From positions 62,001 through 126,000 of the forward strand of contig DATMBG010000051.1 in NCBI GenBank assembly GCA_035559535.1: DNA of 64,000 bases, read 5' to 3'. Of the stretch, positions 1 to 64,000 are shown piece after piece (the stretch's first letter is position 1; the number at the start of each line of letters is the position of its first letter). The DNA is from Candidatus Limnocylindrales bacterium. GTDB taxonomy: Bacteria > Moduliflexota > Moduliflexia > Moduliflexales > JAUQPW01. Made by a program: the position numbers and the translations under genes. A model generated the notes under the pieces. It was not told the DNA's origin. It did no database searches and saw nothing but the letters and a program-made list of their open reading frames with translations.

Positions 1-42
1 GACCGAGTATACCCATAAGATGGCCTTAGTTTTATTTAATAA

Positions 43-3000
43 ATGAACCCACGCATTATCACAGACCCAAACCTTTTTAACGGAAAGCCTTTTATTAAAG
101 GAGCGGGTGTCCCCATTCATACCATTTTAGATCTCCTATCAACAGGTTCTTCTTTCAATGACATTATTGCCAAATACCCCAAACTGACGGAAGATGATAT
201 CAGTGCAGCGGTGGAGTATGCCCTTTTAAAAACCCGGGACGAATTATTGAAACCTCCTGAACCTTCCGAACCCAAACCCTCTCCCTCCCCTCAACCCATA
301 GGTCGCGGATTTCCTCGTATTCCTACCAGGCTGACACAACCCAAGGAACCGGCTGGGGGACAGGCATCGGAATCCCAGGTACCTCCCCATCGACCCATAA
401 AATTCACGGACTCCCGACTTTCCGGACCACCAGAACCCAAACATCCCCCCCGACGACTGGTAGAACCCAGGCCTCCATCAAATCCGCCCCCGGGATCTGG
501 ACCCATTTCGGCCTCTCCCAGAGGACCCGAGTTGAAAAGGCCTTCGGAGTTCGATTTTAGGGTCGATAGATCAGAAGATGAATGGGAACTTTCCTTTTGG
601 GATAAATTCACCCGAACCCTGGATCGAATCAAAACCTTTCTGGTTCTGACCACCAAAATTATTCTAGCCGTTCTGATTTTAACTTTGTTTGGCTTTTTCG
701 TTTACTATCTGGTTAATGGGGAGCCAAGTATAACGGTTTTACCTTTTGAGAGCGGTATGGGATTTGAGACCTCGGAAGCCATGGGTGAAAGCCTGGCCAA
801 TCAACTGGTCGGTGAATTGGTGCGAATTCAAGATCTTCAAAAGTTCTCTAAGGAAGAAGAACACCCCCTGATACGGACTCTCTTAGAAGAGAAGCCAATT
901 CTTCTACCTCCTGCTACAGAACCCCTTCGGGTTACCTTTAAAAAGGCCGAGTCTATTCGACTGGGTTCCTTCAAAATACCCCTTTATCCTGCCCTTTTAG
1001 AGGCTAAAAAGCTGTTGAATCAGGAAGATAAATTCCTCTCAGGAAGTATCCAGAAATTTGGATCCTCCTACTCCATTGTGGCGTCCTTAGGCAAGAAAAA
1101 ATTTTTTAATGTATCCGAAACAGATCTGGAAGTCTATCCCCCTGCGCCTGAAACCGAACGTCCTGATGAGAAGATTCAGAAGCTTATCCGAATTTTAGCC
1201 TATAAATTGGCCTCTGCCCACGTAAGTACTATACTCCCCTCTTCTACCGATGAGGGATGGAGAAGTTATTTTTACTTTTCAGAGGGCTTAGAAGCCTACC
1301 AAAAATTTCTTTCAAATCCCAAAACCCATGGAAAAGATTGGGAATTGGCCCTGGATAACTTTCAAAAGGCTCTGGCTTTCCACTATGCAAATCCTAAGAC
1401 CCACTTTAATCTGGGATTGGCCCATGAGATCGCTGTAGATCAGGAGATTTCAGAATCCAAATCTAAAACCGAGCATTTGAACAAAGCGGCTGAAGCTTAT
1501 CGAGAAGCTATTAAACTGAAACCCGACTTTCCGGAAGCTTATTACCAGCTTTCAACCCTTTACAGGGTCCAGAAGGATTATCCCCGGGCCATATGGAATC
1601 TTAATAAAGCCATTGAAATTAAAACGGCGATCCGGGATCAAAATCTGAATTCCTCGACAGGTAGCTCTGAATTTTCAGATAAGTTTTTATTCCCCCTTCT
1701 CCATTTAAAATTAGGAGAACTTTACCTTTTAACAGGCAAATACGGGGAGGCCAAAAATGTCTATCAAAGTCTGTTGTCTCTAGGAGAAAAGGTGTCAGAA
1801 CCCGGAAAATATGATCCCACGCAGAAGGAAGTGGAAACCCTGGCTCATTACGGGCTGGCGAAAGTTTACCAGGCCTCTGGGGATTTTAACGCTGCAGTCC
1901 GAGAATATAACGAGGTTTTAAAATCGGATCTTCAACCCTCTTTAAAGACCCTGGCCCATCGAAGTATCGGACAACTTTATACCGAGCAGGGTAAATATTC
2001 CGAGGCCATTTTTGAATACCAACAGGCCCTTCGGCTTAATCCAGAAGATGAAAAATCCCATCTCCAGCTCAGCCTTGCCTACTCCCATTTAAATCAATAC
2101 CCCGAAGCCATTAAAGAACTAAAGGAAGCCATCCAGATTAATCCCAACTATGCAGAGGCCTATCAGGCTTTGGGAGATGTTTATTTTAGACAAAACAAGA
2201 CCTATGAGGCTATAGAAGCTTATAAACAGGCTCTTCAGATACGACCCGAATATCCAGAAGCGCTTTACGGCCTGGGACTTGCTTATGCTCGGCGGCAAGC
2301 TAATGCCGAAGCCATCGAACAATATCAGAAAGTTCTTCAAATAGATCCCAAGTTTCCGGGAGTACGAACGAATCTCGGCTTGATTTACTACCGTTTAGGT
2401 AAATACCCGGAAGCCATTTCTGAGTTTATTCAAGTTTTGCAAGAACATCCTGAAGATGCCTGGTCTCATTTAGGTATTGGGCTTGTCCATGCGAAACAAG
2501 GCCATTATTCAGAAGCAGAAGCAAAGTACCGGGAAATACTCCAGATCAATCCTAATTTTGCTCCGGCCCATAACCACCTTGGACAGGTTTATGCCGCTCA
2601 GAAAAAATTTTCGGAGGCCATAGCCGAATACAAAAAGGCTTTAGAGCTTGATCTGGAGTATGCAGAAGCCCATGCGAATTTAGGTATCGCCTATGTAGAG
2701 ATGGGAAAATATGATGAAGCCCTTTCTGAATTGAAAACGGCCCTCAAGTTGAATGAAGCTCTCCCCGAAGCTCAAGTTGGCCTGGGGAAAGTTTATACGA
2801 AACAGGGTCTGATTCCGAAAGCGATAGCCGCTTATCAGGAGGCTTTGCGACTGGATGATAAAAATGTGGAAGCTCTCTATGGATTGGCTACCCTTCTCCT
2901 ATCCCAGGATAAAGCCTCCGAGGCTCTGGTTAAACTTCAACAGGCCCTAGAAATTAATCCTAACTTCCTGGAAGCCCGGCTGAGCCTGGCCAAGATCTAT

Positions 3001-3120
3001 CTTCAACAGGGTGATTACCCGAAGGCCACCGAAGAATTTAAGAAAGTCCTTAAACTCGACCCTAAAAATACCGAAGCCTCCCAGGGGTTAGAACAGGCTG
3101 AGCAAAACCTTTCTAAATAG
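43..3120 (+). CDS. DUF433 - transmembrane - TPR repeat protein
   Basis: The 1025-residue product is a mosaic. Residues 3-70 look like a DUF433 domain (GKPFIKGAGVPIHTILDLL, followed by a YPKLTEDDI helix), normally a small stand-alone antitoxin-associated domain. Residues 72-175 are a Pro/Ser/Arg-rich linker. A single hydrophobic helix lies at about 198-224. Residues 230-400 contain a stretch reminiscent of FlgO-like envelope domains (ITVLPFESG). From about 405 to the end there are roughly 16 TPR units with the typical A-Y-x-x-L-G and A-I-x-x-Y-x-x-A-L-x-x-P pattern. The expected topology is a cytosolic DUF433 and an extracytoplasmic TPR scaffold for protein-protein contacts. There is no clear Shine-Dalgarno sequence, but the DUF433 homology begins at this ATG. 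The specific partner is unknown. Confidence 0.85.
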   Translation: MNPRIITDPNLFNGKPFIKGAGVPIHTILDLLSTGSSFNDIIAKYPKLTEDDISAAVEYALLKTRDELLKPPEPSEPKPSPSPQPIGRGFPRIPTRLTQPKEPAGGQASESQVPPHRPIKFTDSRLSGPPEPKHPPRRLVEPRPPSNPPPGSGPISASPRGPELKRPSEFDFRVDRSEDEWELSFWDKFTRTLDRIKTFLVLTTKIILAVLILTLFGFFVYYLVNGEPSITVLPFESGMGFETSEAMGESLANQLVGELVRIQDLQKFSKEEEHPLIRTLLEEKPILLPPATEPLRVTFKKAESIRLGSFKIPLYPALLEAKKLLNQEDKFLSGSIQKFGSSYSIVASLGKKKFFNVSETDLEVYPPAPETERPDEKIQKLIRILAYKLASAHVSTILPSSTDEGWRSYFYFSEGLEAYQKFLSNPKTHGKDWELALDNFQKALAFHYANPKTHFNLGLAHEIAVDQEISESKSKTEHLNKAAEAYREAIKLKPDFPEAYYQLSTLYRVQKDYPRAIWNLNKAIEIKTAIRDQNLNSSTGSSEFSDKFLFPLLHLKLGELYLLTGKYGEAKNVYQSLLSLGEKVSEPGKYDPTQKEVETLAHYGLAKVYQASGDFNAAVREYNEVLKSDLQPSLKTLAHRSIGQLYTEQGKYSEAIFEYQQALRLNPEDEKSHLQLSLAYSHLNQYPEAIKELKEAIQINPNYAEAYQALGDVYFRQNKTYEAIEAYKQALQIRPEYPEALYGLGLAYARRQANAEAIEQYQKVLQIDPKFPGVRTNLGLIYYRLGKYPEAISEFIQVLQEHPEDAWSHLGIGLVHAKQGHYSEAEAKYREILQINPNFAPAHNHLGQVYAAQKKFSEAIAEYKKALELDLEYAEAHANLGIAYVEMGKYDEALSELKTALKLNEALPEAQVGLGKVYTKQGLIPKAIAAYQEALRLDDKNVEALYGLATLLLSQDKASEALVKLQQALEINPNFLEARLSLAKIYLQQGDYPKATEEFKKVLKLDPKNTEASQGLEQAEQNLSK

Positions 3121-3132
3121 GAATCTTTGGAT

Positions 3133-4086
3133 TTATTCAAAGTTCACCTTCTCTGCAATAACATAAATCGGTTTGTGCTGAGATTCATAGTACATACGTA
3201 CCATAATTTCCCCCAAAAGTCCCATGCAGATTAAAATAATTCCGACCAGGAAAAAGATGATGGAGAGTAGAAAAGTAGAGTTATTACTGAGGAGCGTATG
3301 ATAGGTGAACTTAAAAGATAAGGAAACAATGAGCAAAAACAACGAGCAAACCATAAAGAAAAGCCCTATTGAGCCGAACAAATGGAGAGGCTTTGTTGAA
3401 TAACTCAGTAAAAATTTAACATTAATCAGGTCTAGAAGGACCTTAATAGTTCGAGATAAGCCGTATTTACTGTTTCCATATTCCCGGGGACGATGATTAA
3501 CTTTAATTTCGGCAACGCGCACTCCCATCCAACTGGCTAAAGCCGGGATAAATCGATGCATTTCACCATAAAGCTGAATGCCGTCCAGAATCTCCTTCTT
3601 ATAGGCTTTGAGCGTACACCCGTAATCATGGAGGTGGACCCGGGTAGTTATGGAAATAAGCTTGTTGGCCAGATAAGACGGCAATTTTCGGGTCAAAAAC
3701 CGGTCCTTTCTGTTCTCTCGCCATCCACTTACAACGTCATACCCCTCTTCCATCTTTTCTAAGAGGCGGGGAATATCTTCTGGATCATTTTGGAGATCTC
3801 CATCCATAGGGATAACTACTTTACCCCTGGCCAGATCAAACCCGGCAGATAAAGCAGCAGTTTGACCGAAATTCCTTCTAAATCGAACCAGCTTGAGATT
3901 CGGATCCTGCTCGGCCAGTTTTTTGAGGGTTTTGAATGTTCCATCCGAACTTCCATCATCTACAAGAATGATTTCGTAAGTTTTTTTGATTTTATCTAAA
4001 ACACTCTTCACCTGGGGGATTAATATCTTGATATTGGTCTCTTCGTTATAAACCGGAATGACTACCGATAGATCTATATCCATCAT
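3133..4086 (-). CDS. Family 2 glycosyltransferase, DPM1/ArnC type
   Basis: Membrane-anchored GT-A glycosyltransferase of 317 residues. The N-terminus VVIPVYNEE, the VDDGSSDGT motif and the nucleotide/metal motif MDGDLQNDPEDIP are typical of enzymes that move a sugar from a nucleotide sugar to polyprenyl phosphate (dolichol-phosphate mannose synthase, ArnC, GtrB). Two hydrophobic segments at about 235-260 and 270-300 match the C-terminal membrane anchor of this subgroup. A Shine-Dalgarno AAGGAG precedes two consecutive ATG codons, and the second (4083) is better spaced. The gene converges with the large TPR gene, with 12 bases between the stops. The sugar and acceptor cannot be told from sequence. 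Confidence 0.88.
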   Translation of the reverse strand: MMDIDLSVVIPVYNEETNIKILIPQVKSVLDKIKKTYEIILVDDGSSDGTFKTLKKLAEQDPNLKLVRFRRNFGQTAALSAGFDLARGKVVIPMDGDLQNDPEDIPRLLEKMEEGYDVVSGWRENRKDRFLTRKLPSYLANKLISITTRVHLHDYGCTLKAYKKEILDGIQLYGEMHRFIPALASWMGVRVAEIKVNHRPREYGNSKYGLSRTIKVLLDLINVKFLLSYSTKPLHLFGSIGLFFMVCSLFLLIVSLSFKFTYHTLLSNNSTFLLSIIFFLVGIILICMGLLGEIMVRMYYESQHKPIYVIAEKVNFE

Positions 4087-4195
4087 AAAACTCCTTTTAA
4101 ATCATTACAAGTAAGGTCTCCTGGTTCTTTTTTCTGTTTTTTCAGATTCAACCGATTTTTTATTTCTTTCCGAGAAAATGGGAGTTTCTTTCTTA

Positions 4196-4513
4196 TTAAA
4201 ATTTTCTTTGTAAGCTACCGGCAATGGCCTTTTCCTGCTCGGCTTCTGGAATCATGCCCTTCTTTTGATAGAATCTGGATAAACTGGTATGGAGCAGGGG
4301 GTCCTGGGGATCCAGTTCAATGGCCTTTTTAATTGTTACAATGGCTTCATCCAGAGCCTCTTTTTTTTCGTAGGCCATAGATAGGGCCAGATAAGCCATT
4401 GTAAATTGGGGATCTAAGGCGATAGCTTTTTGATACTCGGCGATGGCCTCATCCACCAGGCCTTTAGCAAAAAAGTTAAATCCTTGCTCATAATGTTCTT
4501 CTTTGGTACTCAT
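4196..4513 (-). CDS. Small TPR protein
   Basis: The 105-residue soluble protein consists almost entirely of about three TPR motifs (GLVDEAIAEYQKAIALDP, EALDEAIVTIKKAIELDP). There is no signal peptide, so a cytoplasmic adaptor role is likely. It lies upstream of the glycosyltransferase on the same strand with a gap of about 110 bases, so the two may be co-transcribed. A purine-rich AAGGAAG precedes the ATG. The binding partner is unknown. Confidence 0.75.
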   Translation of the reverse strand: MSTKEEHYEQGFNFFAKGLVDEAIAEYQKAIALDPQFTMAYLALSMAYEKKEALDEAIVTIKKAIELDPQDPLLHTSLSRFYQKKGMIPEAEQEKAIAGSLQRKF

Positions 4514-4651
4514 AACCGGTCATCTTCCTTTTTAACTGGATAAGTCGTCTTGTTGCGTTACAGGGAATTTAATGCCTAATTTAGGCTATCTGAAAAAAAA
4601 GTCAACCTAAAAGCGGTTATTCATAGAAACATTTTCTACCCTTAATAGTAT

Positions 4652-4671
4652 GGGCGACCGGCCGGTCGCCC
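4652..4671. repeat. Perfect 20-bp palindrome (REP-like)
   Basis: GGGCGACCGG followed by its exact reverse complement, flanked by CCTAC on the right. The arrangement resembles dispersed REP-like palindromes with a GTAGGGGC...GCCCCTAC frame. A related but different-core element lies at 62047-62069. Confidence 0.7.
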
Positions 4672-4866
4672 CTACAATCCCCCTCTGTTTAGGTTTTCGC
4701 CCCTTCATTAAAATAGCGGTATAAAGACAGATTATTTTCACTTCACTCTGGATGACAGGATACATCTGGATGACAGGATCCACGTTGGATTACAAGTGAG
4801 TGGCATCAGATATGGGACTTTCCAAGGTTGGGGAGATAAAAACCTTTAGGGGAAAGAAGGTAGGGG

Positions 4867-4909
4867 CCAGAAATCAGAACCGGAATAATTTCTAAGTTCT
4901 GATTTCTGG
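4867..4909. repeat. 14-bp inverted repeat after dapA
   Basis: CCAGAAATCAGAAC (4867-4880) pairs perfectly with GTTCTGATTTCTGG (4896-4909) across a 15-base loop. It lies just beyond the dapA stop. There is no U-run on the minus strand, so it may act only as an RNA-stabilising hairpin. Its wording (TTCTGATTTCTGG) matches the heptad dialect seen upstream of the gene at 25301. Confidence 0.7.
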
Positions 4910-4919
4910 TCCTTGATTT

Positions 4920-5819
4920 TTAAATCAGGTTTAATTCCTTCAATCCGATCCTTAGTTTTTCCTTGTTGGCCTCTCCCATTTCGCACAGGGGTAATCGGAA
5001 GTAGGCCTTCATTTTACCCATCATTTCAAGGGCGGTCTTAACCGGAATGGGATTGGTCTCGATGAAGTTGAGATTCATGAGAGAGAACAATTGATTATGG
5101 ATTTTAAGGGCTTCATCAAATTTTTTATCCAGGCAGAGATGAATCATCTGACTGAATAATCTGGGTGTTTCGTTGGCTACCACCGAGATACAACCATCTC
5201 CACCTAGAGCGATCAGGGGATAAGCAAAGACGTCATCTCCGGCAAGGACCCTAAAATGAGAGGGACGGTCCTTTAGAATCTGCATCATCTGGACGATGTT
5301 TCCGGAAGCTTCTTTAACGGCTACAATATAAGGTTCCTGGGCCAGGCGGAGGAGTGTTTCTGCGGTGATATTCGTTCCGGTTCTGCTGGGAACGTTATAA
5401 ACGACGACGGGAATTTGGACTTCTTGGGCAATGGCTTTGTAATGCCGGGCGATACCCTCCTGGGTGGGTTTATTATAATAGGGGCATACGATTAAAACCC
5501 CTTGTGCCCCCAGGGCTTTAGCTCGTTTGGACATTTCAATGCTGGCAGCCGTGTTATTGGTTCCAGCACCTGCGATAACCGGAATGCGCCCGCGGGCTTC
5601 TTCTATTACAATTCGGATGACACGCTCTTGTTCTTGATGCGTCATGGTTACGCTTTCACCGGTGGTTCCACAGGGTACAATGGCATCTGTACCCTCTTCG
5701 ATATGCCAGTTAACTAGCTCCCGAAGTTTTTCCTCGTCCACCTCCCCGGTTTTCTTGAAAGGAGTAACCAACGCAACGATAGAACCTCGAAAGATGGACG
5801 TGTCGGTAATAGTACTCAT
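4920..5819 (-). CDS. dapA: 4-hydroxy-tetrahydrodipicolinate synthase
   Basis: DapA condenses pyruvate with aspartate semialdehyde, the first committed step of diaminopimelate/lysine synthesis, in the cytoplasm. All key features are visible: the GTTGES motif, the catalytic tyrosine in VVVYNVPSRTG, the Schiff-base lysine in VAVKEASG, and the GGDGCISVVAN region. From the ATG at 5819 the product is 299 residues, the normal family length. A longer frame reaching 5882 would add translated heptad repeat sequence (GNRQQATDRKEK) and is rejected. It follows dapB on the same strand, so the two form a dapB-dapA unit. A hairpin of 7-base repeats fills the gap between them and no strong Shine-Dalgarno precedes dapA. 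Confidence 0.96.
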   Translation of the reverse strand: MSTITDTSIFRGSIVALVTPFKKTGEVDEEKLRELVNWHIEEGTDAIVPCGTTGESVTMTHQEQERVIRIVIEEARGRIPVIAGAGTNNTAASIEMSKRAKALGAQGVLIVCPYYNKPTQEGIARHYKAIAQEVQIPVVVYNVPSRTGTNITAETLLRLAQEPYIVAVKEASGNIVQMMQILKDRPSHFRVLAGDDVFAYPLIALGGDGCISVVANETPRLFSQMIHLCLDKKFDEALKIHNQLFSLMNLNFIETNPIPVKTALEMMGKMKAYFRLPLCEMGEANKEKLRIGLKELNLI

Positions 5820-5832
5820 AGTTTTCTCTTTT

Positions 5833-5915
5833 CTGTCCGTTGCCTGTTGTCTGTTGCCCATTGTAAATGAAAAGCTATACAACGGACGACGAACAACGGA
5901 CGACGAACAACAGAC
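5833..5915. repeat. Heptad-repeat hairpin between dapB and dapA
   Basis: The right arm reads as tandem 7-mers (CAACGGA CGACGAA twice, then CAACAGA). The left arm carries the complementary heptads (CTGTCCG TTGCCTG TTGTCTG TTGCCCA). Together they form a long imperfect hairpin ending about 14 bases before the dapA start on the minus strand. Confidence 0.75.
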
Positions 5916-5922
5916 AAATTTT

Positions 5923-6657
5923 TTACCTTAACACATCGGCCATGGTATAAAAACCCTTCTTGCCTTGGATCCATTTAGCTGCCAAAACAGCTCCCATGGC
6001 AAAGCCTTTCCGACTTCGTGCCACGTGTTTGATTTCAATGGTATCCGCCTCGGAATCAAATCCGACTATGTGGGTTCCCGGGATAAATCCGGCCCGAACA
6101 CTGGCAACATGTAACTCCTCTTTCTCGATCCTTCGGTCTAATCTATCAAACACCAATTTTTTTTTCCTGTCAATATGATCCAGTAAAATTTTTCCAATAA
6201 CCTTGGCCGTTCCACTGGGACTATCTACCTTTTGATTGTTATGAAGCTCATAACAGAATACATCGTACATCTCATAGCGATTGAAGAGCCTGGCTGCCTC
6301 CTCTATCAATTTGTAGAACAGATTCATCCCCAAGGAGAAATTCGGCGAATAGACAAATCCGATTCCTCCCTCTTCCACAACCTTTTTAATTTCATCCAGC
6401 CGATCATACCATCCCGTGGTTCCTACAACCATATTCTTACCGAGTCTGGCCATCTTCTTAATGTTATCCACCGTTACAGAAGGAGCCGTAAATTCAATAC
6501 CCACATCAATATCTTTTACGCTCTCCTCGGTAATGTCGGGAAAATCCGCTTCCTTGACCAAAGGATCTATAATAGCTCGCACCACCAGGCCTTGCTCAAT
6601 AGCCGTAGACTGTATTTCTTTTCCCATTTTCCCGTATCCTATGATGGCAATATTCAT
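5923..6657 (-). CDS. dapB: 4-hydroxy-tetrahydrodipicolinate reductase
   Basis: DapB reduces the DapA product with NAD(P)H on the way to diaminopimelate. The dinucleotide-binding N-terminus IAIIGYGKMGKEI is clear. A catalytic-histidine region lies at ELHNNQKVDSPSGTA, where the SGTA dihydrodipicolinate-binding motif follows. The length of 244 residues is normal, slightly short. The ATG at 6657 is preferred over a GTG 12 bases upstream because AGGAGG sits 11 bases before the ATG but abuts the GTG. It is the first gene of the dapBA unit and has a plausible promoter at 6712-6741. Some residues (FTAPS, ELHNNQKVDSPSG) suggest a divergent subfamily. Confidence 0.93.
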   Translation of the reverse strand: MNIAIIGYGKMGKEIQSTAIEQGLVVRAIIDPLVKEADFPDITEESVKDIDVGIEFTAPSVTVDNIKKMARLGKNMVVGTTGWYDRLDEIKKVVEEGGIGFVYSPNFSLGMNLFYKLIEEAARLFNRYEMYDVFCYELHNNQKVDSPSGTAKVIGKILLDHIDRKKKLVFDRLDRRIEKEELHVASVRAGFIPGTHIVGFDSEADTIEIKHVARSRKGFAMGAVLAAKWIQGKKGFYTMADVLR

Positions 6658-6711
6658 GCTTCCCCTCACCTCCTTGACAGATTTATTTGTTTACTTACCC
6701 AACATGATTGT

Positions 6712-6741
6712 ATTATGAACAAGGAAAGAGATCCTTGACAA
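6712..6741 (-). promoter_or_regulatory. Candidate sigma70 promoter for dapBA
   Basis: On the minus strand TTGTCA (6736-6741) and CATAAT (6712-6717) are separated by 18 bases, about 55 bases upstream of the dapB ATG. The match is 5/6 in both boxes. Confidence 0.5.
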
Positions 6742-6759
6742 GAAGTTTTTTGTTTAAAT

Positions 6760-7294
6760 TTAAAGAAAAGCATGTCCTTCAATAAGGAAACTATAAATAG
6801 GTCCTATCAGGAAAACAACGTAATATTGGATCAGTGCGCTCTGCAGGGCAAATTCCGAAAATAAGAAAATATCCAGCGGATAGTCCACGAGCCTTACTCT
6901 CATAAGAACCAGATTTATCACCCCATTTCGCCCCCGTAGGGGAAGCCAGAAAATCGTACGAATCAAAGAACTCGTCCAAAAAGGGATAACCAGGAGAACC
7001 ATCCCCATAAGCCCTCTTTTCTGAGAGATTTTTCGGGCCAGAAAATAAGCCGCCGGATAAACTACAAGCCCACCAAGAAGCATCGTGGGGGCGCAATACC
7101 TGTGGTCCGTAAAACGGTATCTAAAATTATAGGGTTACCGAAGATACCAAGATAATTTTGAGGGGTAAAAGATTTCTCCCCTCCTAAAGGGAGTGGGGTA
7201 TAAAAGCTATAAAGGAGAAGAAAACCCAAAGAAAAATCCCCATCCCTGTCATGGCCAGAGTCAGAAATCCGATTCTTTTTAAAGAGGGTTTCAT
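6760..7294 (-). pseudogene. Decayed ABC permease (PotB-like)
   Basis: Remnant of a spermidine/putrescine-type ABC transporter permease. The start is at 7294 (MKPSLKRIGFLTLAMTGMG). The frame must shift near 7200 to continue as LYSFYTPLPLGGEKSF...NYLGIFGNPIILDTVLRTT, then shift again near 7100 to continue as LLGGLVVYPAAYFLARK...VIPFWTSSLIRT and GRNGVINLVLM. The last frame stops at 6760 within the conserved membrane region, so the C-terminus is missing too. At least two frameshifts and a truncation make it non-functional. No other transporter subunit lies nearby. Confidence 0.8.
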
Positions 7295-7363
7295 ACGGCT
7301 TAATATGAATTCGGATCTGGATTCTAGACTCCTGACTTTTAATAATTTTGCTTCACATTTTGG

Positions 7364-7393
7364 TTGACAGATTCTGGAAGTCCCCCCTATTTT
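7364..7393 (+). promoter_or_regulatory. Candidate promoter of the iron permease
   Basis: TTGACA (7364-7369), an 18-base spacer and TATTTT (7388-7393) lie about 85 bases before the FTR1 ATG. Confidence 0.5.
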
Positions 7394-7394
7394 T

Positions 7395-7420
7395 GATATA
7401 GATTATCAATTTCAACTATC
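7395..7420. promoter_or_regulatory. Possible Fur box
   Basis: GATATAGATTATCAATTTC followed by AACTATC is AT-rich, contains GATxAT-type hexamers in both orientations and overlaps the expected transcription start just downstream of the -10. That is where a Fur repressor site would be expected for an iron-uptake gene. The match to the 19-bp consensus is only partial. Confidence 0.35.
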
Positions 7421-7476
7421 AAAAACTCACAACAACCGAAAATTCAAAAGGACCTATTTAACAAGGAGTGTTTAGC

Positions 7477-9084
7477 ATGAGAACCAAAATCCTCATTTTT
7501 TTATTTTTAATAGGGATTATCTTCATCTGGAATAACGGGTCTATGGTCCAGGCGACCGGGGAAAAATCACCCTGGAATGCGGTAGTAGCCAAGATCGATA
7601 ACACCTTGAAAGAAGCTTTAAAAGCCCAGCAAGCAGGAGATATGGAAAAAGCCAAGGAGTTGATTACCGAAGCCTATTTCGGTACCTTTGAGGCCAGCGA
7701 TATGGAAGATGCCATCAAAGAACATATTTCCTCGCAGAACGCTTTAGACCTGGAATCCCGATTTGGTAAAATTCGACAAAGCCTGATTTCTCAGGCCCCG
7801 GCGGCATCGACAGAAAATCTTATCAATGAGCTTGTCACAGAGCTTAAAAAAACAATTCCGGCCCTGGATCAGGCCAAAGCGGTCCCTAAGATAAAGGTGG
7901 AACCTTCTTCTCCTGCACCCTCGGGGGATAAACCTGCAGAGGGGTCTCCTTCCCCACCTTCCAAACAAAATAAAACTTCTTTCCAGGATCAGGTGATCGC
8001 TTTAAAAGGTACCCTGGCTAAAGCCTTAGAGACTTACCGCAGTGGAGATCATAAAAAAGCGAAAAACATGGTTTCTGAAGCCTACTTTGAGCAATTTGAA
8101 GGAATGGAAGCAGCCATTGCGGTTAAATCCGATGCCTTAAAAACCGAACTGGAATCCCTCTTTGGTAAGGTCATCAGTTTAATGGGATCGGATGCCTCCA
8201 ACGAGGAGGTCGAGAAGATGATCAAATCCCTGGAGGCAAAACTAGATCAGGCTGTTCAGCTTCTTACTCAGGAAAAGGAAGGTAAAACTTCCCTTTTTTT
8301 TAATTCCCTCATTATTATCACCCGGGAAGGTTTCGAAGCGATTCTGATTGTCAGTGCTTTGGCGGCCTATCTGGCCCGAATTGGACATTCAGATAAAGTT
8401 AAATTTATTTATCAGGGTTCTATCGTGGCAATGTTGGCCAGTTTCCTGATAGCTTTCCTATTTCAAACCCTTTTCAGGACCTTTACTTCCAGTCGGGAGT
8501 TTCTGGAAGGGGCCACGATGATCCTGGCTTCTGTTGTTCTTTTTTATGTCAGTTACTGGTTGATCAGTAAGGCTCAGGCCAGTAAATGGCAGCAATTTAT
8601 TCAAAAGAAAGTCCAGGAGTCCCTTTCCAAAGGAAGCCTGATGGCTCTCTGGTTCACAGCCTTTTTAGCTGTTTTCAGGGAAGGCGCTGAGACGGTTTTA
8701 TTTTATCAAGCGCTCTTATCCAGCGCTGAAATGGGGGGAGAACTCAACATTATTTTGGGTTTCCTGGTAGGATGTGGTCTATTGGTAGTCCTTTTCCTTC
8801 TTTTCAAATACGGAAGCCTCAAAATTCCCATCAAAACCTTCTTTACCGTTACCAGTATTCTTCTTTACTATCTGGCTTTTGTTTTTGCAGGCAAGGGAAT
8901 TGTCGAGCTCCAAACGGCCGGGGTATTGGAAGCAACACCGGTTAAGTACATACCTACCATCGGTATCTTTGGTATTTATCCTACCCTGCAATCCCTGTTA
9001 ATTCAAGGGCTTTTACTGCTTGCAGCCCTTTTTGCCATGATTTATGTGTTTTTACAAACGCCCAAGGTAAATACGGCGCGTTAA
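7477..9084 (+). CDS. FTR1-family iron permease
   Basis: Inner-membrane high-affinity iron transporter of 535 residues. After a signal sequence (about 1-27), two similar periplasmic helical units occupy about 30-110 and 165-250, each carrying the KAKxxxxEAYFxxFE motif. These are separated by a Pro/Ser-rich linker. The C-terminal half has about seven membrane helices with both hallmark motifs, TREGFEAILIVSAL and FREGAETVLFYQAL, whose R-E-G-x-E core binds ferric or ferrous iron. ACAAGGAG lies 8 bases before the ATG at 7477. No EfeO or EfeB partner is adjacent, and the built-in periplasmic domain resembles the EfeU/FetM-like fusion forms. Possible Fur control is described upstream. Confidence 0.9.
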   Translation: MRTKILIFLFLIGIIFIWNNGSMVQATGEKSPWNAVVAKIDNTLKEALKAQQAGDMEKAKELITEAYFGTFEASDMEDAIKEHISSQNALDLESRFGKIRQSLISQAPAASTENLINELVTELKKTIPALDQAKAVPKIKVEPSSPAPSGDKPAEGSPSPPSKQNKTSFQDQVIALKGTLAKALETYRSGDHKKAKNMVSEAYFEQFEGMEAAIAVKSDALKTELESLFGKVISLMGSDASNEEVEKMIKSLEAKLDQAVQLLTQEKEGKTSLFFNSLIIITREGFEAILIVSALAAYLARIGHSDKVKFIYQGSIVAMLASFLIAFLFQTLFRTFTSSREFLEGATMILASVVLFYVSYWLISKAQASKWQQFIQKKVQESLSKGSLMALWFTAFLAVFREGAETVLFYQALLSSAEMGGELNIILGFLVGCGLLVVLFLLFKYGSLKIPIKTFFTVTSILLYYLAFVFAGKGIVELQTAGVLEATPVKYIPTIGIFGIYPTLQSLLIQGLLLLAALFAMIYVFLQTPKVNTAR

Positions 9085-9112
9085 ATTCCCATTCAACAAG
9101 GAGGTTTTTAAC

Positions 9113-10138
9113 TTGAAAGCCGTCGTTAAAAAATCGGTGGGGTTTGGTAACGTAGAACTCATGGAAATTCCGGAGCCTGTCCCGGGACCGTATCAGGTGA
9201 AGATCGAGGTAAAGGCTGCCGGGATTTGTGGGACCGATATTCATATTCTTCGGGATGAATATCGAAGTGTTCCACCGGTTACGTTGGGTCACGAGGTTTG
9301 TGGGCAGATAGCCGAGGTCGGGGAGAAGGTCACCAGAGTTCGTCCAGGAGACCGGGTAACCACGGAAACCTATTTTTCAACCTGTGGAACGTGCCGTTTC
9401 TGCCGTTCCGGAAATCCCAATCTCTGCCCGGAGCGCCGGTCTATTGGAACCCATGTCCATGGGGGCTTTGCAAAGTACCTGATCGTTCCCGAGGGAAACG
9501 TACATAAACTCCCGGATACCGTGGATTATATCGGAGGGGCCCTCTGTGAACCACTGACCTGTTGCGTCAATGGGGTTCTGGAAAATACGCGAATCCTTCC
9601 TGAGGATGTGGTACTGATCTCAGGTCCGGGTTGTATCGGTCTCCTTTGTATGCAATTGGCTAAAACTGCCGGAGCAACCGCCATCATCTGTGGGATGAGT
9701 CAGGATGCCGCACGCCTGAAACTGGCTAAGGAGTTGGGGGCTGATGTAACTGTAGATATACAGAAAGAAAAGCTGGATGAGATCGTCCTGGATTTGACAA
9801 AGGGATATGGAGCCGATGTGGTCATCGAATGTGCCGGGGCAGAGAAGTCGGCCCAGCAATGCCTGAATCTGGTTCGTCGAGGTGGGCAATATACACAGAT
9901 GGGACTCTTTTCCAGGCCTGTTAATCTGGATCTAAATACCCTGGTGATGAAAAACGTCTATATGACCGGAGTTTTCGCCCATGTACCTAAAGCATGGCTT
10001 CGGACCATCGCCCTTCTTGAACAGGGCAAGGTCAAGACCCGTCCCCTTGTGACTTGTCAGTTGCCATTGGAGGAGTGGCAACAAGCCTTCGATAAGGTGA
10101 GTGCCGGAACAGAATGTAAAGTGGTTCTTTGTCCCTAA
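9113..10138 (+). CDS. Zinc-dependent alcohol dehydrogenase family (sorbitol dehydrogenase-like)
   Basis: Cytoplasmic medium-chain dehydrogenase/reductase of 341 residues. It begins at a TTG codon preceded by AAGGAGG. Catalytic-zinc ligands are visible in GICGTDIHI and TLGHEVCG. The structural zinc lobe has four cysteines (STCGTCRFCRSGNPNLC). The Rossmann segment includes ISGPGCIGLLCMQLAK. This pattern fits polyol, threonine or galactitol-type dehydrogenases, and the substrate cannot be fixed. It follows the iron permease by 28 bases and may be co-transcribed, though no functional link is evident. Confidence 0.88.
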   Translation: MKAVVKKSVGFGNVELMEIPEPVPGPYQVKIEVKAAGICGTDIHILRDEYRSVPPVTLGHEVCGQIAEVGEKVTRVRPGDRVTTETYFSTCGTCRFCRSGNPNLCPERRSIGTHVHGGFAKYLIVPEGNVHKLPDTVDYIGGALCEPLTCCVNGVLENTRILPEDVVLISGPGCIGLLCMQLAKTAGATAIICGMSQDAARLKLAKELGADVTVDIQKEKLDEIVLDLTKGYGADVVIECAGAEKSAQQCLNLVRRGGQYTQMGLFSRPVNLDLNTLVMKNVYMTGVFAHVPKAWLRTIALLEQGKVKTRPLVTCQLPLEEWQQAFDKVSAGTECKVVLCP

Positions 10139-10179
10139 TAAAAATAAATAAGAGATAATACAACCTATTTTATTATAAT

Positions 10180-10623
10180 TTAACGGGGGTACGGACGGAC
10201 TGAAAATATTAATTGATAGTCTTCTCGATCATAGGGATGAGAACCAAAAAAGGGAAGAACACCCGGATTATCAACCTCGGCTGCAACTTCATAGTTCCCG
10301 GCAAGCAGGAGGATTGTTTCGGTACTCCAAGGCCTTAAAGTGACCTGACGGATGCTGGGACCCCGGAAGTAAACGGTTAAATTATTTGGGGTATCATTAA
10401 GGATCTTGACCCGGGGAGTTTGACTAAACTCCGGTTCTATGACGTCCGGGAGGGGAATGGTTATATGATTCCTGGCCCGAATAGTCTGAATGCGCTGCTC
10501 TATCGTTAAAGCAGACGGGTCTAAAGCCTTGCCCCTGGGTTCTCGGGCCGGTACAGGAGATAGACCGGCCAGAAGGAAGATCAGACTCATGATCCCTGTT
10601 AATAAGTTCCAACGCCTTTTCAT
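10180..10623 (-). CDS. Secreted protein of unknown function
   Basis: The 147-residue product has a clear signal peptide (KRRWNLLTGIMSLIFLLAGLSPVPA). The mature part looks beta-rich (VKILNDTPNNLTVYFRGPS, STETILLLAGNYEVAAEV), suggesting a small beta-sandwich exposed in the periplasm or outside. I do not recognise the family. It is divergent from the amine dehydrogenase operon, with a shared 318-bp upstream region, and has its own candidate promoter. Confidence 0.65.
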   Translation of the reverse strand: MKRRWNLLTGIMSLIFLLAGLSPVPAREPRGKALDPSALTIEQRIQTIRARNHITIPLPDVIEPEFSQTPRVKILNDTPNNLTVYFRGPSIRQVTLRPWSTETILLLAGNYEVAAEVDNPGVLPFFGSHPYDREDYQLIFSVRPYPR

Positions 10624-10941
10624 CTCCGATGACCTCGCTTATCTAAAATCCCCCGAGATTACCCCCTTCTCTGTCTCCAGGAAGTTCCAGGGGATTCAAC
10701 TCTTGTCGAAACAGGTTTTGTATCTATGTATATTTAAACAGAATCGCGCCATTTTTGTCAAGATTTTTCTGGAAAGTACTTTTTTCTTGACAAAGATCCC
10801 TTTTTCGGAGTAAGACACCAAAATAACAGATTTTTACCCTTTCTACCTTGTGCTTTTCAGGGCTATTCCAATTTTAAATATCTGAACGGTCAAACCGATA
10901 TAAAATTATTAACCTGAATTAACCTGAGGGGGAGTAAAGGT
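10624..10941. promoter_or_regulatory. Divergent control region of qhpA and the 147-aa gene
   Basis: On the minus strand TTGACA (10756-10761) and TTTAAA (10733-10738) with a 17-base spacer make a good promoter for the secreted protein. On the plus strand TTGACA (10787-10792) is followed after 18 bases by a weak TAAGAC, and an AT-rich GATATAAAATT lies at 10897-10907 close to qhpA. GAGGGGGAG supplies the qhpA ribosome binding site. No regulator gene such as the AraC-type qhpR is encoded in the window. Confidence 0.45.
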
Positions 10942-12570
10942 ATGAAGAGAGGAAGTTTCAGAAGAGATTCCCTGTTTAAGATTCTGTTTGTTTTGGTCTT
11001 TTTCATCGGTTTTGTGGGGGAGATCGGCTTCTCGGAAGAGATAAGCGGACGTACGGTCGTTGAGACCAAGTGCGCGGTGTGTCATTTTCAAACGGATGGG
11101 ATGCGAAGCCGTATCTCGTTCCAAAGGAAAACGCCTGAAGGGTGGGAAATGACGGTCACACGGATGCAGATAGTTAACGGCTTACAAATTACTCCGGAAG
11201 AAAAAAAAGCCGTCATTAAATATTTGAGTGATGAATATGGACTGGCTCCGGAAGAAGTTAAAGATTATCAATACCTTCTAGAAAGGAAGGATTGGATTGT
11301 AGAAAAGCTTCCGGAGTCTTTATCTCTGGTCAAGACTGTCTGTACCCGGTGCCATAGTTTTGCCCGAGCCGCTCTTCAAAGACGGACATTGGAAGACTGG
11401 CTTTTGCATATAGATTTTCATGTAGCCGCCTTTCCAACCATAGAGTATCAAGCCGGGGGAAGAAATATTGATTGGTATGGAGACGCTAAAAAAGTGGCAG
11501 AGATTCTGGCCAAGGAATTCCCCTTTGAATCCGATGCCTGGACAAAATGGAAAAATAAACCCGACAAGCCAGACCCTCAGGGGAAATGGCGTGTGATCGG
11601 TTATCAACCCGGCGTGGGAAGTTACCAGGGTATTGTAGAAATAACTCGAGCCGGAGGAGATCATTACAAAGAAACCTTTACGGTGGAATATGAAAACGGA
11701 ACCAAACTTTCGGGAACCGGCGTTGGAACCCTCTATACGGGATTTCAATGGCGGGGCAGTGTGAAACTGGACAATGGAGGCAGGGCCAGGGAAGTTCACT
11801 TTCTCTCTGAAGATGGCAATACCTTATCCGGTCGATGGTTTTTACCGGATCACAGTGAAATAGGCGGAGAGGATATCGCCTATAAGATAGGAAGTGGATC
11901 CAAAGTACTAGCGGTAAGTCCAAAAGCTCTCAAAACATCCCAGGGAACCACTACCCTTAAGATTTTCGGTGTGGATCTTCCAAAAAATCTTCAAGCTAAA
12001 GATATCTCATTGGGAGAAGGACTTTCAGTAACCAAGATTAACCAGGCAGACGACCAGACTTTAACCCTTGAGGTTACCATAGATGGGAAGGCACCCATCG
12101 GAAAACGGAATGTAACCGTAGGTCAGATAACCGGTCTGGAACTCCTAAGGGTTTATGACAAGGTCGATTATATCAAAATTGTTCCGGATTCGGCAATTGC
12201 TCGTCTTGGGGGGACTACCGCACCCAAACAACTTCAGCAGTTTGAAGCTATTGCCTTTTCCAACGGTCCTGATGGAACCAGAGGGACCGAAGATGATATG
12301 GATTTGGGACTTGTGAAAGCTAAGTGGGAAGTTAAGGAATTCTTCCGAACCTTTGATGAAGAGGATGTCAAGTATATGGGATCTATCGATCAGAATGGGT
12401 TGTATACCCCAGGGGAAGAAGGCCCTAACCCGGAGAGACCTTTTGAAACCAATAATGCCGGAGATGCCTGGGTGGTAGCAACCTATCAACCGGAGGGAGC
12501 TAAACCCCTTATGGCTCGAGCGTTTTTAATTGTAACCCTTCCCAGATGGAATAAACCCCCTTTAAGATGA
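10942..12570 (+). CDS. qhpA: Quinohemoprotein amine dehydrogenase, diheme alpha subunit
   Basis: Large subunit of the periplasmic enzyme that oxidatively deaminates primary amines and passes electrons through two hemes c to a soluble carrier. A signal peptide covers about residues 1-31. Two CxxCH heme sites lie at 44-48 (CAVCH) and 134-138 (CTRCH) in the N-terminal cytochrome domain. The rest is beta-rich (YQPGVGSYQGIVEI, SGTGVGTLYTGFQWRGSVKL, later Ig-like segments), as in the known four-domain alpha subunit. Length 542 fits a precursor of this subunit. It is the first gene of the operon and has a good Shine-Dalgarno (GGGGGAG). The following gap holds a heptad hairpin. Confidence 0.95.
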   Translation: MKRGSFRRDSLFKILFVLVFFIGFVGEIGFSEEISGRTVVETKCAVCHFQTDGMRSRISFQRKTPEGWEMTVTRMQIVNGLQITPEEKKAVIKYLSDEYGLAPEEVKDYQYLLERKDWIVEKLPESLSLVKTVCTRCHSFARAALQRRTLEDWLLHIDFHVAAFPTIEYQAGGRNIDWYGDAKKVAEILAKEFPFESDAWTKWKNKPDKPDPQGKWRVIGYQPGVGSYQGIVEITRAGGDHYKETFTVEYENGTKLSGTGVGTLYTGFQWRGSVKLDNGGRAREVHFLSEDGNTLSGRWFLPDHSEIGGEDIAYKIGSGSKVLAVSPKALKTSQGTTTLKIFGVDLPKNLQAKDISLGEGLSVTKINQADDQTLTLEVTIDGKAPIGKRNVTVGQITGLELLRVYDKVDYIKIVPDSAIARLGGTTAPKQLQQFEAIAFSNGPDGTRGTEDDMDLGLVKAKWEVKEFFRTFDEEDVKYMGSIDQNGLYTPGEEGPNPERPFETNNAGDAWVVATYQPEGAKPLMARAFLIVTLPRWNKPPLR

Positions 12571-12576
12571 AAAAAG

Positions 12577-12659
12577 CACTGAGTATTAAGTGCTGGGTAC
12601 TGGGTAATACTGATTTATTACTCAGCACTCAGTACTCAGTATTCAGTACTCAGTACTCG
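12577..12659. repeat. Heptad-repeat hairpin abutting the qhpD start
   Basis: From 12620 the sequence is six near-perfect 7-mers of ACTCAGT type. The left arm (12577-12612) has complementary heptads (GCTGGGT ACTGGGT). The last unit touches the qhpD ATG at 12661, so there is no Shine-Dalgarno for that gene. Confidence 0.85.
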
Positions 12660-12660
12660 A

Positions 12661-14112
12661 ATGCCTACCCTTCAACTTAATCCGGAAAACTTCCATGATG
12701 TGGAGGTCAACGGAAAAAGGTATGTAATGGCAGTGAGGGATACTTCCATCTTTGAGCTGGATGAAGCATCCTCGGTTTTATTAGATCACTTGAAATCCGA
12801 AAGGACGGTAACCTCAGAAAGCCTATTTCGGGTCATGGAAGCTAAATATTCCCGGGAGCAGATCCAGGAGATTTTAGAAGGACTGACAGAACTTCAGATT
12901 ATTACCCAAGATCCTGGAAAAGAAATACCTGTTAAAAAGAAAGTAGAGATCAAAAGCACTCCGCTCACAACCATTGTACTAAACGTCAGCAACAAGTGTA
13001 ATATGGGGTGCCACTACTGTTATGGGGAGGGATTCGAAGATCTTAAAACTGGCAAACAAATGGAATGGGAAGTGGCCAAACAGAGTGTGGATTTTCTGTT
13101 TGAGAACAGCGGATCCAATAAAAAATTGACGATAGTCTTCTTTGGAGGCGAGGCTTTACTTAACTTTAAACTCATCAAGCAGGTTGTACCCTATGCCAAA
13201 GACCTGGCAAAGAAGATGGGTAAATGGGTGGACTTTACCGTAACGACCAATGCGACCGTCCTTAATAAGGAGATGATTCATTTTCTAAAGGAACATCGAT
13301 TCGGGGTTACGGTCAGTATCGATGGCCCTAGGGAGATTCATGATCAGCAAAGGGTCTTTAAGGGAGGACAGGGAACCTACGACGTAATTGTTCCGAAGGT
13401 CAAGGAGTTGTTGAGTACCTATCGGTCTCGACCTATTGGAGCCAGGGTAACATTGACGCGAGGGGTTACCCAAGTGCAGAGGATTTTTGATCACCTCATG
13501 GAGTTGGGGTTCTATGAAGTCGGATTTTCGCCGGTTACCTCGGGAAGTAACCAAAGTTTTGCCTTAACGGTGGTCGATTTGGCGGAAATTTATGCAGGCT
13601 TCAGGGAACTGGCTCAAATTTTTCTAGAAAAGGCTTTGAAGGACGAGTACCTGGGCTTCTCTAATCTCAGTCAAATCGTCATGGACTTTTATCATGGAAC
13701 CAACAAATTCCTTCCCTGTGGAGCTGGAATCGGGTTACTGGATATAGACCCCAAAGGAGATGTTTATCTCTGCCATCGATTCCCAAGCACGCCGGGTTCT
13801 GAAGTCCACTCTTATGGAAACGTCCAGAAAGGTGTAGATTTTACGGGTCTTCGAATGTTTTTGGGGGAGGCCCATATTGATAATAAAGCAGATTGCAGCA
13901 AATGCTGGATTCGGCACCTTTGTGCAGGAGGCTGCTATCATGAAGCCTTTACACGATATGGAGATGCGCTGCATCCCAATTTGCATTATTGCGATATTTT
14001 AAGAAGCTGGCAAGAGATCGGGCTTCGAGTCTATTTAGAAATTATGGAGAAAAACCCCGGGTTTATTACAAAATATTTAGAACCAAGGAGGGCAAATTAT
14101 GAAACACTTTAA
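12661..14112 (+). CDS. qhpD: Radical SAM/SPASM peptide maturase of QHNDH
   Basis: QhpD installs the intrapeptidyl Cys-to-Asp/Glu thioether bonds in the gamma subunit QhpC in the cytoplasm. The N-terminal 90 residues look like a PqqD/RRE-type peptide-binding winged helix ([14 protein letters not shown]). The radical SAM cluster ligands are C113, C117 and C120 in [13 protein letters not shown], followed by a GGEALL motif. The SPASM region has C353, C371, C412, C415, C421 and C425 ([19 protein letters not shown]), enough for two auxiliary Fe-S clusters. Length 483 is normal. Its 3' end contains the ribosome binding site of qhpC and overlaps that gene by 14 bases, coupling enzyme and substrate. 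Confidence 0.96.
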
Positions 14113-14470
14113 ACCTGTGAATAAAAAGGCTCAAGCTACTTATCTTTCCCAGGGAGAAGAAACCGTTGACCCCAAGGAAGAGAGAACGGATCTAAAAGAA
14201 GAAAAGGCAGACGTGGTAGGTATGCAAATGCCTCTGGCCTGTGCCTCTACGCTGGATCCCGGATGGGAAGTAGATCCTTTTGGCGGGGTAGCTCAACTTT
14301 GTCAACCCATGGAATCCGACCTATATGGTTGTACAGACCCTTGCTGGTGGCCTGCGCAAGTCCCGGATAACCTGAATACCTATCCCAACTGGTCTGCCAG
14401 TTGTAATGCAGCCGTCCAGGATTGGCGAACGCTGGAAACGGTATTCCCGGAAGAGGAACCGGAAGCGTAA
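14099..14470 (+). CDS. qhpC: QHNDH gamma subunit precursor (CTQ peptide)
   Basis: Ribosomally made, heavily cross-linked catalytic subunit. If cleavage follows Gly41 (leader ends in DVVG) the mature chain has 82 residues, the size known for the Paracoccus enzyme. Every cross-linking residue then falls on its known number: C48-E57 (7-16), C68-D74 (27-33), C82-D90 (41-49), and C78 with W84 (37-43) for the cysteine tryptophylquinone in [13 protein letters not shown]. The leader (1-41) is charged and lacks a signal peptide, as expected for a QhpD/QhpE substrate. An extra cysteine, C102, is not assigned to a cross-link. AGGAGG lies inside the qhpD 3' end. Confidence 0.97.
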
Positions 14471-14479
14471 GGAATAGTA

Positions 14480-14602
14480 GGGGGGGTGTGGAAGTATGGG
14501 AGTGTTAAAAGAAGTGTGGGAGTGTGGGGGTGTGGGAGTGATACCCCCATACTCCCACACCCCCCCTACTTTCTTTCACACTCCCATACTCCCACACTAA
14601 GA
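14480..14602. repeat. Strand-symmetric 8-mer hairpin between qhpC and qhpB
   Basis: A G-rich arm (GTGGAAGTATGGGAGTGT... up to about 14540) faces a C-rich arm made of alternating ACTCCCAT and ACTCCCAC 8-mers. The element ends six bases before the qhpB ATG. The same dialect recurs at 15686-15825 and 29390-29516. Confidence 0.85.
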
Positions 14603-14607
14603 AGTTT

Positions 14608-15684
14608 ATGACTAACAAAACCAGGTCTGTTTGGATGGGATGGTTCTGTTTTGTGATTTTAGTGGGGATCTTCGTTTTGAACTCTGAGCATGCTCCAGGA
14701 AAAGATTTGCTGATTGCCGCAAGCCGTAGTAATTATGTTTATGTCATCGATGGAACAACCGATGAAATCATTAAAACTATCGAATTGCAGGGACGTGGAT
14801 TTCCTTTTAAGATTGCTACAGACCCCGCAGGAAAAAAGGTCTACGTCATTACCAATCGCTGGGAAACTATTGCCATTGTTGATATTGAACAGGGGAAACA
14901 GATAGATCAAATTGAGCTTTCAACACCCAACGAGCGGGTTAAGGCTATAGAAATTGCCGTTAATCGGGCTGGTGACAAGCTGTATGTTTATGAAGCTCCG
15001 GTAGAACTGGCATCGGACCGGTATAAAGTACTCCCAACCCGAATTCGAGTGATCGATCTGGCTACAAAGAAATTTATCCGGAGCTTCGAGGTCCCCAGAC
15101 AGGTCTCCCTTCTGTATTTCTCCACAGATGGAAAAAAGCTGTATGCCCAGGGTCCAGATATTTACGTCCTTGATCCCGATCAAGGTAAGGTTATCGATAC
15201 CATTCCCCTCAAAAATATAGGTATTACCGGTTTGGGAGAGGTGGATGTTCTTAATTTCTGGCCCCATTATGAACAAACCAATATCGTTTCCAATGTTTGG
15301 TCGGCTCCAGATACCATTAAAGGAAATTTTGTGGTAGGTATTATGAACCTGGATTTGAACAACGGCAATACCGAATGGATGGAGCTGGAAGTATTCAGTA
15401 ACATTATCTTTTCCTCGGTGATTTCCCCAACCGAGAAAAAAGCTTACCTGATTTATACCACGCTCAGCAAAGTGGACCTGGATCAAAAACGGATTACCGA
15501 CCGAGTTAAGCTGGATCATACCTACTACGCCGGAAACATCAGCAGTGATGGTAAGAAACTCTACCTGGGAGGAACCCAACGGGACATCGCCGTCTACGAT
15601 ACTTCCACCCTGAAGCAGTTAAAGAAAATTCTCCTTAAAGGAGATCAATCCGTTGCTTCACTTAAGATGATTAAAGTCCCTTAG
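14608..15684 (+). CDS. qhpB: QHNDH beta subunit (beta-propeller)
   Basis: Periplasmic seven-bladed propeller subunit of quinohemoprotein amine dehydrogenase. Residues 1-31 form a signal peptide (WFCFVILVGIFVLN). Blades are visible as YVTN-like repeats (YVYVIDGTTDEIIKTIEL, VYVITNRWETIAIVDIEQG, LYVYEAPVEL, IYVLDPDQGKVIDTIPL, LYLGGTQRDIAVYDTSTL). Length 358 agrees with the beta subunit precursor. In the known complex this subunit holds gamma against the diheme alpha. The ATG lacks a Shine-Dalgarno because a repeat hairpin ends just before it. Confidence 0.92.
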   Translation: MTNKTRSVWMGWFCFVILVGIFVLNSEHAPGKDLLIAASRSNYVYVIDGTTDEIIKTIELQGRGFPFKIATDPAGKKVYVITNRWETIAIVDIEQGKQIDQIELSTPNERVKAIEIAVNRAGDKLYVYEAPVELASDRYKVLPTRIRVIDLATKKFIRSFEVPRQVSLLYFSTDGKKLYAQGPDIYVLDPDQGKVIDTIPLKNIGITGLGEVDVLNFWPHYEQTNIVSNVWSAPDTIKGNFVVGIMNLDLNNGNTEWMELEVFSNIIFSSVISPTEKKAYLIYTTLSKVDLDQKRITDRVKLDHTYYAGNISSDGKKLYLGGTQRDIAVYDTSTLKQLKKILLKGDQSVASLKMIKVP

Positions 15685-15685
15685 G

Positions 15686-15825
15686 GTCTAGGAGTGTGGG
15701 GGTATATGAGTATGGGCGTGTGGAAGTTGTGGAAGTATGGGGGTGTGGGGGTATAGGCGTATAAGTACTTAGCCTCCCATACTCCCACACTCCCATACTC
15801 CCACACTCCCATACTTCCATATTTC
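15686..15825. repeat. Strand-symmetric 8-mer hairpin upstream of the 311-aa gene
   Basis: A G-rich arm with GTGGGGGTAT and GTATGGGCGTG units is followed by a C-rich arm of ACTCCCAC/ACTCCCAT 8-mers, ending in TTCCATATTTCCATT directly at the ATG at 15830. Confidence 0.85.
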
Positions 15826-15829
15826 CATT

Positions 15830-16765
15830 ATGGAATGGGCCATTCTCCTCAAAGAACCCGGAGATCTGAACCGTTTAGAAGAATTCGGTACCTTTCAAAG
15901 GATCTCCCAGACAGAGCTGGAGGACGAAGATCCGCTGAATCCTTACCGGAGGCTTTTCTACCAACAGGTTTCCAAATACTTTAACTCCTTGGTCTTCACA
16001 AGGGTTTATTTCGGGAATGAGTTCTGCCAGCATTTGATCCCAAGTTTGGGTAAGCTCAAACGGGTTTATGAAGACTGCAAGGAAAGAGGAGTTAATTTTT
16101 CTTTTGTGACCCCTTATGTCACCGATAAAGGGATCAAGCGACTTAGGCCGCTGTTGGATTTCCTTGCGGACTCCGCCCCTCACACAGAGGTTATTGTAAA
16201 CGACTGGGGCGTTTTGAGAATGCTCAAACGGAACTATCCTGAATTACAACCGGTCCTAGGCAGACTGATGAACAAAATGCTACGGGATCCCAGGGTAACA
16301 GGCTTATATAAGCAGACCGCTCCGGAGACTGTGATAAAAACCCTCAATGAACCTGCGATGGCTGCAACCCTTTATCAACAATTCTTGACAGGATTGGGAG
16401 TCAGGACCTTAGAGTTTGATGTCCTTTTACAGGGGATGAACTTTTCCAGCCTGGCAGATAGCGGTCTTACCGTCTCGGTCTACGTTCCCTATGGTTTTGT
16501 AGCTACCGGGCGTGTCTGTATGATTGGTTCCCTGCATCTCCCAAAACCTAAAAAGTTTGATGTGGATATCAGGTGTTCCTTTGAATGCCAGGAATATACC
16601 ACCGAGTTACATTATACTTCGCCGGTCAACAAAGTTGATCAGAAGTATTTTCAAAAGGGGACAACGGTTTTTTATACCCATAGCAGTGAAATGTTGGCCT
16701 CCACCTTTGAAGAAGCCCTCCGGGGGAGAATACACCGGATTATTTATCAACCCGGATTAATGTGA
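15830..16765 (+). CDS. QHNDH-operon protein, U32/UbiV-like candidate
   Basis: Soluble protein of 311 residues with no signal peptide and no FAD or NAD Rossmann motif. I do not recognise it as any canonical Qhp protein. The middle segment (FSFVTPYVTDKGIKRL, then TEVIVNDWGVLRMLKRNYP) has the alpha/beta rhythm and the VNDWG turn seen in U32/UbiV-type proteins. Cysteines are C66, C83, C230, C249 and C253. The C-x3-C pair near the C-terminus (RCSFECQ) plus upstream cysteines resembles the Fe-S ligand layout of UbiV. It sits between qhpB and an obvious U32 gene, so the two probably work as a heteromer, as UbiU and UbiV do. I infer, but cannot show, a role in tryptophan hydroxylation during CTQ formation. 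Confidence 0.6.
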   Translation: MEWAILLKEPGDLNRLEEFGTFQRISQTELEDEDPLNPYRRLFYQQVSKYFNSLVFTRVYFGNEFCQHLIPSLGKLKRVYEDCKERGVNFSFVTPYVTDKGIKRLRPLLDFLADSAPHTEVIVNDWGVLRMLKRNYPELQPVLGRLMNKMLRDPRVTGLYKQTAPETVIKTLNEPAMAATLYQQFLTGLGVRTLEFDVLLQGMNFSSLADSGLTVSVYVPYGFVATGRVCMIGSLHLPKPKKFDVDIRCSFECQEYTTELHYTSPVNKVDQKYFQKGTTVFYTHSSEMLASTFEEALRGRIHRIIYQPGLM

Positions 16766-16767
16766 CG

Positions 16768-16862
16768 TTGCCCGTTGTCTATAAGGTCGTGGTGAAGGGG
16801 GATGAACTCCCCGTACCCTTCTTCATTCTTCCACTTCCGTATTAGACTACAGGCAATGGACC
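16768..16862. repeat. Imperfect heptad hairpin before the U32 gene
   Basis: TTGCCCGTTGTCTATA at the left pairs imperfectly with AGACTACAGGCAATGG at 16847-16862, near the ATG at 16870. An inner stem forms around GGGGGATGAACTCCCC. No Shine-Dalgarno is present for the downstream gene. Confidence 0.65.
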
Positions 16863-16869
16863 TAACTTT

Positions 16870-17874
16870 ATGAAAATTACAGCACCCATTACATCCCCGG
16901 ATGAGTTGGAGATGTTAGTAGCCAACGGGGCCGGAGAACTTTATTGTGGTTTTGTACCTCGGGAGTGGCTGTCTAAATTTACCGGAGCCATCTGGCTCAA
17001 TCGTCGAAGTCCCAAGGGTGCAAACCTGGAAACTTTATCGGATCTGGCCCGATTAGTTCAAGAAGCCCATCGTTGTGAAGTCCCGGTGTTTCTTACTTTC
17101 AATTCGCCCCACTATACCCGGGAGCAATTACCCCATGTATTGGACCTTGCTAAAAGTGTTGTTGAGGAAGCCGGGGTCGATGCCCTTATTGTGACCGATC
17201 TAGGCCTTTTGCTGGCCTTAAAAAACCTGGATCTCAAAGTGGCCATTCATATCAGCTCAGTGGCCTCTGCCCTGAACACGGAAGCCGTGTCTTTCTATAA
17301 AGAACTGGGAGCAACCCGCTTGATTCTTCCCCGCGCTGTAACTCTTCAAGAAATTCAGGATATAGCCACCAACCTTCAAGGAACCATGGAATTAGAAACC
17401 TTCATGATGAATGATGGTTGCGCCTTTGAAGAAGGACATTGTCAGACGACTCATCACCATGCCGTAGGGGCGTTCTGTACCAGCATGCGAGATTGGGATT
17501 CTACATTCTACGCTGAAAATGGGAAGATCAGCCCGGATGAAAATCGGCTTCTGGAGGAAAACCTCAAGGATTATCGTAATTGGGTCTGGACTATCAACGG
17601 AATGGGAATTACCTTTTCTCAAAATGGATTTCCCTTAGGACCCTGTGGAATTTGCGCAATTCCGGATTTTTATAGGATCGGGGTACACTCCCTCAAAATC
17701 GTAGGACGGGAAGCTTCTCCCTTTAAAAAACTCGCCAGCCTTAAGTTAGTAAAATCCATCGTAGATAAAGTCGCAGCAGGAATGCCTGAAGACAAAGTAA
17801 GGGAAAAGGCCCAGAAATTAAAAGGGACTCCAGAATTGTGTGCAAGTAGATGGGCATGTTATTACAGGTTCTAA
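16870..17874 (+). CDS. U32-family (UbiU-like) protein in the QHNDH operon
   Basis: The 334-residue protein has the U32 'peptidase' fold signatures: KITAPITSPDELEMLVANGA and ELYCGF at the N-terminus, a TIM-barrel-like middle (DALIVTDLGLLLALK, VAIHISSVASALNTEAVSFY, ELGATRLILPRAV) and MELETFMMNDGCAF. Cysteines C184, C191, C203, C259 and C262 follow; the C-x6-C step and the later cysteine match the general [4Fe-4S] ligand pattern of UbiU-like proteins. U32 members such as TrhP, RlhA and UbiU/UbiV hydroxylate RNA or quinone precursors without O2. Placement between QHNDH structural and export genes, with no qhpG present, suggests it may act on QhpC. Genuine peptidase activity is less likely because qhpE already supplies the protease. 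Confidence 0.8.
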   Translation: MKITAPITSPDELEMLVANGAGELYCGFVPREWLSKFTGAIWLNRRSPKGANLETLSDLARLVQEAHRCEVPVFLTFNSPHYTREQLPHVLDLAKSVVEEAGVDALIVTDLGLLLALKNLDLKVAIHISSVASALNTEAVSFYKELGATRLILPRAVTLQEIQDIATNLQGTMELETFMMNDGCAFEEGHCQTTHHHAVGAFCTSMRDWDSTFYAENGKISPDENRLLEENLKDYRNWVWTINGMGITFSQNGFPLGPCGICAIPDFYRIGVHSLKIVGREASPFKKLASLKLVKSIVDKVAAGMPEDKVREKAQKLKGTPELCASRWACYYRF

Positions 17875-17880
17875 AGTCTA

Positions 17881-18040
17881 GGGTCTGTTGCCCATGGACT
17901 AATCCTCCTCTGTGTTTCATAGCTGAAGGACAGGTTTCCAACCTGCTTTACAGAAGAGTGATAACGACCCCATGAGATGCAAAGGGATATAGGATGGACA
18001 ACAGACAATGGACGGCGGATAACGCATAACGGATAGCAAA
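17881..18040. repeat. Heptad-type inverted repeat upstream of qhpF
   Basis: GGGTCTGTTGCCCATGGAC near 17880 is complementary to GACAACAGACAATGGAC at 17999-18015, with further heptad-like text (GGCGGATAACGCATAACGGA) running into the qhpF 5' end. Confidence 0.6.
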
Positions 18041-18088
18041 CACTTAGATAAAATCTCTCACCTTCTCCATTTCCTCAGGCCTTATTAC

Positions 18089-19807
18089 GTGAAAATGCTG
18101 GGGGTTTTTTTCCTCAGCATCTTGGCCACTCTCTTCGGGCTTGGTTATCCCCTCTTTACCAAATTTTTCATCGATGAAGTCTTACTCAAAGGAAACACGC
18201 AACTCCTGGTTACTCTGACCGTCGGGATGTTTGTTATAGCCTTGCTCGGTTTCCTGCTGGCCGGTGTAAACCGGTATTTATATACCTGGATTTCGGCCCG
18301 AATTCTCTTCGATATGCGAATGGCCCTATACCGGCATCTCCAAGGGCTTTCTTTGCGATTTTATACCCGAACCAAGATCGGGGAAATATTAGCCCGAATC
18401 AATACCGACCTGGCCGAAATTCAGCGAATTACGACCGATGTCCTCCTCAGTTCCTTCACTAATCTCTTGACCCTTATGGGCACCCTTGGATTTCTCCTCT
18501 GGCTTAACTACAGGCTCTTCCTGGTCAGTAGCCTCCTTCTTCCATGGGTTGCACTGGGATTACGATATTTTCGTCCCAGAATAGCGGATAAGGCTCGAGA
18601 AATTCGAGATCGAAATGCCGATCTGGGGAGTTTTTTGATAGAAACCTTTCAGGGGATTAAGCTCATCAAAGCTTTTGGAGCTGAAGAACTGGAAGTAGAG
18701 AGGTTTGCCAGGAAGCATGAAGCTTACATTCAGGCAGTTCTCGATCTCCAAAAGCTTTCCATCTTTTCCGGAGGTATTTCCGGGTTGCTCCTTCCTACAA
18801 CTTCTCTCCTGGTATTTCTCTATGGTGGACATTTGGTCATTACAGGAAGTATGACCCTGGGTGATTTGATTGCTTTTTCAGCCTATCTCATCCGGGCTTT
18901 TGGTCCTTTACAAGGTCTTTTGGGCCTCTATGTTCAACTGCAAAGAGCCCGGATTTCTCTCCAGAGGGTCTTTGAGTTGATGACTTTGGAACCCGAAGTT
19001 AAAGAAAAGGAAGGGGCAATCTCACCGGAAAGTATCAAAGGAGAAGTGGAATTTGAAGAGGTTTCCTTTGAATATGAGCCGGGTAAGCCGGTCCTTCAAA
19101 ACGTGAGTTTTCGTGTTCCGGCAGGAACAACCGTTGCCATTGTAGGCCCTAGCGGGATGGGAAAAACCACCCTTATCGATCTCCTCCTCCGCTTTTATGA
19201 TCCTCAAAAAGGCTCCATTAAGATCGATGGAATAGATCTTCGGGATTTGAAAATCCGATTTCTACGCGATCATATAGGGGTTGTTGGCCAGGAGACTTTC
19301 TTGTTTCATGCCACCATCGAGGAAAATATCCGATACGGTAAGAACAGTGCTTCCCGGGAAGAGGTCATTCGGGCTGCCCAGGCAGCCTATATCCATGATT
19401 TCATCGAGTCTTTACCCCAGAAGTATGAAACCATCGTAGGAGAACGGGGCGTTCGCCTCTCCGGCGGGGAGAGACAGCGTGTTGCCATAGCTCGGGCCAT
19501 TTTGAAATCCCCCCGGATTCTGATCCTGGATGAAGCAACGTCGTCTCTAGACTGGATGTCTGAACAATATGTGCGGACTATGCTGGCCGGGCTTATGAGG
19601 GGGCGAACGACCATTATCGTTACTCACCGTCTCTCTTCCGTCCAGAATGCCCATCAAATTCTTGTTCTTCATGAGGGTCAAATCATTCAGCAGGGTATTC
19701 ATGAAGATCTCCTGAAAGTAGAAGGATTATATCGGCAACTTTATGAAGCAGAGGTCCAAACCCGGAATCGTTCTACAGGAGATCCGCGCCCTGAAACCCT
19801 GGATTAA
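18089..19807 (+). CDS. qhpF: ABC transporter, permease-ATPase fusion (QhpF-like)
   Basis: Inner-membrane half-transporter of the ABCB/MsbA type. In the known qhp system QhpF is the exporter linked to QHNDH assembly. About six membrane helices occupy residues 1-290. The nucleotide-binding domain has Walker A GPSGMGKTT at 353-361, the signature LSGGERQRVAIARA, Walker B ILILDEATSSLD and the H-loop IVTHRLSS. The first conventional start is the GTG at 18089, but the frame stays open upstream to 18023 and encodes ISHLLHFLRPYYVK, which is the usual N-terminus of this family. The true start is therefore uncertain and may be a non-standard codon. It is followed 15 bases later by qhpE. Confidence 0.88.
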   Translation: MKMLGVFFLSILATLFGLGYPLFTKFFIDEVLLKGNTQLLVTLTVGMFVIALLGFLLAGVNRYLYTWISARILFDMRMALYRHLQGLSLRFYTRTKIGEILARINTDLAEIQRITTDVLLSSFTNLLTLMGTLGFLLWLNYRLFLVSSLLLPWVALGLRYFRPRIADKAREIRDRNADLGSFLIETFQGIKLIKAFGAEELEVERFARKHEAYIQAVLDLQKLSIFSGGISGLLLPTTSLLVFLYGGHLVITGSMTLGDLIAFSAYLIRAFGPLQGLLGLYVQLQRARISLQRVFELMTLEPEVKEKEGAISPESIKGEVEFEEVSFEYEPGKPVLQNVSFRVPAGTTVAIVGPSGMGKTTLIDLLLRFYDPQKGSIKIDGIDLRDLKIRFLRDHIGVVGQETFLFHATIEENIRYGKNSASREEVIRAAQAAYIHDFIESLPQKYETIVGERGVRLSGGERQRVAIARAILKSPRILILDEATSSLDWMSEQYVRTMLAGLMRGRTTIIVTHRLSSVQNAHQILVLHEGQIIQQGIHEDLLKVEGLYRQLYEAEVQTRNRSTGDPRPETLD

Positions 19808-19822
19808 AAACTCTGAAAGCCT

Positions 19823-20545
19823 ATGCCTGAAAGTTTTAATTTCTCCGACTATACCGGTAAGGGCGTGAAGGTTGCCCTTATCGACAGTGGTATTAACCCG
19901 GTTCATTCCCATGTGAAACGGGTAAGTGGAGGGATCAGTCTGATCCTGGACGGGACGGGTAAAATTTCCTGGGGAACCAATTATCAGGATCAGATTGGTC
20001 ATGGCACGGCTCTTGCCGGTATTTTTCGTAAGAAAGCACCCGACGTGGACCTTTATGCCGTTAAAATATTTCATCGAATCCTAAAAACCCAGATCGAGGT
20101 TTTAAAGAAGGCTATAGAATGGGCCCTTCAGGCAGACATGAAAATCATTAATCTCAGTCTGGGAACCTCTAACCCGGACCACGAAACCCCCTTAAGAGCC
20201 CTCTGCGATGAGGCGGCAAGTCGAAAGGTTCTGATAGTCGCTTCGGGATTTCCAGAACAGAAAGCCGGTTATCCGGCTGTTTTTCCCAATGTGATCGGTG
20301 TAGCCGGAGATGAGCGTTGTGGCTGGGATGGTTATTTTTATGTAAAGGATCACCCTATCCCCTTCCGAGCTCATCCACAACCCCGACCGATTCCTGGAAT
20401 TCCCCAAGAACGAAATTTTAAGGGACATAGCTTCGCATCAGCCCATATCGGAGCTCTCATGGCCCGCATCGTAGAGAAATATCCCACAGCAGATTATCTG
20501 CAAGTAAAGGAGATTCTCATCTCCCATAGCCGTCCCCCTTTTTAA
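19823..20545 (+). CDS. qhpE: Subtilisin-like protease QhpE (leader peptidase for QhpC)
   Basis: Cytoplasmic subtilase of 240 residues that in the Paracoccus system removes the QhpC leader after QhpD has cross-linked it. The catalytic triad is visible: D21 in VALIDSGINP, H60 in IGHGTALAGIF and S203 in GHSFASAHIGAL. The oxyanion/substrate strand region is IINLSLGTSNP, and VLIVASGF is the usual GN-containing segment with altered residues. There is no signal peptide or propeptide, as expected for an intracellular processing enzyme. It is the last gene of the operon, directly after qhpF. Confidence 0.93.
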   Translation: MPESFNFSDYTGKGVKVALIDSGINPVHSHVKRVSGGISLILDGTGKISWGTNYQDQIGHGTALAGIFRKKAPDVDLYAVKIFHRILKTQIEVLKKAIEWALQADMKIINLSLGTSNPDHETPLRALCDEAASRKVLIVASGFPEQKAGYPAVFPNVIGVAGDERCGWDGYFYVKDHPIPFRAHPQPRPIPGIPQERNFKGHSFASAHIGALMARIVEKYPTADYLQVKEILISHSRPPF

Positions 20546-20636
20546 TAAAAATTTCACAAGATAGTCCGTAGGTAAATATTTCTTTACAACAATTCCAAGA
20601 ACCATTATAATTTTTTTATCTATTTTTTAGATCCTA

Positions 20637-20684
20637 TATCATCAACCGGGACGGTTAACCTATCATCAACTGGGACGTTTGACC
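20637..20684. repeat. 24-bp tandem duplication
   Basis: Two adjacent copies of TATCATCAACyGGGACGkTT followed by rACC (20637-20660 and 20661-20684) with three differences. The function is unknown, and it may be part of a decayed mobile-element end. Confidence 0.7.
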
Positions 20685-20852
20685 TACCATTGCATTCTTT
20701 AGTAACTTAGTGATTTCGTTTATCCACGAAGAGGGTATAAAAGCAGGAGAAGGGGGGAAGTAGGTTAATCGTCTCGATTGATATAGTATCCATATCAATT
20801 TAGTAGATGGAAAAAGAAACACCCCCTATTCCCCCTCCAGGAGGATGGGGGG

Positions 20853-20897
20853 TGTTCAGACAGAAAAAGTGACACCTACTACATTGTTATAGTTACC
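20853..20897. repeat. Dispersed repeat copy 1 (possible IS end)
   Basis: Starts with TGTTCAGACAGAAAAAGTGA then CACCTA. The first 27 bases match copy 2 at 54683-54709 with one change, and the next 20 bases are about 75% similar. On the opposite strand both copies read into a peptide tail ending G-[IV]-T-F-S-V-stop. Confidence 0.7.
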
Positions 20898-21241
20898 TTG
20901 ATATAGGAGAGCAAATTCTCCTACATTCCATATTTTTCCATTTTTCATGGTCCTTCGGGGGCTAGGGATCAAGAACTGTGAAAGTATAGATTTTCTATTC
21001 GATTCCCCCTGCGTGCGGGGGGATAAAGATAAAAGGGCTACTTTCATATCCATTCAAGTTTGAAAGGAACCATAAGCCGGGTCACGTTTAGGCTGAATCC
21101 CTGGATAAACCCCCGGGATAGGCCTGCCGAGGTATGAAAGGTATTGGTCCTTCGACACATCCAGAGCGAACAAAGGGAGGACGTAAAGTTTATAACCTAT
21201 TTTAAAGGGGATTTGGGATAAGATGGAGAGACCTTCCAACC

Positions 21242-21979
21242 ATGACAGAAAAAATCCTTCACATACACTACGAATTTAACCTAAAAAACGGAGTTCAAAA
21301 ACAATTTTCCCTTAACTTATCAGGTCCTACTCTGGCCCTGGAATCTGAACCAAAGCCATCCTATCCCGAATGGACGGTATTAACCCACCATCAGTGTTCC
21401 AACTGTCCACTCCATCCAGAACAACATCCTTATTGCCCTGTAGCGGTAAATCTGTCGGAAGTCATTGAATTTTTCAAGGACTTTTTATCTTTTGAAGAAG
21501 CTGAGGTAAGAATATATACCGAAGTCCGGGAGTATTATACCCGGACTCCCCTTCAAGAGGGTCTCAGTTCTTTAATCGGTCTTATCATGGTTACCAGTGG
21601 CTGTCCCATCCTGAATAAACTAAGACCCATGGCCTATACGCATCTTCCTTTTTCTTCCCTGGAAGAGACCAAGTATCGGGCTATTTCCATGTACCTGTTG
21701 GCCCAATATTTTTTATACAGAGAAGGGAAGAAACCCGATTGGGAAATCAAGAATCTGGTCCATATCTATGAGGAGATTATAAAAGTAAATCAAGATTTTT
21801 CTCGCCGGCTGGCGAGTATTTGTCCTAAGGATGCCAGTCTTAATGCCCTTGCAAGCCTGAGCTGCTTCGCTTCCATAACCTCTCTTTCTATCAAGGATGA
21901 TTATTTAGAGGATATAAAAGCGCTTTTTACCGTTTATCTGGATGAAAAAAACCTCTCCTCAGAAGTTAACCCATCTTGA
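21242..21979 (+). CDS. Uncharacterised protein with CxxCP...CP motif
   Basis: The 245-residue soluble protein has a beta-rich N-terminal segment (KILHIHYEFNLKNGVQKQFSLNL) and then a compact cysteine motif, C52-S-N-C55-P and Y-C65-P-V-A, likely to bind a metal. A mostly helical C-terminal region carries further cysteines (GCPILNKLRPMAYTHLPFSSLEE). It resembles a widespread family of uncharacterised proteins with this CxxCP/CPxA pattern, possibly DUF6901, but I cannot verify the name. GGAGAG lies 8 bases before the ATG. It has no clear operon partner. Confidence 0.75.
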   Translation: MTEKILHIHYEFNLKNGVQKQFSLNLSGPTLALESEPKPSYPEWTVLTHHQCSNCPLHPEQHPYCPVAVNLSEVIEFFKDFLSFEEAEVRIYTEVREYYTRTPLQEGLSSLIGLIMVTSGCPILNKLRPMAYTHLPFSSLEETKYRAISMYLLAQYFLYREGKKPDWEIKNLVHIYEEIIKVNQDFSRRLASICPKDASLNALASLSCFASITSLSIKDDYLEDIKALFTVYLDEKNLSSEVNPS

Positions 21980-22112
21980 GACCCTTCTTCCTGCAGGCGA
22001 GAGATTAACTTTTCTTTCACCTGTCCTTCACAAAGAATACCTTGACTTTTCAAGTTAAAACTATACCCTTATCAGATAAGATGACTTTTAGCTGACTTTC
22101 CTCAGATTACCC

Positions 22113-22889
22113 ATGAAATATCTCATTATCAACGCAGATGATTTTGGATTGACACCGGAAGTCAGTCGAGGGATTCTTCAAACTGTTCGGGAGGGCATTG
22201 TGACCAGTACTACCGTTCTGATTAATTCCCCTCATGTGGGAGAACTTCCGGAACTCCTTAAAACAAGGGTTGGAATTGGACTACATTTTAACCTTACCTG
22301 GGGTTCTCCCGTCTCTTCTCCGGAGGAAGTTCCCAGCCTGATCGATGAAAAAGGATTTTTTCACTCTGATCCCTCCTTTCTAGGTCCGGAAGGCGAGTCG
22401 GTCTATCCCAGGAAATCTGAGGAAATCCAAAAGGAGTTGGAAGCACAAGTTGAGCGATTTTTAAGGCTACTTCAGAAGCCTCCCACCCATATAGATGTCC
22501 ATAAACATGCCCATAAATATCCGACGGTATTAAATCCCCTTATAAGAGTAGCAAAAAAGTATCGAATACCGGTTCGTGCCATCAACTCTGGGATGAGGAC
22601 TGTACTTCAAGAAAATGGATTGGTTACTACCGATTTCTTCATGGGGGGTGCTTTACCGGAAGGACCTTACTGGACTAAAGAGCAACTCCTGACCACTCTC
22701 ATCCAGGTTCAACCTGGAGTAACCGAGATAATGTGCCATCCCGGGTACGTCCCGGAGCCGATTCCTGGTATGTTTTATAATCAACAGCGGGAGGTTGAGT
22801 TGAGGTCTTTCTGTGACCCGGAGGTTCAGGAAGAAATTAAGAAACAAGGAATTCAACTGGTGGATTTTTCATTTATTAATCGGCCATAA
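22113..22889 (+). CDS. ChbG/HpnK (YdjC-like) carbohydrate deacetylase
   Basis: Cytoplasmic metal-dependent deacetylase family of 258 residues. The N-terminal KYLIINADDFGLTPEVSRGI contains the metal-binding aspartate. PTHIDVHKHAHKYP supplies histidine ligands, VGIGLHFNLTWG is the substrate loop, and ITEMCHPGY-type residues appear as TEIMCHPGYVPE. Relatives remove acetyl groups from chito-oligosaccharides (ChbG) or from hopanoid N-acetylglucosamine intermediates (HpnK). The hopanoid role cannot be claimed here because no other hpn gene is visible nearby. The downstream pgk follows at about 90 bases. Confidence 0.88.
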   Translation: MKYLIINADDFGLTPEVSRGILQTVREGIVTSTTVLINSPHVGELPELLKTRVGIGLHFNLTWGSPVSSPEEVPSLIDEKGFFHSDPSFLGPEGESVYPRKSEEIQKELEAQVERFLRLLQKPPTHIDVHKHAHKYPTVLNPLIRVAKKYRIPVRAINSGMRTVLQENGLVTTDFFMGGALPEGPYWTKEQLLTTLIQVQPGVTEIMCHPGYVPEPIPGMFYNQQREVELRSFCDPEVQEEIKKQGIQLVDFSFINRP

Positions 22890-22979
22890 AGACACCAGGC
22901 CATTAAGATTTATGAAAAGATACTTCCTCCTCTTTGGGTGAACCTTGATGCCTTGGGTCTTTTTGGTCAAATCTCAATT

Positions 22980-24176
22980 ATGTCTAAATTAACCGTAGAT
23001 GACCTTAATCTTAAGGGACTCCGAGTGCTGATTCGAGTCGACTTTAACGTTCCTCTCAATGAAGCGGGAGAGATTACCGATGATACCCGGATTAGAGAGA
23101 CTTTACCGACCCTTCAAAAAATTCTTCGGGATAAGGGAAAATTGATTCTTATGTCCCATTTAGGAAGACCCAAGGGCCAGCGAGATCCTTCCCTGAGTTT
23201 GAAACCTGTAGCCGAGAGGCTTTCTGAGCTTTTGGGAATTCCGGTTTATATGGCTCCGGATTGTGTTGGAGAGGAGGTCGAAAGGATGGTGAATTCCCTG
23301 AAGCCTGGAGAGGTTCTCATGTTAGAGAATTTGCGGTTTCATCCAGAAGAAGAGGCCAACGATCCAACCTTTGCCCGGCAGCTTGCCAGACTCGGAGATG
23401 TTTATGTAAACGATGCCTTTGGAACTGCCCACCGGGCCCATGCCTCCACAGAAGGGGTTACAAAATTCTTTAAAAAATGTGCAGCCGGTTATCTGATGCA
23501 GAAAGAACTTAAATTTCTCGGGAAAGCTTTAGAAAATCCGGAAAAACCTTTTGTAACCATCCTGGGTGGTGCAAAAATCTCCGGGAAGATCGACGTCATT
23601 CGAAACCTTTTGCCCAAAGTGGATTATCTCCTTATAGGCGGTGGGATGATGTTTACCTTCCTTAAAGCCCAAGGATTTGAAATCGGAAAATCTTTACTGG
23701 AGAGTGATAAGATTCCACTGGCCAGAGAACTCTTGAATCAGGATAAAAAGGGAGGAGCCCAGTGGCTACTTCCCATTGATTGTGTGGTAGCCGACGAATT
23801 ATCCGAGACTGCAGTTACCCGGGTCGTTCCCATCCATGAAATTCCTCAAGATATGATTGGTGTGGATATCGGGCCTCAAACGATTGCTAAATTTACCGAG
23901 ATTATCCATCAAGGAAAAACCCTGCTATGGAATGGACCCATGGGAGTATTCGAGATTGATAAATTTGCCAGAGGAACGGAGGCCATTGCCAGGGCCATGG
24001 CTGAAGCAACGGAGAAGGGGGCTATCTCCATTGTAGGGGGAGGAGATTCTGCAGCGGCTGTAGCAAAGGCCGGTTTAACCCATAAAATGTCCCATATTTC
24101 CACGGGTGGGGGAGCCTCTCTGGAATTTTTAGAAGGAAAAGTCTTACCGGGGGTTGCTGCATTAACAGATAAATAA
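22980..24176 (+). CDS. pgk: Phosphoglycerate kinase
   Basis: Glycolytic enzyme that transfers phosphate from 1,3-bisphosphoglycerate to ADP. The family signature [20 protein letters not shown] lies right after the start. [10 protein letters not shown] and [12 protein letters not shown] line the substrate site, [16 protein letters not shown] follows, and the C-terminal nucleotide region has [11 protein letters not shown] and GGGDSAAAV. From the ATG at 22980 the protein is 398 residues, the usual length. An upstream GTG at 22938 adds 14 residues without homology and is rejected. No strong ribosome binding site is visible. Confidence 0.97.
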
Positions 24177-24230
24177 GATACACTGTAATTTTTATTGACT
24201 TTTAAATCAAACAACGCTACGCTGGCTTCC

Positions 24231-25112
24231 ATGAAATTCGATGAAATCACCTTTGTGATTTTTGATTTTGAAACCACGGGAATGAGTCCGATTTACGGGG
24301 ACCATATCTGCGAAATAGGGGCCGTTAAGGTTAAAGGGAATACGACGTTAGGCCAGGTTAGCACCCTGATTAATCCCCAACATCCGATCTCTCCAGGGGC
24401 TACCGCAGTAAATGGAATCACCGATGAAATGGTAGCCCATGCCCCTTTGATCCGGGAAGTTCTTCCTGCTTTCTTAAAGTTTATTGAGGGGGCCATATTG
24501 GTTGCCCATAACGTTCCGTTTGACTTGAGTTTTTTAGCCGCGGCTGTGTATGAACAGGGGTTGGCCCCTCTTCCCAATCTTCTGATTGATACCCTTATTC
24601 TTTCCAGAAAACTCTACCCACAATACTCACGCCATAGCCTGGATGAATTACGCCAACGATTTCAAATCTTCTACCCGGGAGCTCATCGGGGACTTGGAGA
24701 TTCTCTGACTACGCGGGATGTACTCTGGATTTTTTTAGATGAAATAAAAAGACGGCATGGGGAAGATTTTGAATATCTTCTGAGATATCACGGCCCCCCT
24801 TATCTCTTTCCGGCTCAGATAAATTCGGATTTAATCTCCTACCCTCCAGAACTCCTGGAGGCCCTGGAAATTGCTTTACAAGAACGAAGATCTCTCTTTA
24901 TAGAGTATGTTCCAGAAGGTCAGAAAAGACCCGGTATCCGAAAGATCGATCCTTACTTCCTTGCACAGAGAGGTCCATATGTTTACCTTCGGGCTTATTG
25001 TCATCTTCGCCGGGAAATAAGGACTTTTAGACTGGATCGTATTGTACGGCTTAACCTCACGGAGTATCCATTCATCAAAAGTGCCACCGATTCAAGGGAA
25101 AAGGATTTTTAA
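24231..25112 (+). CDS. DnaQ-like 3'-5' exonuclease with C-terminal WYL domain
   Basis: The 293-residue fusion starts with a DEDDh exonuclease: IFDFETTG (Exo I), ILVAHNVPFDLSFL (Exo II) and HRGLGDSLTTRDVL (Exo III, with the D in GDS and the H upstream). This resembles the epsilon proofreading subunit of DNA polymerase III. From about residue 200 a WYL-type ligand-binding domain follows (FIEYVPEGQKRPGIRKIDPYF, then RGPYVYLRAYCHLRREIRTF and RLDRI). WYL domains bind nucleic acid or nucleotides and usually sit in regulators; their fusion to an exonuclease suggests a regulated nuclease or a repair role. The ATG at 24231 is chosen because homology begins there. Confidence 0.85.
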   Translation: MKFDEITFVIFDFETTGMSPIYGDHICEIGAVKVKGNTTLGQVSTLINPQHPISPGATAVNGITDEMVAHAPLIREVLPAFLKFIEGAILVAHNVPFDLSFLAAAVYEQGLAPLPNLLIDTLILSRKLYPQYSRHSLDELRQRFQIFYPGAHRGLGDSLTTRDVLWIFLDEIKRRHGEDFEYLLRYHGPPYLFPAQINSDLISYPPELLEALEIALQERRSLFIEYVPEGQKRPGIRKIDPYFLAQRGPYVYLRAYCHLRREIRTFRLDRIVRLNLTEYPFIKSATDSREKDF

Positions 25113-25205
25113 CCGGGGTCACTTTTTTCTACCCCAGGAGGGTCCCTAAAATAACCTTCCGACTTTCCATTTCATGCAGAATATAGAGAGAAAATCTTCA
25201 CAAAG

Positions 25206-25300
25206 AACAGAAGTCCGGACTTGGAAGTCGATAACCCGAAGGGGGGGTGAAAGACTCAATCTTGTGACTTCTAACTTCTGACTTCTGATTTCTGATTCTT
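25206..25300. repeat. Heptad-repeat hairpin abutting the 25301 start
   Basis: The right arm is tandem 7-mers (CTAACTT CTGACTT CTGATTT CTGATT) ending at the ATG. The left arm CAGAAGTCCGGACTTGGAAG supplies partial complements. No Shine-Dalgarno is left for the downstream gene. Confidence 0.75.
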
Positions 25301-26344
25301 ATGCCTTCAAAAACGCTCAAGATCGGAATAATTGGAGCAGGTAATATTGTTCGGCAACGTCATCTTCCCAATTTAAAGAAAATAGAGGGAGTTGAGGTTG
25401 TGGTTGTCTCCAATCGACGACGGGAAACTGCCGAGAAAGTTGCTCGAGATTTTAATATTCCAAGGGTGATGGATAACTGGCAAGAAGTTATCAAAATGCC
25501 CGAGTTGGATATTATCTGGATTGGTACCACCCCCTATATGCACGAGCCGATCACTTTGGCGGCTTTGGAAGCCGGGAAGCATGTATTTTGCCAGGCGAGG
25601 ATGGCCATGAACTATCAGCAGGCCAAAAACATGTACCAAAAATCCAGGCAAACCGATCGGGTAACCATGCTGTGTCCACCACCCCACGGAATGAAAGGAG
25701 ATCGCTTTATCCGGAAGCTAATTTCTGAGGGATTCCTGGGAAAGCTTTATCATGTTCGGTTGACAAGCCTGTCCGCTCAATTTGCAGATCCCGATCAACC
25801 GGTCCACTGGCGACAGGAAATCGAGGTATCCGGCTATAATGTGCTGGCTCTCGGGATTTACAACGAGGTTTTGAATCGCTGGGTCGGATACACCCGAAGT
25901 GTTCAGGCGAACAACAAAGTTTTTATTCCTACCCGGACCCACCCGGAAACAGGCAAACCTTATACCGTCCGGATCCCCGATTCTGTAACCATCCTGGCCG
26001 AATTGGAAAACGGTGCCCAGGGGGTCTATCATCTCAGTGGAGTGGCCCGATTCGCTCCGTCGGATACCATCGAGCTTTATGGAAGCGAAGGGACTCTGGT
26101 TTATCATATTCAAGGGGATACGATCCTGGGAGCCCGAAAGGGGGATAAAGAGCTCAAAACTATGGATATTCCCAAAGAATTGGAAAAATCCTGGACCGTT
26201 GAGCAAGACTTCATAGATGCGGTTCGAGAGGGAAAGCCGGTATCTCCGGATTTTTATGAAGGACTTCGATACATGGAATTTGTTGAGGCTGTGGCTCGAG
26301 CCGGTGAAACGGGACAGCGAATTACTCTGCCCCTGGAATCCTAA
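25301..26344 (+). CDS. Gfo/Idh/MocA-family oxidoreductase
   Basis: NAD(P)-dependent sugar or cyclitol dehydrogenase fold, 347 residues, cytoplasmic. The N-terminal KIGIIGAGNIVRQRHLPNL is the Rossmann start. The usual catalytic EKP motif is replaced by QARMAMN (VFCQARMAMNYQQAKN), marking a divergent subgroup. The central region CPPPHGMKGDRFIRKLI and the C-terminal TIELYGSEGTLVYH are typical of the alpha/beta domain. The substrate is unknown. It is followed directly by galT, which hints at sugar metabolism. A heptad hairpin ends exactly at its ATG. Confidence 0.87.
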   Translation: MPSKTLKIGIIGAGNIVRQRHLPNLKKIEGVEVVVVSNRRRETAEKVARDFNIPRVMDNWQEVIKMPELDIIWIGTTPYMHEPITLAALEAGKHVFCQARMAMNYQQAKNMYQKSRQTDRVTMLCPPPHGMKGDRFIRKLISEGFLGKLYHVRLTSLSAQFADPDQPVHWRQEIEVSGYNVLALGIYNEVLNRWVGYTRSVQANNKVFIPTRTHPETGKPYTVRIPDSVTILAELENGAQGVYHLSGVARFAPSDTIELYGSEGTLVYHIQGDTILGARKGDKELKTMDIPKELEKSWTVEQDFIDAVREGKPVSPDFYEGLRYMEFVEAVARAGETGQRITLPLES

Positions 26345-26357
26345 AGACCTACCCTGG

Positions 26358-26430
26358 CTCTTCGTTCATTGCCCGTGATGGTATCTGTCGTAAGGGATAA
26401 TGATCCTAACCGCGAGCAATGGACGAAGAA
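26358..26430. repeat. Inverted repeat immediately upstream of galT
   Basis: CTCTTCGTTCATTGCCCG (26358-26375) is complementary, with one mismatch, to CGAGCAATGGACGAAGA (26413-26429), leaving about 8 bases to the galT ATG. This supports the ATG at 26438 over upstream TTG/ATG codons that lie inside the hairpin. Confidence 0.65.
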
Positions 26431-26437
26431 CTGGATT

Positions 26438-27460
26438 ATGCCGGAAATTCGACAAAACATCGTCACCCGGGAATGGGTTATTATAGCAACGGAAAGGGCT
26501 AAAAGACCTGAGGATTTTGCCAAAAAAGAACCGACTAAGAAAGTACTTCCCGAGTTTAGCCCCTCCTGTCCGTTTTGTCCAGGAAATGAAGACCAGACAC
26601 CACCAGAGGTATTTAGATTAGAGGAAAAAGAATCCTGGTTGATTCGGGTCATTCCTAATAAATTTGCTGCTCTTTCCCGGGAGGGAATCTGTGAAAGAAA
26701 GGTAAACGGGATTAAACGCTCTGTATCCGGTGTTGGAATTCACGACGTTATCATTGAAACCCCCTCCCATAATCTTACCACAGCTTTACTTCCAGAAACA
26801 CACGTGGAGAAAATTTTACAGGCTTATAAGCGCCGTTACCGGGAAGTATGTGAAGACCCCCGGGTTGAGCAGGTGATTCTCTTCAAGAATCATGGGGAAA
26901 GTGCAGGAACTTCCCTGGAACATTCTCATTCCCAGCTTGTTGGGACCCCACTTACACCCTATCAAGTCCGTAACCGACTGGAGGAAGCGGCTCGATATTT
27001 TGATGATACCGGTGAATGCGTCTTTTGCAGAACTCTCCAGGATGAACGTCAGGATCAGGTGAGAGTTATCGCAGAGAACCCTCATTTTTTAGCCTTTATT
27101 CCCTACGCAGCCCTCTCACCTTTCCATACCTGGATATTTCCGAAAAATCATCAGGCCAGCTTCGGAGAGCTCCAAGATGAGGAAATTCCAGATTTATCGA
27201 GGGTGCTAAAACTTGTATTAGCAAAGCTGTACCATGGATTAGAAAATCCCGATTTTAATTATGTCATTCGGTCCGTTCCATATAAAGAAAAAGCCGTTGA
27301 GTATTACCACTGGTATATCAGTATTGTACCCAGATTAACCAAAGCCGCAGGGTTTGAGCTTGGCTCCGGCATGTATATTAATACGACTTTCCCAGAGGAG
27401 AGTGCTGCCTTTTTACGATCCGTTCAACTTCCCCACCTTGAAACAGGATTTAACACTTGA
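26438..27460 (+). CDS. galT: Galactose-1-phosphate uridylyltransferase
   Basis: Leloir-pathway enzyme of the HIT superfamily, exchanging UMP between UDP-glucose and galactose-1-phosphate. The N-terminal zinc/turn motif is CPFCPGNED. The catalytic HxHxQ motif is seen as EHSHSQLVG, with the nucleophilic histidine in the middle, and a second CVFCRTL pair follows. HWYISIVPRLTKAAGFELG closes the active site. From the ATG at 26438 the protein is 340 residues, the normal size. Variants of this fold also act as ADP-glucose or sulfate adenylyltransferases, so exact specificity is inferred. Confidence 0.92.
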   Translation: MPEIRQNIVTREWVIIATERAKRPEDFAKKEPTKKVLPEFSPSCPFCPGNEDQTPPEVFRLEEKESWLIRVIPNKFAALSREGICERKVNGIKRSVSGVGIHDVIIETPSHNLTTALLPETHVEKILQAYKRRYREVCEDPRVEQVILFKNHGESAGTSLEHSHSQLVGTPLTPYQVRNRLEEAARYFDDTGECVFCRTLQDERQDQVRVIAENPHFLAFIPYAALSPFHTWIFPKNHQASFGELQDEEIPDLSRVLKLVLAKLYHGLENPDFNYVIRSVPYKEKAVEYYHWYISIVPRLTKAAGFELGSGMYINTTFPEESAAFLRSVQLPHLETGFNT

Positions 27461-27739
27461 AAACCCTGAGAAGGTTGCCGAGGCTTACTTTAAGTGGTAC
27501 TGGCAGAACGAGTTCCAAATTGCTGCCGATTTATTCGGACGTGCCAACAGATGAAATCCTGCCCATATCCTTACTTATTGGTGCTGGGTAGATGCCCTGT
27601 CTATAAGTAGCTATCTATCGGTTTCCCCCTATGTGGATAAAGAAAAAATCGAAAAAAGCCTTGTTAATTCCTCCCACATGCAGGGGGATATAATGGGGGC
27701 TCAAGTACCCAATGTACAAATGCGCAGAATGATACAGAT
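27461..27739. other. Spacer after galT, possible coding remnant
   Basis: A frame overlapping the galT end continues to 27554 with a protein-like tail (LENPEKVAEAYFKWYWQNEF), but it has no start or recognisable family, so it may be a remnant. A C/G palindrome of the CCTCCCACATGCAGGGGG type lies at 27670-27687. Confidence 0.35.
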
Positions 27740-28090
27740 ATGCCGCCTGGAACTTATCTAATTATGCTTGATGACATTCCACTGGCAAGGGATACTGTCC
27801 ATGCCGATAGGTTCTACTGTCCGGTTGCCCCCGAAATTCTACAGATATTGGGGATTCCCAGGGAATCTTTAATCGAAGCCTTTCACTCCTTAACCGGTAA
27901 ACCCGGATGTTGGATGAGTCCGGACAACGGGGAAAAGATCACCGGCAGGGGTTTCAAGCTTTGGGATGATCCGTTAGTCTTCGTATTTTACCATCTTAAA
28001 GCCATATTACGTCAAAACCTGGTAGACCTCCTGGGAGTTCAAAAGGAAAAAATCTTCAACTTTCATCCAAAGATTAAATTTGTACTTTAG
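27740..28090 (+). CDS. Small orphan protein
   Basis: A frame of 116 residues (begins PPGTYLIMLDDIPLARD) with balanced amino-acid composition, aromatic residues and two cysteines (FYCPVAPEILQILGIP, GKPGCWMSPDN). There is no signal peptide or membrane helix and no family I recognise. There is no clear Shine-Dalgarno, so the start is uncertain. It ends 105 bases before the binding-protein gene and is probably a separate unit, since a promoter lies between them. It could be a decayed fragment of a larger gene. Confidence 0.4.
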   Translation: MPPGTYLIMLDDIPLARDTVHADRFYCPVAPEILQILGIPRESLIEAFHSLTGKPGCWMSPDNGEKITGRGFKLWDDPLVFVFYHLKAILRQNLVDLLGVQKEKIFNFHPKIKFVL

Positions 28091-28107
28091 ATCTCACGGA
28101 AAAGGTA

Positions 28108-28136
28108 TTGACAAGCAGACAGATCAACTGTAAAAC
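28108..28136 (+). promoter_or_regulatory. Candidate promoter of the binding-protein gene
   Basis: TTGACA (28108-28113), a 17-base spacer and TAAAAC (28131-28136) lie about 60 bases before the ATG at 28196. A perfect -35 with ideal spacing makes this one of the better promoters in the window. Confidence 0.5.
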
Positions 28137-28195
28137 CTAGAATTGACGGTTATGATTTTTACAACTTCAGGACAATTTGACAACAGGGAGATTAA

Positions 28196-29335
28196 ATGAT
28201 GAAACCGAATCGATTGGTAATCTTTTCTCTTTTAACTTGTTTTCTCATGGTCTTTGGAACCTGGCTTTGGGCGGAGCAAAAATCTATAAAGATAGGGGTT
28301 CTGGCTCCTTTGAGTGGGGAGCGGGCTCCCATTGGACGGATTATCAAAAACAGTGTTGAGATGGCCGTTGAGGATTTGAATAAAGAGGGTGGAATTAATG
28401 GGGCTTCTTTAGAGGTTGTTTACGAAGATGACCAGGATACAGAACAGGGAGCCGTTGAAGCTATAAAGAAGCTTGTCCAGGACCCTCAAGTGGTCGCAGT
28501 AATCGGAGAACTCTTCAGCCGTTTCGTTATGGCCAGTAAAGATGTTGTGGAACAGCAGGGAATTCCCTATCTTACAGGAGGGACCAGTCCCAGAACCACA
28601 GAGAATGCAAATTGGATCTTCCGGGTAGGAGCCAGCGATAACCTGCTTACCAACCTTATAGCTCAATATGTGGTAGAGGATTTAAAGTTAAAGAACCTGG
28701 CGGTCCTTCATGATAGTACGGGTATTCATAATACAAGGGCCGAGATGGTCGTCAAGATTCTCCAGGAAAAGTATGGAATTACCCCCCTGGTTCGCGAATC
28801 CTGGAAGCCGGGTGATAAAGATTTCAAGCCTCAACTGGAAAAAGTCAAATCCAATCCTGTACAGGCCATTATCGCACTGGGTGAGACTGCCGAAGGAGGG
28901 CCCTTCCTCAAGCAGGTAAAAGCTTTAGGCATTCAAGTTCCCATTGTTGCCCACAGAGACTTTGGTGTAAAAAGAGTTCTCGAAGAAGCCGGAGAAGCTG
29001 CCAATGGCGTTTTAATTGTGACCGAGTACATTCCGGCACTTCAAGAACCGCAACGTCAGGCCTGGACGGTGGACTATCAAAAACGTTATGGGACTGAACC
29101 CAATGTCATTGCAGCTCAATATTTCGACGCAGTCCTTCTTTTGGCTGAAGCTGCAAAAAAAGGTGGGGCTAGTAGAGAAGGAATCAAAACCGGATTAAAA
29201 CAACTGAAAGGCTTCCCAGGAGTTATGGCCGATTATACCTTCGACGAGAAAAATAACGGGGTCCATCGGTTTTACGTAGCCAGAATCGAGGGAGGAAAAC
29301 CAACCCTGGTGACCGTGCTCGAGGAGAAAGATTAA
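28196..29335 (+). CDS. ABC-type branched-chain amino acid (LivK-like) binding protein
   Basis: Periplasmic type I substrate-binding protein of 379 residues. A signal peptide covers about 1-26 (FSLLTCFLMVFGTWLWA). The mature start KSIKIGVLAPLSG is the hallmark of the LivJ/LivK/AmiC group, followed by VEMAVEDLNKEGGINGASLEVVYEDDQ and an internal AVIGELFSRFV strand. It lacks neighbouring permease and ATPase genes, so it is an orphan that may serve another transporter or a sensor. The ligand could be an amino acid, amide or urea-like compound. GGGAGA precedes the tandem ATG ATG start. Confidence 0.88.
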   Translation: MMKPNRLVIFSLLTCFLMVFGTWLWAEQKSIKIGVLAPLSGERAPIGRIIKNSVEMAVEDLNKEGGINGASLEVVYEDDQDTEQGAVEAIKKLVQDPQVVAVIGELFSRFVMASKDVVEQQGIPYLTGGTSPRTTENANWIFRVGASDNLLTNLIAQYVVEDLKLKNLAVLHDSTGIHNTRAEMVVKILQEKYGITPLVRESWKPGDKDFKPQLEKVKSNPVQAIIALGETAEGGPFLKQVKALGIQVPIVAHRDFGVKRVLEEAGEAANGVLIVTEYIPALQEPQRQAWTVDYQKRYGTEPNVIAAQYFDAVLLLAEAAKKGGASREGIKTGLKQLKGFPGVMADYTFDEKNNGVHRFYVARIEGGKPTLVTVLEEKD

Positions 29336-29389
29336 CCCCTGGAGGTATAAAGACACAAAGAAAACACTACTTACGAAGGATCACTAAAA

Positions 29390-29516
29390 GTATGGGAGTA
29401 TGAGGGTGTAGAAGTATAGAAGTGTGGGAGTATGGGAGTATGGAAGTATGGGGGTTTTATCTCCCACACTCCCATACTCCCGCCCCCCTATACTCCCATA
29501 CTCCCATACTTTTAGT
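29390..29516. repeat. Strand-symmetric 8-mer hairpin before the BON gene
   Basis: G-rich units (AGTATGGGAGTATGAGGGTG...) up to about 29455 are mirrored by C-rich units (ACTCCCATACTCCCGCCCCC...). The unit is the same ACTCCCAT/ACTCCCAC as in the qhp operon, 14 kb away. Confidence 0.85.
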
Positions 29517-29554
29517 AACCCTGCGTGGAAAATTTTAGGTACCTTACAGTTTCT

Positions 29555-30166
29555 ATGGTCAGATATGAACTGAGAAGGTTCTTGAAGGTGAGATGGATAC
29601 TTGTGCTTGTGCTTCTGATTTTTTTACTAATCTTGCAAATTCCAGGTTTTGCCGGAGATAAAAAAGAAATGATCAAGGAAAAGGTAAGCGATGCCTGGAT
29701 CACGGCTAAAGTAAAAGCAGCTTTATGGAATGACAAAAGGATTATGTCCAGGTATATCGGTATCCATACCGAAGAAGGAGTTGTCACCCTCAGTGGAGCC
29801 GTTAAATCTCAAGAGGAAAAAGATCTTATTTTAAGCACAGTGATTTCCATTAAAGGGGTAACAGGCGTTCGAGATATCTTACTTACTTATAAAGAGTTGG
29901 GAGAGGATTGTTCTCATCTTCGCTATTCAGATCATTTGAAAGATGCTCTGATCACGGCTAAGGTCAGAACTATCCTGACAGTTGATAAGATTGAAAGCTT
30001 GAGAACTTTATCGGTTATTAACGTGGATACGTGTAACGGTGTTGTAGTGGTGGTGGGTAAGGTCAGATCTGAAAAGGAAAAAGAAATAGCCATCAAATTA
30101 GTTGAAAAAATTGAAGATGTAGTTAAGGTCATCGATCTCATCTCGATCCTTCCGGTTGAAATCTAA
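29555..30166 (+). CDS. Double BON-domain envelope protein
   Basis: The 203-residue protein has an N-terminal membrane/signal helix (WILVLVLLIFLLILQIPGFA). Two BON domains follow: the first from DAWITAKVKAALW to VTGVRDILL, the second from DALITAKVRTILT to VKVIDLISIL. Each carries the central GVVTLSG or GVVVVVG turn. BON domains in OsmY-like proteins bind membranes or envelope components and help protect against osmotic or envelope stress. The start could also be the GTG at 29525. The gene converges with the propeller gene. Confidence 0.82.
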   Translation: MVRYELRRFLKVRWILVLVLLIFLLILQIPGFAGDKKEMIKEKVSDAWITAKVKAALWNDKRIMSRYIGIHTEEGVVTLSGAVKSQEEKDLILSTVISIKGVTGVRDILLTYKELGEDCSHLRYSDHLKDALITAKVRTILTVDKIESLRTLSVINVDTCNGVVVVVGKVRSEKEKEIAIKLVEKIEDVVKVIDLISILPVEI

Positions 30167-30179
30167 TGAAGGCGGCAAA

Positions 30180-31763
30180 TCAGGGAAACCAGACCAGATT
30201 GGTTCCTCGGACTCCCAGGGTTTGAAATTGGCTTCCATCGGTCTTTATCATCCATATCTCACCTCCCTTATGGACCTTCTTGATGAGGAAAGGATTGGAG
30301 GTTTTTTCAAGTTCTTCTCTGGAAAAACGCTCAAAGGCAATCCATTGATCGTCAGGTGACCAGGCAGGGTGTTCGTCACTAAAGGAGAAGGGTTCTCCAG
30401 AAGGTAGAAGAGCTGATAGGTTCTGCCGGTTTTTATTCTCTAAATCCAACAATTCCAGATGATATATTTTAACTCCATTGGAAACTTTAATTCCCGCTGC
30501 ATAAACAATTTTGGTAGGGTATCGGTTGGCAAAGCGGGGATCCATGTTATCGAAGGAAGAATCTGAAATTTCTTTAACCTCCCCTGTAGAGGGATGAATG
30601 AGGATTTTCCCTTTTAATTCTGGATCCTCCGGTTTTACATCTACAAAAGCGATTTGATCTCCCCTCGCATTAAAGTTACCCACTTCCAGATAGGGCCCTA
30701 AAATGGTTATATTGTCTTTGGTAAGCGTCACCAGACTGAAATCACCGACCTTATCCCGTAAAACCAGGGCATTCCCATCCGGGGAGAATCGAAAGGTGTC
30801 TTGTTTCAAATGGACGGTAACAATGGATTTTATCAAAGCCTCTATGATCAAACCGGAGGCCGCAGCCTGGTTTATTTCTCGACCCACGTCAAATTTGACA
30901 GCTTGCGGAGGGGATTCTCCTAAGTTAGCCAGATAAACCTCCCAATTTGAATATGTGGACCCGTCTTGAGTGATCATCCCGGTAAATCCAAGGAAACCTC
31001 TCCCCCAGGAACTTTCAGTACCATTGGAACGTTCAAGGTTATGGGAATATCGGGCATCGGGTGAAAATTGTGGGGTGGAAATTTCAAGGATTTTTGAACC
31101 TGGATGTTGAGTACCATCGGAGGATTTAATGGAATCAGAGCTATTTAAGATAACCGAAATTTCCTGCTTTTTCCCACTTTCCAGATTTTTTAAATAAAGT
31201 TTATCCGATTGAGAGGGATCCTGGGCTTTTACGATATAGGCCAGGATTTTTCCATCGGATGATATATCAAAGGCCTTGACAGGCTCATCTGGCTCGGTCA
31301 AAGGCCATTTTTCCCCACTATCCGGATGAATACGGTAAATCCGCCCGGTCTCTCCTCCCTCCCTGCTTAAATAAGCCAGGTATTGTTTTTTGGTACGAAA
31401 CTGGAGTGTAAAATCTTTCTCCATTTCCCTTCCTCCCAAATCTTTAGCAGTTTTTTGGAGGGTCAGGGTATAAGTCGTCTCAGAAGTAAGACTATATTTA
31501 GGTGTGAAGGCAAATCTTCGCCCGACTGCACTATAATAGCCGTCTACCGGTGGATTCAGGTTAAAACTACGCTCAATACTTTTGGCATCAACCGGACGAT
31601 TAAAGAGGATTGTAATCTGACTACCAATGGGAACTTCCTGGCTTCCATTGGGAGGGCTTACTTCCAGAATCTCCAGGTTGGTCTGATCGCCTGAAGCGAT
31701 CAGAAGAAGGATGAGAAGTGCTAAGAGTCCCATGGTGGCTAAAATGAACCGATCAAAATTCAA
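30180..31763 (-). CDS. Membrane-anchored Ig-like/PD40 beta-propeller protein
   Basis: The 527-residue protein starts at a TTG codon. A single N-terminal hydrophobic helix (ATMGLLALLILLLIA) anchors or exports it. Residues 30-130 form a bacterial Ig-like domain of the SbsA/Big_5 type (LEILEVSPPNGSQEVPIGSQITILFNRPVD split over two strands, and TLTLQKTAKDLGG). The rest carries WD40-like/PD40 propeller strands (KAFDISSDGKILAYI, FRFSPDGNALVL, AWSPDDQWIAFERFS), as in TolB-like proteins. An extracytoplasmic binding or scaffold role is likely, and no catalytic motif is seen. Confidence 0.8.
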   Translation of the reverse strand: MNFDRFILATMGLLALLILLLIASGDQTNLEILEVSPPNGSQEVPIGSQITILFNRPVDAKSIERSFNLNPPVDGYYSAVGRRFAFTPKYSLTSETTYTLTLQKTAKDLGGREMEKDFTLQFRTKKQYLAYLSREGGETGRIYRIHPDSGEKWPLTEPDEPVKAFDISSDGKILAYIVKAQDPSQSDKLYLKNLESGKKQEISVILNSSDSIKSSDGTQHPGSKILEISTPQFSPDARYSHNLERSNGTESSWGRGFLGFTGMITQDGSTYSNWEVYLANLGESPPQAVKFDVGREINQAAASGLIIEALIKSIVTVHLKQDTFRFSPDGNALVLRDKVGDFSLVTLTKDNITILGPYLEVGNFNARGDQIAFVDVKPEDPELKGKILIHPSTGEVKEISDSSFDNMDPRFANRYPTKIVYAAGIKVSNGVKIYHLELLDLENKNRQNLSALLPSGEPFSFSDEHPAWSPDDQWIAFERFSREELEKTSNPFLIKKVHKGGEIWMIKTDGSQFQTLGVRGTNLVWFP

Positions 31764-31841
31764 GATAGGATCTAGGGTCCGGAGTCCGGGGTCCGTTGGG
31801 GAGGAAAAAAGGAGGGACCCAGACAGGGACCCATATGGGAA

Positions 31842-32600
31842 TTAATAAAGATATGGTTGGGCCGGACGTTGGGTTTTAACGACTTGAACAGGGCGAATAA
31901 AATTCGTCCGTTTACCGGCAATTTCTCCTACATCCCAGGTACCCTGAACCTCCACCCAACTCCCTTCTTCCAGTTCTTGATGGGCGTTATAGCGTACCAG
32001 AAGGCCGATGGGTCTGGCATCTACGGCACAACAGGTTACAACGAATCGAGAAAGTAAAAACGAATCTTTGGGGAGGTTATCATCTCGACGGAAGACAAAT
32101 CCGATGACTTTAACCTTTTTTCCAACGTGGTGCTGGGGTTCCGGGTCCGTATTAAATAACTTAATCCAGTCTTTAATGGTAAATTCTTCAGTATTTCGAT
32201 AGAATTGAACCGTTTTGCCTTCATCACGGGAAATGGTCAGATTGTTAAAATCAACGCCCCGCTGATTAGCCGTAGCCAGACTGAGAGGCTGCGGGGGCAG
32301 GAGAAAACCTACCGCCAACGGAAGTAAAATCAACAGATAAGCCACGCTAGCATGTAAAGAATCTTCTGATTCCCGGTGATGAGGATCGAGTTCATCTGCC
32401 GCACCGGGATGATTCCAGGTGAACCCCAGGATTGCTACCCCTACCAGAAAGATCCCTGCCCAAAGGGTTAAAGTAAAGTATGAAGGATGAATGTAAAACT
32501 GTAGGATTTGCGTGAAATACCCATAGATTAAATAAACACCATATCCTCCCAAAATCAAGAAATCAATTCGGCGTTTGGTAAAAAACGGTTTCATGATCAT
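31842..32600 (-). CDS. YcgQ-like TIGR03943/DUF1980 membrane protein
   Basis: The 252-residue protein has about three membrane helices in the first 115 residues (FLILGGYGVYLIYGY, WAGIFLVGVAILGF, YLLILLPLAVGFLL). A soluble C-terminal domain with the CC-A motif (FVVTCCAVDARPIGLLV) and VQGTWDVG is typical of the TIGR03943/YcgQ family. It is always paired with a YcgR-type permease, as here. In Bacillus such pairs have been linked to zinc control, but the transported substrate is unproven. A hairpin with GGTGTCC/GGACACC arms abuts its start. Confidence 0.88.
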   Translation of the reverse strand: MIMKPFFTKRRIDFLILGGYGVYLIYGYFTQILQFYIHPSYFTLTLWAGIFLVGVAILGFTWNHPGAADELDPHHRESEDSLHASVAYLLILLPLAVGFLLPPQPLSLATANQRGVDFNNLTISRDEGKTVQFYRNTEEFTIKDWIKLFNTDPEPQHHVGKKVKVIGFVFRRDDNLPKDSFLLSRFVVTCCAVDARPIGLLVRYNAHQELEEGSWVEVQGTWDVGEIAGKRTNFIRPVQVVKTQRPAQPYLY

Positions 32601-32605
32601 CCATT

Positions 32606-32653
32606 ACCTGGTGTCCATTATCTAACGGATCATAAAAAACAACGGACACCAGA
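32606..32653. repeat. Inverted repeat between the YcgR-like and YcgQ-like genes
   Basis: CTGGTGTCCATTATC pairs with AACAACGGACACCAG across a short spacer, ending just upstream of the YcgQ-like start on the minus strand. Confidence 0.6.
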
Positions 32654-32659
32654 GAGGAA

Positions 32660-33697
32660 TTACCCGATCCTGAGATTTAAAAACAAAGTCAAGAGAAGGG
32701 TCAGTTGGGCGCTTAAAATTATGATCCATACCACGGTTTTTACCTTAAAGGTTGTCAACATCATCAGAGTACTTTTGATATCCATCATCGGTCCGAAAAC
32801 TAAGAAGGCAAGTAGAGAGCCATTGGTAAACGTATTTGCATAGGAAAGTGCAAAAAAGGCATCTACGGTAGAGCAAATCGAAATAACAAAGGCTAAGATC
32901 ATCAAGGAAATAATGGAGAGTATCGGGCCCTGACCGAGTTTAAGAAGAACTTCTCTGGGAACCAGGGTCTGGGTAAGCGCTGCGATGGCAGCTCCCAAAA
33001 CAAGAATCTGACCCATCTCAAAAAATTCTGTGTAAATAATGTGGAGCACCCGACTCATTTTCTCCTTAAAACCCTTAGAGGAAGTAAAATTTCCAGAGTG
33101 CTCACAAAGCAAGAGGGTTTCTTCCTGAAGAAACTCTTCCTGTTTACGATTGAAGCTAAATAAAAATCCGATCGTTACGGCAATCAGCAGGGTAAAACCA
33201 AAGCGATAGAATACAATCCGGGTATCAAAACTAAAGGCTGCCCAGGTGGATAGAAGTACCACCGGATTGATAACCGGTGCTGCCAGGAGGAATGTAATTG
33301 CTCCGGCGACCGGGAGACCTTTAAGAATAAGCCTTCGGGCTACCGGGATATTGCCGCATTCACAAACCGGAAAAACAGCTCCCATGAAACTCAGCAGGAT
33401 AAGCAAGAGAAATCGATTTTTGGGTAAATACTTAAGAAGCACCTCTTCTTTTACATAAACCCCCATCAGAGCTGAGACCACAACACCGAGAAGAAGAAAA
33501 GGAACGGCTTCGATCATAATCCCCAGAAAGATGGTTACTCCATCCTGGGCCCTTAGAAGTATCTCTCTGGTCCAACCCTGGGTTGGAAGAATATTTATAA
33601 AACCGAGGAGTCGGATGCCGAGGAGGGGTATGATAAGGGATAAAAGTACTTTCAGAAAAGTATGACTTCTTTGTATAGAGGAGCTGGAAGCAATCAT
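32660..33697 (-). CDS. YcgR-like permease (DUF318 family)
   Basis: Integral membrane protein of 345 residues with about eight helices. Motifs LGVVVSALMGVYVKEE, FMGAVFPVCECGNIPVARRL and LLAAPVINPVVLLSTW match the DUF318/YraQ-YcgR permease family; the PVCECG and AAPVINP elements are its hallmarks. The second half has a matching SICSTVDAFFALSY and GPMMDIKSTLMM. A cytoplasmic loop around residues 165-205 is charged. It is first in a two-gene unit with the YcgQ-like gene. The cargo is not established. Confidence 0.9.
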   Translation of the reverse strand: MIASSSSIQRSHTFLKVLLSLIIPLLGIRLLGFINILPTQGWTREILLRAQDGVTIFLGIMIEAVPFLLLGVVVSALMGVYVKEEVLLKYLPKNRFLLLILLSFMGAVFPVCECGNIPVARRLILKGLPVAGAITFLLAAPVINPVVLLSTWAAFSFDTRIVFYRFGFTLLIAVTIGFLFSFNRKQEEFLQEETLLLCEHSGNFTSSKGFKEKMSRVLHIIYTEFFEMGQILVLGAAIAALTQTLVPREVLLKLGQGPILSIISLMILAFVISICSTVDAFFALSYANTFTNGSLLAFLVFGPMMDIKSTLMMLTTFKVKTVVWIIILSAQLTLLLTLFLNLRIG

Positions 33698-34037
33698 GAT
33701 GACCTAAACACAGGAAGGCCAGAATAAGCTCTCATGTGTATCGAATGAGAGATAAAAACTCTCTTATTAATAAAATAGAGAACAAATAAAACTCTTTATT
33801 TTAATAATATACTCAAGCACGGAGATGAGTCCAGGGTTACTTTTCTGGACTATCCCCGTGCTTGAATTCACAATCCCCTTTACAGAAGGGGATTTTCCCC
33901 GATAGTCGGGCTTTACCTCTGTAAGGACTCTAATCTAAACTATCTGGCTTCGTCAAAGGGGACAGGTAGAAAAGCAGAAAACTTTTTCTTGTAACTCCTT
34001 GCAAGGGCAAGCGAAGCAGGATAAATTTAGTGGGTTT
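33698..34037. other. Structured gap upstream of the YcgR-like permease
   Basis: No gene. It lies after the cyclase and before the permease on the minus strand. It includes an AT-rich stretch at 33760-33810 (possible promoter zone), the two-tier hairpin at 33814-33864, and a second stem AATCCCCTT/AAGGGGATT at about 33871-33893. Confidence 0.5.
33814..33864. promoter_or_regulatory. Two-tier stem-loop (leader or terminator structure)
   Basis: The outer stem CAAGCACGG/CCGTGCTTG (9 bp) and inner stem AGTCCAG/CTGGACT (7 bp) are separated by a near-symmetric internal loop. It could terminate the cyclase transcript or form a regulatory leader for the permease. It does not match any riboswitch I can recognise. 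Confidence 0.45.
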
Positions 34038-34979
34038 CTACTGTTCACCTACCCCTTTAACCCCTTTGCTTTTAATGGCGATGGCCCGTGCAATTCCTCC
34101 GCTTCCATCCACAATTTTAGCATGGAGGCTGATAAAGTAAGCGCCCCGGGCCGGAAGTTTTCCCAGGTTGGTGCAGAGTTCGGTCCAGCTCATTCCATAT
34201 TTCAAACCGGCAACATGGGTAGGTTGGCCGGCTTCTACCGGTCCCATGCTGGGTCCATCTGTTGCCACATGCCATACTCCTTTGCTATGGAGATATTCCA
34301 TAACTTCTGGAGTTGGTGCAGGCCAACCCGGAGCAGTTTTGGTGATTAAAGGATCAAAGGCCAATCGGTTTCCTTCAGGGAAAGGTTTATAATACTTATC
34401 GCTATAACTGCTGTAAAAGGCGACCACTTCACCCGGTTTAATCTCTCCATTCTTCTTCTCCCAGTCTTTAATCATATCCACAGTGATGGCAGGGCTTTTT
34501 CCATTTTCAGCTTTATCCAGAATGCTTCGAACATCGATAACATCCACAGGCCCCATCTGGCGCTCCAGAGGATAGTTTGAACCAGTCAGGGAACCTGCTT
34601 CTCCCTCAAAGGGGAGACCGCTTCCCTTGGGTGGAATGAAGTGTGCCGGGAAGTCAATTTGAGTTCCCGTATGCTCATCGATGATCATTCTTTGGCCGTA
34701 GTAAGGAAACACGCTTTGGGCTAAGTTGTTTTCATACTTCCCCTTGATAGGTTGGAACCAGTTGAAGGTCCATCTTTGGAACTGGTTATGGGTCGGCCAG
34801 TGTGCAGGGTAATTCTCTGCGATAAGAACGGTCAAATCTACAATTTCACCGTTGGCAATAGCCGCCGCAATGGCTTCACCTGCAGACATCTCTGCAGCAA
34901 AAGAGGATGAATTGATCAGGGAAAAACTTAAAACCATCATGAGACCGATTAAGCTTGCGAGAAATTTTTTTCGATTCAT
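34038..34979 (-). CDS. Secreted cyclase-family metal hydrolase
   Basis: The 313-residue protein belongs to the cyclase/kynurenine-formamidase-like family. A signal peptide (SLIGLMMVLSFSLINSSSFA) directs export. The metal-binding motif DEHTGTQIDFPAHF matches the family HxGTHxDxPxH with the first histidine of the pair changed to Gln (T-Q-I-D), a possible loss of a ligand. The C-terminal HVATDGPSMGP and a charged tail complete the fold. AAGGAGG precedes the ATG. The substrate is unknown. It may act on an amide or lactone in the periplasm. Confidence 0.82.
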   Translation of the reverse strand: MNRKKFLASLIGLMMVLSFSLINSSSFAAEMSAGEAIAAAIANGEIVDLTVLIAENYPAHWPTHNQFQRWTFNWFQPIKGKYENNLAQSVFPYYGQRMIIDEHTGTQIDFPAHFIPPKGSGLPFEGEAGSLTGSNYPLERQMGPVDVIDVRSILDKAENGKSPAITVDMIKDWEKKNGEIKPGEVVAFYSSYSDKYYKPFPEGNRLAFDPLITKTAPGWPAPTPEVMEYLHSKGVWHVATDGPSMGPVEAGQPTHVAGLKYGMSWTELCTNLGKLPARGAYFISLHAKIVDGSGGIARAIAIKSKGVKGVGEQ

Positions 34980-35181
34980 AGGAAAACCTCCTTCAGATTT
35001 ATCTAAAAGGGTTAGTGGTCGATAGACTAAACTGAAGAATTAAATGTCCGACTGGTAAGATACCAGCCAATATCCAGCTTATGCAGGTAGGAGGAGTTCT
35101 GTCAATAAAAATTTCTTCCGACTTATTCCACTTCTTCTGCGTTTCAGGGTTTCATAAGTTTTTTAGAATAGGAAGAGTTTT

Positions 35182-36138
35182 TTATCGTCTCAAGGCATAG
35201 ATAATCCCACCTATAACTCCCTGAAAAAGTACCATACCAAAGGTAATCCAGGTAAATGCAATAGCCTGAGCTGGGGTTACCTGAAACTGTCCCAGGAAAA
35301 ATATATAGACAGCCTCCCGGGCGCCTATTCCATTAATAAAAATAGGTAGTAAAAGAACTACCGTAATAACCGGGATAATAAGGAAGTAATATAGCAGGGG
35401 AACCGGGAGGTTCAAAGCAAACGAAAGGAAGTAAAAGTGGAAAATAACATTAACCTGGAGAAGAATGGCCAAAAAGAATGCTATGATCAAAACTCGTTTG
35501 TTCTGTTGATAAATGGAGAGGGTTCCTAACAGTTTTTTTAATTTCTCTGTGATTTTATTTAAAAAAGGGTACCGGGTAAAAAAAGGTTGTAAAGCCCCTC
35601 CATTCTCAGGTTCTAGAAAGGCATTGATAAACTTATGGACACGGGGATGAAGGGCTGCAATAAATATTACAAATAAAACAAGTAAAGCACTGAGAGCCAG
35701 CCAGACCATGGGGATTTGCGTAAAGACCGAAAAGCCGAAGAACAGAGCAACCAGGGCAAAAAGTCCCAGGGCAAACATTCCTGTCAGACGTTCGACCATG
35801 ACGATGGTTAAGGATTTGGTTCCGGAGTAGGTGTAGGGAATGGTATCATAAGCCCGAACTACGTCCCCACCTATGGTGGAGGGCAAGAAATTATTAAAAA
35901 AGATGCCAACCAGGTAAGATTTTATTAGAAATCCCAAGGGAACTTTAGCGCCTTGAGCTTCAAGGAGAATTTGCCAGCGGTAGGCACTGAGCAGGAAACC
36001 GATGATATGCAGTAAAAAGGCGGCTATGACCCAAAATGGATTCGCCGCCTTAAGGGCGGATCCAATGAGAGTTAAATCTGTTTTATATAACAGGAAGGAA
36101 AGAAGCAGGAAGCTGACGATACATTTGAGTATTAACAC
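35182..36138 (-). CDS. UPF0104/AglD-type flippase-like membrane protein
   Basis: Integral membrane protein of 318 residues with about eight helices. Motifs AYRWQILLEAQG, FFNNFLPSTIGGDVVRAY and VERLTGMFALGLFALVALFFG are typical of the lysylphosphatidylglycerol synthase TM/UPF0104 family, and NGIGAREAVYIFFLG is the second signature. Members take part in polysaccharide or glycolipid assembly and lipid flipping. It is the last gene of the minus-strand glycan locus. It starts at a GTG with no Shine-Dalgarno, after a G-rich/C-rich hairpin at 36142-36205. Confidence 0.86.
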   Translation of the reverse strand: MLILKCIVSFLLLSFLLYKTDLTLIGSALKAANPFWVIAAFLLHIIGFLLSAYRWQILLEAQGAKVPLGFLIKSYLVGIFFNNFLPSTIGGDVVRAYDTIPYTYSGTKSLTIVMVERLTGMFALGLFALVALFFGFSVFTQIPMVWLALSALLVLFVIFIAALHPRVHKFINAFLEPENGGALQPFFTRYPFLNKITEKLKKLLGTLSIYQQNKRVLIIAFFLAILLQVNVIFHFYFLSFALNLPVPLLYYFLIIPVITVVLLLPIFINGIGAREAVYIFFLGQFQVTPAQAIAFTWITFGMVLFQGVIGGIIYALRR

Positions 36139-36141
36139 AAA

Positions 36142-36205
36142 AGTAGGAGGGTAGGAGTCTGAGGTAATGGGAGCGTATCTCTTCCATTCTCCTATTCTCC
36201 CAGGC
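36142..36205. repeat. Strand-symmetric hairpin upstream of the flippase gene
   Basis: The plus-strand left arm (GTAGGAGGGTAGGAGTCTG) and right arm (TTCCATTCTCCTATTCTCCC) are complementary and low-complexity, and the element touches the GTG start on the minus strand. Confidence 0.6.
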
Positions 36206-36215
36206 TTTTTTTACC

Positions 36216-37205
36216 TCAAAGCCATCCCTGAGCCTTATACCAATTCAGGGTAATTCGGATCCCGGTTCTTAAGTCTACCTTGGGCTCAAACCCTAGAAAT
36301 TCTCTGGCTTTTGAGATATCGAAGGATTGGTTCTTTAAAAAGAAGTCAAGTCGTCGGTGATGGAGAGGAGGTTGTAAATGGATCCATTTAAATACTTTTT
36401 CACAAACCGACGCTACAAATCGAGCCGACCAGACGGGAATTTTGAGTCTGGGGATTTTCACATTTAACTCTTCGGCGATGGTATCCACGAGTTGACGGAG
36501 TGTGACGGATTGAGCCCCGGCTATGATAAAAACCTCCCCTACTGCAGCCGGATGCTGGGCACAGAGTTTAAGCCCCTGAACCACGTCCTCTACAAACACG
36601 GGATGAACGAGGGTTTCTCCGGTTCCGATCATGAGAAAGACATGTTTTGCAATGGCATGAAAAAGCTTATAGGTGCGTCGGTCTCCAGGTCCGTAGATCC
36701 AGGCAGGTCTTATAACTGAGACCGGTAATTCATATTTCTCTGCATACTCTAAGGCGAGGAGTTCCGCCTGGTATTTGCTTTTCCCGTAGACGTTATCCGC
36801 TGCACAGGGAGAAGTCTCACGGGATGGAATTTCAGAGAGAGTTCCCATAACTCCTACGCTACTGCAATGGACAAGGGCCCTTAAACCGGCATAACGACAG
36901 GCTTCCAGTAAGTTCTGAGTCCCCTGATAATTAATATCCCAATACAGGGAGTTTGAAACGTTCACCGGCGTCAGTATACTGGCAAGATGAAAAACCACTT
37001 CTACATTACGTCCGATCTTTAAAGCCCTCTCAATAGATCCTTTATCCCGAATATCACCGTAAACCACTTCGGTGTCCATTTTTCGAAGTTCTTCCATGTT
37101 ACTGGTCGGTCGAACAAAGGAAATAACTTCATGCCTATCGGCCAGTAAACTCCGCACGAGATGTTTACCTAGAAAACCTGATGCACCTGTAACCAGAATT
37201 TTCAT
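36216..37205 (-). CDS. NAD-dependent epimerase/dehydratase (extended SDR)
   Basis: The 329-residue cytoplasmic enzyme has the dinucleotide motif VTGASGFLGKHLV at the start, the active-site YGKSK (YxxxK), HCSSVGVMG and a conserved RPAWIYGPGDRRTYKLF loop. It resembles UDP-sugar epimerases, dihydroflavonol-reductase-like and sterol dehydrogenase-like SDRs, and the exact substrate is open. In the glycan locus it would supply or modify the nucleotide sugar or lipid-linked sugar. A heptad repeat abuts its ATG. Confidence 0.86.
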   Translation of the reverse strand: MKILVTGASGFLGKHLVRSLLADRHEVISFVRPTSNMEELRKMDTEVVYGDIRDKGSIERALKIGRNVEVVFHLASILTPVNVSNSLYWDINYQGTQNLLEACRYAGLRALVHCSSVGVMGTLSEIPSRETSPCAADNVYGKSKYQAELLALEYAEKYELPVSVIRPAWIYGPGDRRTYKLFHAIAKHVFLMIGTGETLVHPVFVEDVVQGLKLCAQHPAAVGEVFIIAGAQSVTLRQLVDTIAEELNVKIPRLKIPVWSARFVASVCEKVFKWIHLQPPLHHRRLDFFLKNQSFDISKAREFLGFEPKVDLRTGIRITLNWYKAQGWL

Positions 37206-37207
37206 AT

Positions 37208-37277
37208 GGCAAGAATTCAGAAGTCAGAAACCGGGAACTGGAGTAAGAAATTCTGAATTCTGAATCCTGACTCCTGG
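37208..37277. repeat. Heptad-type hairpin upstream of the SDR gene
   Basis: AGAATTCAGAAGTCAGAAACC on the left is mirrored by GAAATTCTGAATTCTGAATCC on the right. It belongs to the same dialect as 25206-25300 and 4867-4909. No Shine-Dalgarno is seen for the gene it precedes. Confidence 0.7.
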
Positions 37278-37281
37278 TATC

Positions 37282-38085
37282 TTAAGCTTTCTTTGCCGAA
37301 ACCATTAAAATATAGCCGGGTGTAAAGGAAATGAATTCATCTAGCCGTGAAATAACCCACAAGACCGGATAAACTAAAGAGTAGAGCTTGAAGGACTTCT
37401 GATGTTGCTTCAGATCTTCTGGAGAGGAGGGCGCTATACCTCCTTTCAGGCTTCCCTTATGCTGGCCCTTGTTGAGAATAAACATATAACTGTAGTTGAC
37501 CACCAGTTCGATCAATTCCGAAAAAAACCTTGAGAAGGTGGTATACCCCGTTACTTTAAAGCCTCCTTTTTCCAGCTTTGTGCATAAATCTTCCAGGGAA
37601 TATCCCTTTCGTACATGCCCATAGTCCGAAGGTTTGAAGCCGAGCCACCATCGGAGCCGATTCAGGATCAGGTCTTTTCCCCCTCGGGTGTGGGGTACGG
37701 TTACATACAGGCTTCCAGAAGGCTTAAGAACCCGATAAATTTCCCTAATAAATTCCTGATCTGTTTCGATGTGCTCCAGAAAGTCTATGACCGCCACACA
37801 ATCAAAGGTTGCGTCCGCAAAATTTAAGCTTCTTCCATCTGTTAAAAAGACCGTATCTCCAACCAGCTTTCGAGCAATTTCTATTTTTTCCTTATCTCCA
37901 TCTACACTTATCCAGTCACCTCCCCGCTTTCTAAGAAAAAAACTGGTTACCCCGGTATCACATCCAATCTCCAGGCATTTTTTTCCTGAAGTCGATTCAA
38001 GAAACGTATCCATCGCTCTAAGTTTACTTTGCTTCTTTAGAGATTTTTTTGCAACTTCCAATTGCCAGACTTTTTCCATTTCCAT
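37282..38085 (-). CDS. Class I SAM-dependent methyltransferase
   Basis: The 267-residue protein carries motif I CLEIGCDTGVTSFFLRKRGG, motif II ISVDGDKEKIEIAR and a post-motif segment FDCVAVIDFLEHIETDQEFIREIYRVLKPSGS split across helix and strand. It ends in a basic, partly hydrophobic tail (FTPGYILMVSAKKA). The methyl acceptor is unknown. In this locus it probably methylates a sugar or lipid precursor. It lies 80 bases downstream of the SDR start in the same direction of transcription. Confidence 0.84.
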   Translation of the reverse strand: MEMEKVWQLEVAKKSLKKQSKLRAMDTFLESTSGKKCLEIGCDTGVTSFFLRKRGGDWISVDGDKEKIEIARKLVGDTVFLTDGRSLNFADATFDCVAVIDFLEHIETDQEFIREIYRVLKPSGSLYVTVPHTRGGKDLILNRLRWWLGFKPSDYGHVRKGYSLEDLCTKLEKGGFKVTGYTTFSRFFSELIELVVNYSYMFILNKGQHKGSLKGGIAPSSPEDLKQHQKSFKLYSLVYPVLWVISRLDEFISFTPGYILMVSAKKA

Positions 38086-38125
38086 TGGATGAACCAGAGG
38101 GTCAGGAGAATGCGCCAGACTCTTC

Positions 38126-39124
38126 TTATCCCTTGTATCCTAACACGCTTTCTTTGAGAAAGGTTTTCAGGTTTAAAGTCGGAACGCCTAAAAAGGTTTT
38201 TCTTTTAATCATATCACAACCAGAGCAGGGAGAAAGGTCATGGCCCCGACCTTCTTTCATGAGTCTTCTAAGTTCCATCATGGGAGCCGAATTCCAGATT
38301 TCCTTGATCGAAGATTTGTTGACATCTCCCATATCTAAGTCACCGTAAAAATCCTGGGGACAGGGAGCTACTTTCCCGTTCCAAAAAATAACCAAAGCGT
38401 ACCAGGGAAAAGTGCACGGGGAATAATAATCTGTATAATAACTTGGAACATGGTCTTTTATCTCGTAGCTTCCAGCCCAGTTGTGGGGTTCTTTAATAAT
38501 GAGTTGATCTAAGGGAAGACCTGCAAACTGCGCCCGGAATTTCTTCTGTCTTTCTGCGTCCCTGGCTTCACCGGAAAAATCAATGACCTCAAAGATCGTA
38601 TACGGCGTAGTCTGACCTAACTTTTTTTTCAAATGCAAAAAATTGAGAATATTCCCTAAGGTCTCATCAAAATCCGATCGTACCCTAATTTTCTCGTATT
38701 CTTCTTTTTCATAACCGTCAAAAGAAAAAGAAATAAGATCTAACCCTGAGGTCAGTAAAGCTCGGGCACGCTCTTCATTGAGCAAGGTGGCATTGGTATG
38801 GAGGCGGGTATAAATACCGCTTTCCTTGGCATACCGAATCATCTCGGGGAGCCGGGGGTGAAGGGTAGGTTCGCCGGTATGGTGAAGATTCACATCATAA
38901 ACGAAGGTTTTCGCTTCATCGATGATTTTCTTAAACAGGGAAAACTCCATATACCCTTTGGCAAAGCGCCTCCCAAAACTTTGAGGACACATTACACAAC
39001 GCAGATTACAGACGCTGGTGGGTTCTACCCAAAGACGCATAGGAAGATAATCCGGTTTCACCTTCCGAATCCAGTAGTTCCAGGCCATACGACCTAAGGT
39101 AACATAGCGAGTGAATTTAGTCAT
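38126..39124 (-). CDS. Radical SAM/SPASM protein in the glycan locus
   Basis: The 332-residue protein (from the ATG at 39124) has the radical SAM ligands C39, C43 and C46 in TSVCNLRCVMCPQSFG, a following HHTGEPTLHPRL segment and IYTRLHTNATLLNEERA. The SPASM-like C-terminus has FYSPCTFPWYALVIF, GKVAPCPQDFYGD and SPCSGCDMIKRK, giving cysteines for one or two auxiliary clusters. Such proteins modify peptides or small molecules, or act as heme/cofactor synthases. No peptide substrate is encoded nearby. The longer frame to 39184 would add translated intergenic repeat sequence. Confidence 0.85.
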   Translation of the reverse strand: MTKFTRYVTLGRMAWNYWIRKVKPDYLPMRLWVEPTSVCNLRCVMCPQSFGRRFAKGYMEFSLFKKIIDEAKTFVYDVNLHHTGEPTLHPRLPEMIRYAKESGIYTRLHTNATLLNEERARALLTSGLDLISFSFDGYEKEEYEKIRVRSDFDETLGNILNFLHLKKKLGQTTPYTIFEVIDFSGEARDAERQKKFRAQFAGLPLDQLIIKEPHNWAGSYEIKDHVPSYYTDYYSPCTFPWYALVIFWNGKVAPCPQDFYGDLDMGDVNKSSIKEIWNSAPMMELRRLMKEGRGHDLSPCSGCDMIKRKTFLGVPTLNLKTFLKESVLGYKG

Positions 39125-39127
39125 AAA

Positions 39128-39262
39128 TGGGTCCCTTGTTTGTTGTCCAGGGTAGCCACACAAATGCAGAGAATCCGGAGACAAACCTTCGTTTTATTTT
39201 ACCCTGTACCCTCTCTGTATTTCTGTGGCAAAGAACAACAGACAACGGGGAACGGGCAACCT
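39128..39262. repeat. Heptad hairpin between asnB and the radical SAM gene
   Basis: CTTGTTTGTTGTCCAGGG at 39132-39149 pairs with the heptads AACAACAGACAACGGGGAAC at about 39234-39253. An inner pair around GTAGCCACACAAATGCAGAG and TCTGTATTTCTGTGGCAAAG is also present. Confidence 0.65.
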
Positions 39263-41243
39263 ACAGATATCGCTGATGCCACATTTCAAAAACCATCAAA
39301 GCCCACAACCGATGACTATGATTTTCTTTCCCGTGGAGATGTTCTTGAATCCACCGGTCTACATGTTTCCAGTTAAAATAGCCCCTTTTTTGGATCCGTG
39401 TCTCGGACAGGAGGTCCAAAAGAAGGGGTTTTAGTTCAGCCCGTAACCAGTTTTTGATGGGAATACTAAAACCCTGCTTCTTCTTGTAAATAACTTCCCT
39501 GGGAAGGAATTTTGCCATGGTTTTCTTAAGGATATATTTGGTTGTAAAACCCCTTAATTTTAGCTCGCTGGGAATTTTAAATGCAAATTCTACCACCTTA
39601 TGATCCAACAAAGGTACTCTGGCTTCTAGAGACGTAGCCATGCTCATCCGATCTACTTTGGTGAGGATATCATCGGGTAGATAGGTTTTTAAATCTACGT
39701 ATTGCTGACGGGCTAAAGGATCCGGAAATCCCGGAGTCTGGGGATTCCGGGGTCGAGTTTGATCAAAATAATATTGAAGGGACTTATCGGGAGTCTCGTC
39801 TGCCAGTTCTTTTTTAAAGAAGTCGGTATAAAGCCGGGATTTTTCTTCTTGCTTTAGAAAGGTCATCCAGCGGGCATGCATTAAAGAGCGAGGAAGTTCA
39901 GCTCCTTCTACAAAACGTTTGACCAGGTTAAGGATCCCTTTCTTTTTTTGGGATGGGGGAATAAGGTGAAGCCACCTGGCTATAAGGTGGTTACGGAGAA
40001 AACCCGGAATTTTTTCGTAATATTCTCCTATACGGTTTGCAATATACGTATCGTAACCGGCAAAAAGCTCATCCCCCCCATCTCCAGAGAGGGCAACGGT
40101 TACCTGCTCCCGGGCCATTTTAGAAACCAAATAGGTGGGAAAAATGGAGAAATCGCCCAAAGGTTCATCCAGATAATCCATCAGCGTCATGGCCAGATCC
40201 TCAATATTCGGTTTTAAAATAAATTCGTGATGATCCGTCCCAAAATGCCTGGCTACTTTTCTGGCGTAATCAAGCTCGTTATAGGATTGATCTTCAAATC
40301 CAATGGAGAAAGTTTTTACCGGGCGATCTGACATCTGGCTCATCAGAGCTACCACAGAGCTCGAGTCAATCCCTCCACTGAGGAAAGCTCCCAGAGGAAC
40401 GTCACTGATCAGTTCCAGTTTCACCGACTCTTTTAATACCGCATAAAGTTGTTCGGCATACTCCTCCTCTTTTCTGGAAAGTGCAGAGGCAAGGGGATAA
40501 GATGGAGAAACACCCTCAAGACCCTCCCCCTGGGTGATCCCATTCCCGGCTTCCATATCCTCACTCTCCCACTCTATATCCCAATACGGCTTAATCTTCA
40601 ACCCCTTATCCGACCAGACCAATATATGCGCCGGAGGAAGTTTGTAGATTTTCTGAAAAATGGTCTCAGGAGCAAAAATGTATTCAAAAGTTAGATAGCG
40701 ATCTAAGGCTTTAAAATTAAGCTCACGAGAAACTCCTTTACAGGTTAAAATGGATTTTATTTCAGAGCTAAAAATCAGCTTTTCGGCATCCAGATAGTAA
40801 TGAAGAGGCTTAATTCCCAAGGGGTCTCGTGCGAGGATCAGTTTTTTTTCCTTTTTATCCCAGAGGGCAAAGCCGAACATCCCCCGAAAGAGTCTTACAC
40901 ATTCCTCTCCATATGCCTTGTAGCTGTACAGGATAACTTCGGTATCGCTTCGAGTACGAAAGCGATAGCCTTTTTTTTCTAATTCTCTTCGGATTTCTTG
41001 AAAATTGTAGATTTCCCCGTTGAACACTATCCATAGGGATTTATCTTCATCGGACATGGGCTGATGTCCACCTTCGAGGTCAATAATACTCAAACGGCGC
41101 ATTCCGAGTCCTATGGGGTATTCCAGGTAAAAGCCCTCATCATCTGGGCCACGGTGGCGAATGACCTCACACATCCTCTGAAGATCTCTGTTCTCAATCT
41201 TATATCGAGGATTTAAACTTACTATGCCTGCAATTCCGCACAA
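39261..41243 (-). CDS. asnB: Asparagine synthase (glutamine-hydrolysing)
   Basis: AsnB-type amidotransferase. The glutaminase nucleophile must be Cys2, and the frame reads CGIAGIVSLN directly after a TTG codon at 41243, which I take as the true start. A longer ATG start at 41291 would bury the catalytic cysteine behind 16 residues. The N-terminal domain continues with RHRGPDDEG and the C-terminal synthetase domain has the PP-loop LSGGIDSSS. Length from the TTG is about 660. In exopolysaccharide or lipopeptide loci such enzymes amidate sugars or build modified amino acids, and the acceptor here is unknown. Confidence 0.92.
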   Translation of the reverse strand: MCGIAGIVSLNPRYKIENRDLQRMCEVIRHRGPDDEGFYLEYPIGLGMRRLSIIDLEGGHQPMSDEDKSLWIVFNGEIYNFQEIRRELEKKGYRFRTRSDTEVILYSYKAYGEECVRLFRGMFGFALWDKKEKKLILARDPLGIKPLHYYLDAEKLIFSSEIKSILTCKGVSRELNFKALDRYLTFEYIFAPETIFQKIYKLPPAHILVWSDKGLKIKPYWDIEWESEDMEAGNGITQGEGLEGVSPSYPLASALSRKEEEYAEQLYAVLKESVKLELISDVPLGAFLSGGIDSSSVVALMSQMSDRPVKTFSIGFEDQSYNELDYARKVARHFGTDHHEFILKPNIEDLAMTLMDYLDEPLGDFSIFPTYLVSKMAREQVTVALSGDGGDELFAGYDTYIANRIGEYYEKIPGFLRNHLIARWLHLIPPSQKKKGILNLVKRFVEGAELPRSLMHARWMTFLKQEEKSRLYTDFFKKELADETPDKSLQYYFDQTRPRNPQTPGFPDPLARQQYVDLKTYLPDDILTKVDRMSMATSLEARVPLLDHKVVEFAFKIPSELKLRGFTTKYILKKTMAKFLPREVIYKKKQGFSIPIKNWLRAELKPLLLDLLSETRIQKRGYFNWKHVDRWIQEHLHGKENHSHRLWALMVFEMWHQRYL

Positions 41244-41291
41244 TTTAGTAGGGTAATGAAGCGGTGAATGAGGGGTCCATTTACAGCTCAT

Positions 41292-42476
41292 TCATCGCTT
41301 TGAATTCATCAGGATATAGTCATATACTTCGGCCGTTCGGGAGAGGTAGACTTCGTAGCTATATTTTGTCTTACTTAATTTGAGGGCATTTTGACCTAAT
41401 CTAGCTCTGAGGGAAGGATCCTGAATGAGTTTAAGAATTCCCCGGGCAAAATCCTCCGGATTGGGTTCCGTCAATACGGCTACATCTGGATTAAGAGCCT
41501 GAGTATGGGTTAGAAGATTTGTGGCAACAATGGGTTTACCAGAACTGAGATAGGTATAAATTTTAAGGGGCGTATTTGTTCCCGTTTTTCGAGGTGACAC
41601 CAAAATATCTGCTAACTGGATAAAACTGGGCATTTCTTCAACAGGTCTCTGTCCTATGAACAGGACCGATTCTCGCACACCGAGAGAGTCGGCCAACTCC
41701 AGTAACGTTTTCATTTGATCTTCGGTCCCTCCTACCAAAAGAAACTTAACATCTTTAACATGTCGGGTAACATATCGGGCACTTTCTAAGAGAAGCTCAA
41801 TTCCTTGATAGGTCTCCAGAGTTCCTGTATAAAGGATAACCAGTTGATGTTCCAGATTTAACTCTTTCTTTAATCTTTTAACTTCCTCATCCTTTCCCAA
41901 GAAAGCATCTTCCGTTAAGTTAGGAATGTTTTCAATGAGGACCGTCTTCTTATCCGGCATGATCCGTCTTATTTTTTCCTGTAAATAGGGGCAGATGGCA
42001 ATGACAATACTGGAGTATTTTAGAGCCCAGCGCTCGAATAATTCCAGATACCGAATAATCCGATGCGAACGGATGATCCCAAAATTAAAAAATTGCTCCG
42101 GTAAGCTGGAATGCATATCATAGACGTGGGGATATCTAAAAATCCTGTTTAAAGCGGCTCCCAAAAAAGTTCCTTCCTCGTGGGTATGAATACAGTCGTA
42201 CTTCTTCTTCATCAGCAGAACCGTTGCTTTGATAAACAAGAAAATATCTAAAATCGGCTTTAGGAAGGAGGGGCCGATTTTTACCCGTTTTACAAAGGGG
42301 GGCTTCCAGGAGCGATAAATCTCAACTTGATCTATGAAAACATCCTTACCCAAGGGGTAAGTAACCAGGTCTATCTGATGACCCAGTTTAGAAAGGGCTT
42401 CTAAACGGTGGTACACACTAAAAGGGGTCCCTCTCGGTTGAAAAAAGGGCTCTGGTGCAACCATGAGAATCTTCAT
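41292..42476 (-). CDS. Family 4 glycosyltransferase
   Basis: The 394-residue GT-B enzyme starts KILMVAPEPFFQPRGTPFSVYH. It has a typical acceptor-side region (YDCIHTHEEGTFLGAAL, YDMHSSLPEQFFNF) and a C-terminal nucleotide-sugar domain with ILYTGTLETYQGIELLLE, VLFIGQRPVEEMPSF and a final EPNPEDFARGI segment (E-x7-E type). It transfers a sugar from a nucleotide donor to a lipid or glycan. It is the first gene of the locus transcribed toward 35 kb. The ATG at 42476 is chosen because homology begins with MKILMVAP. Confidence 0.88.
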   Translation of the reverse strand: MKILMVAPEPFFQPRGTPFSVYHRLEALSKLGHQIDLVTYPLGKDVFIDQVEIYRSWKPPFVKRVKIGPSFLKPILDIFLFIKATVLLMKKKYDCIHTHEEGTFLGAALNRIFRYPHVYDMHSSLPEQFFNFGIIRSHRIIRYLELFERWALKYSSIVIAICPYLQEKIRRIMPDKKTVLIENIPNLTEDAFLGKDEEVKRLKKELNLEHQLVILYTGTLETYQGIELLLESARYVTRHVKDVKFLLVGGTEDQMKTLLELADSLGVRESVLFIGQRPVEEMPSFIQLADILVSPRKTGTNTPLKIYTYLSSGKPIVATNLLTHTQALNPDVAVLTEPNPEDFARGILKLIQDPSLRARLGQNALKLSKTKYSYEVYLSRTAEVYDYILMNSKR

Positions 42477-43404
42477 AGGCTTTAGGCTCACGTAGAAGAG
42501 TTGTTCAAAGGAGCTTTTTGTCCGGCTATCTGGTTAAAAACTTCCTTCTAACCCCAGGCTATCTTCTTTTCACGCTGTTAGAAATTAACCCGGCTAAAGG
42601 TCAATGTCAAGAAGAAAATAGGCATATGAAAGGAAATTTCCACGTCGCAATGCCTAGGAAAGGATTAGGAATTCTCGTAGAGGAATTGGTCTAATGAGCC
42701 ATCTTTTCTATTTAGCGAAATGCGTCAAAAGTCTTTTTCGTTCTTGTAGCCTGAAGGATACATTTTTCAATGGCCGGTACCGGACGTGTTTCAGTCGCAC
42801 GAGCTGCCTGTCAACTCCGGACAAAGACATCTAAGGAAAGTATATTCAAAGATTACTCAATTTTTGGGACAACATGTCATAATTTTATGACACAATACCT
42901 TAAAGACTCTAAAAGGCTTCGAAACCGCTATATAAACAGGTTTTAAAACCATGCTCTTTCTTCCAAACGTCATTTTTCTACGACAGATTCGCCCAGGCTT
43001 AGGGGGGTTATCGCCTTAAAGGGATCAGAAGATTTTGATTTCGCGCTCAAGACCTTAATAATCCGCCTCTGGCATCAAGTTTGTAAGACTAAAAAAAGAA
43101 CCTCCTAGATTTAATAGCGCCTGGGTAACTTTCCTGAATAAGAAGTTACCTGGGACCTGTTTTTAAACATTTCAAAGAAGGTGAGGTATACTCCCTGAAA
43201 GGTTAAAAAAGGTTAAAAGGGGTCTTTATTAAAACACCCAACGTGTAAGAATTGTGGCTTGAAAGAAAAGCCACACCCTGTTCGCCCTGGGTTTGTCGAA
43301 AGGCAAGTCCTTTACTATCATCTCTAGCTAATCCCGAAGAGTTCCTCAGCTTAATAAACCCACCATAAACCTCAACAAACCCAGGGCGAACTATATACTT
43401 TTTC
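42477..43404. other. Gene-free stretch of about 0.9 kb
   Basis: No convincing coding frame on either strand. It contains a short tandem of AAAAAGGTTA type near 43205-43220 and one arm of the 17-bp inverted repeat (43280-43296). It should include the promoter of the glycan locus near 42480-42600, but I could not identify boxes with confidence. Confidence 0.55.
43280..43391. repeat. 17-bp inverted repeat with GTTCGCCCTG core
   Basis: GTTCGCCCTGGGTTTGT (43280-43296) and ACAAACCCAGGGCGAAC (43375-43391) are perfect complements separated by 78 bases. The text is close to the common dispersed element GTTCGCCCTGAGC-TGTCGAA seen in many bacteria. It lies just past the stop of the small secreted protein. 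Confidence 0.75.
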
Positions 43405-43791
43405 TTACTTTTCCGTAATCTGGAAGACCTGGCTCTCCCCGCTCAAAACTCTGTCGGGAGTTAAAATTTTTATTCGATAGTTCCCTTCGGGTAGATTTTC
43501 GGGAATATGCCAGCAGTAATTAAACCCCGATACATGGGTAGCAACCTGGGAAACTAAGCTCCCATCCGGTTTATAAAGCTCTATATCGTATTTAAAAAAG
43601 GCAGGATTACGCAAGCGTCGTATAATCCTGGGATCTAAGGACCATTCGATAGTAGTAGCAGCCTGACAGGGTAAGCCTTTAGACCATATCGCTCCACCGC
43701 CCGGTTTATTGACAATAATCGACTGGTTTCCTAACCCATAAATTTGAGCTACTAAAACGGGAAACAGAAGCAGAAATTTAAGTTGATTCAT
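43405..43791 (-). CDS. Small secreted Kre9/Knh1-like domain protein
   Basis: The 128-residue protein starts at the ATG at 43791, where GGGAGG is well placed. A signal peptide (QLKFLLLFPVLVAQIYG) is followed by a single beta-sandwich domain with the pattern NKPGGGAIWSKG, TTIEWSLDP, YDIELYKPDGSLV, YCWHIPENLPEGNYRIKI and a final SQVFQITEK. This matches the Kre9/Knh1-type domain found in bacterial and fungal surface proteins. Two cysteines could form a disulfide. It is probably exported or surface exposed, with no enzymatic motif. Confidence 0.75.
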   Translation of the reverse strand: MNQLKFLLLFPVLVAQIYGLGNQSIIVNKPGGGAIWSKGLPCQAATTIEWSLDPRIIRRLRNPAFFKYDIELYKPDGSLVSQVATHVSGFNYCWHIPENLPEGNYRIKILTPDRVLSGESQVFQITEK

Positions 43792-44416
43792 AATTAAACC
43801 TCCCGATCCGTTAAATTTACACCCCAACCGATCAACCGTCTTCCAAATACCCCGGCTTAACTGGTTTATCAGGTTTATCTTATAGAAGCCTCCAGATCTG
43901 GAGGGCCGTCTATATATTTCAGATTAAATTTGAACTTAAATCACAACCCTGTCTTTAAGAAGGGGAACCTGTTCATGGGGGTAGAGATTTTATTCTTGTC
44001 TAATTCAAATATAGTTGCCCCTTTAAGGGGACAACAACCTTAAATCTTCAAAAAGATCTTGCATAACGACTTTACCTTGTATAGCATCCGGGTCACCCGG
44101 CAAACAGGAAGATTTTCTCAATCGATCTATAAGAGATCTATAAAATAGGGAGAATTAAACATGAAACCCCATTGAATTATCGTTCAGAGTATCCTGATTC
44201 ATCTGAATGCGCACTGCAAGGGTTTACCTGAAGGTGCGTTCAAAGAGAGTCAAGTTGCCTATGAGGATTTATTTCAATTTAGCCCAAGCCGAAACGCAAT
44301 GAAATCCGTTGTTCTTGACAGAAAAATCCAGGGCAGGTATCTTTCTTATAAGTGTCCTGGATGAGACCAGATAAGCGATAATATCGGCCATTTACTAAAG
44401 CAAAGGCCATAAAGTT
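43792..44416. other. Gap holding a disrupted small reading frame
   Basis: Apart from the interrupted frame at 44161-44364, no gene is seen. It includes an AT-rich run with TATAAA at 44139-44144 close to a Shine-Dalgarno at 44147-44153. Confidence 0.5.
44161..44364 (+). pseudogene. 67-codon frame broken by an early in-frame TGA
   Basis: AGGGAGA and a correctly spaced ATG start the frame, which has TGA as its fifth codon (44173-44175) and then remains open in phase for 62 more codons with protein-like composition (HCKGLPEGAFKESQVAYEDL, LDRKIQGRYLSYKCPG). It is either a nonsense-mutated gene or a coincidental frame behind a four-codon leader. I do not recognise the family. No selenocysteine-insertion structure was identified. 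Confidence 0.4.
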
Positions 44417-44962
44417 ATGAAATGCCCCAGTTGCGGTACAGAAATTTCAGATCGTGTAGAGGCTTGTCCTGATTGCCATTTTACTTTGGTCCTTCTGGAT
44501 TCTCGACTTCCTCCTCCGCCGGTTCGATCTGGTTATGTTAATGACTTTGCAAAGGTTCTTTCCAAGGAAGAGGTCCTTCGAATTGAGCAGCGTTGCCATG
44601 AGATATTCTTAAAGACCCAAGCCGAGTTGATAGTGGTTACAGTTCCCAGGACAAAACCCGTTAAGCCTTCGGAATATGTTTTCTGGCTTGCCAATCGATG
44701 GGATATGGGAGGGACAGAGAATCGGGGGATCATGATCCTTCTCGCTTTGGAAGAGCGTCGGATTGAGAGCGAAGTAGGTTATTCCCTGGAGCCTGTAATC
44801 ACCGATGAAGAATCTTTTCAGATCTTGCAAAGGCATGTGGTTCCTTTTTTACAGAAGGGGAATTACGGTGAAGGGCTCTACCAGGCAGTGAATATTTTGG
44901 GTCAGATTATTGAAGGGACTCAAAAAGCACGAGAACTTAACTGGTGGAAAAAACTGTTTTAA
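44417..44962 (+). CDS. TPM-domain protein with N-terminal zinc ribbon
   Basis: The 181-residue protein begins with a zinc ribbon, C3-P-S-C6 and C17-P-D-C20 (KCPSCGTEISDRVEACPDC). From residue 38 a TPM (TLP18.3/Psb32/MOLO) domain follows (YVNDFAKVLSKEEVLRIEQ, ELIVVTVPRTKPVKPSEY, NRGIMILLALEERRIESEVG, EESFQILQRHVVPFLQKGNYGEGL). It has no signal peptide or membrane helix, so it is cytosolic, unlike its exported neighbour. TPM domains are associated with membrane-protein quality control and phosphatase-like activity. It overlaps the next gene by 19 bases. Confidence 0.85.
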   Translation: MKCPSCGTEISDRVEACPDCHFTLVLLDSRLPPPPVRSGYVNDFAKVLSKEEVLRIEQRCHEIFLKTQAELIVVTVPRTKPVKPSEYVFWLANRWDMGGTENRGIMILLALEERRIESEVGYSLEPVITDEESFQILQRHVVPFLQKGNYGEGLYQAVNILGQIIEGTQKARELNWWKKLF

Positions 44963-45969
44963 GCTTCCTCTGCTTACTCGGCTGGGTTCTTATTTTACCG
45001 ATCCAGGCTCAGATTCAATATCCTGAACCTCAAGGCTGGGTCAGTGATTTTGCCAACGTTTTAACCCCCCAAATTCGAGAAGAACTCAACAACCTTATTA
45101 CAGATGTGGAAAAGCAAACCACGGCTGAGATTGCGGTGGTTACGGTGGAGAGTACTGCTCCTTTAACTCCCAAACAGTATGCAACGGAGCTTTTGAACCG
45201 ATGGAAAGTTGGCAAGAAAGGGAAGGATAACGGCGTTCTGATTTTATTGGCCGTAAAAGACCGACGAATTGAGATTGAGACCGGGTATGGGGTGGAAGGA
45301 ATCCTTCCAGATGGAAAGGTAGGGGAGATTATCCGCACGTACATGGTTCCTTATTTTAAGAATAATCGATGGGGAGAGGGATTGATAGCCGGAACCCAAC
45401 AGATCGCCCGGGTTATTCTGGAAGACACCCAAACTTCCCCTACTTCCTCAAAAAAAGTCGAACGCCGGTTACCAACGGGCGGATTTCTTTACCTGAGCGG
45501 TTGGATTTACTTTATCTTTTGGATCTTCTACCTGGGGATTCAGAATTTACGAAATCGAGCTTTGCCCTTGGGTCTTTTAGCCTTGCTTACCCTGCCCGGG
45601 CTTTTCTATTTGTTTTTTGCTTTTTTTCCTTTCATTATTCCTTTTATTCCAGGTGCATGGGCATCCGTTCAGAATTTGAGAAATCGATGCCCTCGATGTG
45701 GGAATCGGATGTTGGTCCAGAAGAATACGCTCCGACCTGCATCTTATTCAAGTATGGGACTTCGTGAGGTTGTTTATACGTGCCCGGTATGTGGATATCA
45801 TGAGGTAAAAATGGAAACGACACCCAGGCTGACTCGCACCTCTTACTACGGACCATACGGTGGAGGCTCTTTTGGCGGATTTGGAGGATCTGGCCGAAGT
45901 TCTGGCGGTTCTTTTGGAGGTTTTGGAGGAGGCTCCAGTGGGGGCGGGGGTGCCGGGTCGAGTTTTTAA
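44944..45969 (+). CDS. YgcG-like TPM membrane protein
   Basis: The 341-residue protein starts at a GTG inside the end of the preceding gene, a coupled arrangement. It has a signal peptide (LSFLCLLGWVLILPIQAQ), an exported TPM domain (VSDFANVLTPQIREELN, AEIAVVTVES, VKDRRIEIETGYGVEGILPDGK), about two to three membrane helices between 180 and 240, then a zinc ribbon CPRCGNRM...CPVCGYHE on the inner side and a Gly/Ser-rich tail (SFGGFGGSGRSSGGSF). Such proteins are routinely next to LemA, as here. The function is unproven, and a role in envelope maintenance is likely. Confidence 0.88.
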   Translation: MEKTVLSFLCLLGWVLILPIQAQIQYPEPQGWVSDFANVLTPQIREELNNLITDVEKQTTAEIAVVTVESTAPLTPKQYATELLNRWKVGKKGKDNGVLILLAVKDRRIEIETGYGVEGILPDGKVGEIIRTYMVPYFKNNRWGEGLIAGTQQIARVILEDTQTSPTSSKKVERRLPTGGFLYLSGWIYFIFWIFYLGIQNLRNRALPLGLLALLTLPGLFYLFFAFFPFIIPFIPGAWASVQNLRNRCPRCGNRMLVQKNTLRPASYSSMGLREVVYTCPVCGYHEVKMETTPRLTRTSYYGPYGGGSFGGFGGSGRSSGGSFGGFGGGSSGGGGAGSSF

Positions 45970-45987
45970 TAACGACAGGAGGAGGTT

Positions 45988-46563
45988 ATGCTTCGACGGC
46001 CTTACACTTTCTATAAAAAAACTCTCTTGATGCTCTTGCTCATTTTATCAACCTCGGGATGTGGTTACAATACCCTGGTGGAATTAGATCAGCGGGTTAA
46101 TTCTGCCTGGGCCCAGGTAGAAAATCAATTGCAGCGTCGGTCCGATCTGATTCCGAATCTGGTTAATATTGTTAAAGGTTATGCCGGTCATGAAAAGGAG
46201 ATTTTTCAAAATATTGCCAACGCCCGAGCTGCCATGATGAACGCAAAAAGTATTCCGGAGAAAATAGATGCCTCCAATCAAATGGAAACAAGCCTCCGGC
46301 AACTCTTTGCCGTCGTGGAAAACTATCCTCAACTTAAAGCGGATGCCACCTTTGCCAGACTTATGGATGAAGTTGCAGGAACGGAGAATCGTATTGCTGT
46401 GGAGCGAATGCGATACAATCAGGCGGTAGAGGCCTATAACAGTTATGCCCGAAAAATCCCCGTGATTTACACGGTCAAAATTTTTGGATTTGATAAGGAG
46501 AAGCCTTATTTTAAGGCAGTTGAAGGGGCTCAAACTGCTCCTCAGATTAATTTTAATAGATAA
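45988..46563 (+). CDS. lemA: LemA-family lipoprotein
   Basis: The 191-residue protein has a lipobox-type signal (LLLILSTSGC). It then has the LemA core: VELDQRVNSAWAQVENQLQ, RRSDLIPNLVNIVKGYAGHEKE, LKADATFARLMDEVAGTENRI, VERMRYNQAVEAYNSYARKIP and the terminal FGFDKEKPYFKA. LemA is an envelope-associated helical-bundle protein of unclear function. It follows the two TPM genes with AGGAGGAGG close to the ATG, forming a TPM-TPM-LemA-145aa unit, a widely conserved pairing. Confidence 0.93.
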   Translation: MLRRPYTFYKKTLLMLLLILSTSGCGYNTLVELDQRVNSAWAQVENQLQRRSDLIPNLVNIVKGYAGHEKEIFQNIANARAAMMNAKSIPEKIDASNQMETSLRQLFAVVENYPQLKADATFARLMDEVAGTENRIAVERMRYNQAVEAYNSYARKIPVIYTVKIFGFDKEKPYFKAVEGAQTAPQINFNR

Positions 46564-46578
46564 AAAGGAGTCCTAAAC

Positions 46579-47016
46579 ATGGGTCGAGCTTTCCCGGTAA
46601 TTTGTATAGGCGTGGGAGCCCTCCTGGCCATCATCGGAGCCTTTTATACGATCGGTCTTTTCTTCCAGTTTGATAGATCCCAGGGACCTTTTGCCGTTGA
46701 CTTGATCGGGTTCCTTGCTTTCGGATTGGCTCCTCTGGGAATCGGTCTGTTGGGAATGGGATATGGGGTTTATCAGATTATCCGGACCAAACAGACTGAG
46801 AAAGCAAAACGCAATGCAGAACTTGAAAACAGAATCCTTCAGATGGCAAAGTCTAACCCCCAGGGATTGGCCACCGGGGAGTTTGCCGCCAATAGCCCAT
46901 TCACCTTACAAGAGGTAGAAGAGAAGGTAGGCCATCTCTATGTTCAAGGAGTTTTGGATATGGAGGTAACAGAGGAAGGTACGATAGTTTATAAACTTCG
47001 AACCCCCCTTAAATAG
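46579..47016 (+). CDS. Small two-helix membrane protein, LemA operon
   Basis: The 145-residue protein has two membrane helices (about 5-28 and 42-66, FPVICIGVGALLAIIGAFY and LAPLGIGLLGMGYGVYQI). A charged cytosolic tail (KQTEKAKRNAELENRILQMAK) is followed by a short region resembling a winged helix (FTLQEVEEKVGHLYVQGVLDMEV). AAAAAGGAG precedes the ATG. I do not know the family; position after lemA suggests an accessory or regulatory role. Confidence 0.7.
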   Translation: MGRAFPVICIGVGALLAIIGAFYTIGLFFQFDRSQGPFAVDLIGFLAFGLAPLGIGLLGMGYGVYQIIRTKQTEKAKRNAELENRILQMAKSNPQGLATGEFAANSPFTLQEVEEKVGHLYVQGVLDMEVTEEGTIVYKLRTPLK

Positions 47017-47020
47017 GAGA

Positions 47021-47076
47021 ATGGAAGACCGGGAGAAGAAAGATCTTCGGCCCTCCCCCGGTCTTCCATCTTTTTT
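47021..47076. terminator. Bidirectional intrinsic terminator
   Basis: ATGGAAGACCGGG (47021-47033) pairs perfectly with CCCGGTCTTCCAT (47057-47069), followed by a T-run at 47071-47076. It lies between the convergent LemA operon and the TPR gene. Confidence 0.8.
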
Positions 47077-47551
47077 AGTTCATTAATGCCTGTAATCGGA
47101 CTTTAGCTCGATGGGCTAAACTATAATCCGGTCGTATCTCGAGGGCTTTGGTATATTCTTCGATGGCTTCATACCATTTACCCTTTTTCTCCCAGACTCG
47201 TCCTAAATTGTAGTGGGGATAGTGGTAGGCTTCGTATCGCTTTGCCACCATGGCTTTTTTTAGATAGGGGATGGCCTCGTCATAACGCCCTAATTCAATT
47301 AAGTAAGCACCAATATCATTGTAAGGATTTCCAAAATCTGGGTCTGTTTCAATAGCCTTTTCGCACTCCTCAATAGCCTCTTCGTACCGCCTCATAAAGC
47401 TGTAGGTCCATCCCAGAAAGGTATAAGCTTCCGCAGTCGGATAAACTTCGATGGACTGCTTGTAGTAATCGATAGCCATTTCTAGCTCTCCTCTCATCTG
47501 GTACTCATAGGCTATTTCGAAGAGTTCCATGGCTCTATCTCGATCCTCCAT
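47075..47551 (-). CDS. TPR protein
   Basis: The 158-residue soluble protein consists of about four TPR units (AMELFEIAYEYQMRGEL, EAYTFLGWTYSFMRRYEEAIEE, PYNDIGAYLIELGRYDEAI, HYNLGRVWEKKGKWYEAI). No signal peptide is present. It is the third TPR protein in the window, and no specific partner is visible. It shares its strand with the GTPase gene 106 bases upstream, so the two may be co-transcribed. Confidence 0.82.
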   Translation of the reverse strand: MEDRDRAMELFEIAYEYQMRGELEMAIDYYKQSIEVYPTAEAYTFLGWTYSFMRRYEEAIEECEKAIETDPDFGNPYNDIGAYLIELGRYDEAIPYLKKAMVAKRYEAYHYPHYNLGRVWEKKGKWYEAIEEYTKALEIRPDYSLAHRAKVRLQALMN

Positions 47552-47657
47552 TTCAATCCATCTCCTCCCTGTTCTAAGGAATATTTAAGGAATAGTGCCA
47601 GGTACTATTTCGTGATTTACCTTACGAAATAAACCTTCGCACTATATCCTGCAAGCT

Positions 47658-48851
47658 TTACAAGAGGCCTTTGAGTATTTTGTTTTCCTGGGTAAGCTGC
47701 TTAATAATTTTATAAGCCTGATTCAATCGCTGAGAGAGTTCTTTATTTTTATCTGTTAATTTACCAATAGTTTGATTACTTCCCTGAATCCGATTGGATA
47801 AGGTTTTGATGAGCGCAAGGGCTATTTCAGGTTTTTTATGAATATAATCGGACAAAGTTTCCTTGGTCATTACCTGGACCTGGGTAAAGCCTCTGGCTAT
47901 TGCGGTTATCGATCTGGGTTTATCAGCGAACAGGGCCATCTCTCCAAAAAAATCCCCCTTTTGATAAACAGCGAGAACTTCCTTCTCCAACTCACCCCAT
48001 TGAACAATCTCCACCTTCCCTGATTCAATATAATACATCTTATCTCCAGGGTCTCCCTTTTCAAAGATAATATCGCCGTCCTGATAATAGGCACAAGGAA
48101 GTGGATCACTATCTGAGGAAAGAAGAAGATCGATACCTTTCGTACTTCCCCACAGGCCTTCTTTGTCATCTCCTAAAATATAATCTGAAAATTCTTGTTG
48201 GGAAGGTGCAAGGGTCCCCTGGGAAGTGGTGGAGGTAGATAGGGGGGATTTCCCTTGAGTCTGCCGGAGCCGTGTCTCGATATTTTGGACGGCTAAGGAC
48301 GATATAACCTCGAAGGCTTCTAAAACCCCTTTACCTTCTCGGGCTACAGATTCGAAGTAAGGTAAGTTACCCGGATTCAAATCCCGGTTCAGCTCTTCCA
48401 GGGTAAGAATGCCGTCCAGGTCTCTTTTGTTGTATTGAAACACTAAGGGAATATCCTCTAACCGTCGGTTATATCCGGCTAAGTTAAACTTCAAATTCTC
48501 AAGACCCAGAATATTCGTCTTTCGACGGGCTCTTTGTGAATCGGCCACAAAAACAATGGCATCCACTCCTTGAAGGACCGCTTTTCGTGTGTTATTATAC
48601 TTCACCTGACCGGGAACTGTATAAACCTGAAATCGAAGGTTAAAATCCTGAACCTTTCCCACTTGAAGGGGAAGAAGTTCAAAGTAAATCGTTTGATCAT
48701 CCTCTGTAGCCAGAAAAAATAGCTCACCCCTCCGCTCCGGAATGACATGTTCATGAATATATTGCAAAGAAGTCGTTTTTCCTCCCAATCCGGGCCCGTA
48801 ATAAACAATTTTACCTATAACCTCTTTGGTTTTATAGTTGAAGATCGCCAT
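47658..48851 (-). CDS. MglA-like GTPase fused to a cyclic-nucleotide-binding domain
   Basis: The 397-residue protein begins with an MglA-type small GTPase: GKIVYYGPGLGGKTTSLQY (P-loop), a PGQ-type switch (VYTVPGQVKYNNTRK) and NKRDL (guanine specificity). A flexible Ser/Thr-rich linker (about 200-255) leads to a cNMP-binding domain (IIFEKGDPGDKMYYIESGKVE, GDFFGEMALFADKPRSITA). A C-terminal coiled coil (LTDKNKELSQRLNQAYKII) may mediate dimerisation. MglA controls polarity and motility, and fusion to a cNMP sensor suggests nucleotide-second-messenger control of localisation. The ATG at 48851 is chosen where homology begins. Confidence 0.9.
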   Translation of the reverse strand: MAIFNYKTKEVIGKIVYYGPGLGGKTTSLQYIHEHVIPERRGELFFLATEDDQTIYFELLPLQVGKVQDFNLRFQVYTVPGQVKYNNTRKAVLQGVDAIVFVADSQRARRKTNILGLENLKFNLAGYNRRLEDIPLVFQYNKRDLDGILTLEELNRDLNPGNLPYFESVAREGKGVLEAFEVISSLAVQNIETRLRQTQGKSPLSTSTTSQGTLAPSQQEFSDYILGDDKEGLWGSTKGIDLLLSSDSDPLPCAYYQDGDIIFEKGDPGDKMYYIESGKVEIVQWGELEKEVLAVYQKGDFFGEMALFADKPRSITAIARGFTQVQVMTKETLSDYIHKKPEIALALIKTLSNRIQGSNQTIGKLTDKNKELSQRLNQAYKIIKQLTQENKILKGLL

Positions 48852-48868
48852 AACTATTCCACTTGGGA

Positions 48869-49168
48869 TTAAAAGGGATCTGGCTCTCCACCAAAAGCCC
48901 ATCTGGCAAAATGATCATACCAAAGTTCTCGAATCTCAGGACAACTTCTTAAGGCTTCTTGCAATTCATCATCGGGTAAAACATGAAGCTTCGCAAACAG
49001 ATCCCTTAAATTCTCCTCGCTCAGATTCTTCACCTCTTTTTCCAAGATTTTCAGATCAAACTTATCCCGGAGCTTCTCCCACTCTTTTTGGTCTTGAGGA
49101 GAAGAATCTAGCTGAGTGAGAAACTTTTCAAGATCTTTTGCTTTAACAATAATGTGGGTCTTTTTCAT
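48869..49168 (-). CDS. Small helical protein upstream of the GTPase
   Basis: The 99-residue, highly charged, helical protein (AKDLEKFLTQLDSSPQDQKE, LEKEVKNLSEENLRDLFAKL, DDELQEALRSCPEIRELWYDHF) ends 17 bases before the GTPase ATG. AAGGAG precedes its own ATG. It has no signal peptide or known domain. Its position suggests an accessory or partner of the MglA-like GTPase, analogous in placement to MglB, though it does not look like a Roadblock domain. Confidence 0.75.
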   Translation of the reverse strand: MKKTHIIVKAKDLEKFLTQLDSSPQDQKEWEKLRDKFDLKILEKEVKNLSEENLRDLFAKLHVLPDDELQEALRSCPEIRELWYDHFARWAFGGEPDPF

Positions 49169-49555
49169 AAAAGGCTCCTTAACCCTCCATTAAATAATTA
49201 ACTCCTGGGTTTTTATAGAAAAGATCAAACGGGGAAAAAATTCGGTAAATAAACCGTACCAAAAAAAGTTTTAACTGGCAAGCAAATTTTTCTCGTTTCC
49301 AGGACTCAACCTCCATGTAATAGACTTAAGGGTGAGTAAAAAAGTTCCAACAGGTGACGGAGCTTGGAGGTTTTTAGATTCCGTTTGCCATTTTATCCCT
49401 ATCTCTTTCTATCATCAGGCCTGTGCAAAAAGCCCATCCCCTTTCTTACTCCCCGTATGGGGGGATGATACCCTCTTTCGAATCTTCCGCTCTATAAACC
49501 GACCCCCTTCAACGGCCTGGTCTTTGAAGTAAGTTATTTTTTCACGGATCTCCCT
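49169..49555. other. Intergenic gap with a C/G palindrome
   Basis: No gene seen. TCCCCGTATGGGGGGA at 49450-49465 is a member of the CATG/TATG-centred C/G palindrome family also present near 21005, 27670 and 51441. Confidence 0.5.
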
Positions 49556-50854
49556 TTAATTTTTATCTACCTTGGGTTCCTTATCTTTCTGTTGAGAGTC
49601 TAAAGAAGTGGGTATCACAGGTTCTGGTTCATAATCATAGTGTCGCAAGGCCGGAAAGAAGATCATAATACCTATGACGGCCAGGATAGCGCCGATGCCC
49701 CCACTTACAATGGAAAATACTACCCCAAACCACTGGGCTACAACTCCCGCTTCTAACTCCCCCAATTGAGGTCCACCCATAAAAAAGATCATATTTACGG
49801 AGATCATTCGCCCCCGCAGGTGGTCAGGGGTATGGAGTTGGCGAATAGTCCCCCGGATGACCATGCTGACAGTATCGGCGGCTCCGGTCAGAAACAGGAA
49901 GATGAAGGATAAGACAAATGTCCTGGAAAGGCCAAAAGCCACCGTTGCTAATCCATAGATGGCCACACTTCCTAAAATGAGAGGCCCTTGCTTCCTAATC
50001 CGACCGAATAAAGAAAGAATGGCTCCCATAGTAACAGCCCCAATAGCCGGAGCGGTATATAGCAAACCGTAACCCTTCGGGCCTATATGGAGAATTTCCT
50101 TGGCAAATAAAGGAAGCAGGGCTTCTGCCGATGCAAAGAAGGTTGCAAAGAAGTCCAACAGCATGGTAGATAGGATCATCGGAGAGCGACGAACAAATCG
50201 TAGCCCCTCCAGCATGGCCTGGAAGCTAATCTCCCCGCGCAGACTGTGGGTGGTATATGCCGGTAAATTCATGCGTACCAGGGCAATAATAACCGTGAAA
50301 AACGAGATTGCGTTGATCAAATAAATAACGGCAACATGGCTAACCGACAATACGACTCCGGTCAGGGAAGGCCCTACAATAGAGGCTATCTGAAGCACGA
50401 TAGAATTTAAACTGATGGCATTGGATAGATGTTCTCTGGGAACCAGAGCAGGTATCAGCGCCTGACGTGCCGGGTTATCAAAAGCAACTGCTGAAGCCAA
50501 TAAAGCGGAGATCAAATAAATAAGCCAAACCCTATCCCAGCCTGAGAAGGTCAATATGGCCAAAATACCGGCCAATAAGGCCATAATGCTCTGGGTCAGG
50601 AGCATCAATCGCCGTCGATCTACAACATCTGCAACAACACCACCCATCAAAGAGAAAAGTAAAACGGGGATTAATCGGGAGGCACCAACCCCTCCAAGGG
50701 CCAGCGGGGATTCGGTGAGTTCAGAAATATGCCACAAGATAGCCGCCGCTTGCATCTGAGACCCGATCCACGAGATAAGCTGACCCAACCACAGAAGACG
50801 GAAATCACGATATTGTAGAGCAACGAATCGGGTCCGTTGAGAAGCTTTCATCAT
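49556..50854 (-). CDS. MFS exporter (EntS/DUF-like family)
   Basis: The 432-residue protein is an integral membrane transporter with about twelve helices. The N-terminal RFVALQYRDFRLLWLGQLISWIGSQMQ segment, GGVVADVVDRRRLMLLTQ loop, FDNPARQALIPALVPREHL and GRMISVNMIFFMGGPQLGELEAG are characteristic of EntS-like/drug MFS members. It probably exports a small compound or drug. There is no siderophore cluster beside it. The frame could begin at 50890, but M12/M13 codons at 50854/50851 fit the family N-terminus better. Confidence 0.88.
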   Translation of the reverse strand: MMKASQRTRFVALQYRDFRLLWLGQLISWIGSQMQAAAILWHISELTESPLALGGVGASRLIPVLLFSLMGGVVADVVDRRRLMLLTQSIMALLAGILAILTFSGWDRVWLIYLISALLASAVAFDNPARQALIPALVPREHLSNAISLNSIVLQIASIVGPSLTGVVLSVSHVAVIYLINAISFFTVIIALVRMNLPAYTTHSLRGEISFQAMLEGLRFVRRSPMILSTMLLDFFATFFASAEALLPLFAKEILHIGPKGYGLLYTAPAIGAVTMGAILSLFGRIRKQGPLILGSVAIYGLATVAFGLSRTFVLSFIFLFLTGAADTVSMVIRGTIRQLHTPDHLRGRMISVNMIFFMGGPQLGELEAGVVAQWFGVVFSIVSGGIGAILAVIGIMIFFPALRHYDYEPEPVIPTSLDSQQKDKEPKVDKN

Positions 50855-50911
50855 GAGGGTCAATTTACCAGGGAGGAGGTATTCCGTCAAGTTACAGTTG
50901 CGAAATTTTAA

Positions 50912-51372
50912 CGATTCAGCCTGGGTAACCTGGGGAGCGGTTTATTTTCTATTGGTCAGGAAACTCTAAACGGAAAATTTGGTCTTTATAGCGCTACCAA
51001 TCCGTTAACACCTGAAGAATTAAAAAAGGCCGGGGTATTTTGGCTGATGAATCCAAAGACTCCAACGTTTATATCAGTCGGCTGCGTGTTCGATACACCC
51101 GGGATAAATTTCCAGAAGATCTTGTATTTCAAGAGACTCCGAATCAACAAACTTTTCAGGGCCGATATATCTTCTGCCATCCCTTCACAGGAGAGATGAA
51201 GTGTGCAAAAGGATTAAGTTATCAGAAATCTTTATCGGAACGTTACGGGCAGCAGGCGCAAATCCTGGCCCATCTTACCGGAGAAGATATCCAGGAGATT
51301 CGGAAAAAGATGGAAATAGCAGATCCCATCGATAAAAAATCGACTCCGGGGGGGAAGAAAATTTTTGAGTAA
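50912..51372 (+). pseudogene. DUF2330-like remnant with a frameshift
   Basis: The sequence reads GLFSIGQETLNGKFGLYSATN and PLTPEELKKAGVFWL in one frame from 50912 to about 51045. It then continues, after a shift of one base, as ADESKDSNVYISRLRVRYTR, GRYIFCHPFTGEMKCAKGL and HLTGEDIQEIRKKM to a stop at 51372. This resembles the C-terminal part of a DUF2330-type exported protein. The N-terminus and any signal peptide are missing, and a stop lies directly upstream of the first frame. It is a truncated, frameshifted remnant divergent from the MFS gene. Confidence 0.6.
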
Positions 51373-51440
51373 AAAGTCTCAAAAGAGGGGAAATGGGAGA
51401 ATGAAGGATTGCCTCTACCAAGGAAGCCCCCTTTCCTCTA

Positions 51441-51460
51441 TCCCCCCGCATGGGGGGGGG
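51441..51460. repeat. C/G palindrome (CCCCCGCATGGGGGG type)
   Basis: TCCCCCCGCA followed by TGGGGGGGGG. It belongs to a small dispersed family with copies at 21005-21021, 27670-27687 and 49450-49465, always intergenic. Confidence 0.6.
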
Positions 51461-51509
51461 AATTGATTGAATGTCTATTCTCCCATTCACCCCTTCAGCG
51501 GTTCTTAAT

Positions 51510-52244
51510 TTACTTGTCTGCCGGTCGAACCTCGAAGAGGATCAGTTGGGTTTCTTTGTTCTTATCACCTTCGACTCTGGCCATGTGGGTTCCGGCCGGT
51601 TCGAAGTAATATTGGCCTTCCTTATAAGTGTCGGCTTTATCTGTGGTGATTGTCAGGCTTCCGGAGGCAACCCATCTTATACCGGGGCCTTGATGGGTAT
51701 GTTCTCCGATAAATCCCCCAGGTGCTATTTTTAAGCTGACCAGTATCATTTTATACTTTCCGGCAGTCAGCCCATCGACCTCCTGTTCTAGCGTGGTCTT
51801 GGAGGTAATTCCTTTTTTTTCTTGAGCGGCCTGGGCTTTAGTCTCTCCCATAGGGAGTATCTCAAAAACTAAAATTTTTACAGGATCTTTGCCTTCATTT
51901 TTATAACTGTGATGAACTTGAGGGGTTTCGGCAAAGGATTGACCAGCTGTATAGGTTTTAGTCTGTCCATCTTCTTTGGAGGTAAGGGTTCCGGAGATTA
52001 TATAACGGGCTCCCGGACCTCCATGGGTATGTTCACTCATGGAACCACCCGGTTCAACGGTCATTTCTACCGCACGCATTTTATACTTTCCCTCGGTTAA
52101 GCCGTCCACAACGGCTTCCAATAAAACCTGCCGACTCACCCCTTGGGCTTCTACAGCTTCAACATTCTGTGGATTAACAAATAAAATCCACAGGGATAAA
52201 AATACGTTTAAAATCACCCATTGCGTGATAGCTTGTTTTGACAT
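51510..52244 (-). CDS. Secreted protein with two cupin domains
   Basis: The 244-residue protein starts with a signal peptide (WVILNVFLSLWILFV). It contains two tandem cupin domains, residues ~40-130 (MTVEPGGSMSEHTHGGPGARYIISG) and ~150-240 (LKIAPGGFIGEHTHQGPGIRWVASG). Each has the HTHxGPG core that binds a divalent metal, followed by a later histidine (PQVHHSYKNEG, PAGTHMARVEG). The duplication and secretion suggest a periplasmic metal-binding or sensor role, and no enzyme activity can be assigned. AAGGAGG precedes the ATG. Confidence 0.86.
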   Translation of the reverse strand: MSKQAITQWVILNVFLSLWILFVNPQNVEAVEAQGVSRQVLLEAVVDGLTEGKYKMRAVEMTVEPGGSMSEHTHGGPGARYIISGTLTSKEDGQTKTYTAGQSFAETPQVHHSYKNEGKDPVKILVFEILPMGETKAQAAQEKKGITSKTTLEQEVDGLTAGKYKMILVSLKIAPGGFIGEHTHQGPGIRWVASGSLTITTDKADTYKEGQYYFEPAGTHMARVEGDKNKETQLILFEVRPADK

Positions 52245-52375
52245 TATCCACCTCCTTAAAGGGTTCAGGAGTTGATGGGAAAAATTTTTGAACTCCCCCT
52301 GAGAACCATTGGGAATTATAACATATATTGTAAGTAGAACAAGGACCTGTCAACTGGAAATTTTAGGAGAGATGT

Positions 52376-53140
52376 ATGGAGCAAAAAAATTTACCCCATC
52401 AGGAGTTCAAAAAAATTATACAGACTATTTCTAACCAGACGTATCCCAACCTATATTTCATTCTGAAGGCAAGTTTTGGGGTTCTATCGCCGGGTCAGAA
52501 ATTAGGCGTTTTCTCAGCTTCTTTTAATCCTCCTACCATCACCCATGTAGAATTGATTAGAAAAGCCCGGCAAATCTTTAACCTGAATGAAGTCTTACTT
52601 TTAGCCAGCCCTAGAAACGCCGATAAGACAAACTATGAAGCTTCTCTGGAAGACCGTTTAAAGATGCTGCTCCAGGTCTTCTCATCCCATTCCAAAGTTT
52701 CTGTCGGGGTCTGCAGCCATCCTTATTTTATTGATATGCTCCAGGCTATTCAGGCTGATTATCCTGAAAGAACCGAAATTTATTTTATCGTGGGATATGA
52801 TACCCTGGAGCGAATCTTAGACAGAGAGGGTAAATACTACCCCCGTTATTATAAGAAATACACAAACCGAGAAGAGCCGCTCAAAGATTTATTTGCTACC
52901 GGCTATTTTATTGTAGGGGGTGGAAAAGCCAGCTTAATAGCGTTGAGAGAATTACTGACAAAAGAAATGGACCCCGGTCTACTGGCTAAAATTCATTACC
53001 TTGAGTTGCCCGATTCTTATCCTCGGGCTACAGAGGTACGAAACCGTAGGAAGCAGGGACTTTCCATAGAAAAATTAGTCCCTCCAGAAGTTCAACGCTA
53101 CCTCGAAGAAACCGGATTATATAGCAATAAGAACAAATAA
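52376..53140 (+). CDS. Nicotinate-nucleotide adenylyltransferase-like protein
   Basis: The 254-residue cytoplasmic protein has the nucleotidyltransferase core GVFSASFNPPTITHVELIRKA (GxFxPxHxGH class with NPPTxxH), NEVLLLASPRN, EDRLKMLLQVF and a C-terminal PRATEVRNRRKQGLSIEKLVP (the ISSTxxR equivalent). It has a ~45-residue N-terminal extension before the core. It looks NadD/NMNAT-like, but the divergence and extension leave open another nucleotide substrate. TAGGAGA precedes the ATG at 52376. It is divergent from the cupin gene. Confidence 0.8.
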   Translation: MEQKNLPHQEFKKIIQTISNQTYPNLYFILKASFGVLSPGQKLGVFSASFNPPTITHVELIRKARQIFNLNEVLLLASPRNADKTNYEASLEDRLKMLLQVFSSHSKVSVGVCSHPYFIDMLQAIQADYPERTEIYFIVGYDTLERILDREGKYYPRYYKKYTNREEPLKDLFATGYFIVGGGKASLIALRELLTKEMDPGLLAKIHYLELPDSYPRATEVRNRRKQGLSIEKLVPPEVQRYLEETGLYSNKNK

Positions 53141-53201
53141 TAAGGTCCTCCCCGCCGTCATGGTAGGGAATCTCTATCTTCCTCCTACCATTCTCCGTCG
53201 G
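53141..53201. terminator. Convergent hairpin
   Basis: GCCGTCATGGTAGG at 53151 pairs imperfectly with CCTACCATTCTCCGTCGGC at 53177-53195 between the nucleotidyltransferase and the secreted protein genes. Its T-runs are short, so termination strength is uncertain. Confidence 0.5.
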
Positions 53202-54194
53202 CTAGGTTTTGGCTCCTAAAAGGCTAACCGTCAGATCGTCAAATTGGACAATGGAATTTTTTCTGGTCCATAAACCTATTTTACCCTTACTGAAAGTAGA
53301 ATCTTGCGCTTTAATATAAAGTTTCTCATCCAGATATCCTTCGAACTGATCGCCTTTACATTGAATTCTAAGGGTATGCCATTCGTTAGGAGTAATCTTT
53401 ACCGTTTTGCTGGCGATCCGGACCGGTTTTCCCCTGGTAAATCGATAGAGGCTATAGTTATTTTTTAAAGCATCGGCCCGGATGACGTAGTAATTATTAG
53501 GATCCTGATAACGAATTACAATCCCACCGGCTTGTGCTGTTTTTCCAGATTCCGGTTTAAACTTTACAGCTACATCCAGATCCTGGTAATCCCCTTCATC
53601 CAACAGGAGAAGTTGAAACTGGGCATCGGTTTTCCCTGTGTATTGGGGGGTAAGTACCCAGTTTTGATTAGAGAGGGAGGAATCTTTTATGATTACCCAT
53701 TTAACTTGAGAACCTCGACCGGTTCGAAAAGCAGAAAATCCCTGAGGAGATTCTCCTTCTTTATCTGCATCGAATCGATAAGTTAAGATCTTGTTGCCAT
53801 CGGTGTTTTTAGCCGCCGGAGTCTCTACCGGAAGATCTCTCGTCGGGGTATTCTGTAGAGTAGAATGGGTCATGGTATCCGATGGCTGTTGAGGTTTGGT
53901 ATCTCCAGAAGGCTTTTCCAGAGGTGCGCTTTTTTGGCCTGACACTACCTCATTACCCGGAGCTTTTTCAGATTGAGATAGTGGATTTAACTGGATCTGC
54001 GGATTAACCGGACTTTCGGTTTGAGTCTTTCCTGACAGATTAACCTGGCTTTCGGTGTCGGTCTTCCCCACAGTTTTACTTTTTTCATGAGAAAAATCAG
54101 GTATTTGTGGAGACTTGTTAAATAACAAGAATAACCCCCAGGCACACAAGGGGGTAATCAAAATAAACAAAATCCATTTGTTCATGGTGCTCAT
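53202..54194 (-). CDS. Membrane-anchored protein with LamG/DUF1080-like domain
   Basis: The 330-residue protein has an N-terminal helix (WILFILITPLCAWGLFLLF). A long low-complexity Ser/Thr/Pro/Gln linker (about 27-130, repeated QVNLSGKTQTES and SGDTKPQQPS) leads to a beta-sandwich from about 150 (YRFDADKEGESPQGFSAF, WVLTPQYTGKTDAQFQLLL, DVAVKFKPESGKTAQAGGIVIRYQDPN, YLDEKLYIKAQDSTFSKG). The last part resembles DUF1080/3-keto-disaccharide hydrolase or laminin-G carbohydrate-binding folds. It is probably exported and may bind a glycan; no catalytic residues can be pointed out. Confidence 0.75.
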   Translation of the reverse strand: MSTMNKWILFILITPLCAWGLFLLFNKSPQIPDFSHEKSKTVGKTDTESQVNLSGKTQTESPVNPQIQLNPLSQSEKAPGNEVVSGQKSAPLEKPSGDTKPQQPSDTMTHSTLQNTPTRDLPVETPAAKNTDGNKILTYRFDADKEGESPQGFSAFRTGRGSQVKWVIIKDSSLSNQNWVLTPQYTGKTDAQFQLLLLDEGDYQDLDVAVKFKPESGKTAQAGGIVIRYQDPNNYYVIRADALKNNYSLYRFTRGKPVRIASKTVKITPNEWHTLRIQCKGDQFEGYLDEKLYIKAQDSTFSKGKIGLWTRKNSIVQFDDLTVSLLGAKT

Positions 54195-54473
54195 GGAACA
54201 AAACTCCTTTTTCTCAAAAGGTCTTTATGATTCAGATCTAAGATCCGAAATAATTATCTTTATAACAAATTAATTTCCTGCAAAGAGTATGCAAAAAATG
54301 AGATTTCCAAAGGTTTAACCATCTTTTTATAACTTAAAGTACGTTTTTTAATTTTACTATATAATTTTTTTGCCGGTAGAAGTAACCTGTCCAAACGATT
54401 TTCGTCCATCACTGGGGAGCCAGCATACGTATCAAGCTGAGAAAGGGAAAAAGCCTTATTTTCAGCCTGAATA

Positions 54474-54503
54474 CCCCCTTCCCCCCTCGAGGGGGGAAGG
54501 GGG
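54474..54503. repeat. Perfect 30-bp palindrome
   Basis: The sequence is five C, TT, six C, TCGA, six G, AA, five G, an exact palindrome. It is likely a dispersed REP-like element or a strong hairpin downstream of the secreted-protein gene. Confidence 0.75.
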
Positions 54504-54682
54504 TGTTTCCCCATACGCGCCAGGTTAAGCTGAAAAGCCCGTCAGGGCCAACCGTAGGTAACCCCCGATAGAAGTCGGGGGATTCAGTCAGTCAGAATTT
54601 TTTCAAGCTTCAGGGTCGTGTCCTGTTAAACAGATCGCCCCGCTGGGCTAACCTTCTTATTCTGACACCTATTGGTTAGGGG

Positions 54683-54728
54683 ATGTTCAGACAGAAAAAG
54701 TGATACCTAATAACTTGTTACAGTCACC
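54683..54728. repeat. Dispersed repeat copy 2 (possible IS end)
   Basis: Matches copy 1 at 20853-20897 from TGTTCAGACAGAAAAAGTGA onward (TACCTA follows). It is preceded by a TGACACCTATTGG segment similar to its own interior, suggesting duplicated terminal sequence. Confidence 0.7.
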
Positions 54729-54779
54729 CCTAAAAAACATATCCTTGACGGTAGAAAAAGGGTCTGGCAAAATAAAAGT

Positions 54780-57149
54780 ATGGAAAAGTTACTCGGCCCT
54801 TTGTTAAAATACCCCAGACTTGCCTTGATAGTCCTTATGATTCCGACCCTTGTATTTGCTTTCTATGCCTGGCATGTTACCGTGGATCCTTCCAATGAGT
54901 CCTTACTCCCTCAGGGTGATATAACCGTTGAATACTTAAAAGAATTTAACCGGATATTTGGCAGTGATGAGGTTATTGTCATTGCATTACATTCTCCCCA
55001 ACTTTTTACGGAAGAAAACTTTGCCTCACTCTCGGCTTTGACAGATAAAATTTCGCAGATTCCATACGTAACCCAGGTGGTTAGCCTGGTTAATTTCAAG
55101 GATGTTCGAAGTGATGTCTTTGGACCGGCTTTAAGAGTTCCTTTTGAAGAGGTTCTTTCCCATAAAAAAACTCTCCAGGATTTTGCCTCTGAAGTAGCTC
55201 AGAACCCCCTCGTGCAAAACCTCCTATTATCCAGAGATGGAAAGACTACAGCCATTCTGGTAGATATAACTCCCCGGGAAGGAGATCCCTTTTATCGAAA
55301 GAAGATCGTGGAAAAAATTCGAGAGATAATAGCAGAAGCCGAAAGTCAGGAATCAGGGGTTGGGGATCAGAAGGATAAGGTAAAACATCCCTCCTCAAAA
55401 CTTGATTTTTACGTTGCCGGTATTCCGGTTGAGGTAACCGATTTAGCAGAGTATATTCGCCGAGACCAGAAGATCTTCCTTCCCTTCATATTTCTGATCA
55501 TTACCCTTGCCTTGAGTCTAACTTACTCTACCGTCCTGGAAGTTCTTCTACCTCTTCTGGTCATGTTTTTGAGCCTTATCTGGACCATTGGATTATACGG
55601 TTTACAGGGAAAAGCTTTGAATGCCATTACCACCTTATTAACCCCTATTGTCATGGTGACCTCCGTTGAAAACGTTATTCACTTTCTGAACCGGTATCGA
55701 GAAGATTTTTATAATCTGGGGGATCCACAGAAAGCCCTGGTAAGAAGTTTCTCCATTATTGCAATTCCTTGCTTTCTTACCAGTTTTACAACGGCTATCG
55801 GTTTCGCTTCGCTCATGGTAAACCCCATTCCTGCCGTTCAGGATTTTGGTATTTACGCATCCCTGGGAGCTACCTTCGCTTATTTTCTGGCCATGACTCT
55901 GGTACCTCTTACGATCGTGCAGGTCAAGGTCGGAAAGTTAGATCCCTGGAAGGGTAAAAAATGGGACTATTTAGAAAAGCTTTTATCCTATCTAGAAGAG
56001 ATCATCCTTTCCAAGAAAAACTGGGTTTTGTCTATTACAGGAATTTTATTAGTTGTCTCCTCCATGGGTCTGTTTCATATTAAAATAACAACGGATATTA
56101 TCCGTTCCTTTAAATCTACAGCTCCCTTGTATCAGGCAACTCAATTCATCGATGAACATCTAACCGGGGTAAACTCCCTGGAGATTACCGTTCGGGGTCC
56201 AAAGCGACTCGAGTCGGTTGAAGGATCCAGCGTTCAAAGCCCGGAATCTGAAGCCCTCAATTCCAGGATCACTTTAAAAACCTTGAAAAAAATAGAAGAG
56301 CTGCAACAGTTCCTGAATACCTTTCCCGAGATAGTTAAAACCCTATCTCTGGTAGATCTGATCAAAAGGCTTTATCAGGCAGACCATGAGGACGATCCGG
56401 CTTTTTATCGATTGCCGGAGGATGAATCAGACCTTGAAGAATATCTGGACTTCCTGGCTACCTCCAAAGATCGGGAATATCTCCAGTTTATCACCGAAGA
56501 CCTCTCCCTTGTCCGAATTTCTTGCCGCGTAAAAGCTATAGGAACCGATCGTTCCCAGCAAATGCTTCAACAGATCCAGACTTATATTAACACGGCTTTC
56601 CAGGAGGGAGAGGAGATTCGCATTACGGGAAGCATGTTGGTATTATCTAATATGTCTACTTACCTGGTTCGTAACCAAATCAAAAGTATGGCTGCTGCCC
56701 TACCTTTGATTTTAATTTCCATGGGTCTACTTTATCGGTCTACTTTTATCGGTCTCATGAGCGCGATTCCCAACCTGATTCCCATTCTGATGGTGTATGG
56801 CTTCATGGGCTGGACCGGGGTTGAGTTAAGTGTACCGACAGCCATGATATCCAGTATTGTCATTGGATTAGCCATCAATAACACCATTTACTTCCTCTCA
56901 CGGTTTAAACTCGAATTTCCAAAGTTAAAGGATTATACCTCTGCCATTCAGGCCACCCTTAAAAATACAGGAAGAGCCATGATCGCCTCATCGATGATCC
57001 TGGTGCTTGGTTTCTGGGTTGGTATTTTCGGAAGTTTTAAGCCTTCTATTTACTTTGCTCTGCTGACCGGGATGACCCTTTTGTTGGCTTTGATCAGTAA
57101 TCTGATTATCCTTCCCTTAACCCTCATTATTTTTAAACCTTTAAAATAG
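54780..57149 (+). CDS. RND superfamily (MMPL/HpnN-like) exporter
   Basis: The 789-residue inner-membrane protein has two RND halves, each with one large periplasmic domain and about six helices. The first half has LALIVLMIPTLVFAFY (TM1), the large domain to ~220, then helices from ~230 with TTLLTPIVMVTSVENVIHFLNRY and TTAIGFASLMVNPIPAVQDFG. The second half repeats this with YLVRNQIKSMAAALPLILIS and SVPTAMISSIVIGLAINNTIYFL. This fits MMPL or HpnN-type lipid exporters; the hopanoid role is not established. It follows an AT-rich upstream region without a clear Shine-Dalgarno. Confidence 0.88.
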   Translation: MEKLLGPLLKYPRLALIVLMIPTLVFAFYAWHVTVDPSNESLLPQGDITVEYLKEFNRIFGSDEVIVIALHSPQLFTEENFASLSALTDKISQIPYVTQVVSLVNFKDVRSDVFGPALRVPFEEVLSHKKTLQDFASEVAQNPLVQNLLLSRDGKTTAILVDITPREGDPFYRKKIVEKIREIIAEAESQESGVGDQKDKVKHPSSKLDFYVAGIPVEVTDLAEYIRRDQKIFLPFIFLIITLALSLTYSTVLEVLLPLLVMFLSLIWTIGLYGLQGKALNAITTLLTPIVMVTSVENVIHFLNRYREDFYNLGDPQKALVRSFSIIAIPCFLTSFTTAIGFASLMVNPIPAVQDFGIYASLGATFAYFLAMTLVPLTIVQVKVGKLDPWKGKKWDYLEKLLSYLEEIILSKKNWVLSITGILLVVSSMGLFHIKITTDIIRSFKSTAPLYQATQFIDEHLTGVNSLEITVRGPKRLESVEGSSVQSPESEALNSRITLKTLKKIEELQQFLNTFPEIVKTLSLVDLIKRLYQADHEDDPAFYRLPEDESDLEEYLDFLATSKDREYLQFITEDLSLVRISCRVKAIGTDRSQQMLQQIQTYINTAFQEGEEIRITGSMLVLSNMSTYLVRNQIKSMAAALPLILISMGLLYRSTFIGLMSAIPNLIPILMVYGFMGWTGVELSVPTAMISSIVIGLAINNTIYFLSRFKLEFPKLKDYTSAIQATLKNTGRAMIASSMILVLGFWVGIFGSFKPSIYFALLTGMTLLLALISNLIILPLTLIIFKPLK

Positions 57150-57244
57150 TACACTGTTTACTTAATTTTGGACTTATAGGGCTGCTTTCACTCCCCAGAG
57201 GGATAACTCAAAATTAACTTTACAAAGTAATAGGAGGTCAGGTT

Positions 57245-57766
57245 ATGGTGGGAAAAATTATTTTTTATTTTTTGAGTAGCTTAAGCCTGATTGGGTTTCT
57301 CTTATCCGTCCCTTCAGGTTATACAATGGTAGACAGTCGTTTACTATTTACGTTAAAAGATCAACTGGATCGGGAAGATTCTCTTATCAATTATAAGGGG
57401 AATGTGGTGGTGCTTCTGGCAGCCGGAAATGGGAAGACTCTGAGGAGGATCAAATCCTGGGAGGAAACCCTAAGGAAAAGATATGGGGAAACCCTCAAAG
57501 TTCTTCGGGTTGCCAACGCCGAGGAGGCTAAAGATAAAACTCCCGAAGAGGTAAAAAAAACTCTCCGGGAGCATGTCCCTGAAAAGATCTCCTTGCTTAT
57601 CGATTGGAACGGTCAGGTCATCCGATCCTTTAATCTCAATCGTCAAGATGTGAACGTGGTTATTTTTAATAAGGACCTGGATATTATCTATACCGACTCT
57701 GGAAAAGTCGAAGATCGTAAAGAGAAAGTTTTCCAGGTATTGGATAAGTTATTAAGATCGAATTAA
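57245..57766 (+). CDS. Exported thioredoxin-fold (YtfJ-like) protein
   Basis: The 173-residue protein has an N-terminal signal helix (IIFYFLSSLSLIGFLLSVPSG). The rest follows a thioredoxin-like pattern (FTLKDQLDREDSLINYKGNVVVLLAAG, GETLKVLRVANAEEA, KISLLIDWNGQVIRSFNL, VVIFNKDLDIIYTDSGKV). There is no CxxC, so redox activity is unlikely, as in YtfJ. ATAGGAGG precedes the ATG. It lies 95 bases after the RND gene and may be co-transcribed, possibly acting in the same periplasmic compartment. Confidence 0.72.
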   Translation: MVGKIIFYFLSSLSLIGFLLSVPSGYTMVDSRLLFTLKDQLDREDSLINYKGNVVVLLAAGNGKTLRRIKSWEETLRKRYGETLKVLRVANAEEAKDKTPEEVKKTLREHVPEKISLLIDWNGQVIRSFNLNRQDVNVVIFNKDLDIIYTDSGKVEDRKEKVFQVLDKLLRSN

Positions 57767-57784
57767 AAGGATCAAGGCATCGTG

Positions 57785-58900
57785 CTAAAGATTGTAATGC
57801 CTCTTCGTTTGTTGGTGGCGCGGATCGTCAAAGTGGAATATATCCGGGTTGGCTCCTTTGGTCAGCGCAAGATAATAACTGAATAACTGCAGAGGTATTA
57901 TATAAACCAGAGGGGTTAATGCTTCCATCATTTTGGGCAGGTTAATAGTATGAGTTGCAATCTTTGCCAGGTTCTGATCCTCCTCTTCTACCAATGCAAC
58001 GGTTGTAGCTCCAATGGTATTGGCAACTTTCACGATTTCAAGGCAGCGTGAATAGCTGGGCCCTGGAGGAGCGATAACCCATACGGCCATTTTATCACTG
58101 AGCCCTGCCACAGGTCCATGAAGGAATTGTTCCGCCTGGAAGCCCTCACAGGGTGTGTAGTTAGTTTCCTTCATTTTGAGGGCAACCTCGTAGGCAGTTG
58201 CTGTGTTGGGACCGCCTCCTACAAAGACCACGAATTCTTTTTCTGTGAGTTCTTGCGCAAGCTCCTGGATATGGGCCTCTGTTTCCAGGGCCCGTTGAAT
58301 AAATTCAGGAACACGGGTCAGTTGGGCCCTGGCTACTTCAATATCTTTACCTACATGGCGTCCCAGTTGTATAATTAGAGCCGCCAATAAAGATAGTGCC
58401 GTTGTATAACTTTTGGTATGTGCAGCCGAGATTTCCTGATCAACGGTCATTAAAACGGTATGGGCTCTGTGAATACCCTCGGCGGAGTCCTTACCGGTAA
58501 TAACTATGGTCGTAGCACCCCGTCTGTTGGCCTGTTCAAGGGCTTGCAGGGAATAATTCTTAGTTCCCCGATGGCTTACTACCAGGACCCCTGTATCTTC
58601 TCGAACAGGGGGAGGATAACATACAAATTCGAAGGAATGGATGGCACGGGTGGGAATAAAGTCATCTACCAGGAGGCGCATAAAATATTCTCCCACCAGT
58701 ACGGCGTGAAAAGAAGTACCAATCCCGCAGAAATACCAGCTACCTTGCCGTTTCAGAAACTCAACGGCCTGGTCTAGTTGTAAGGTGTTGGCTTGTAATA
58801 CCTCGTGAATCAAGGCAGGTTGGGCTCGAATGGCATCATACATGTGATAGGGATGTGCATTACGTCGATTTAATTCTGCCAGAGTCATTGAATTCGTCAT
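57785..58900 (-). CDS. SIS-domain sugar isomerase (GlmS-isomerase-like)
   Basis: The 371-residue protein contains two SIS (sugar isomerase) folds. The first has FCGIGTSFHAVLVGEYFMRL, VLVVSHRGTKNYSLQALEQA and TIVITGKDSAEGI; the second has FVGGGPNTATAYEVALKMKE, FLHGPVAGLSDKMAVWVIAPPG and TVALVEEEDQNLAKI. It resembles the isomerase half of glucosamine-6-phosphate synthase without the glutaminase, as in AgaS/FrlB-type deglycases. GGGAGG lies 9 bases before the ATG at 58900. The exact sugar phosphate is unknown. It follows the PmbA gene on the same strand. Confidence 0.85.
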   Translation of the reverse strand: MTNSMTLAELNRRNAHPYHMYDAIRAQPALIHEVLQANTLQLDQAVEFLKRQGSWYFCGIGTSFHAVLVGEYFMRLLVDDFIPTRAIHSFEFVCYPPPVREDTGVLVVSHRGTKNYSLQALEQANRRGATTIVITGKDSAEGIHRAHTVLMTVDQEISAAHTKSYTTALSLLAALIIQLGRHVGKDIEVARAQLTRVPEFIQRALETEAHIQELAQELTEKEFVVFVGGGPNTATAYEVALKMKETNYTPCEGFQAEQFLHGPVAGLSDKMAVWVIAPPGPSYSRCLEIVKVANTIGATTVALVEEEDQNLAKIATHTINLPKMMEALTPLVYIIPLQLFSYYLALTKGANPDIFHFDDPRHQQTKRHYNL

Positions 58901-58959
58901 TATGATTTTCCTCCCGGTCAATATAAACTTTTAGACCCCTTTTCATGATTCGGTACTTT

Positions 58960-60339
58960 TTAAGCCGATGTTTTACCTGTAAAGTGAAACCCCTGGATGA
59001 GCAAGGCGGGTACTACGCAGGTCCCTATTTCAGAACCCCAGAATCCTACGCGATGACGCTCGCGGGAGATCTTTTTTACCCGAGAGAAAGCATCCAGAAT
59101 TCCTTCGGTGAATCGAAGATTTTGAATGGGTTTTTTTATTTTTCCTTCCTCAACAAGAAAGGTTCCATCTCGGGTCATCCCGGTCATAAGAGCCCGTCGA
59201 GTATCCAGCAGCCCATTTACATAATGGAAACGGGTGATCAGGAGACCTCGTTCCATTGAAGTCAACATTTCCGAAAAACTTACCTCTCCGGGCTCCATAA
59301 ACAGATTCAAAGGAGCCGGTTCTCCGCCGTGGAATCCTCCTGAAAGCATAGCATGCCCTGTAGACGGTTTATGATCGCGGGCTCCTGTTAAGGTATCGTA
59401 TAAGACATTGGCTGCAACTCCTTTATCGATCAAGATAACTTTTTTCTTCCGAACTCCTTCTGCATCGAAGGTAATGGGTACACCGGCAGGGTCCCAACCA
59501 TCATCGTAGATGGTTATAGAGGAGCCGGTGATTCTTTCGCCCAATCGACCTGATAAAAAACTTCGTCCCTCCTGAAAACTTTTAGCCCCAAATCCGATAT
59601 ATCCCATCCATTGCAGGAGAATACTTACCGCAGGAGGTTCCAGAATCACATCATAAAACCCCGGTTCCAGGGAAGATGGATTTCGACTGTTCGAACATTT
59701 CTCCAAGGCCGTTTCTATCAGTTGGGGGAAATCTACCTGTTGGATATTCCGAGAAGTATCGGTGGCATAGCCGGAGCCATCGGCGGTTAGAGCGGTTATA
59801 TTAAAGCGAACTTGGGTGTAAGGCTGATAAACCGAAAGGCCCCGTGAGTTAACCACGGCCATTTCTCCCTCTCCGGTAGCCAAGGCTCCGGCAACTCTAA
59901 ACCCGTAAGAATCTGCCCGTTGAATGGCTTGTTGGATAATCTCAGCCCGTTGTTGAGGAGAGTAAGCTGCTGTCTCGGGATAATAGGTCTGAAGATCTGG
60001 CATTTCCTCCGAAGCCGGAAAGGATTCAAAATAAGGATTTTCCTTTTGAAGTTGAGCTATTTGTATGGCGCTCTGCAGAGATTTTTTAAGGTCCTCCGGG
60101 TTCAGAGAATTCACAGAAGCTATTCCCAGCTTTTTTCCCAGGGCAACCCGAAAGATCACCCTTATATTGGATTCTATCATACTCTGGTGAATAACCGACT
60201 CCCCAAATCGGGTTAATCCTTCTGAATTTCCAACCAGCACCGCTTCTGTTTGATCTGCTTCGGATTTACGGACAATGTTGGTAAGTATATCCAGCGCTTT
60301 ATCCTTTCCCAGCATTTTGGCTTGTAGTCTATTATCCAT
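58960..60339 (-). CDS. pmbA: PmbA/TldE-family metalloprotease partner
   Basis: The 459-residue protein matches PmbA/TldE (EAVLVGNSEGLTRFGESVIHQSM, SRNIQQVDFPQLIETALEK, YDTLTGARDHKPSTGHAMLS, FHYVNGLLDTRRALMTGMTRDGTFLVEEGKI split by strand). Together with TldD it forms a heteromer that cleaves modified or unfolded peptides such as microcin B17 leader and CcdA. PmbA lacks the catalytic HExxxH and needs TldD. It lies downstream of TldD on the minus strand. A repeat arm overlaps its first codons. Confidence 0.92.
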   Translation of the reverse strand: MDNRLQAKMLGKDKALDILTNIVRKSEADQTEAVLVGNSEGLTRFGESVIHQSMIESNIRVIFRVALGKKLGIASVNSLNPEDLKKSLQSAIQIAQLQKENPYFESFPASEEMPDLQTYYPETAAYSPQQRAEIIQQAIQRADSYGFRVAGALATGEGEMAVVNSRGLSVYQPYTQVRFNITALTADGSGYATDTSRNIQQVDFPQLIETALEKCSNSRNPSSLEPGFYDVILEPPAVSILLQWMGYIGFGAKSFQEGRSFLSGRLGERITGSSITIYDDGWDPAGVPITFDAEGVRKKKVILIDKGVAANVLYDTLTGARDHKPSTGHAMLSGGFHGGEPAPLNLFMEPGEVSFSEMLTSMERGLLITRFHYVNGLLDTRRALMTGMTRDGTFLVEEGKIKKPIQNLRFTEGILDAFSRVKKISRERHRVGFWGSEIGTCVVPALLIQGFHFTGKTSA

Positions 60340-60398
60340 AGTCCGCGCATTATCTCTCTTCTATTTTCATGAACAACGGACAACAGGCAATAGACGAA
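60337..60398. repeat. Imperfect inverted repeat at the pmbA start
   Basis: On the minus strand GTCTATTGCCTGTTGTCC (about 60378-60395) is mirrored by GGACTATGGATAATAGAC, which includes the pmbA ATG and first codons. Confidence 0.55.
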
Positions 60399-60399
60399 G

Positions 60400-61848
60400 T
60401 TATTTTTTCACACCAACCTGAACCCGGTGGAACCGGGCCGGAGCTGTACCATGACCCACGTGGCCGGCCTGCATGGGTTCTCCCTTTCCACAATTAGGAG
60501 TTCCCCAGATGTGCCAGAAATTTTTATTGCAAACTGCATCACAAGAACCCCAAAACTGAGGTGTGATACCGGTATAAACAGGGTTTTTAAAAATTCTTCC
60601 CAGCTTACCGTGTTTGATTTCCTGGGCCATTTCACACCCAAACTGGAAGTTGAGGCGCAAATCATCGATGCTCCAGCTTTTAAGGGTACTCAGGTAAAGT
60701 CCGTCGGGTGTATCGGCAATAAGCTCTTCCAGGCTCGGTTCGCCGGGTTCTAAATTAATATTAACCATACGAATAAGGGGAATCCGGTTCCAACCGTCTG
60801 CCCGCATGGTTCCATTACTTTTCTGCCCCAAAACCACGGCGGTCTCTCGAGAGGTCAAATATCCAACAAAAATGCCCTCTCGGACAATATCGGTTCGCTG
60901 AGCTTTAACCCCTTCGTCATCATATCCAAAACTACCTAAGCCTCCTTCCAGGGTGGCGTCGGCAGTGATATGAACCGAACGGGAACCATACCGAAATTTT
61001 CCCAATTTATCCAGGGTTAGAAAACTCCCTCCGGCTAAGCTGATCTCGGTTCCCAGTACCCGATCCAACTCAATGGGATGTCCACAAGACTCATGAACCT
61101 GAATGGCCACCTGAGACCCTTCCAGAATTAAAGTCTTTTCGCCTGAAGGACACTCTGGAGCCCGGAGCAATTCCAAAGCCTCCGTCCGAATCCTCTCTGC
61201 TTCGTTAACCAGGTTCATTCCAAGGACGAATTCGTATCCACGGGTAGCATAATCTCCGTGATAGGATTGGGGATAAGATCGCTGCTGGACTTCTGAACCT
61301 TCCACAGCTATAACCGAAATGCCTCCCCCACTTTCCCAAATAGTTTGTTCGATAAAGGCCCCCTCGGTACTGGCAAAGATCTTGTCAATACGATTAAATC
61401 CCATAATCCCTTGAGCAACTTTAATTCGCGGATCTTTCCGGAGGACTTCATCGGCCTGGAGCAGAAGATTGATTTTCTCGTCCAGAGAAACCTGAAAAGG
61501 ATCTATCTCGATTCGAGTTCGGTAGGTATCGATGTAAGGCTCGACTTCGGCTAATTGGACTTTCCGCTTGTTAACCCAGGCACTGGCCCGGGCAATTTCC
61601 ACGGCCTGATCCGCTACCCGCTTCATTTCCTCTTCGGTTAAGATCGAACTGGCGGCAAATCCCCAGGAACCTTTGACCAGGACCCGGATCCCAAATCCCT
61701 GATCTAAATCCTCCAGAAGGTTCTCCACCATACCGTTTTTAACCTCTAAGCTTTGATGCCTTGTCCGAACCTGGCGAATATCTCCATAGTCTACCCCTTT
61801 TTGCTTCAGGTAGCTAATCGTTTCTTTAAGAAAGTCTTTTATGTTCAT
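60400..61848 (-). CDS. tldD: TldD-family metalloprotease
   Basis: The 482-residue catalytic partner of PmbA. The zinc site is HESCGHPIELDRVLG (HExxxH). The N-terminal KDFLKETISYLKQKGVDYGDIR and EVKNGMVENLLEDLDQGFGIRVLV, and the C-terminal CDAVCNKNFWHIWGTPNCGKGEPMQAG (cut for length) fit the family. In Escherichia the pair matures microcin B17 and degrades CcdA; here it lies 60 bases upstream of pmbA. It could also act on ribosomally made peptides from elsewhere, but QhpC already has QhpE. The start ATG matches the conserved N-terminus. Confidence 0.94.
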   Translation of the reverse strand: MNIKDFLKETISYLKQKGVDYGDIRQVRTRHQSLEVKNGMVENLLEDLDQGFGIRVLVKGSWGFAASSILTEEEMKRVADQAVEIARASAWVNKRKVQLAEVEPYIDTYRTRIEIDPFQVSLDEKINLLLQADEVLRKDPRIKVAQGIMGFNRIDKIFASTEGAFIEQTIWESGGGISVIAVEGSEVQQRSYPQSYHGDYATRGYEFVLGMNLVNEAERIRTEALELLRAPECPSGEKTLILEGSQVAIQVHESCGHPIELDRVLGTEISLAGGSFLTLDKLGKFRYGSRSVHITADATLEGGLGSFGYDDEGVKAQRTDIVREGIFVGYLTSRETAVVLGQKSNGTMRADGWNRIPLIRMVNINLEPGEPSLEELIADTPDGLYLSTLKSWSIDDLRLNFQFGCEMAQEIKHGKLGRIFKNPVYTGITPQFWGSCDAVCNKNFWHIWGTPNCGKGEPMQAGHVGHGTAPARFHRVQVGVKK

Positions 61849-62046
61849 GGGCAGAGATTAATTCTACCACAAAGACACGAAAGTACCAAGGACTACCAGG
61901 TCTCTCGGCGATTTTTTGATACCTTTTCTTCTTCCTGGATCTCTTCGTATCTCGTGATTTTCGTGTTTCTCTTAATTCAGAATTTAGCCAGCGTTTTACT
62001 TTTGTTCGGCCATACGATCTGATAGTTTTTAAGAAACTCTCTAGTA

Positions 62047-62069
62047 AGGGCACGGCGCGCCGTACCCCT
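62047..62069. repeat. REP-like palindrome
   Basis: AGGGCACGGCGCGCCGTACCCCT is nearly palindromic, with a core of CACGGCGCGCCGT. It has the same GGGC...CCCC frame as the 4652-4671 element with a different core. Confidence 0.65.
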
Positions 62070-62097
62070 AACCTTGAATCGGACAGACCTATAAGAT

Positions 62098-62306
62098 TCA
62101 AGCTGCTCTGATTCCAATGGGATAGAGCCTCTCGACTACCCGATATTGTTCATTAATAAATCCTCTCGCATCTTGCGGACACGGGGATTGCCTCCCAGCC
62201 CATCAATGTGCTGACTAATTAAACGAGCATAATCCTTAGGCAAGTCGGCTATATCCTTGATGACTTGCCGAAGTCTGCGCACACTATACATCGACTTCCT
62301 TAGCTC
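62098..62306 (-). pseudogene. Degraded RelE/ParE-type toxin
   Basis: The start at 62306 reads YSVRRLRQVIKDIADLPKDY and LISQHIDGLGGNPR, a normal RelE/ParE N-terminus. The frame then runs out as REDLLMNNIG at 62136. A two-base shift restores GFINEQYRVVERLYPIGIR to a stop at 62098, but the usual central G-x-YR-x-R-V core is missing. This is a truncated and frameshifted toxin. It overlaps the antitoxin gene by 23 bases. Confidence 0.6.
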
Positions 62307-62505
62307 GTAATTCTGCTTTAGCCTGCTCCCAAGGAACGGCTTCTTCTCCAGCTTCACGAAGACGGCGAATTTCCTCAGCGTCTTCTAGGTCCTCCAATAA
62401 AGTGAGCAGTTCCTCCCAGATTGCATAATCCAACACTACGGCTTTCTCGTCGCCTGGGGTGTCCACTAAAAATTGGACCTTTTGCAACAGTTCACTGATA
62501 CTCAT
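62284..62505 (-). CDS. Antitoxin (Phd/YefM-like, C-terminal type)
   Basis: The 73-residue acidic protein (ISELLQKVQFLVDTPGDEK, AVVLDYAIWEELLTLLEDLE, LREAGEEAVPWEQAKAELRA) matches small Phd/YefM-family antitoxins that lack or have a reduced DNA-binding N-terminus. It overlaps a decayed toxin and is therefore probably without a partner. The Shine-Dalgarno before it is weak. Confidence 0.65.
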   Translation of the reverse strand: MSISELLQKVQFLVDTPGDEKAVVLDYAIWEELLTLLEDLEDAEEIRRLREAGEEAVPWEQAKAELRAKEVDV

Positions 62506-63174
62506 TTAAATCTCTGTATGGTTCTTACCGAGTCCTAACTTATATTGGACGGCCCAATCACCGCAAAAAAGACGGCTTTTAGGCAGCCTAATCCTTCTAA
62601 ATACCGCATAAATGCCACCAGATAACCATCTAACATCTAAAATTCTTGTCTTAGACAGCTCATTTTGAGCCGGCTAATTTTTTATCGGTCCTTATGATAT
62701 TTCTAGACGACAATAAGGCGTAAAAAACGTTCTTTTCCAAAAAGATTGCCCATCTAGAAACATTATAAAACTATTTTATAAAAGGAGAGTCAAATGGTCA
62801 AGCAAAACCGCTGGATCAAGTAAAAAATCTAATCTGATTAAAACATTATAGCATCAGGACCGAGGAACCTTACATAAACCGGATTAAAGGATTCATTATC
62901 TTCCCTGTGGAAAACCTCATCCTGGCAAAATGGCAAAATGGAGGAATCTGAGGTTACTCCGTAGCGATGAAACAGTTCTACAAAGAACTGTCAATAGTAC
63001 AAAACCCAAATTTTGCAGGGATAGAAGGAGATAGGTTTCGGAACCGACCCTTGAGGTTTTTTCCTCAAGATACTACTTATATTATAATACGAAGGTTATC
63101 GTGATGCTCAGCAAGACGAGAATACAAAATGATTTAATTTAAGAGCCTCACCGGCTTAGGAGGAGACTATTTAT
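62506..63174. other. Gap before the PhyH gene, mostly unexplained
   Basis: No long gene. A Shine-Dalgarno AAGGAGA and ATG at 62794 open a nine-codon frame ending in TAA at 62821-62823 (VKQNRWIK). A tandem CAAAATGG CAAAATGG lies near 62925-62942. AGGAGGA at 63160-63166 is the PhyH ribosome binding site. Confidence 0.5.
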
Positions 63175-64000
63175 ATGGCAACTCAACTTCTGGAGACATC
63201 ATCTTCACCCCTTCGACTTACCGAAAAACAAATTGCCTTTTATCATGAAAAGGGTTACCTGATCATCGAAAGGGTCTTAGACGAAGAGAGGTTGATCGCT
63301 TTGCGGGAGGTTACAGATCGAATTGTTGAGGGAGCGCGAGGACTGACCCAACATACCGAGGTATATGACCTGGAAGATTCCCACATACCGGATGAGCCAC
63401 GGGTTCGACGGATTAAAAATCCTTCCAAAGTACACCCTCTCTATTGGGAATTATCCAGGGATAAAACTATCCTCGGTATTGTAGCTCAATTGATCGGCCC
63501 TAATATACGGTTTCACAGCGAAAAACTGAATATGAAATCGGCCGGTTATGGGGCACCGGTCGAGTGGCATCAAGATTGGGCTTTCTATCCCCATACCAAC
63601 GATGATGTGCTGGCGGTAGGTATTTTGTTGGATGATAGTACCCCGGATAATGGACCTCTCATGGTCATTCCGGGATCTCATAGGGGGCCTGTCTACGATC
63701 ACCATGCAAACGGTCGGTTTTGTGGAGCTATCCATCCTTCCTGTAAGGTAAATTATGAAGATGCTGTGCCTTTGTTATGTAGCGCCGGAGGAATGACGAT
63801 TCATCACGTTCGCGCCGTTCATGGTTCGGCACCTAATTACTCCCATAAACCGCGTCGATTGCTTCTGTTCGCCTATGCTGCTGTCGATGCCTGGCCTTTA
63901 ATGGGTATGAGCCAATCTGGAGCCAAAACCTATGAGGAGTTCAATGAACTCATCGTCGCCGGCGAAGCCACCAATCAACCGCGTCTTATTCCAGTACCGG
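63175..64000 (+). CDS. Phytanoyl-CoA dioxygenase-family protein, 3' truncated
   Basis: A 2-oxoglutarate/Fe(II)-dependent dioxygenase of at least 275 residues that runs off the right edge. The iron-binding facial triad is visible: H and D in VEWHQDWAFYPHT (HxD) and a distal H in IHHVRAVHGSAPN. GYLIIERVLDEERLIALRE at the N-terminus and MVIPGSHRGPVYDHH are typical of the PhyH family. It probably hydroxylates a small metabolite or lipid, and the substrate is unknown. AGGAGGA lies 8 bases before the ATG. Confidence 0.88.
   Translation, partial: MATQLLETSSSPLRLTEKQIAFYHEKGYLIIERVLDEERLIALREVTDRIVEGARGLTQHTEVYDLEDSHIPDEPRVRRIKNPSKVHPLYWELSRDKTILGIVAQLIGPNIRFHSEKLNMKSAGYGAPVEWHQDWAFYPHTNDDVLAVGILLDDSTPDNGPLMVIPGSHRGPVYDHHANGRFCGAIHPSCKVNYEDAVPLLCSAGGMTIHHVRAVHGSAPNYSHKPRRLLLFAYAAVDAWPLMGMSQSGAKTYEEFNELIVAGEATNQPRLIPVP

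Follow-up and report, generated by a model that had tools for sequence, protein, structure and literature searches.

The locus examined here is most likely a variant of the qhp operon in which a gene pair resembling UbiU and UbiV seems to replace the O2-using tryptophan dihydroxylase, a reading that we consider probable. It lies within a stretch of 64,000 nucleotides (hereafter 'the window', meaning the whole stretch that was analysed), in which the qhp genes run in the order A-D-C-B-V-U-F-E:

10942-12570, + strand: qhpA, QHNDH alpha subunit (di-haem); TIGR03908, 544 bits (cut-off 274.35), with four Pfam QHNDH alpha domains
12661-14112, + strand: qhpD, radical SAM thioether-forming maturase; TIGR03906, 589.7 bits (cut-off 453)
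14099-14470, + strand: qhpC, precursor of QhpC (QHNDH gamma subunit); NF037958; leader 1-41, mature chain 42-123
14608-15684, + strand: qhpB, QHNDH beta subunit; TIGR03907, 292.4 bits (cut-off 223.2)
15830-16765, + strand: qhpV (named here), 311 aa, divergent UbiV-like second subunit; no family above cut-off; invariant C66, C230, C249 and C253
16870-17874, + strand: qhpU (named here), 334 aa, U32 family, UbiU-like; PF01136, 128.4 bits; eight invariant Cys
18089-19807, + strand: qhpF, ABC exporter; Pfam ABC_membrane and ABC_tran; matches open reading frames of other qhp clusters
19823-20545, + strand: qhpE, subtilisin-like leader protease; NF049966, 160.2 bits (cut-off 165, just under); PF00082, 72 bits

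Measured against the codons of the sister genome (G001), dN/dS was 0.081 for qhpV, 0.074 for qhpU and 0.060-0.067 for qhpA, qhpC and qhpD; qhpV and qhpU are under purifying selection like those three genes. A DUF6901 protein (269 bits) is encoded just downstream of qhpE, at 21242-21979. The spacers at 14476-14598, 15686-15828 and 29416-29483 are filled by 8-bp units (ACTCCCAC/T), which in the first two are arranged as inverted repeats (arms of 28-43 nt); nine matches to a 24-base pattern made of three such units occur in the window and none in 100 shuffles of it.

A sequence-only reading of this DNA had concentrated on the frame at 14099-14470, calling it a QhpC precursor that keeps every cross-link residue. 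That identification is now backed by the QH_gamma score, by alignment to solved subunits and by relatives. The frame encodes 123 residues, begins with ATG and overlaps the 3' end of qhpD; it scored 140.4 bits against NF037958 (QH_gamma, cut-off 50), which places it in that family, and 135 bits against PF08992, and it sits among qhpA, qhpB, qhpD, qhpF and qhpE (the last just under its model cut-off). Residues 46-119 align without gaps to residues 5-78 of the gamma subunits 1jju_C and 1jmx_G, and this alignment over 74 residues fixes the offset between precursor and mature numbering at 41. A scripted check at that offset placed all eight cross-link and CTQ residues as claimed (C48 on mature position 7, E57 on 16, C68 on 27, D74 on 33, C78 on 37, C82 on 41, W84 on 43 and D90 on 49) and recovered the claimed mature chain of 82 residues.

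The same eight positions are invariant in 101 of 101 distinct QhpC sequences. Since the pattern used to collect these sequences preset Trp43, Cys37 and Cys41, a preceding Asp and Cys, and either Glu or Gln at position 16, the main free tests in this census are C7 and D49, together with the choice between Glu and Gln. The census comprises distinct sequences with a recognisable start (four loci were dropped for want of one), and frames missing the pattern fall outside the count. Relative to the 1jju/1jmx system, the window QhpC has all eight residues in common and differs in its leader of 41 rather than 28 residues, in an extra cysteine (mature Cys61) and in having Gly rather than Ala before the cut. 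The observation about QhpC is right, and on its own it describes another member of a known family.

The leader had been described as differing in length from that of Paracoccus (about 28) and as rich in Glu and Lys, and both descriptions hold: it has 13 residues beyond the usual 28, and Glu accounts for 6 of its 41 residues, Lys for 7 and Asp for 3. Of the 101 QhpC, 63 have a leader of 28 residues; those of the window and G001 are 41 long, one (L159) has 42, and the remainder have 20-34. In the window and G001 the extra residues sit between DVVG and an N-terminal MKHFxPxNxKA motif. In related plasmid operons, the precursors have the N-terminal MKH..P.N.KA in common with QhpC, and likewise a V-x-A|M motif. 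In the 101 aligned precursors, Ala precedes the predicted cut in 87 and Gly in 6, and Met or Leu follows it in 100, columns that fit cleavage after Gly41. An acidobacterial relative (L013), whose QhpD is 58% identical to that of the window, has DVVG|LQQPLGC after exactly 28 residues. Given this census and the 28-residue DVVG leader of L013, a cut after Gly41 is the best reading of the precursor sequences, and the long leader is a local feature. Long leaders are rare but not unique, because L159 (genome G216, from the phylum of G010) has 42 residues with a normal N-terminal motif and a different composition, an independent long leader.

The QhpC-centred finding was thus correct as far as it went but silent on the most unusual point of the locus, which is that QhpG was not found and that a U32-type pair lies in the operon. 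PMC7876137 describes QhpG as an O2- and FAD-using flavoprotein monooxygenase that supplies both hydroxyls of Trp43 and is essential in the bacteria studied. It is absent from the annotated genes of the window operon, and in the genome from which the window comes (G000; assembly 95.76% complete) the best protein reached 113.7 bits against the QhpG model (NF049967), well short of its cut-off of 240. The sister genome agrees, with QhpG not found there either.

QhpU belongs to the U32 family, with 128.4 bits against PF01136 (gathering score 22.4). It falls outside UbiU proper, scoring 88.8 bits against a cut-off of 440 for the UbiU model NF047963; a profile comparison by hhalign nevertheless gave 99.9% against UbiU. 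QhpV is more diverged. It had no NCBIfam or Pfam match at E 0.001, and it scored only 11.4 bits (E 0.19, cut-off 22.4) against PF01136, which matched just one of six members at all and so leaves it outside the U32 model; by hhalign its profile gave 3% against UbiV and 88% against QhpU. Published work describes UbiUV as O2-independent hydroxylases of the ubiquinone ring (PMC10470549), with one [4Fe-4S] cluster per subunit bound by CXnCX12CX3C in UbiV and CX6CX16CX38C in UbiU (PMC6747719). The new pair resembles them in being a two-gene pair, in the U32 domain of QhpU and in conserved cysteines of Fe-S type in both proteins. All 18 QhpV sequences keep C66, C230, C249 and C253, in the pattern C-Xn-C-X18-C-X3-C (X18 in 17 of 18, X3 in all). 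In a MAFFT alignment of 18 QhpV and 6 UbiV, the QhpV residues G62, C66, D125, C249 and C253 line up with G35, C39, D96, C193 and C197 of UbiV, and C230 lies three columns from UbiV C180, the spacing being X18 as against X12. QhpU has eight cysteines that are invariant in 19 of 19 sequences. Three of them (C184, C191 and C203; C-X6-C-X9-13-C in all 19) align with UbiU C169, C176 and C193, and the core residues H113, S115, R137, P141 and R142 are likewise shared with UbiU. No QhpU cysteine occupies the column of the fourth ligand, UbiU C232; C259 and C262 of QhpU are invariant.

Several features set the pair apart from UbiU and UbiV. The six UbiU compared have five cysteines (C5 and the four ligands) as against the eight of QhpU; the gene order is V-U in the window and U-V in E. 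coli; and an NCBIfam and Pfam scan recognised no SCP2 protein (UbiT) between qhpA and qhpE. In a tree of 53 U32-type rows, QhpU, QhpV, UbiU, UbiV, TrhP and RlhA each form one group, with the QhpU and QhpV groups separated from the other four (support 100/99 and 100/100); because of long branches, the placing of QhpV relative to UbiV is unsafe. TrhP and RlhA have the U32 domain in common with QhpU and, according to PMC10470549, hydroxylate macromolecules (tRNA and 23S rRNA), their substrates being RNA. AlphaFold models built from five sequences gave a mean pLDDT of 71 for QhpU and 66 for QhpV. The best solved fold for the QhpU model was a U32 peptidase, 5d88 (E 2e-6; modest TM-scores of 0.38/0.50), and Foldseek found no match at E <= 0.001 for that of QhpV. 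In VIA-align the QhpV model matched TIM barrels of many families (Z 11-12), with 5d88 absent among the 50 entries listed; the model therefore looks TIM-barrel-like, which fits a U32-like barrel and names no family.

We compared the distribution of the pair with that of QhpG across 79 QHNDH genomes. Both QhpV and QhpG were searched for in all 79, and 20 neighbourhoods were read. QhpV was found in 19 and not in 60. Four genomes in which the standard QhpG was missing (G197, G235, G251 and G362) have in its stead a short QhpG-like flavoprotein encoded in the cluster, as does a Novosphingobium plasmid (L012). In the phylum of G010 this protein has 334-351 aa and is encoded beside qhpE (L213:5560-6576, L214:14175-15203, L215:13724-14728 and L216:14165-15220); the L213 copy scored 68.5 bits against the QhpG model and had no Pfam match, and the plasmid copy is a tblastn match (42%) at L012:12934-13899. 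When either kind of flavoprotein is counted, 9 of the 79 genomes have none, and QhpV is present in 8 of these 9 as opposed to 11 of the 70 with one (Fisher p 2e-5). The exception among the nine is G1116, in which QhpV was not found and the qhp cluster is on a 5.4-kb contig.

A smaller sample of 38 genomes was drawn by QhpC only and regardless of V, with three centres left out (from the phylum of G010, QhpC-based sampling took 29 of 396 genomes; from the order of G005, 5 of the 399 that exceeded the cut-off; and from the class of G004, 7 of 385). Here the cluster includes the pair in 4 of the 5 genomes that have no QhpG-like flavoprotein and in 0 of the 33 that do (p 7e-5); counted anywhere in the genome, the pair is present in 4 of 5 and 4 of 33, respectively (p 0.004). 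These tests, like that on the 79 genomes, ignore relatedness. The short flavoprotein was counted as QhpG-like after the first tables had been viewed, and the pattern sharpened thereafter; missing full-length QhpG alone gave p = 0.07 in the 38 genomes and p = 0.002 in the 79. We set aside full-length QhpG as the sole predictor of the pair, the four genomes named above having the short flavoprotein instead.

The short protein was searched for in 11 genomes, namely the nine others without QhpG, G197 and G005. It was not found in the eight that have V and no QhpG-like flavoprotein, where the best score was 35.8 bits (G269; 22.1 bits in the window genome). Borderline cases were assigned as follows: G295 (two adjacent pieces, 180.5 and 128.6 bits), G1217 (two pieces, 146.9 and 127 bits) and G1208 (121.6 bits, a 118-aa open frame) were counted as QhpG-positive, and G269 (170.5 bits, unlinked) as negative; G753 (23.2 bits, below cut-off) was left out, and L081 lay outside the QhpV and QhpG searches. 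In Marinobacterium nitratireducens (L100), the only strong QhpG match, G009:C3:217010-218326, has one TGA within the matched stretch.

Hydroxylation of the tryptophan in these organisms by a MauG-type di-haem enzyme, by the haems of QhpA or by an unlinked flavoprotein is a reading that we regard as unlikely. CCP_MauG proteins occur in 6 of the 8 genomes that have V and no QhpG-like flavoprotein, but there was no such match in G004 or G722. The QhpG candidates were all scored in G000, G001, G004 and G010, and the best 21 per genome from a first look in G269, G299, G387, G722 and G1116. G269 has an unlinked 399-aa flavoprotein frame (170.5 bits to the QhpG alignment), and the window genome a 387-aa FAD protein, its best match; the latter, however, is encoded on another contig and passes a geranylgeranyl-reductase family model, and the search in G004 gave at most 28 bits. 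A want of O2 is not an obvious reason for the missing QhpG, because the tested carriers encode COX1-family (terminal-oxidase-family) proteins: these were found in 9 of 9 genomes, comprising Thauera G005 and the eight that have V but no QhpG-like flavoprotein. The idea that carriers are strict anaerobes is thus unsupported.

The linkage of the pair to qhp genes recurs. In a scan with a QhpD alignment, the flanks of the best 80 of at least 582 relatives were examined for V and U by tblastn, and five (L015, L025, L027, L056 and L075) had either the pair or V at the edge of a contig; 40 of the 80 loci (39 named Pseudomonas and one Marinobacterium), which were not part of the whole-genome searches, had neither V nor U in their flanks by tblastn. 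Whole-genome searches, which covered QHNDH genomes only, added further carriers, among them Motiliproteus (G1192), a gammaproteobacterium; Thauera sp. 28 (L056) is a betaproteobacterium. Acidobacteria and alpha-, beta- and gammaproteobacteria are among the lineages with the pair in a qhp cluster. By genome, such clusters occur in G000/G001, G004 (a Rhodospirillales MAG), G005 (Thauera sp. 28), G006, G007, G010, G269, G299, G387 and G722, in G008 and G1214 (both split over contigs), and in one of two qhp clusters of G1192. The two Motiliproteus clusters are L210 and L019; one has QhpG, and the other reads E-V-U, with no flavoprotein seen in a stretch that starts inside qhpD. In G010 and G387, one locus is A-D-C-B and another D-C-V-U-F-E, neither A nor B being recognised in the latter stretch. 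Judged from gene arrangement, these two genomes best illustrate a functional tie of the pair to maturation and export of the gamma subunit.

It is very improbable that the pair are chance neighbours, a second UbiUV copy of ubiquinone type in a qhp-rich region. QhpU is indeed a U32 protein and shares the UbiU core residues, but the linkage recurs across several phyla and classes with differing gene orders, both proteins group apart from UbiU, UbiV, TrhP and RlhA, and G004-G008 have separate UbiU and UbiV genes. Moreover, the QhpV of L027 had no match in 72,556 plasmid records, whereas its QhpU finds UbiU-like genes in the same records, many annotated beside SCP2 genes.

A role of the pair in QHNDH maturation other than tryptophan hydroxylation (for instance adding a further modification, supplying QhpD with electrons or carrying out the final oxidation), with Trp84 hydroxylated by an enzyme encoded elsewhere, is possible but in our estimate doubtful. 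It would suit the clusters in which the pair coexists with QhpG (G005, G006, G007, G008 and probably G1214, which is split over contigs), and also the five invariant QhpU cysteines beyond the three aligned with UbiU ligands. Coexistence would equally fit a pair of aerobic and anaerobic routes, as with UbiIHF and UbiUV, and another job leaves unexplained the presence of the pair in the clusters of four of five genomes without a QhpG-like flavoprotein and of none of 33 with one. The pair may have another role in G051, G126, G201, G263 and G1217, since these genomes encode QhpG and the contig that bears the pair has no recognised qhp genes. The first four are the flavoprotein-bearing members of the 38-genome sample that have V; in them V and qhpC are on different contigs, and linkage was not seen. 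In G269, an FGE/sulfatase-modifying-factor-like gene (L200:15078-16253) lies right after qhpE in the cluster that has V and U, and we count it against hydroxylation by QhpU and QhpV.

Replacement of QhpG by the pair remains our preferred explanation. It draws on the gene content, the searches in which QhpG was not found, the recurrence and linkage of the pair and its conserved cysteines, while the roles of QhpD, QhpE and QhpF and the need for a dihydroxylase come from published work on the studied enzymes; we infer the action on Trp84, the independence of O2, the presence of Fe-S clusters and the oxygen donor. The product of the operon would be a CTQ-containing quinohemoprotein amine dehydrogenase. 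QhpD would bind the QhpC leader and make three Cys-Asp/Glu thioethers, after which Trp84 (mature Trp43) would be dihydroxylated at C6 and C7 by QhpU-QhpV instead of QhpG. By analogy with UbiU-UbiV, the pair may carry out an O2-independent hydroxylation of the aromatic ring with a donor other than O2, prephenate being the candidate named for their relatives. QhpE would then cut after Gly41 and QhpF export the mature chain, with oxidation to CTQ presumably taking place together with the haem subunit.

On balance we lean towards a wider proposal: QhpU-QhpV would be an O2-independent peptidyl-tryptophan dihydroxylase, to our knowledge the first U32-type pair to act on a protein side chain, which stands in for QhpG in some lineages and serves as its backup in others, allowing a tryptophylquinone cofactor to be made in the absence of O2. 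QhpU may also hold a second Fe-S cluster; its five additional invariant cysteines (C26, C259, C262, C324 and C330) are enough for one. QhpU-QhpV and QhpG would share the proposed reaction and occur in the same kind of operon, but they are unrelated protein families, and QhpG uses O2 and FAD (PMC7876137). The same paper compares QhpG with MauG and LodB/GoxB as makers of tryptophylquinones; none of these is a U32 protein. In the open-licence PMC literature, the scope of our search, we found no paper linking U32 or UbiUV-type chemistry with tryptophylquinone formation. If the proposal is true, an O2-independent route would explain cofactor synthesis when cytoplasmic O2 is scarce, the chemistry of UbiUV, TrhP and RlhA would extend from quinones and RNA to protein, and cross-linked QhpC would be a soluble, genetically encoded substrate for in vitro study of the poorly understood U32 hydroxylation.

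In G010, a DAHP synthase-prephenate dehydratase fusion (L205:3601-5286) is encoded about 3 kb upstream of the D-C-V-U-F-E locus, and a similar-looking frame is at L203:3290-4975; the fusion is of note only because prephenate is a suspected oxygen donor of U32 hydroxylases.

The additional cysteine of the window QhpC, Cys102, exists as reported, but its description as unassigned does not stand: it is mature Cys61 and is present in 37 of the 101 QhpC, which have five mature cysteines as against four in the other 64. Its carriers are the window genus, every census sequence from the phylum sample of G010, the Acidobacteria L013, L034 and L052, one Novosphingobium (L012) and the divergent G722, so that it is found mostly in non-proteobacterial QhpC. 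We ruled it out as a marker of QhpG-less organisms, QhpG-bearing genomes of the phylum of G010 having Cys61 too. Asp is found at position 67 in 37 of 37 QhpC with Cys61 and in 47 of 64 without it. A fourth thioether, Cys61-Asp67, is conceivable from these sequences, as is a structural role for the cysteine; since Asp67 is frequent without Cys61, we treat the thioether only as a lead. The spacing of the two residues, i+6, is that of C27 and D33.
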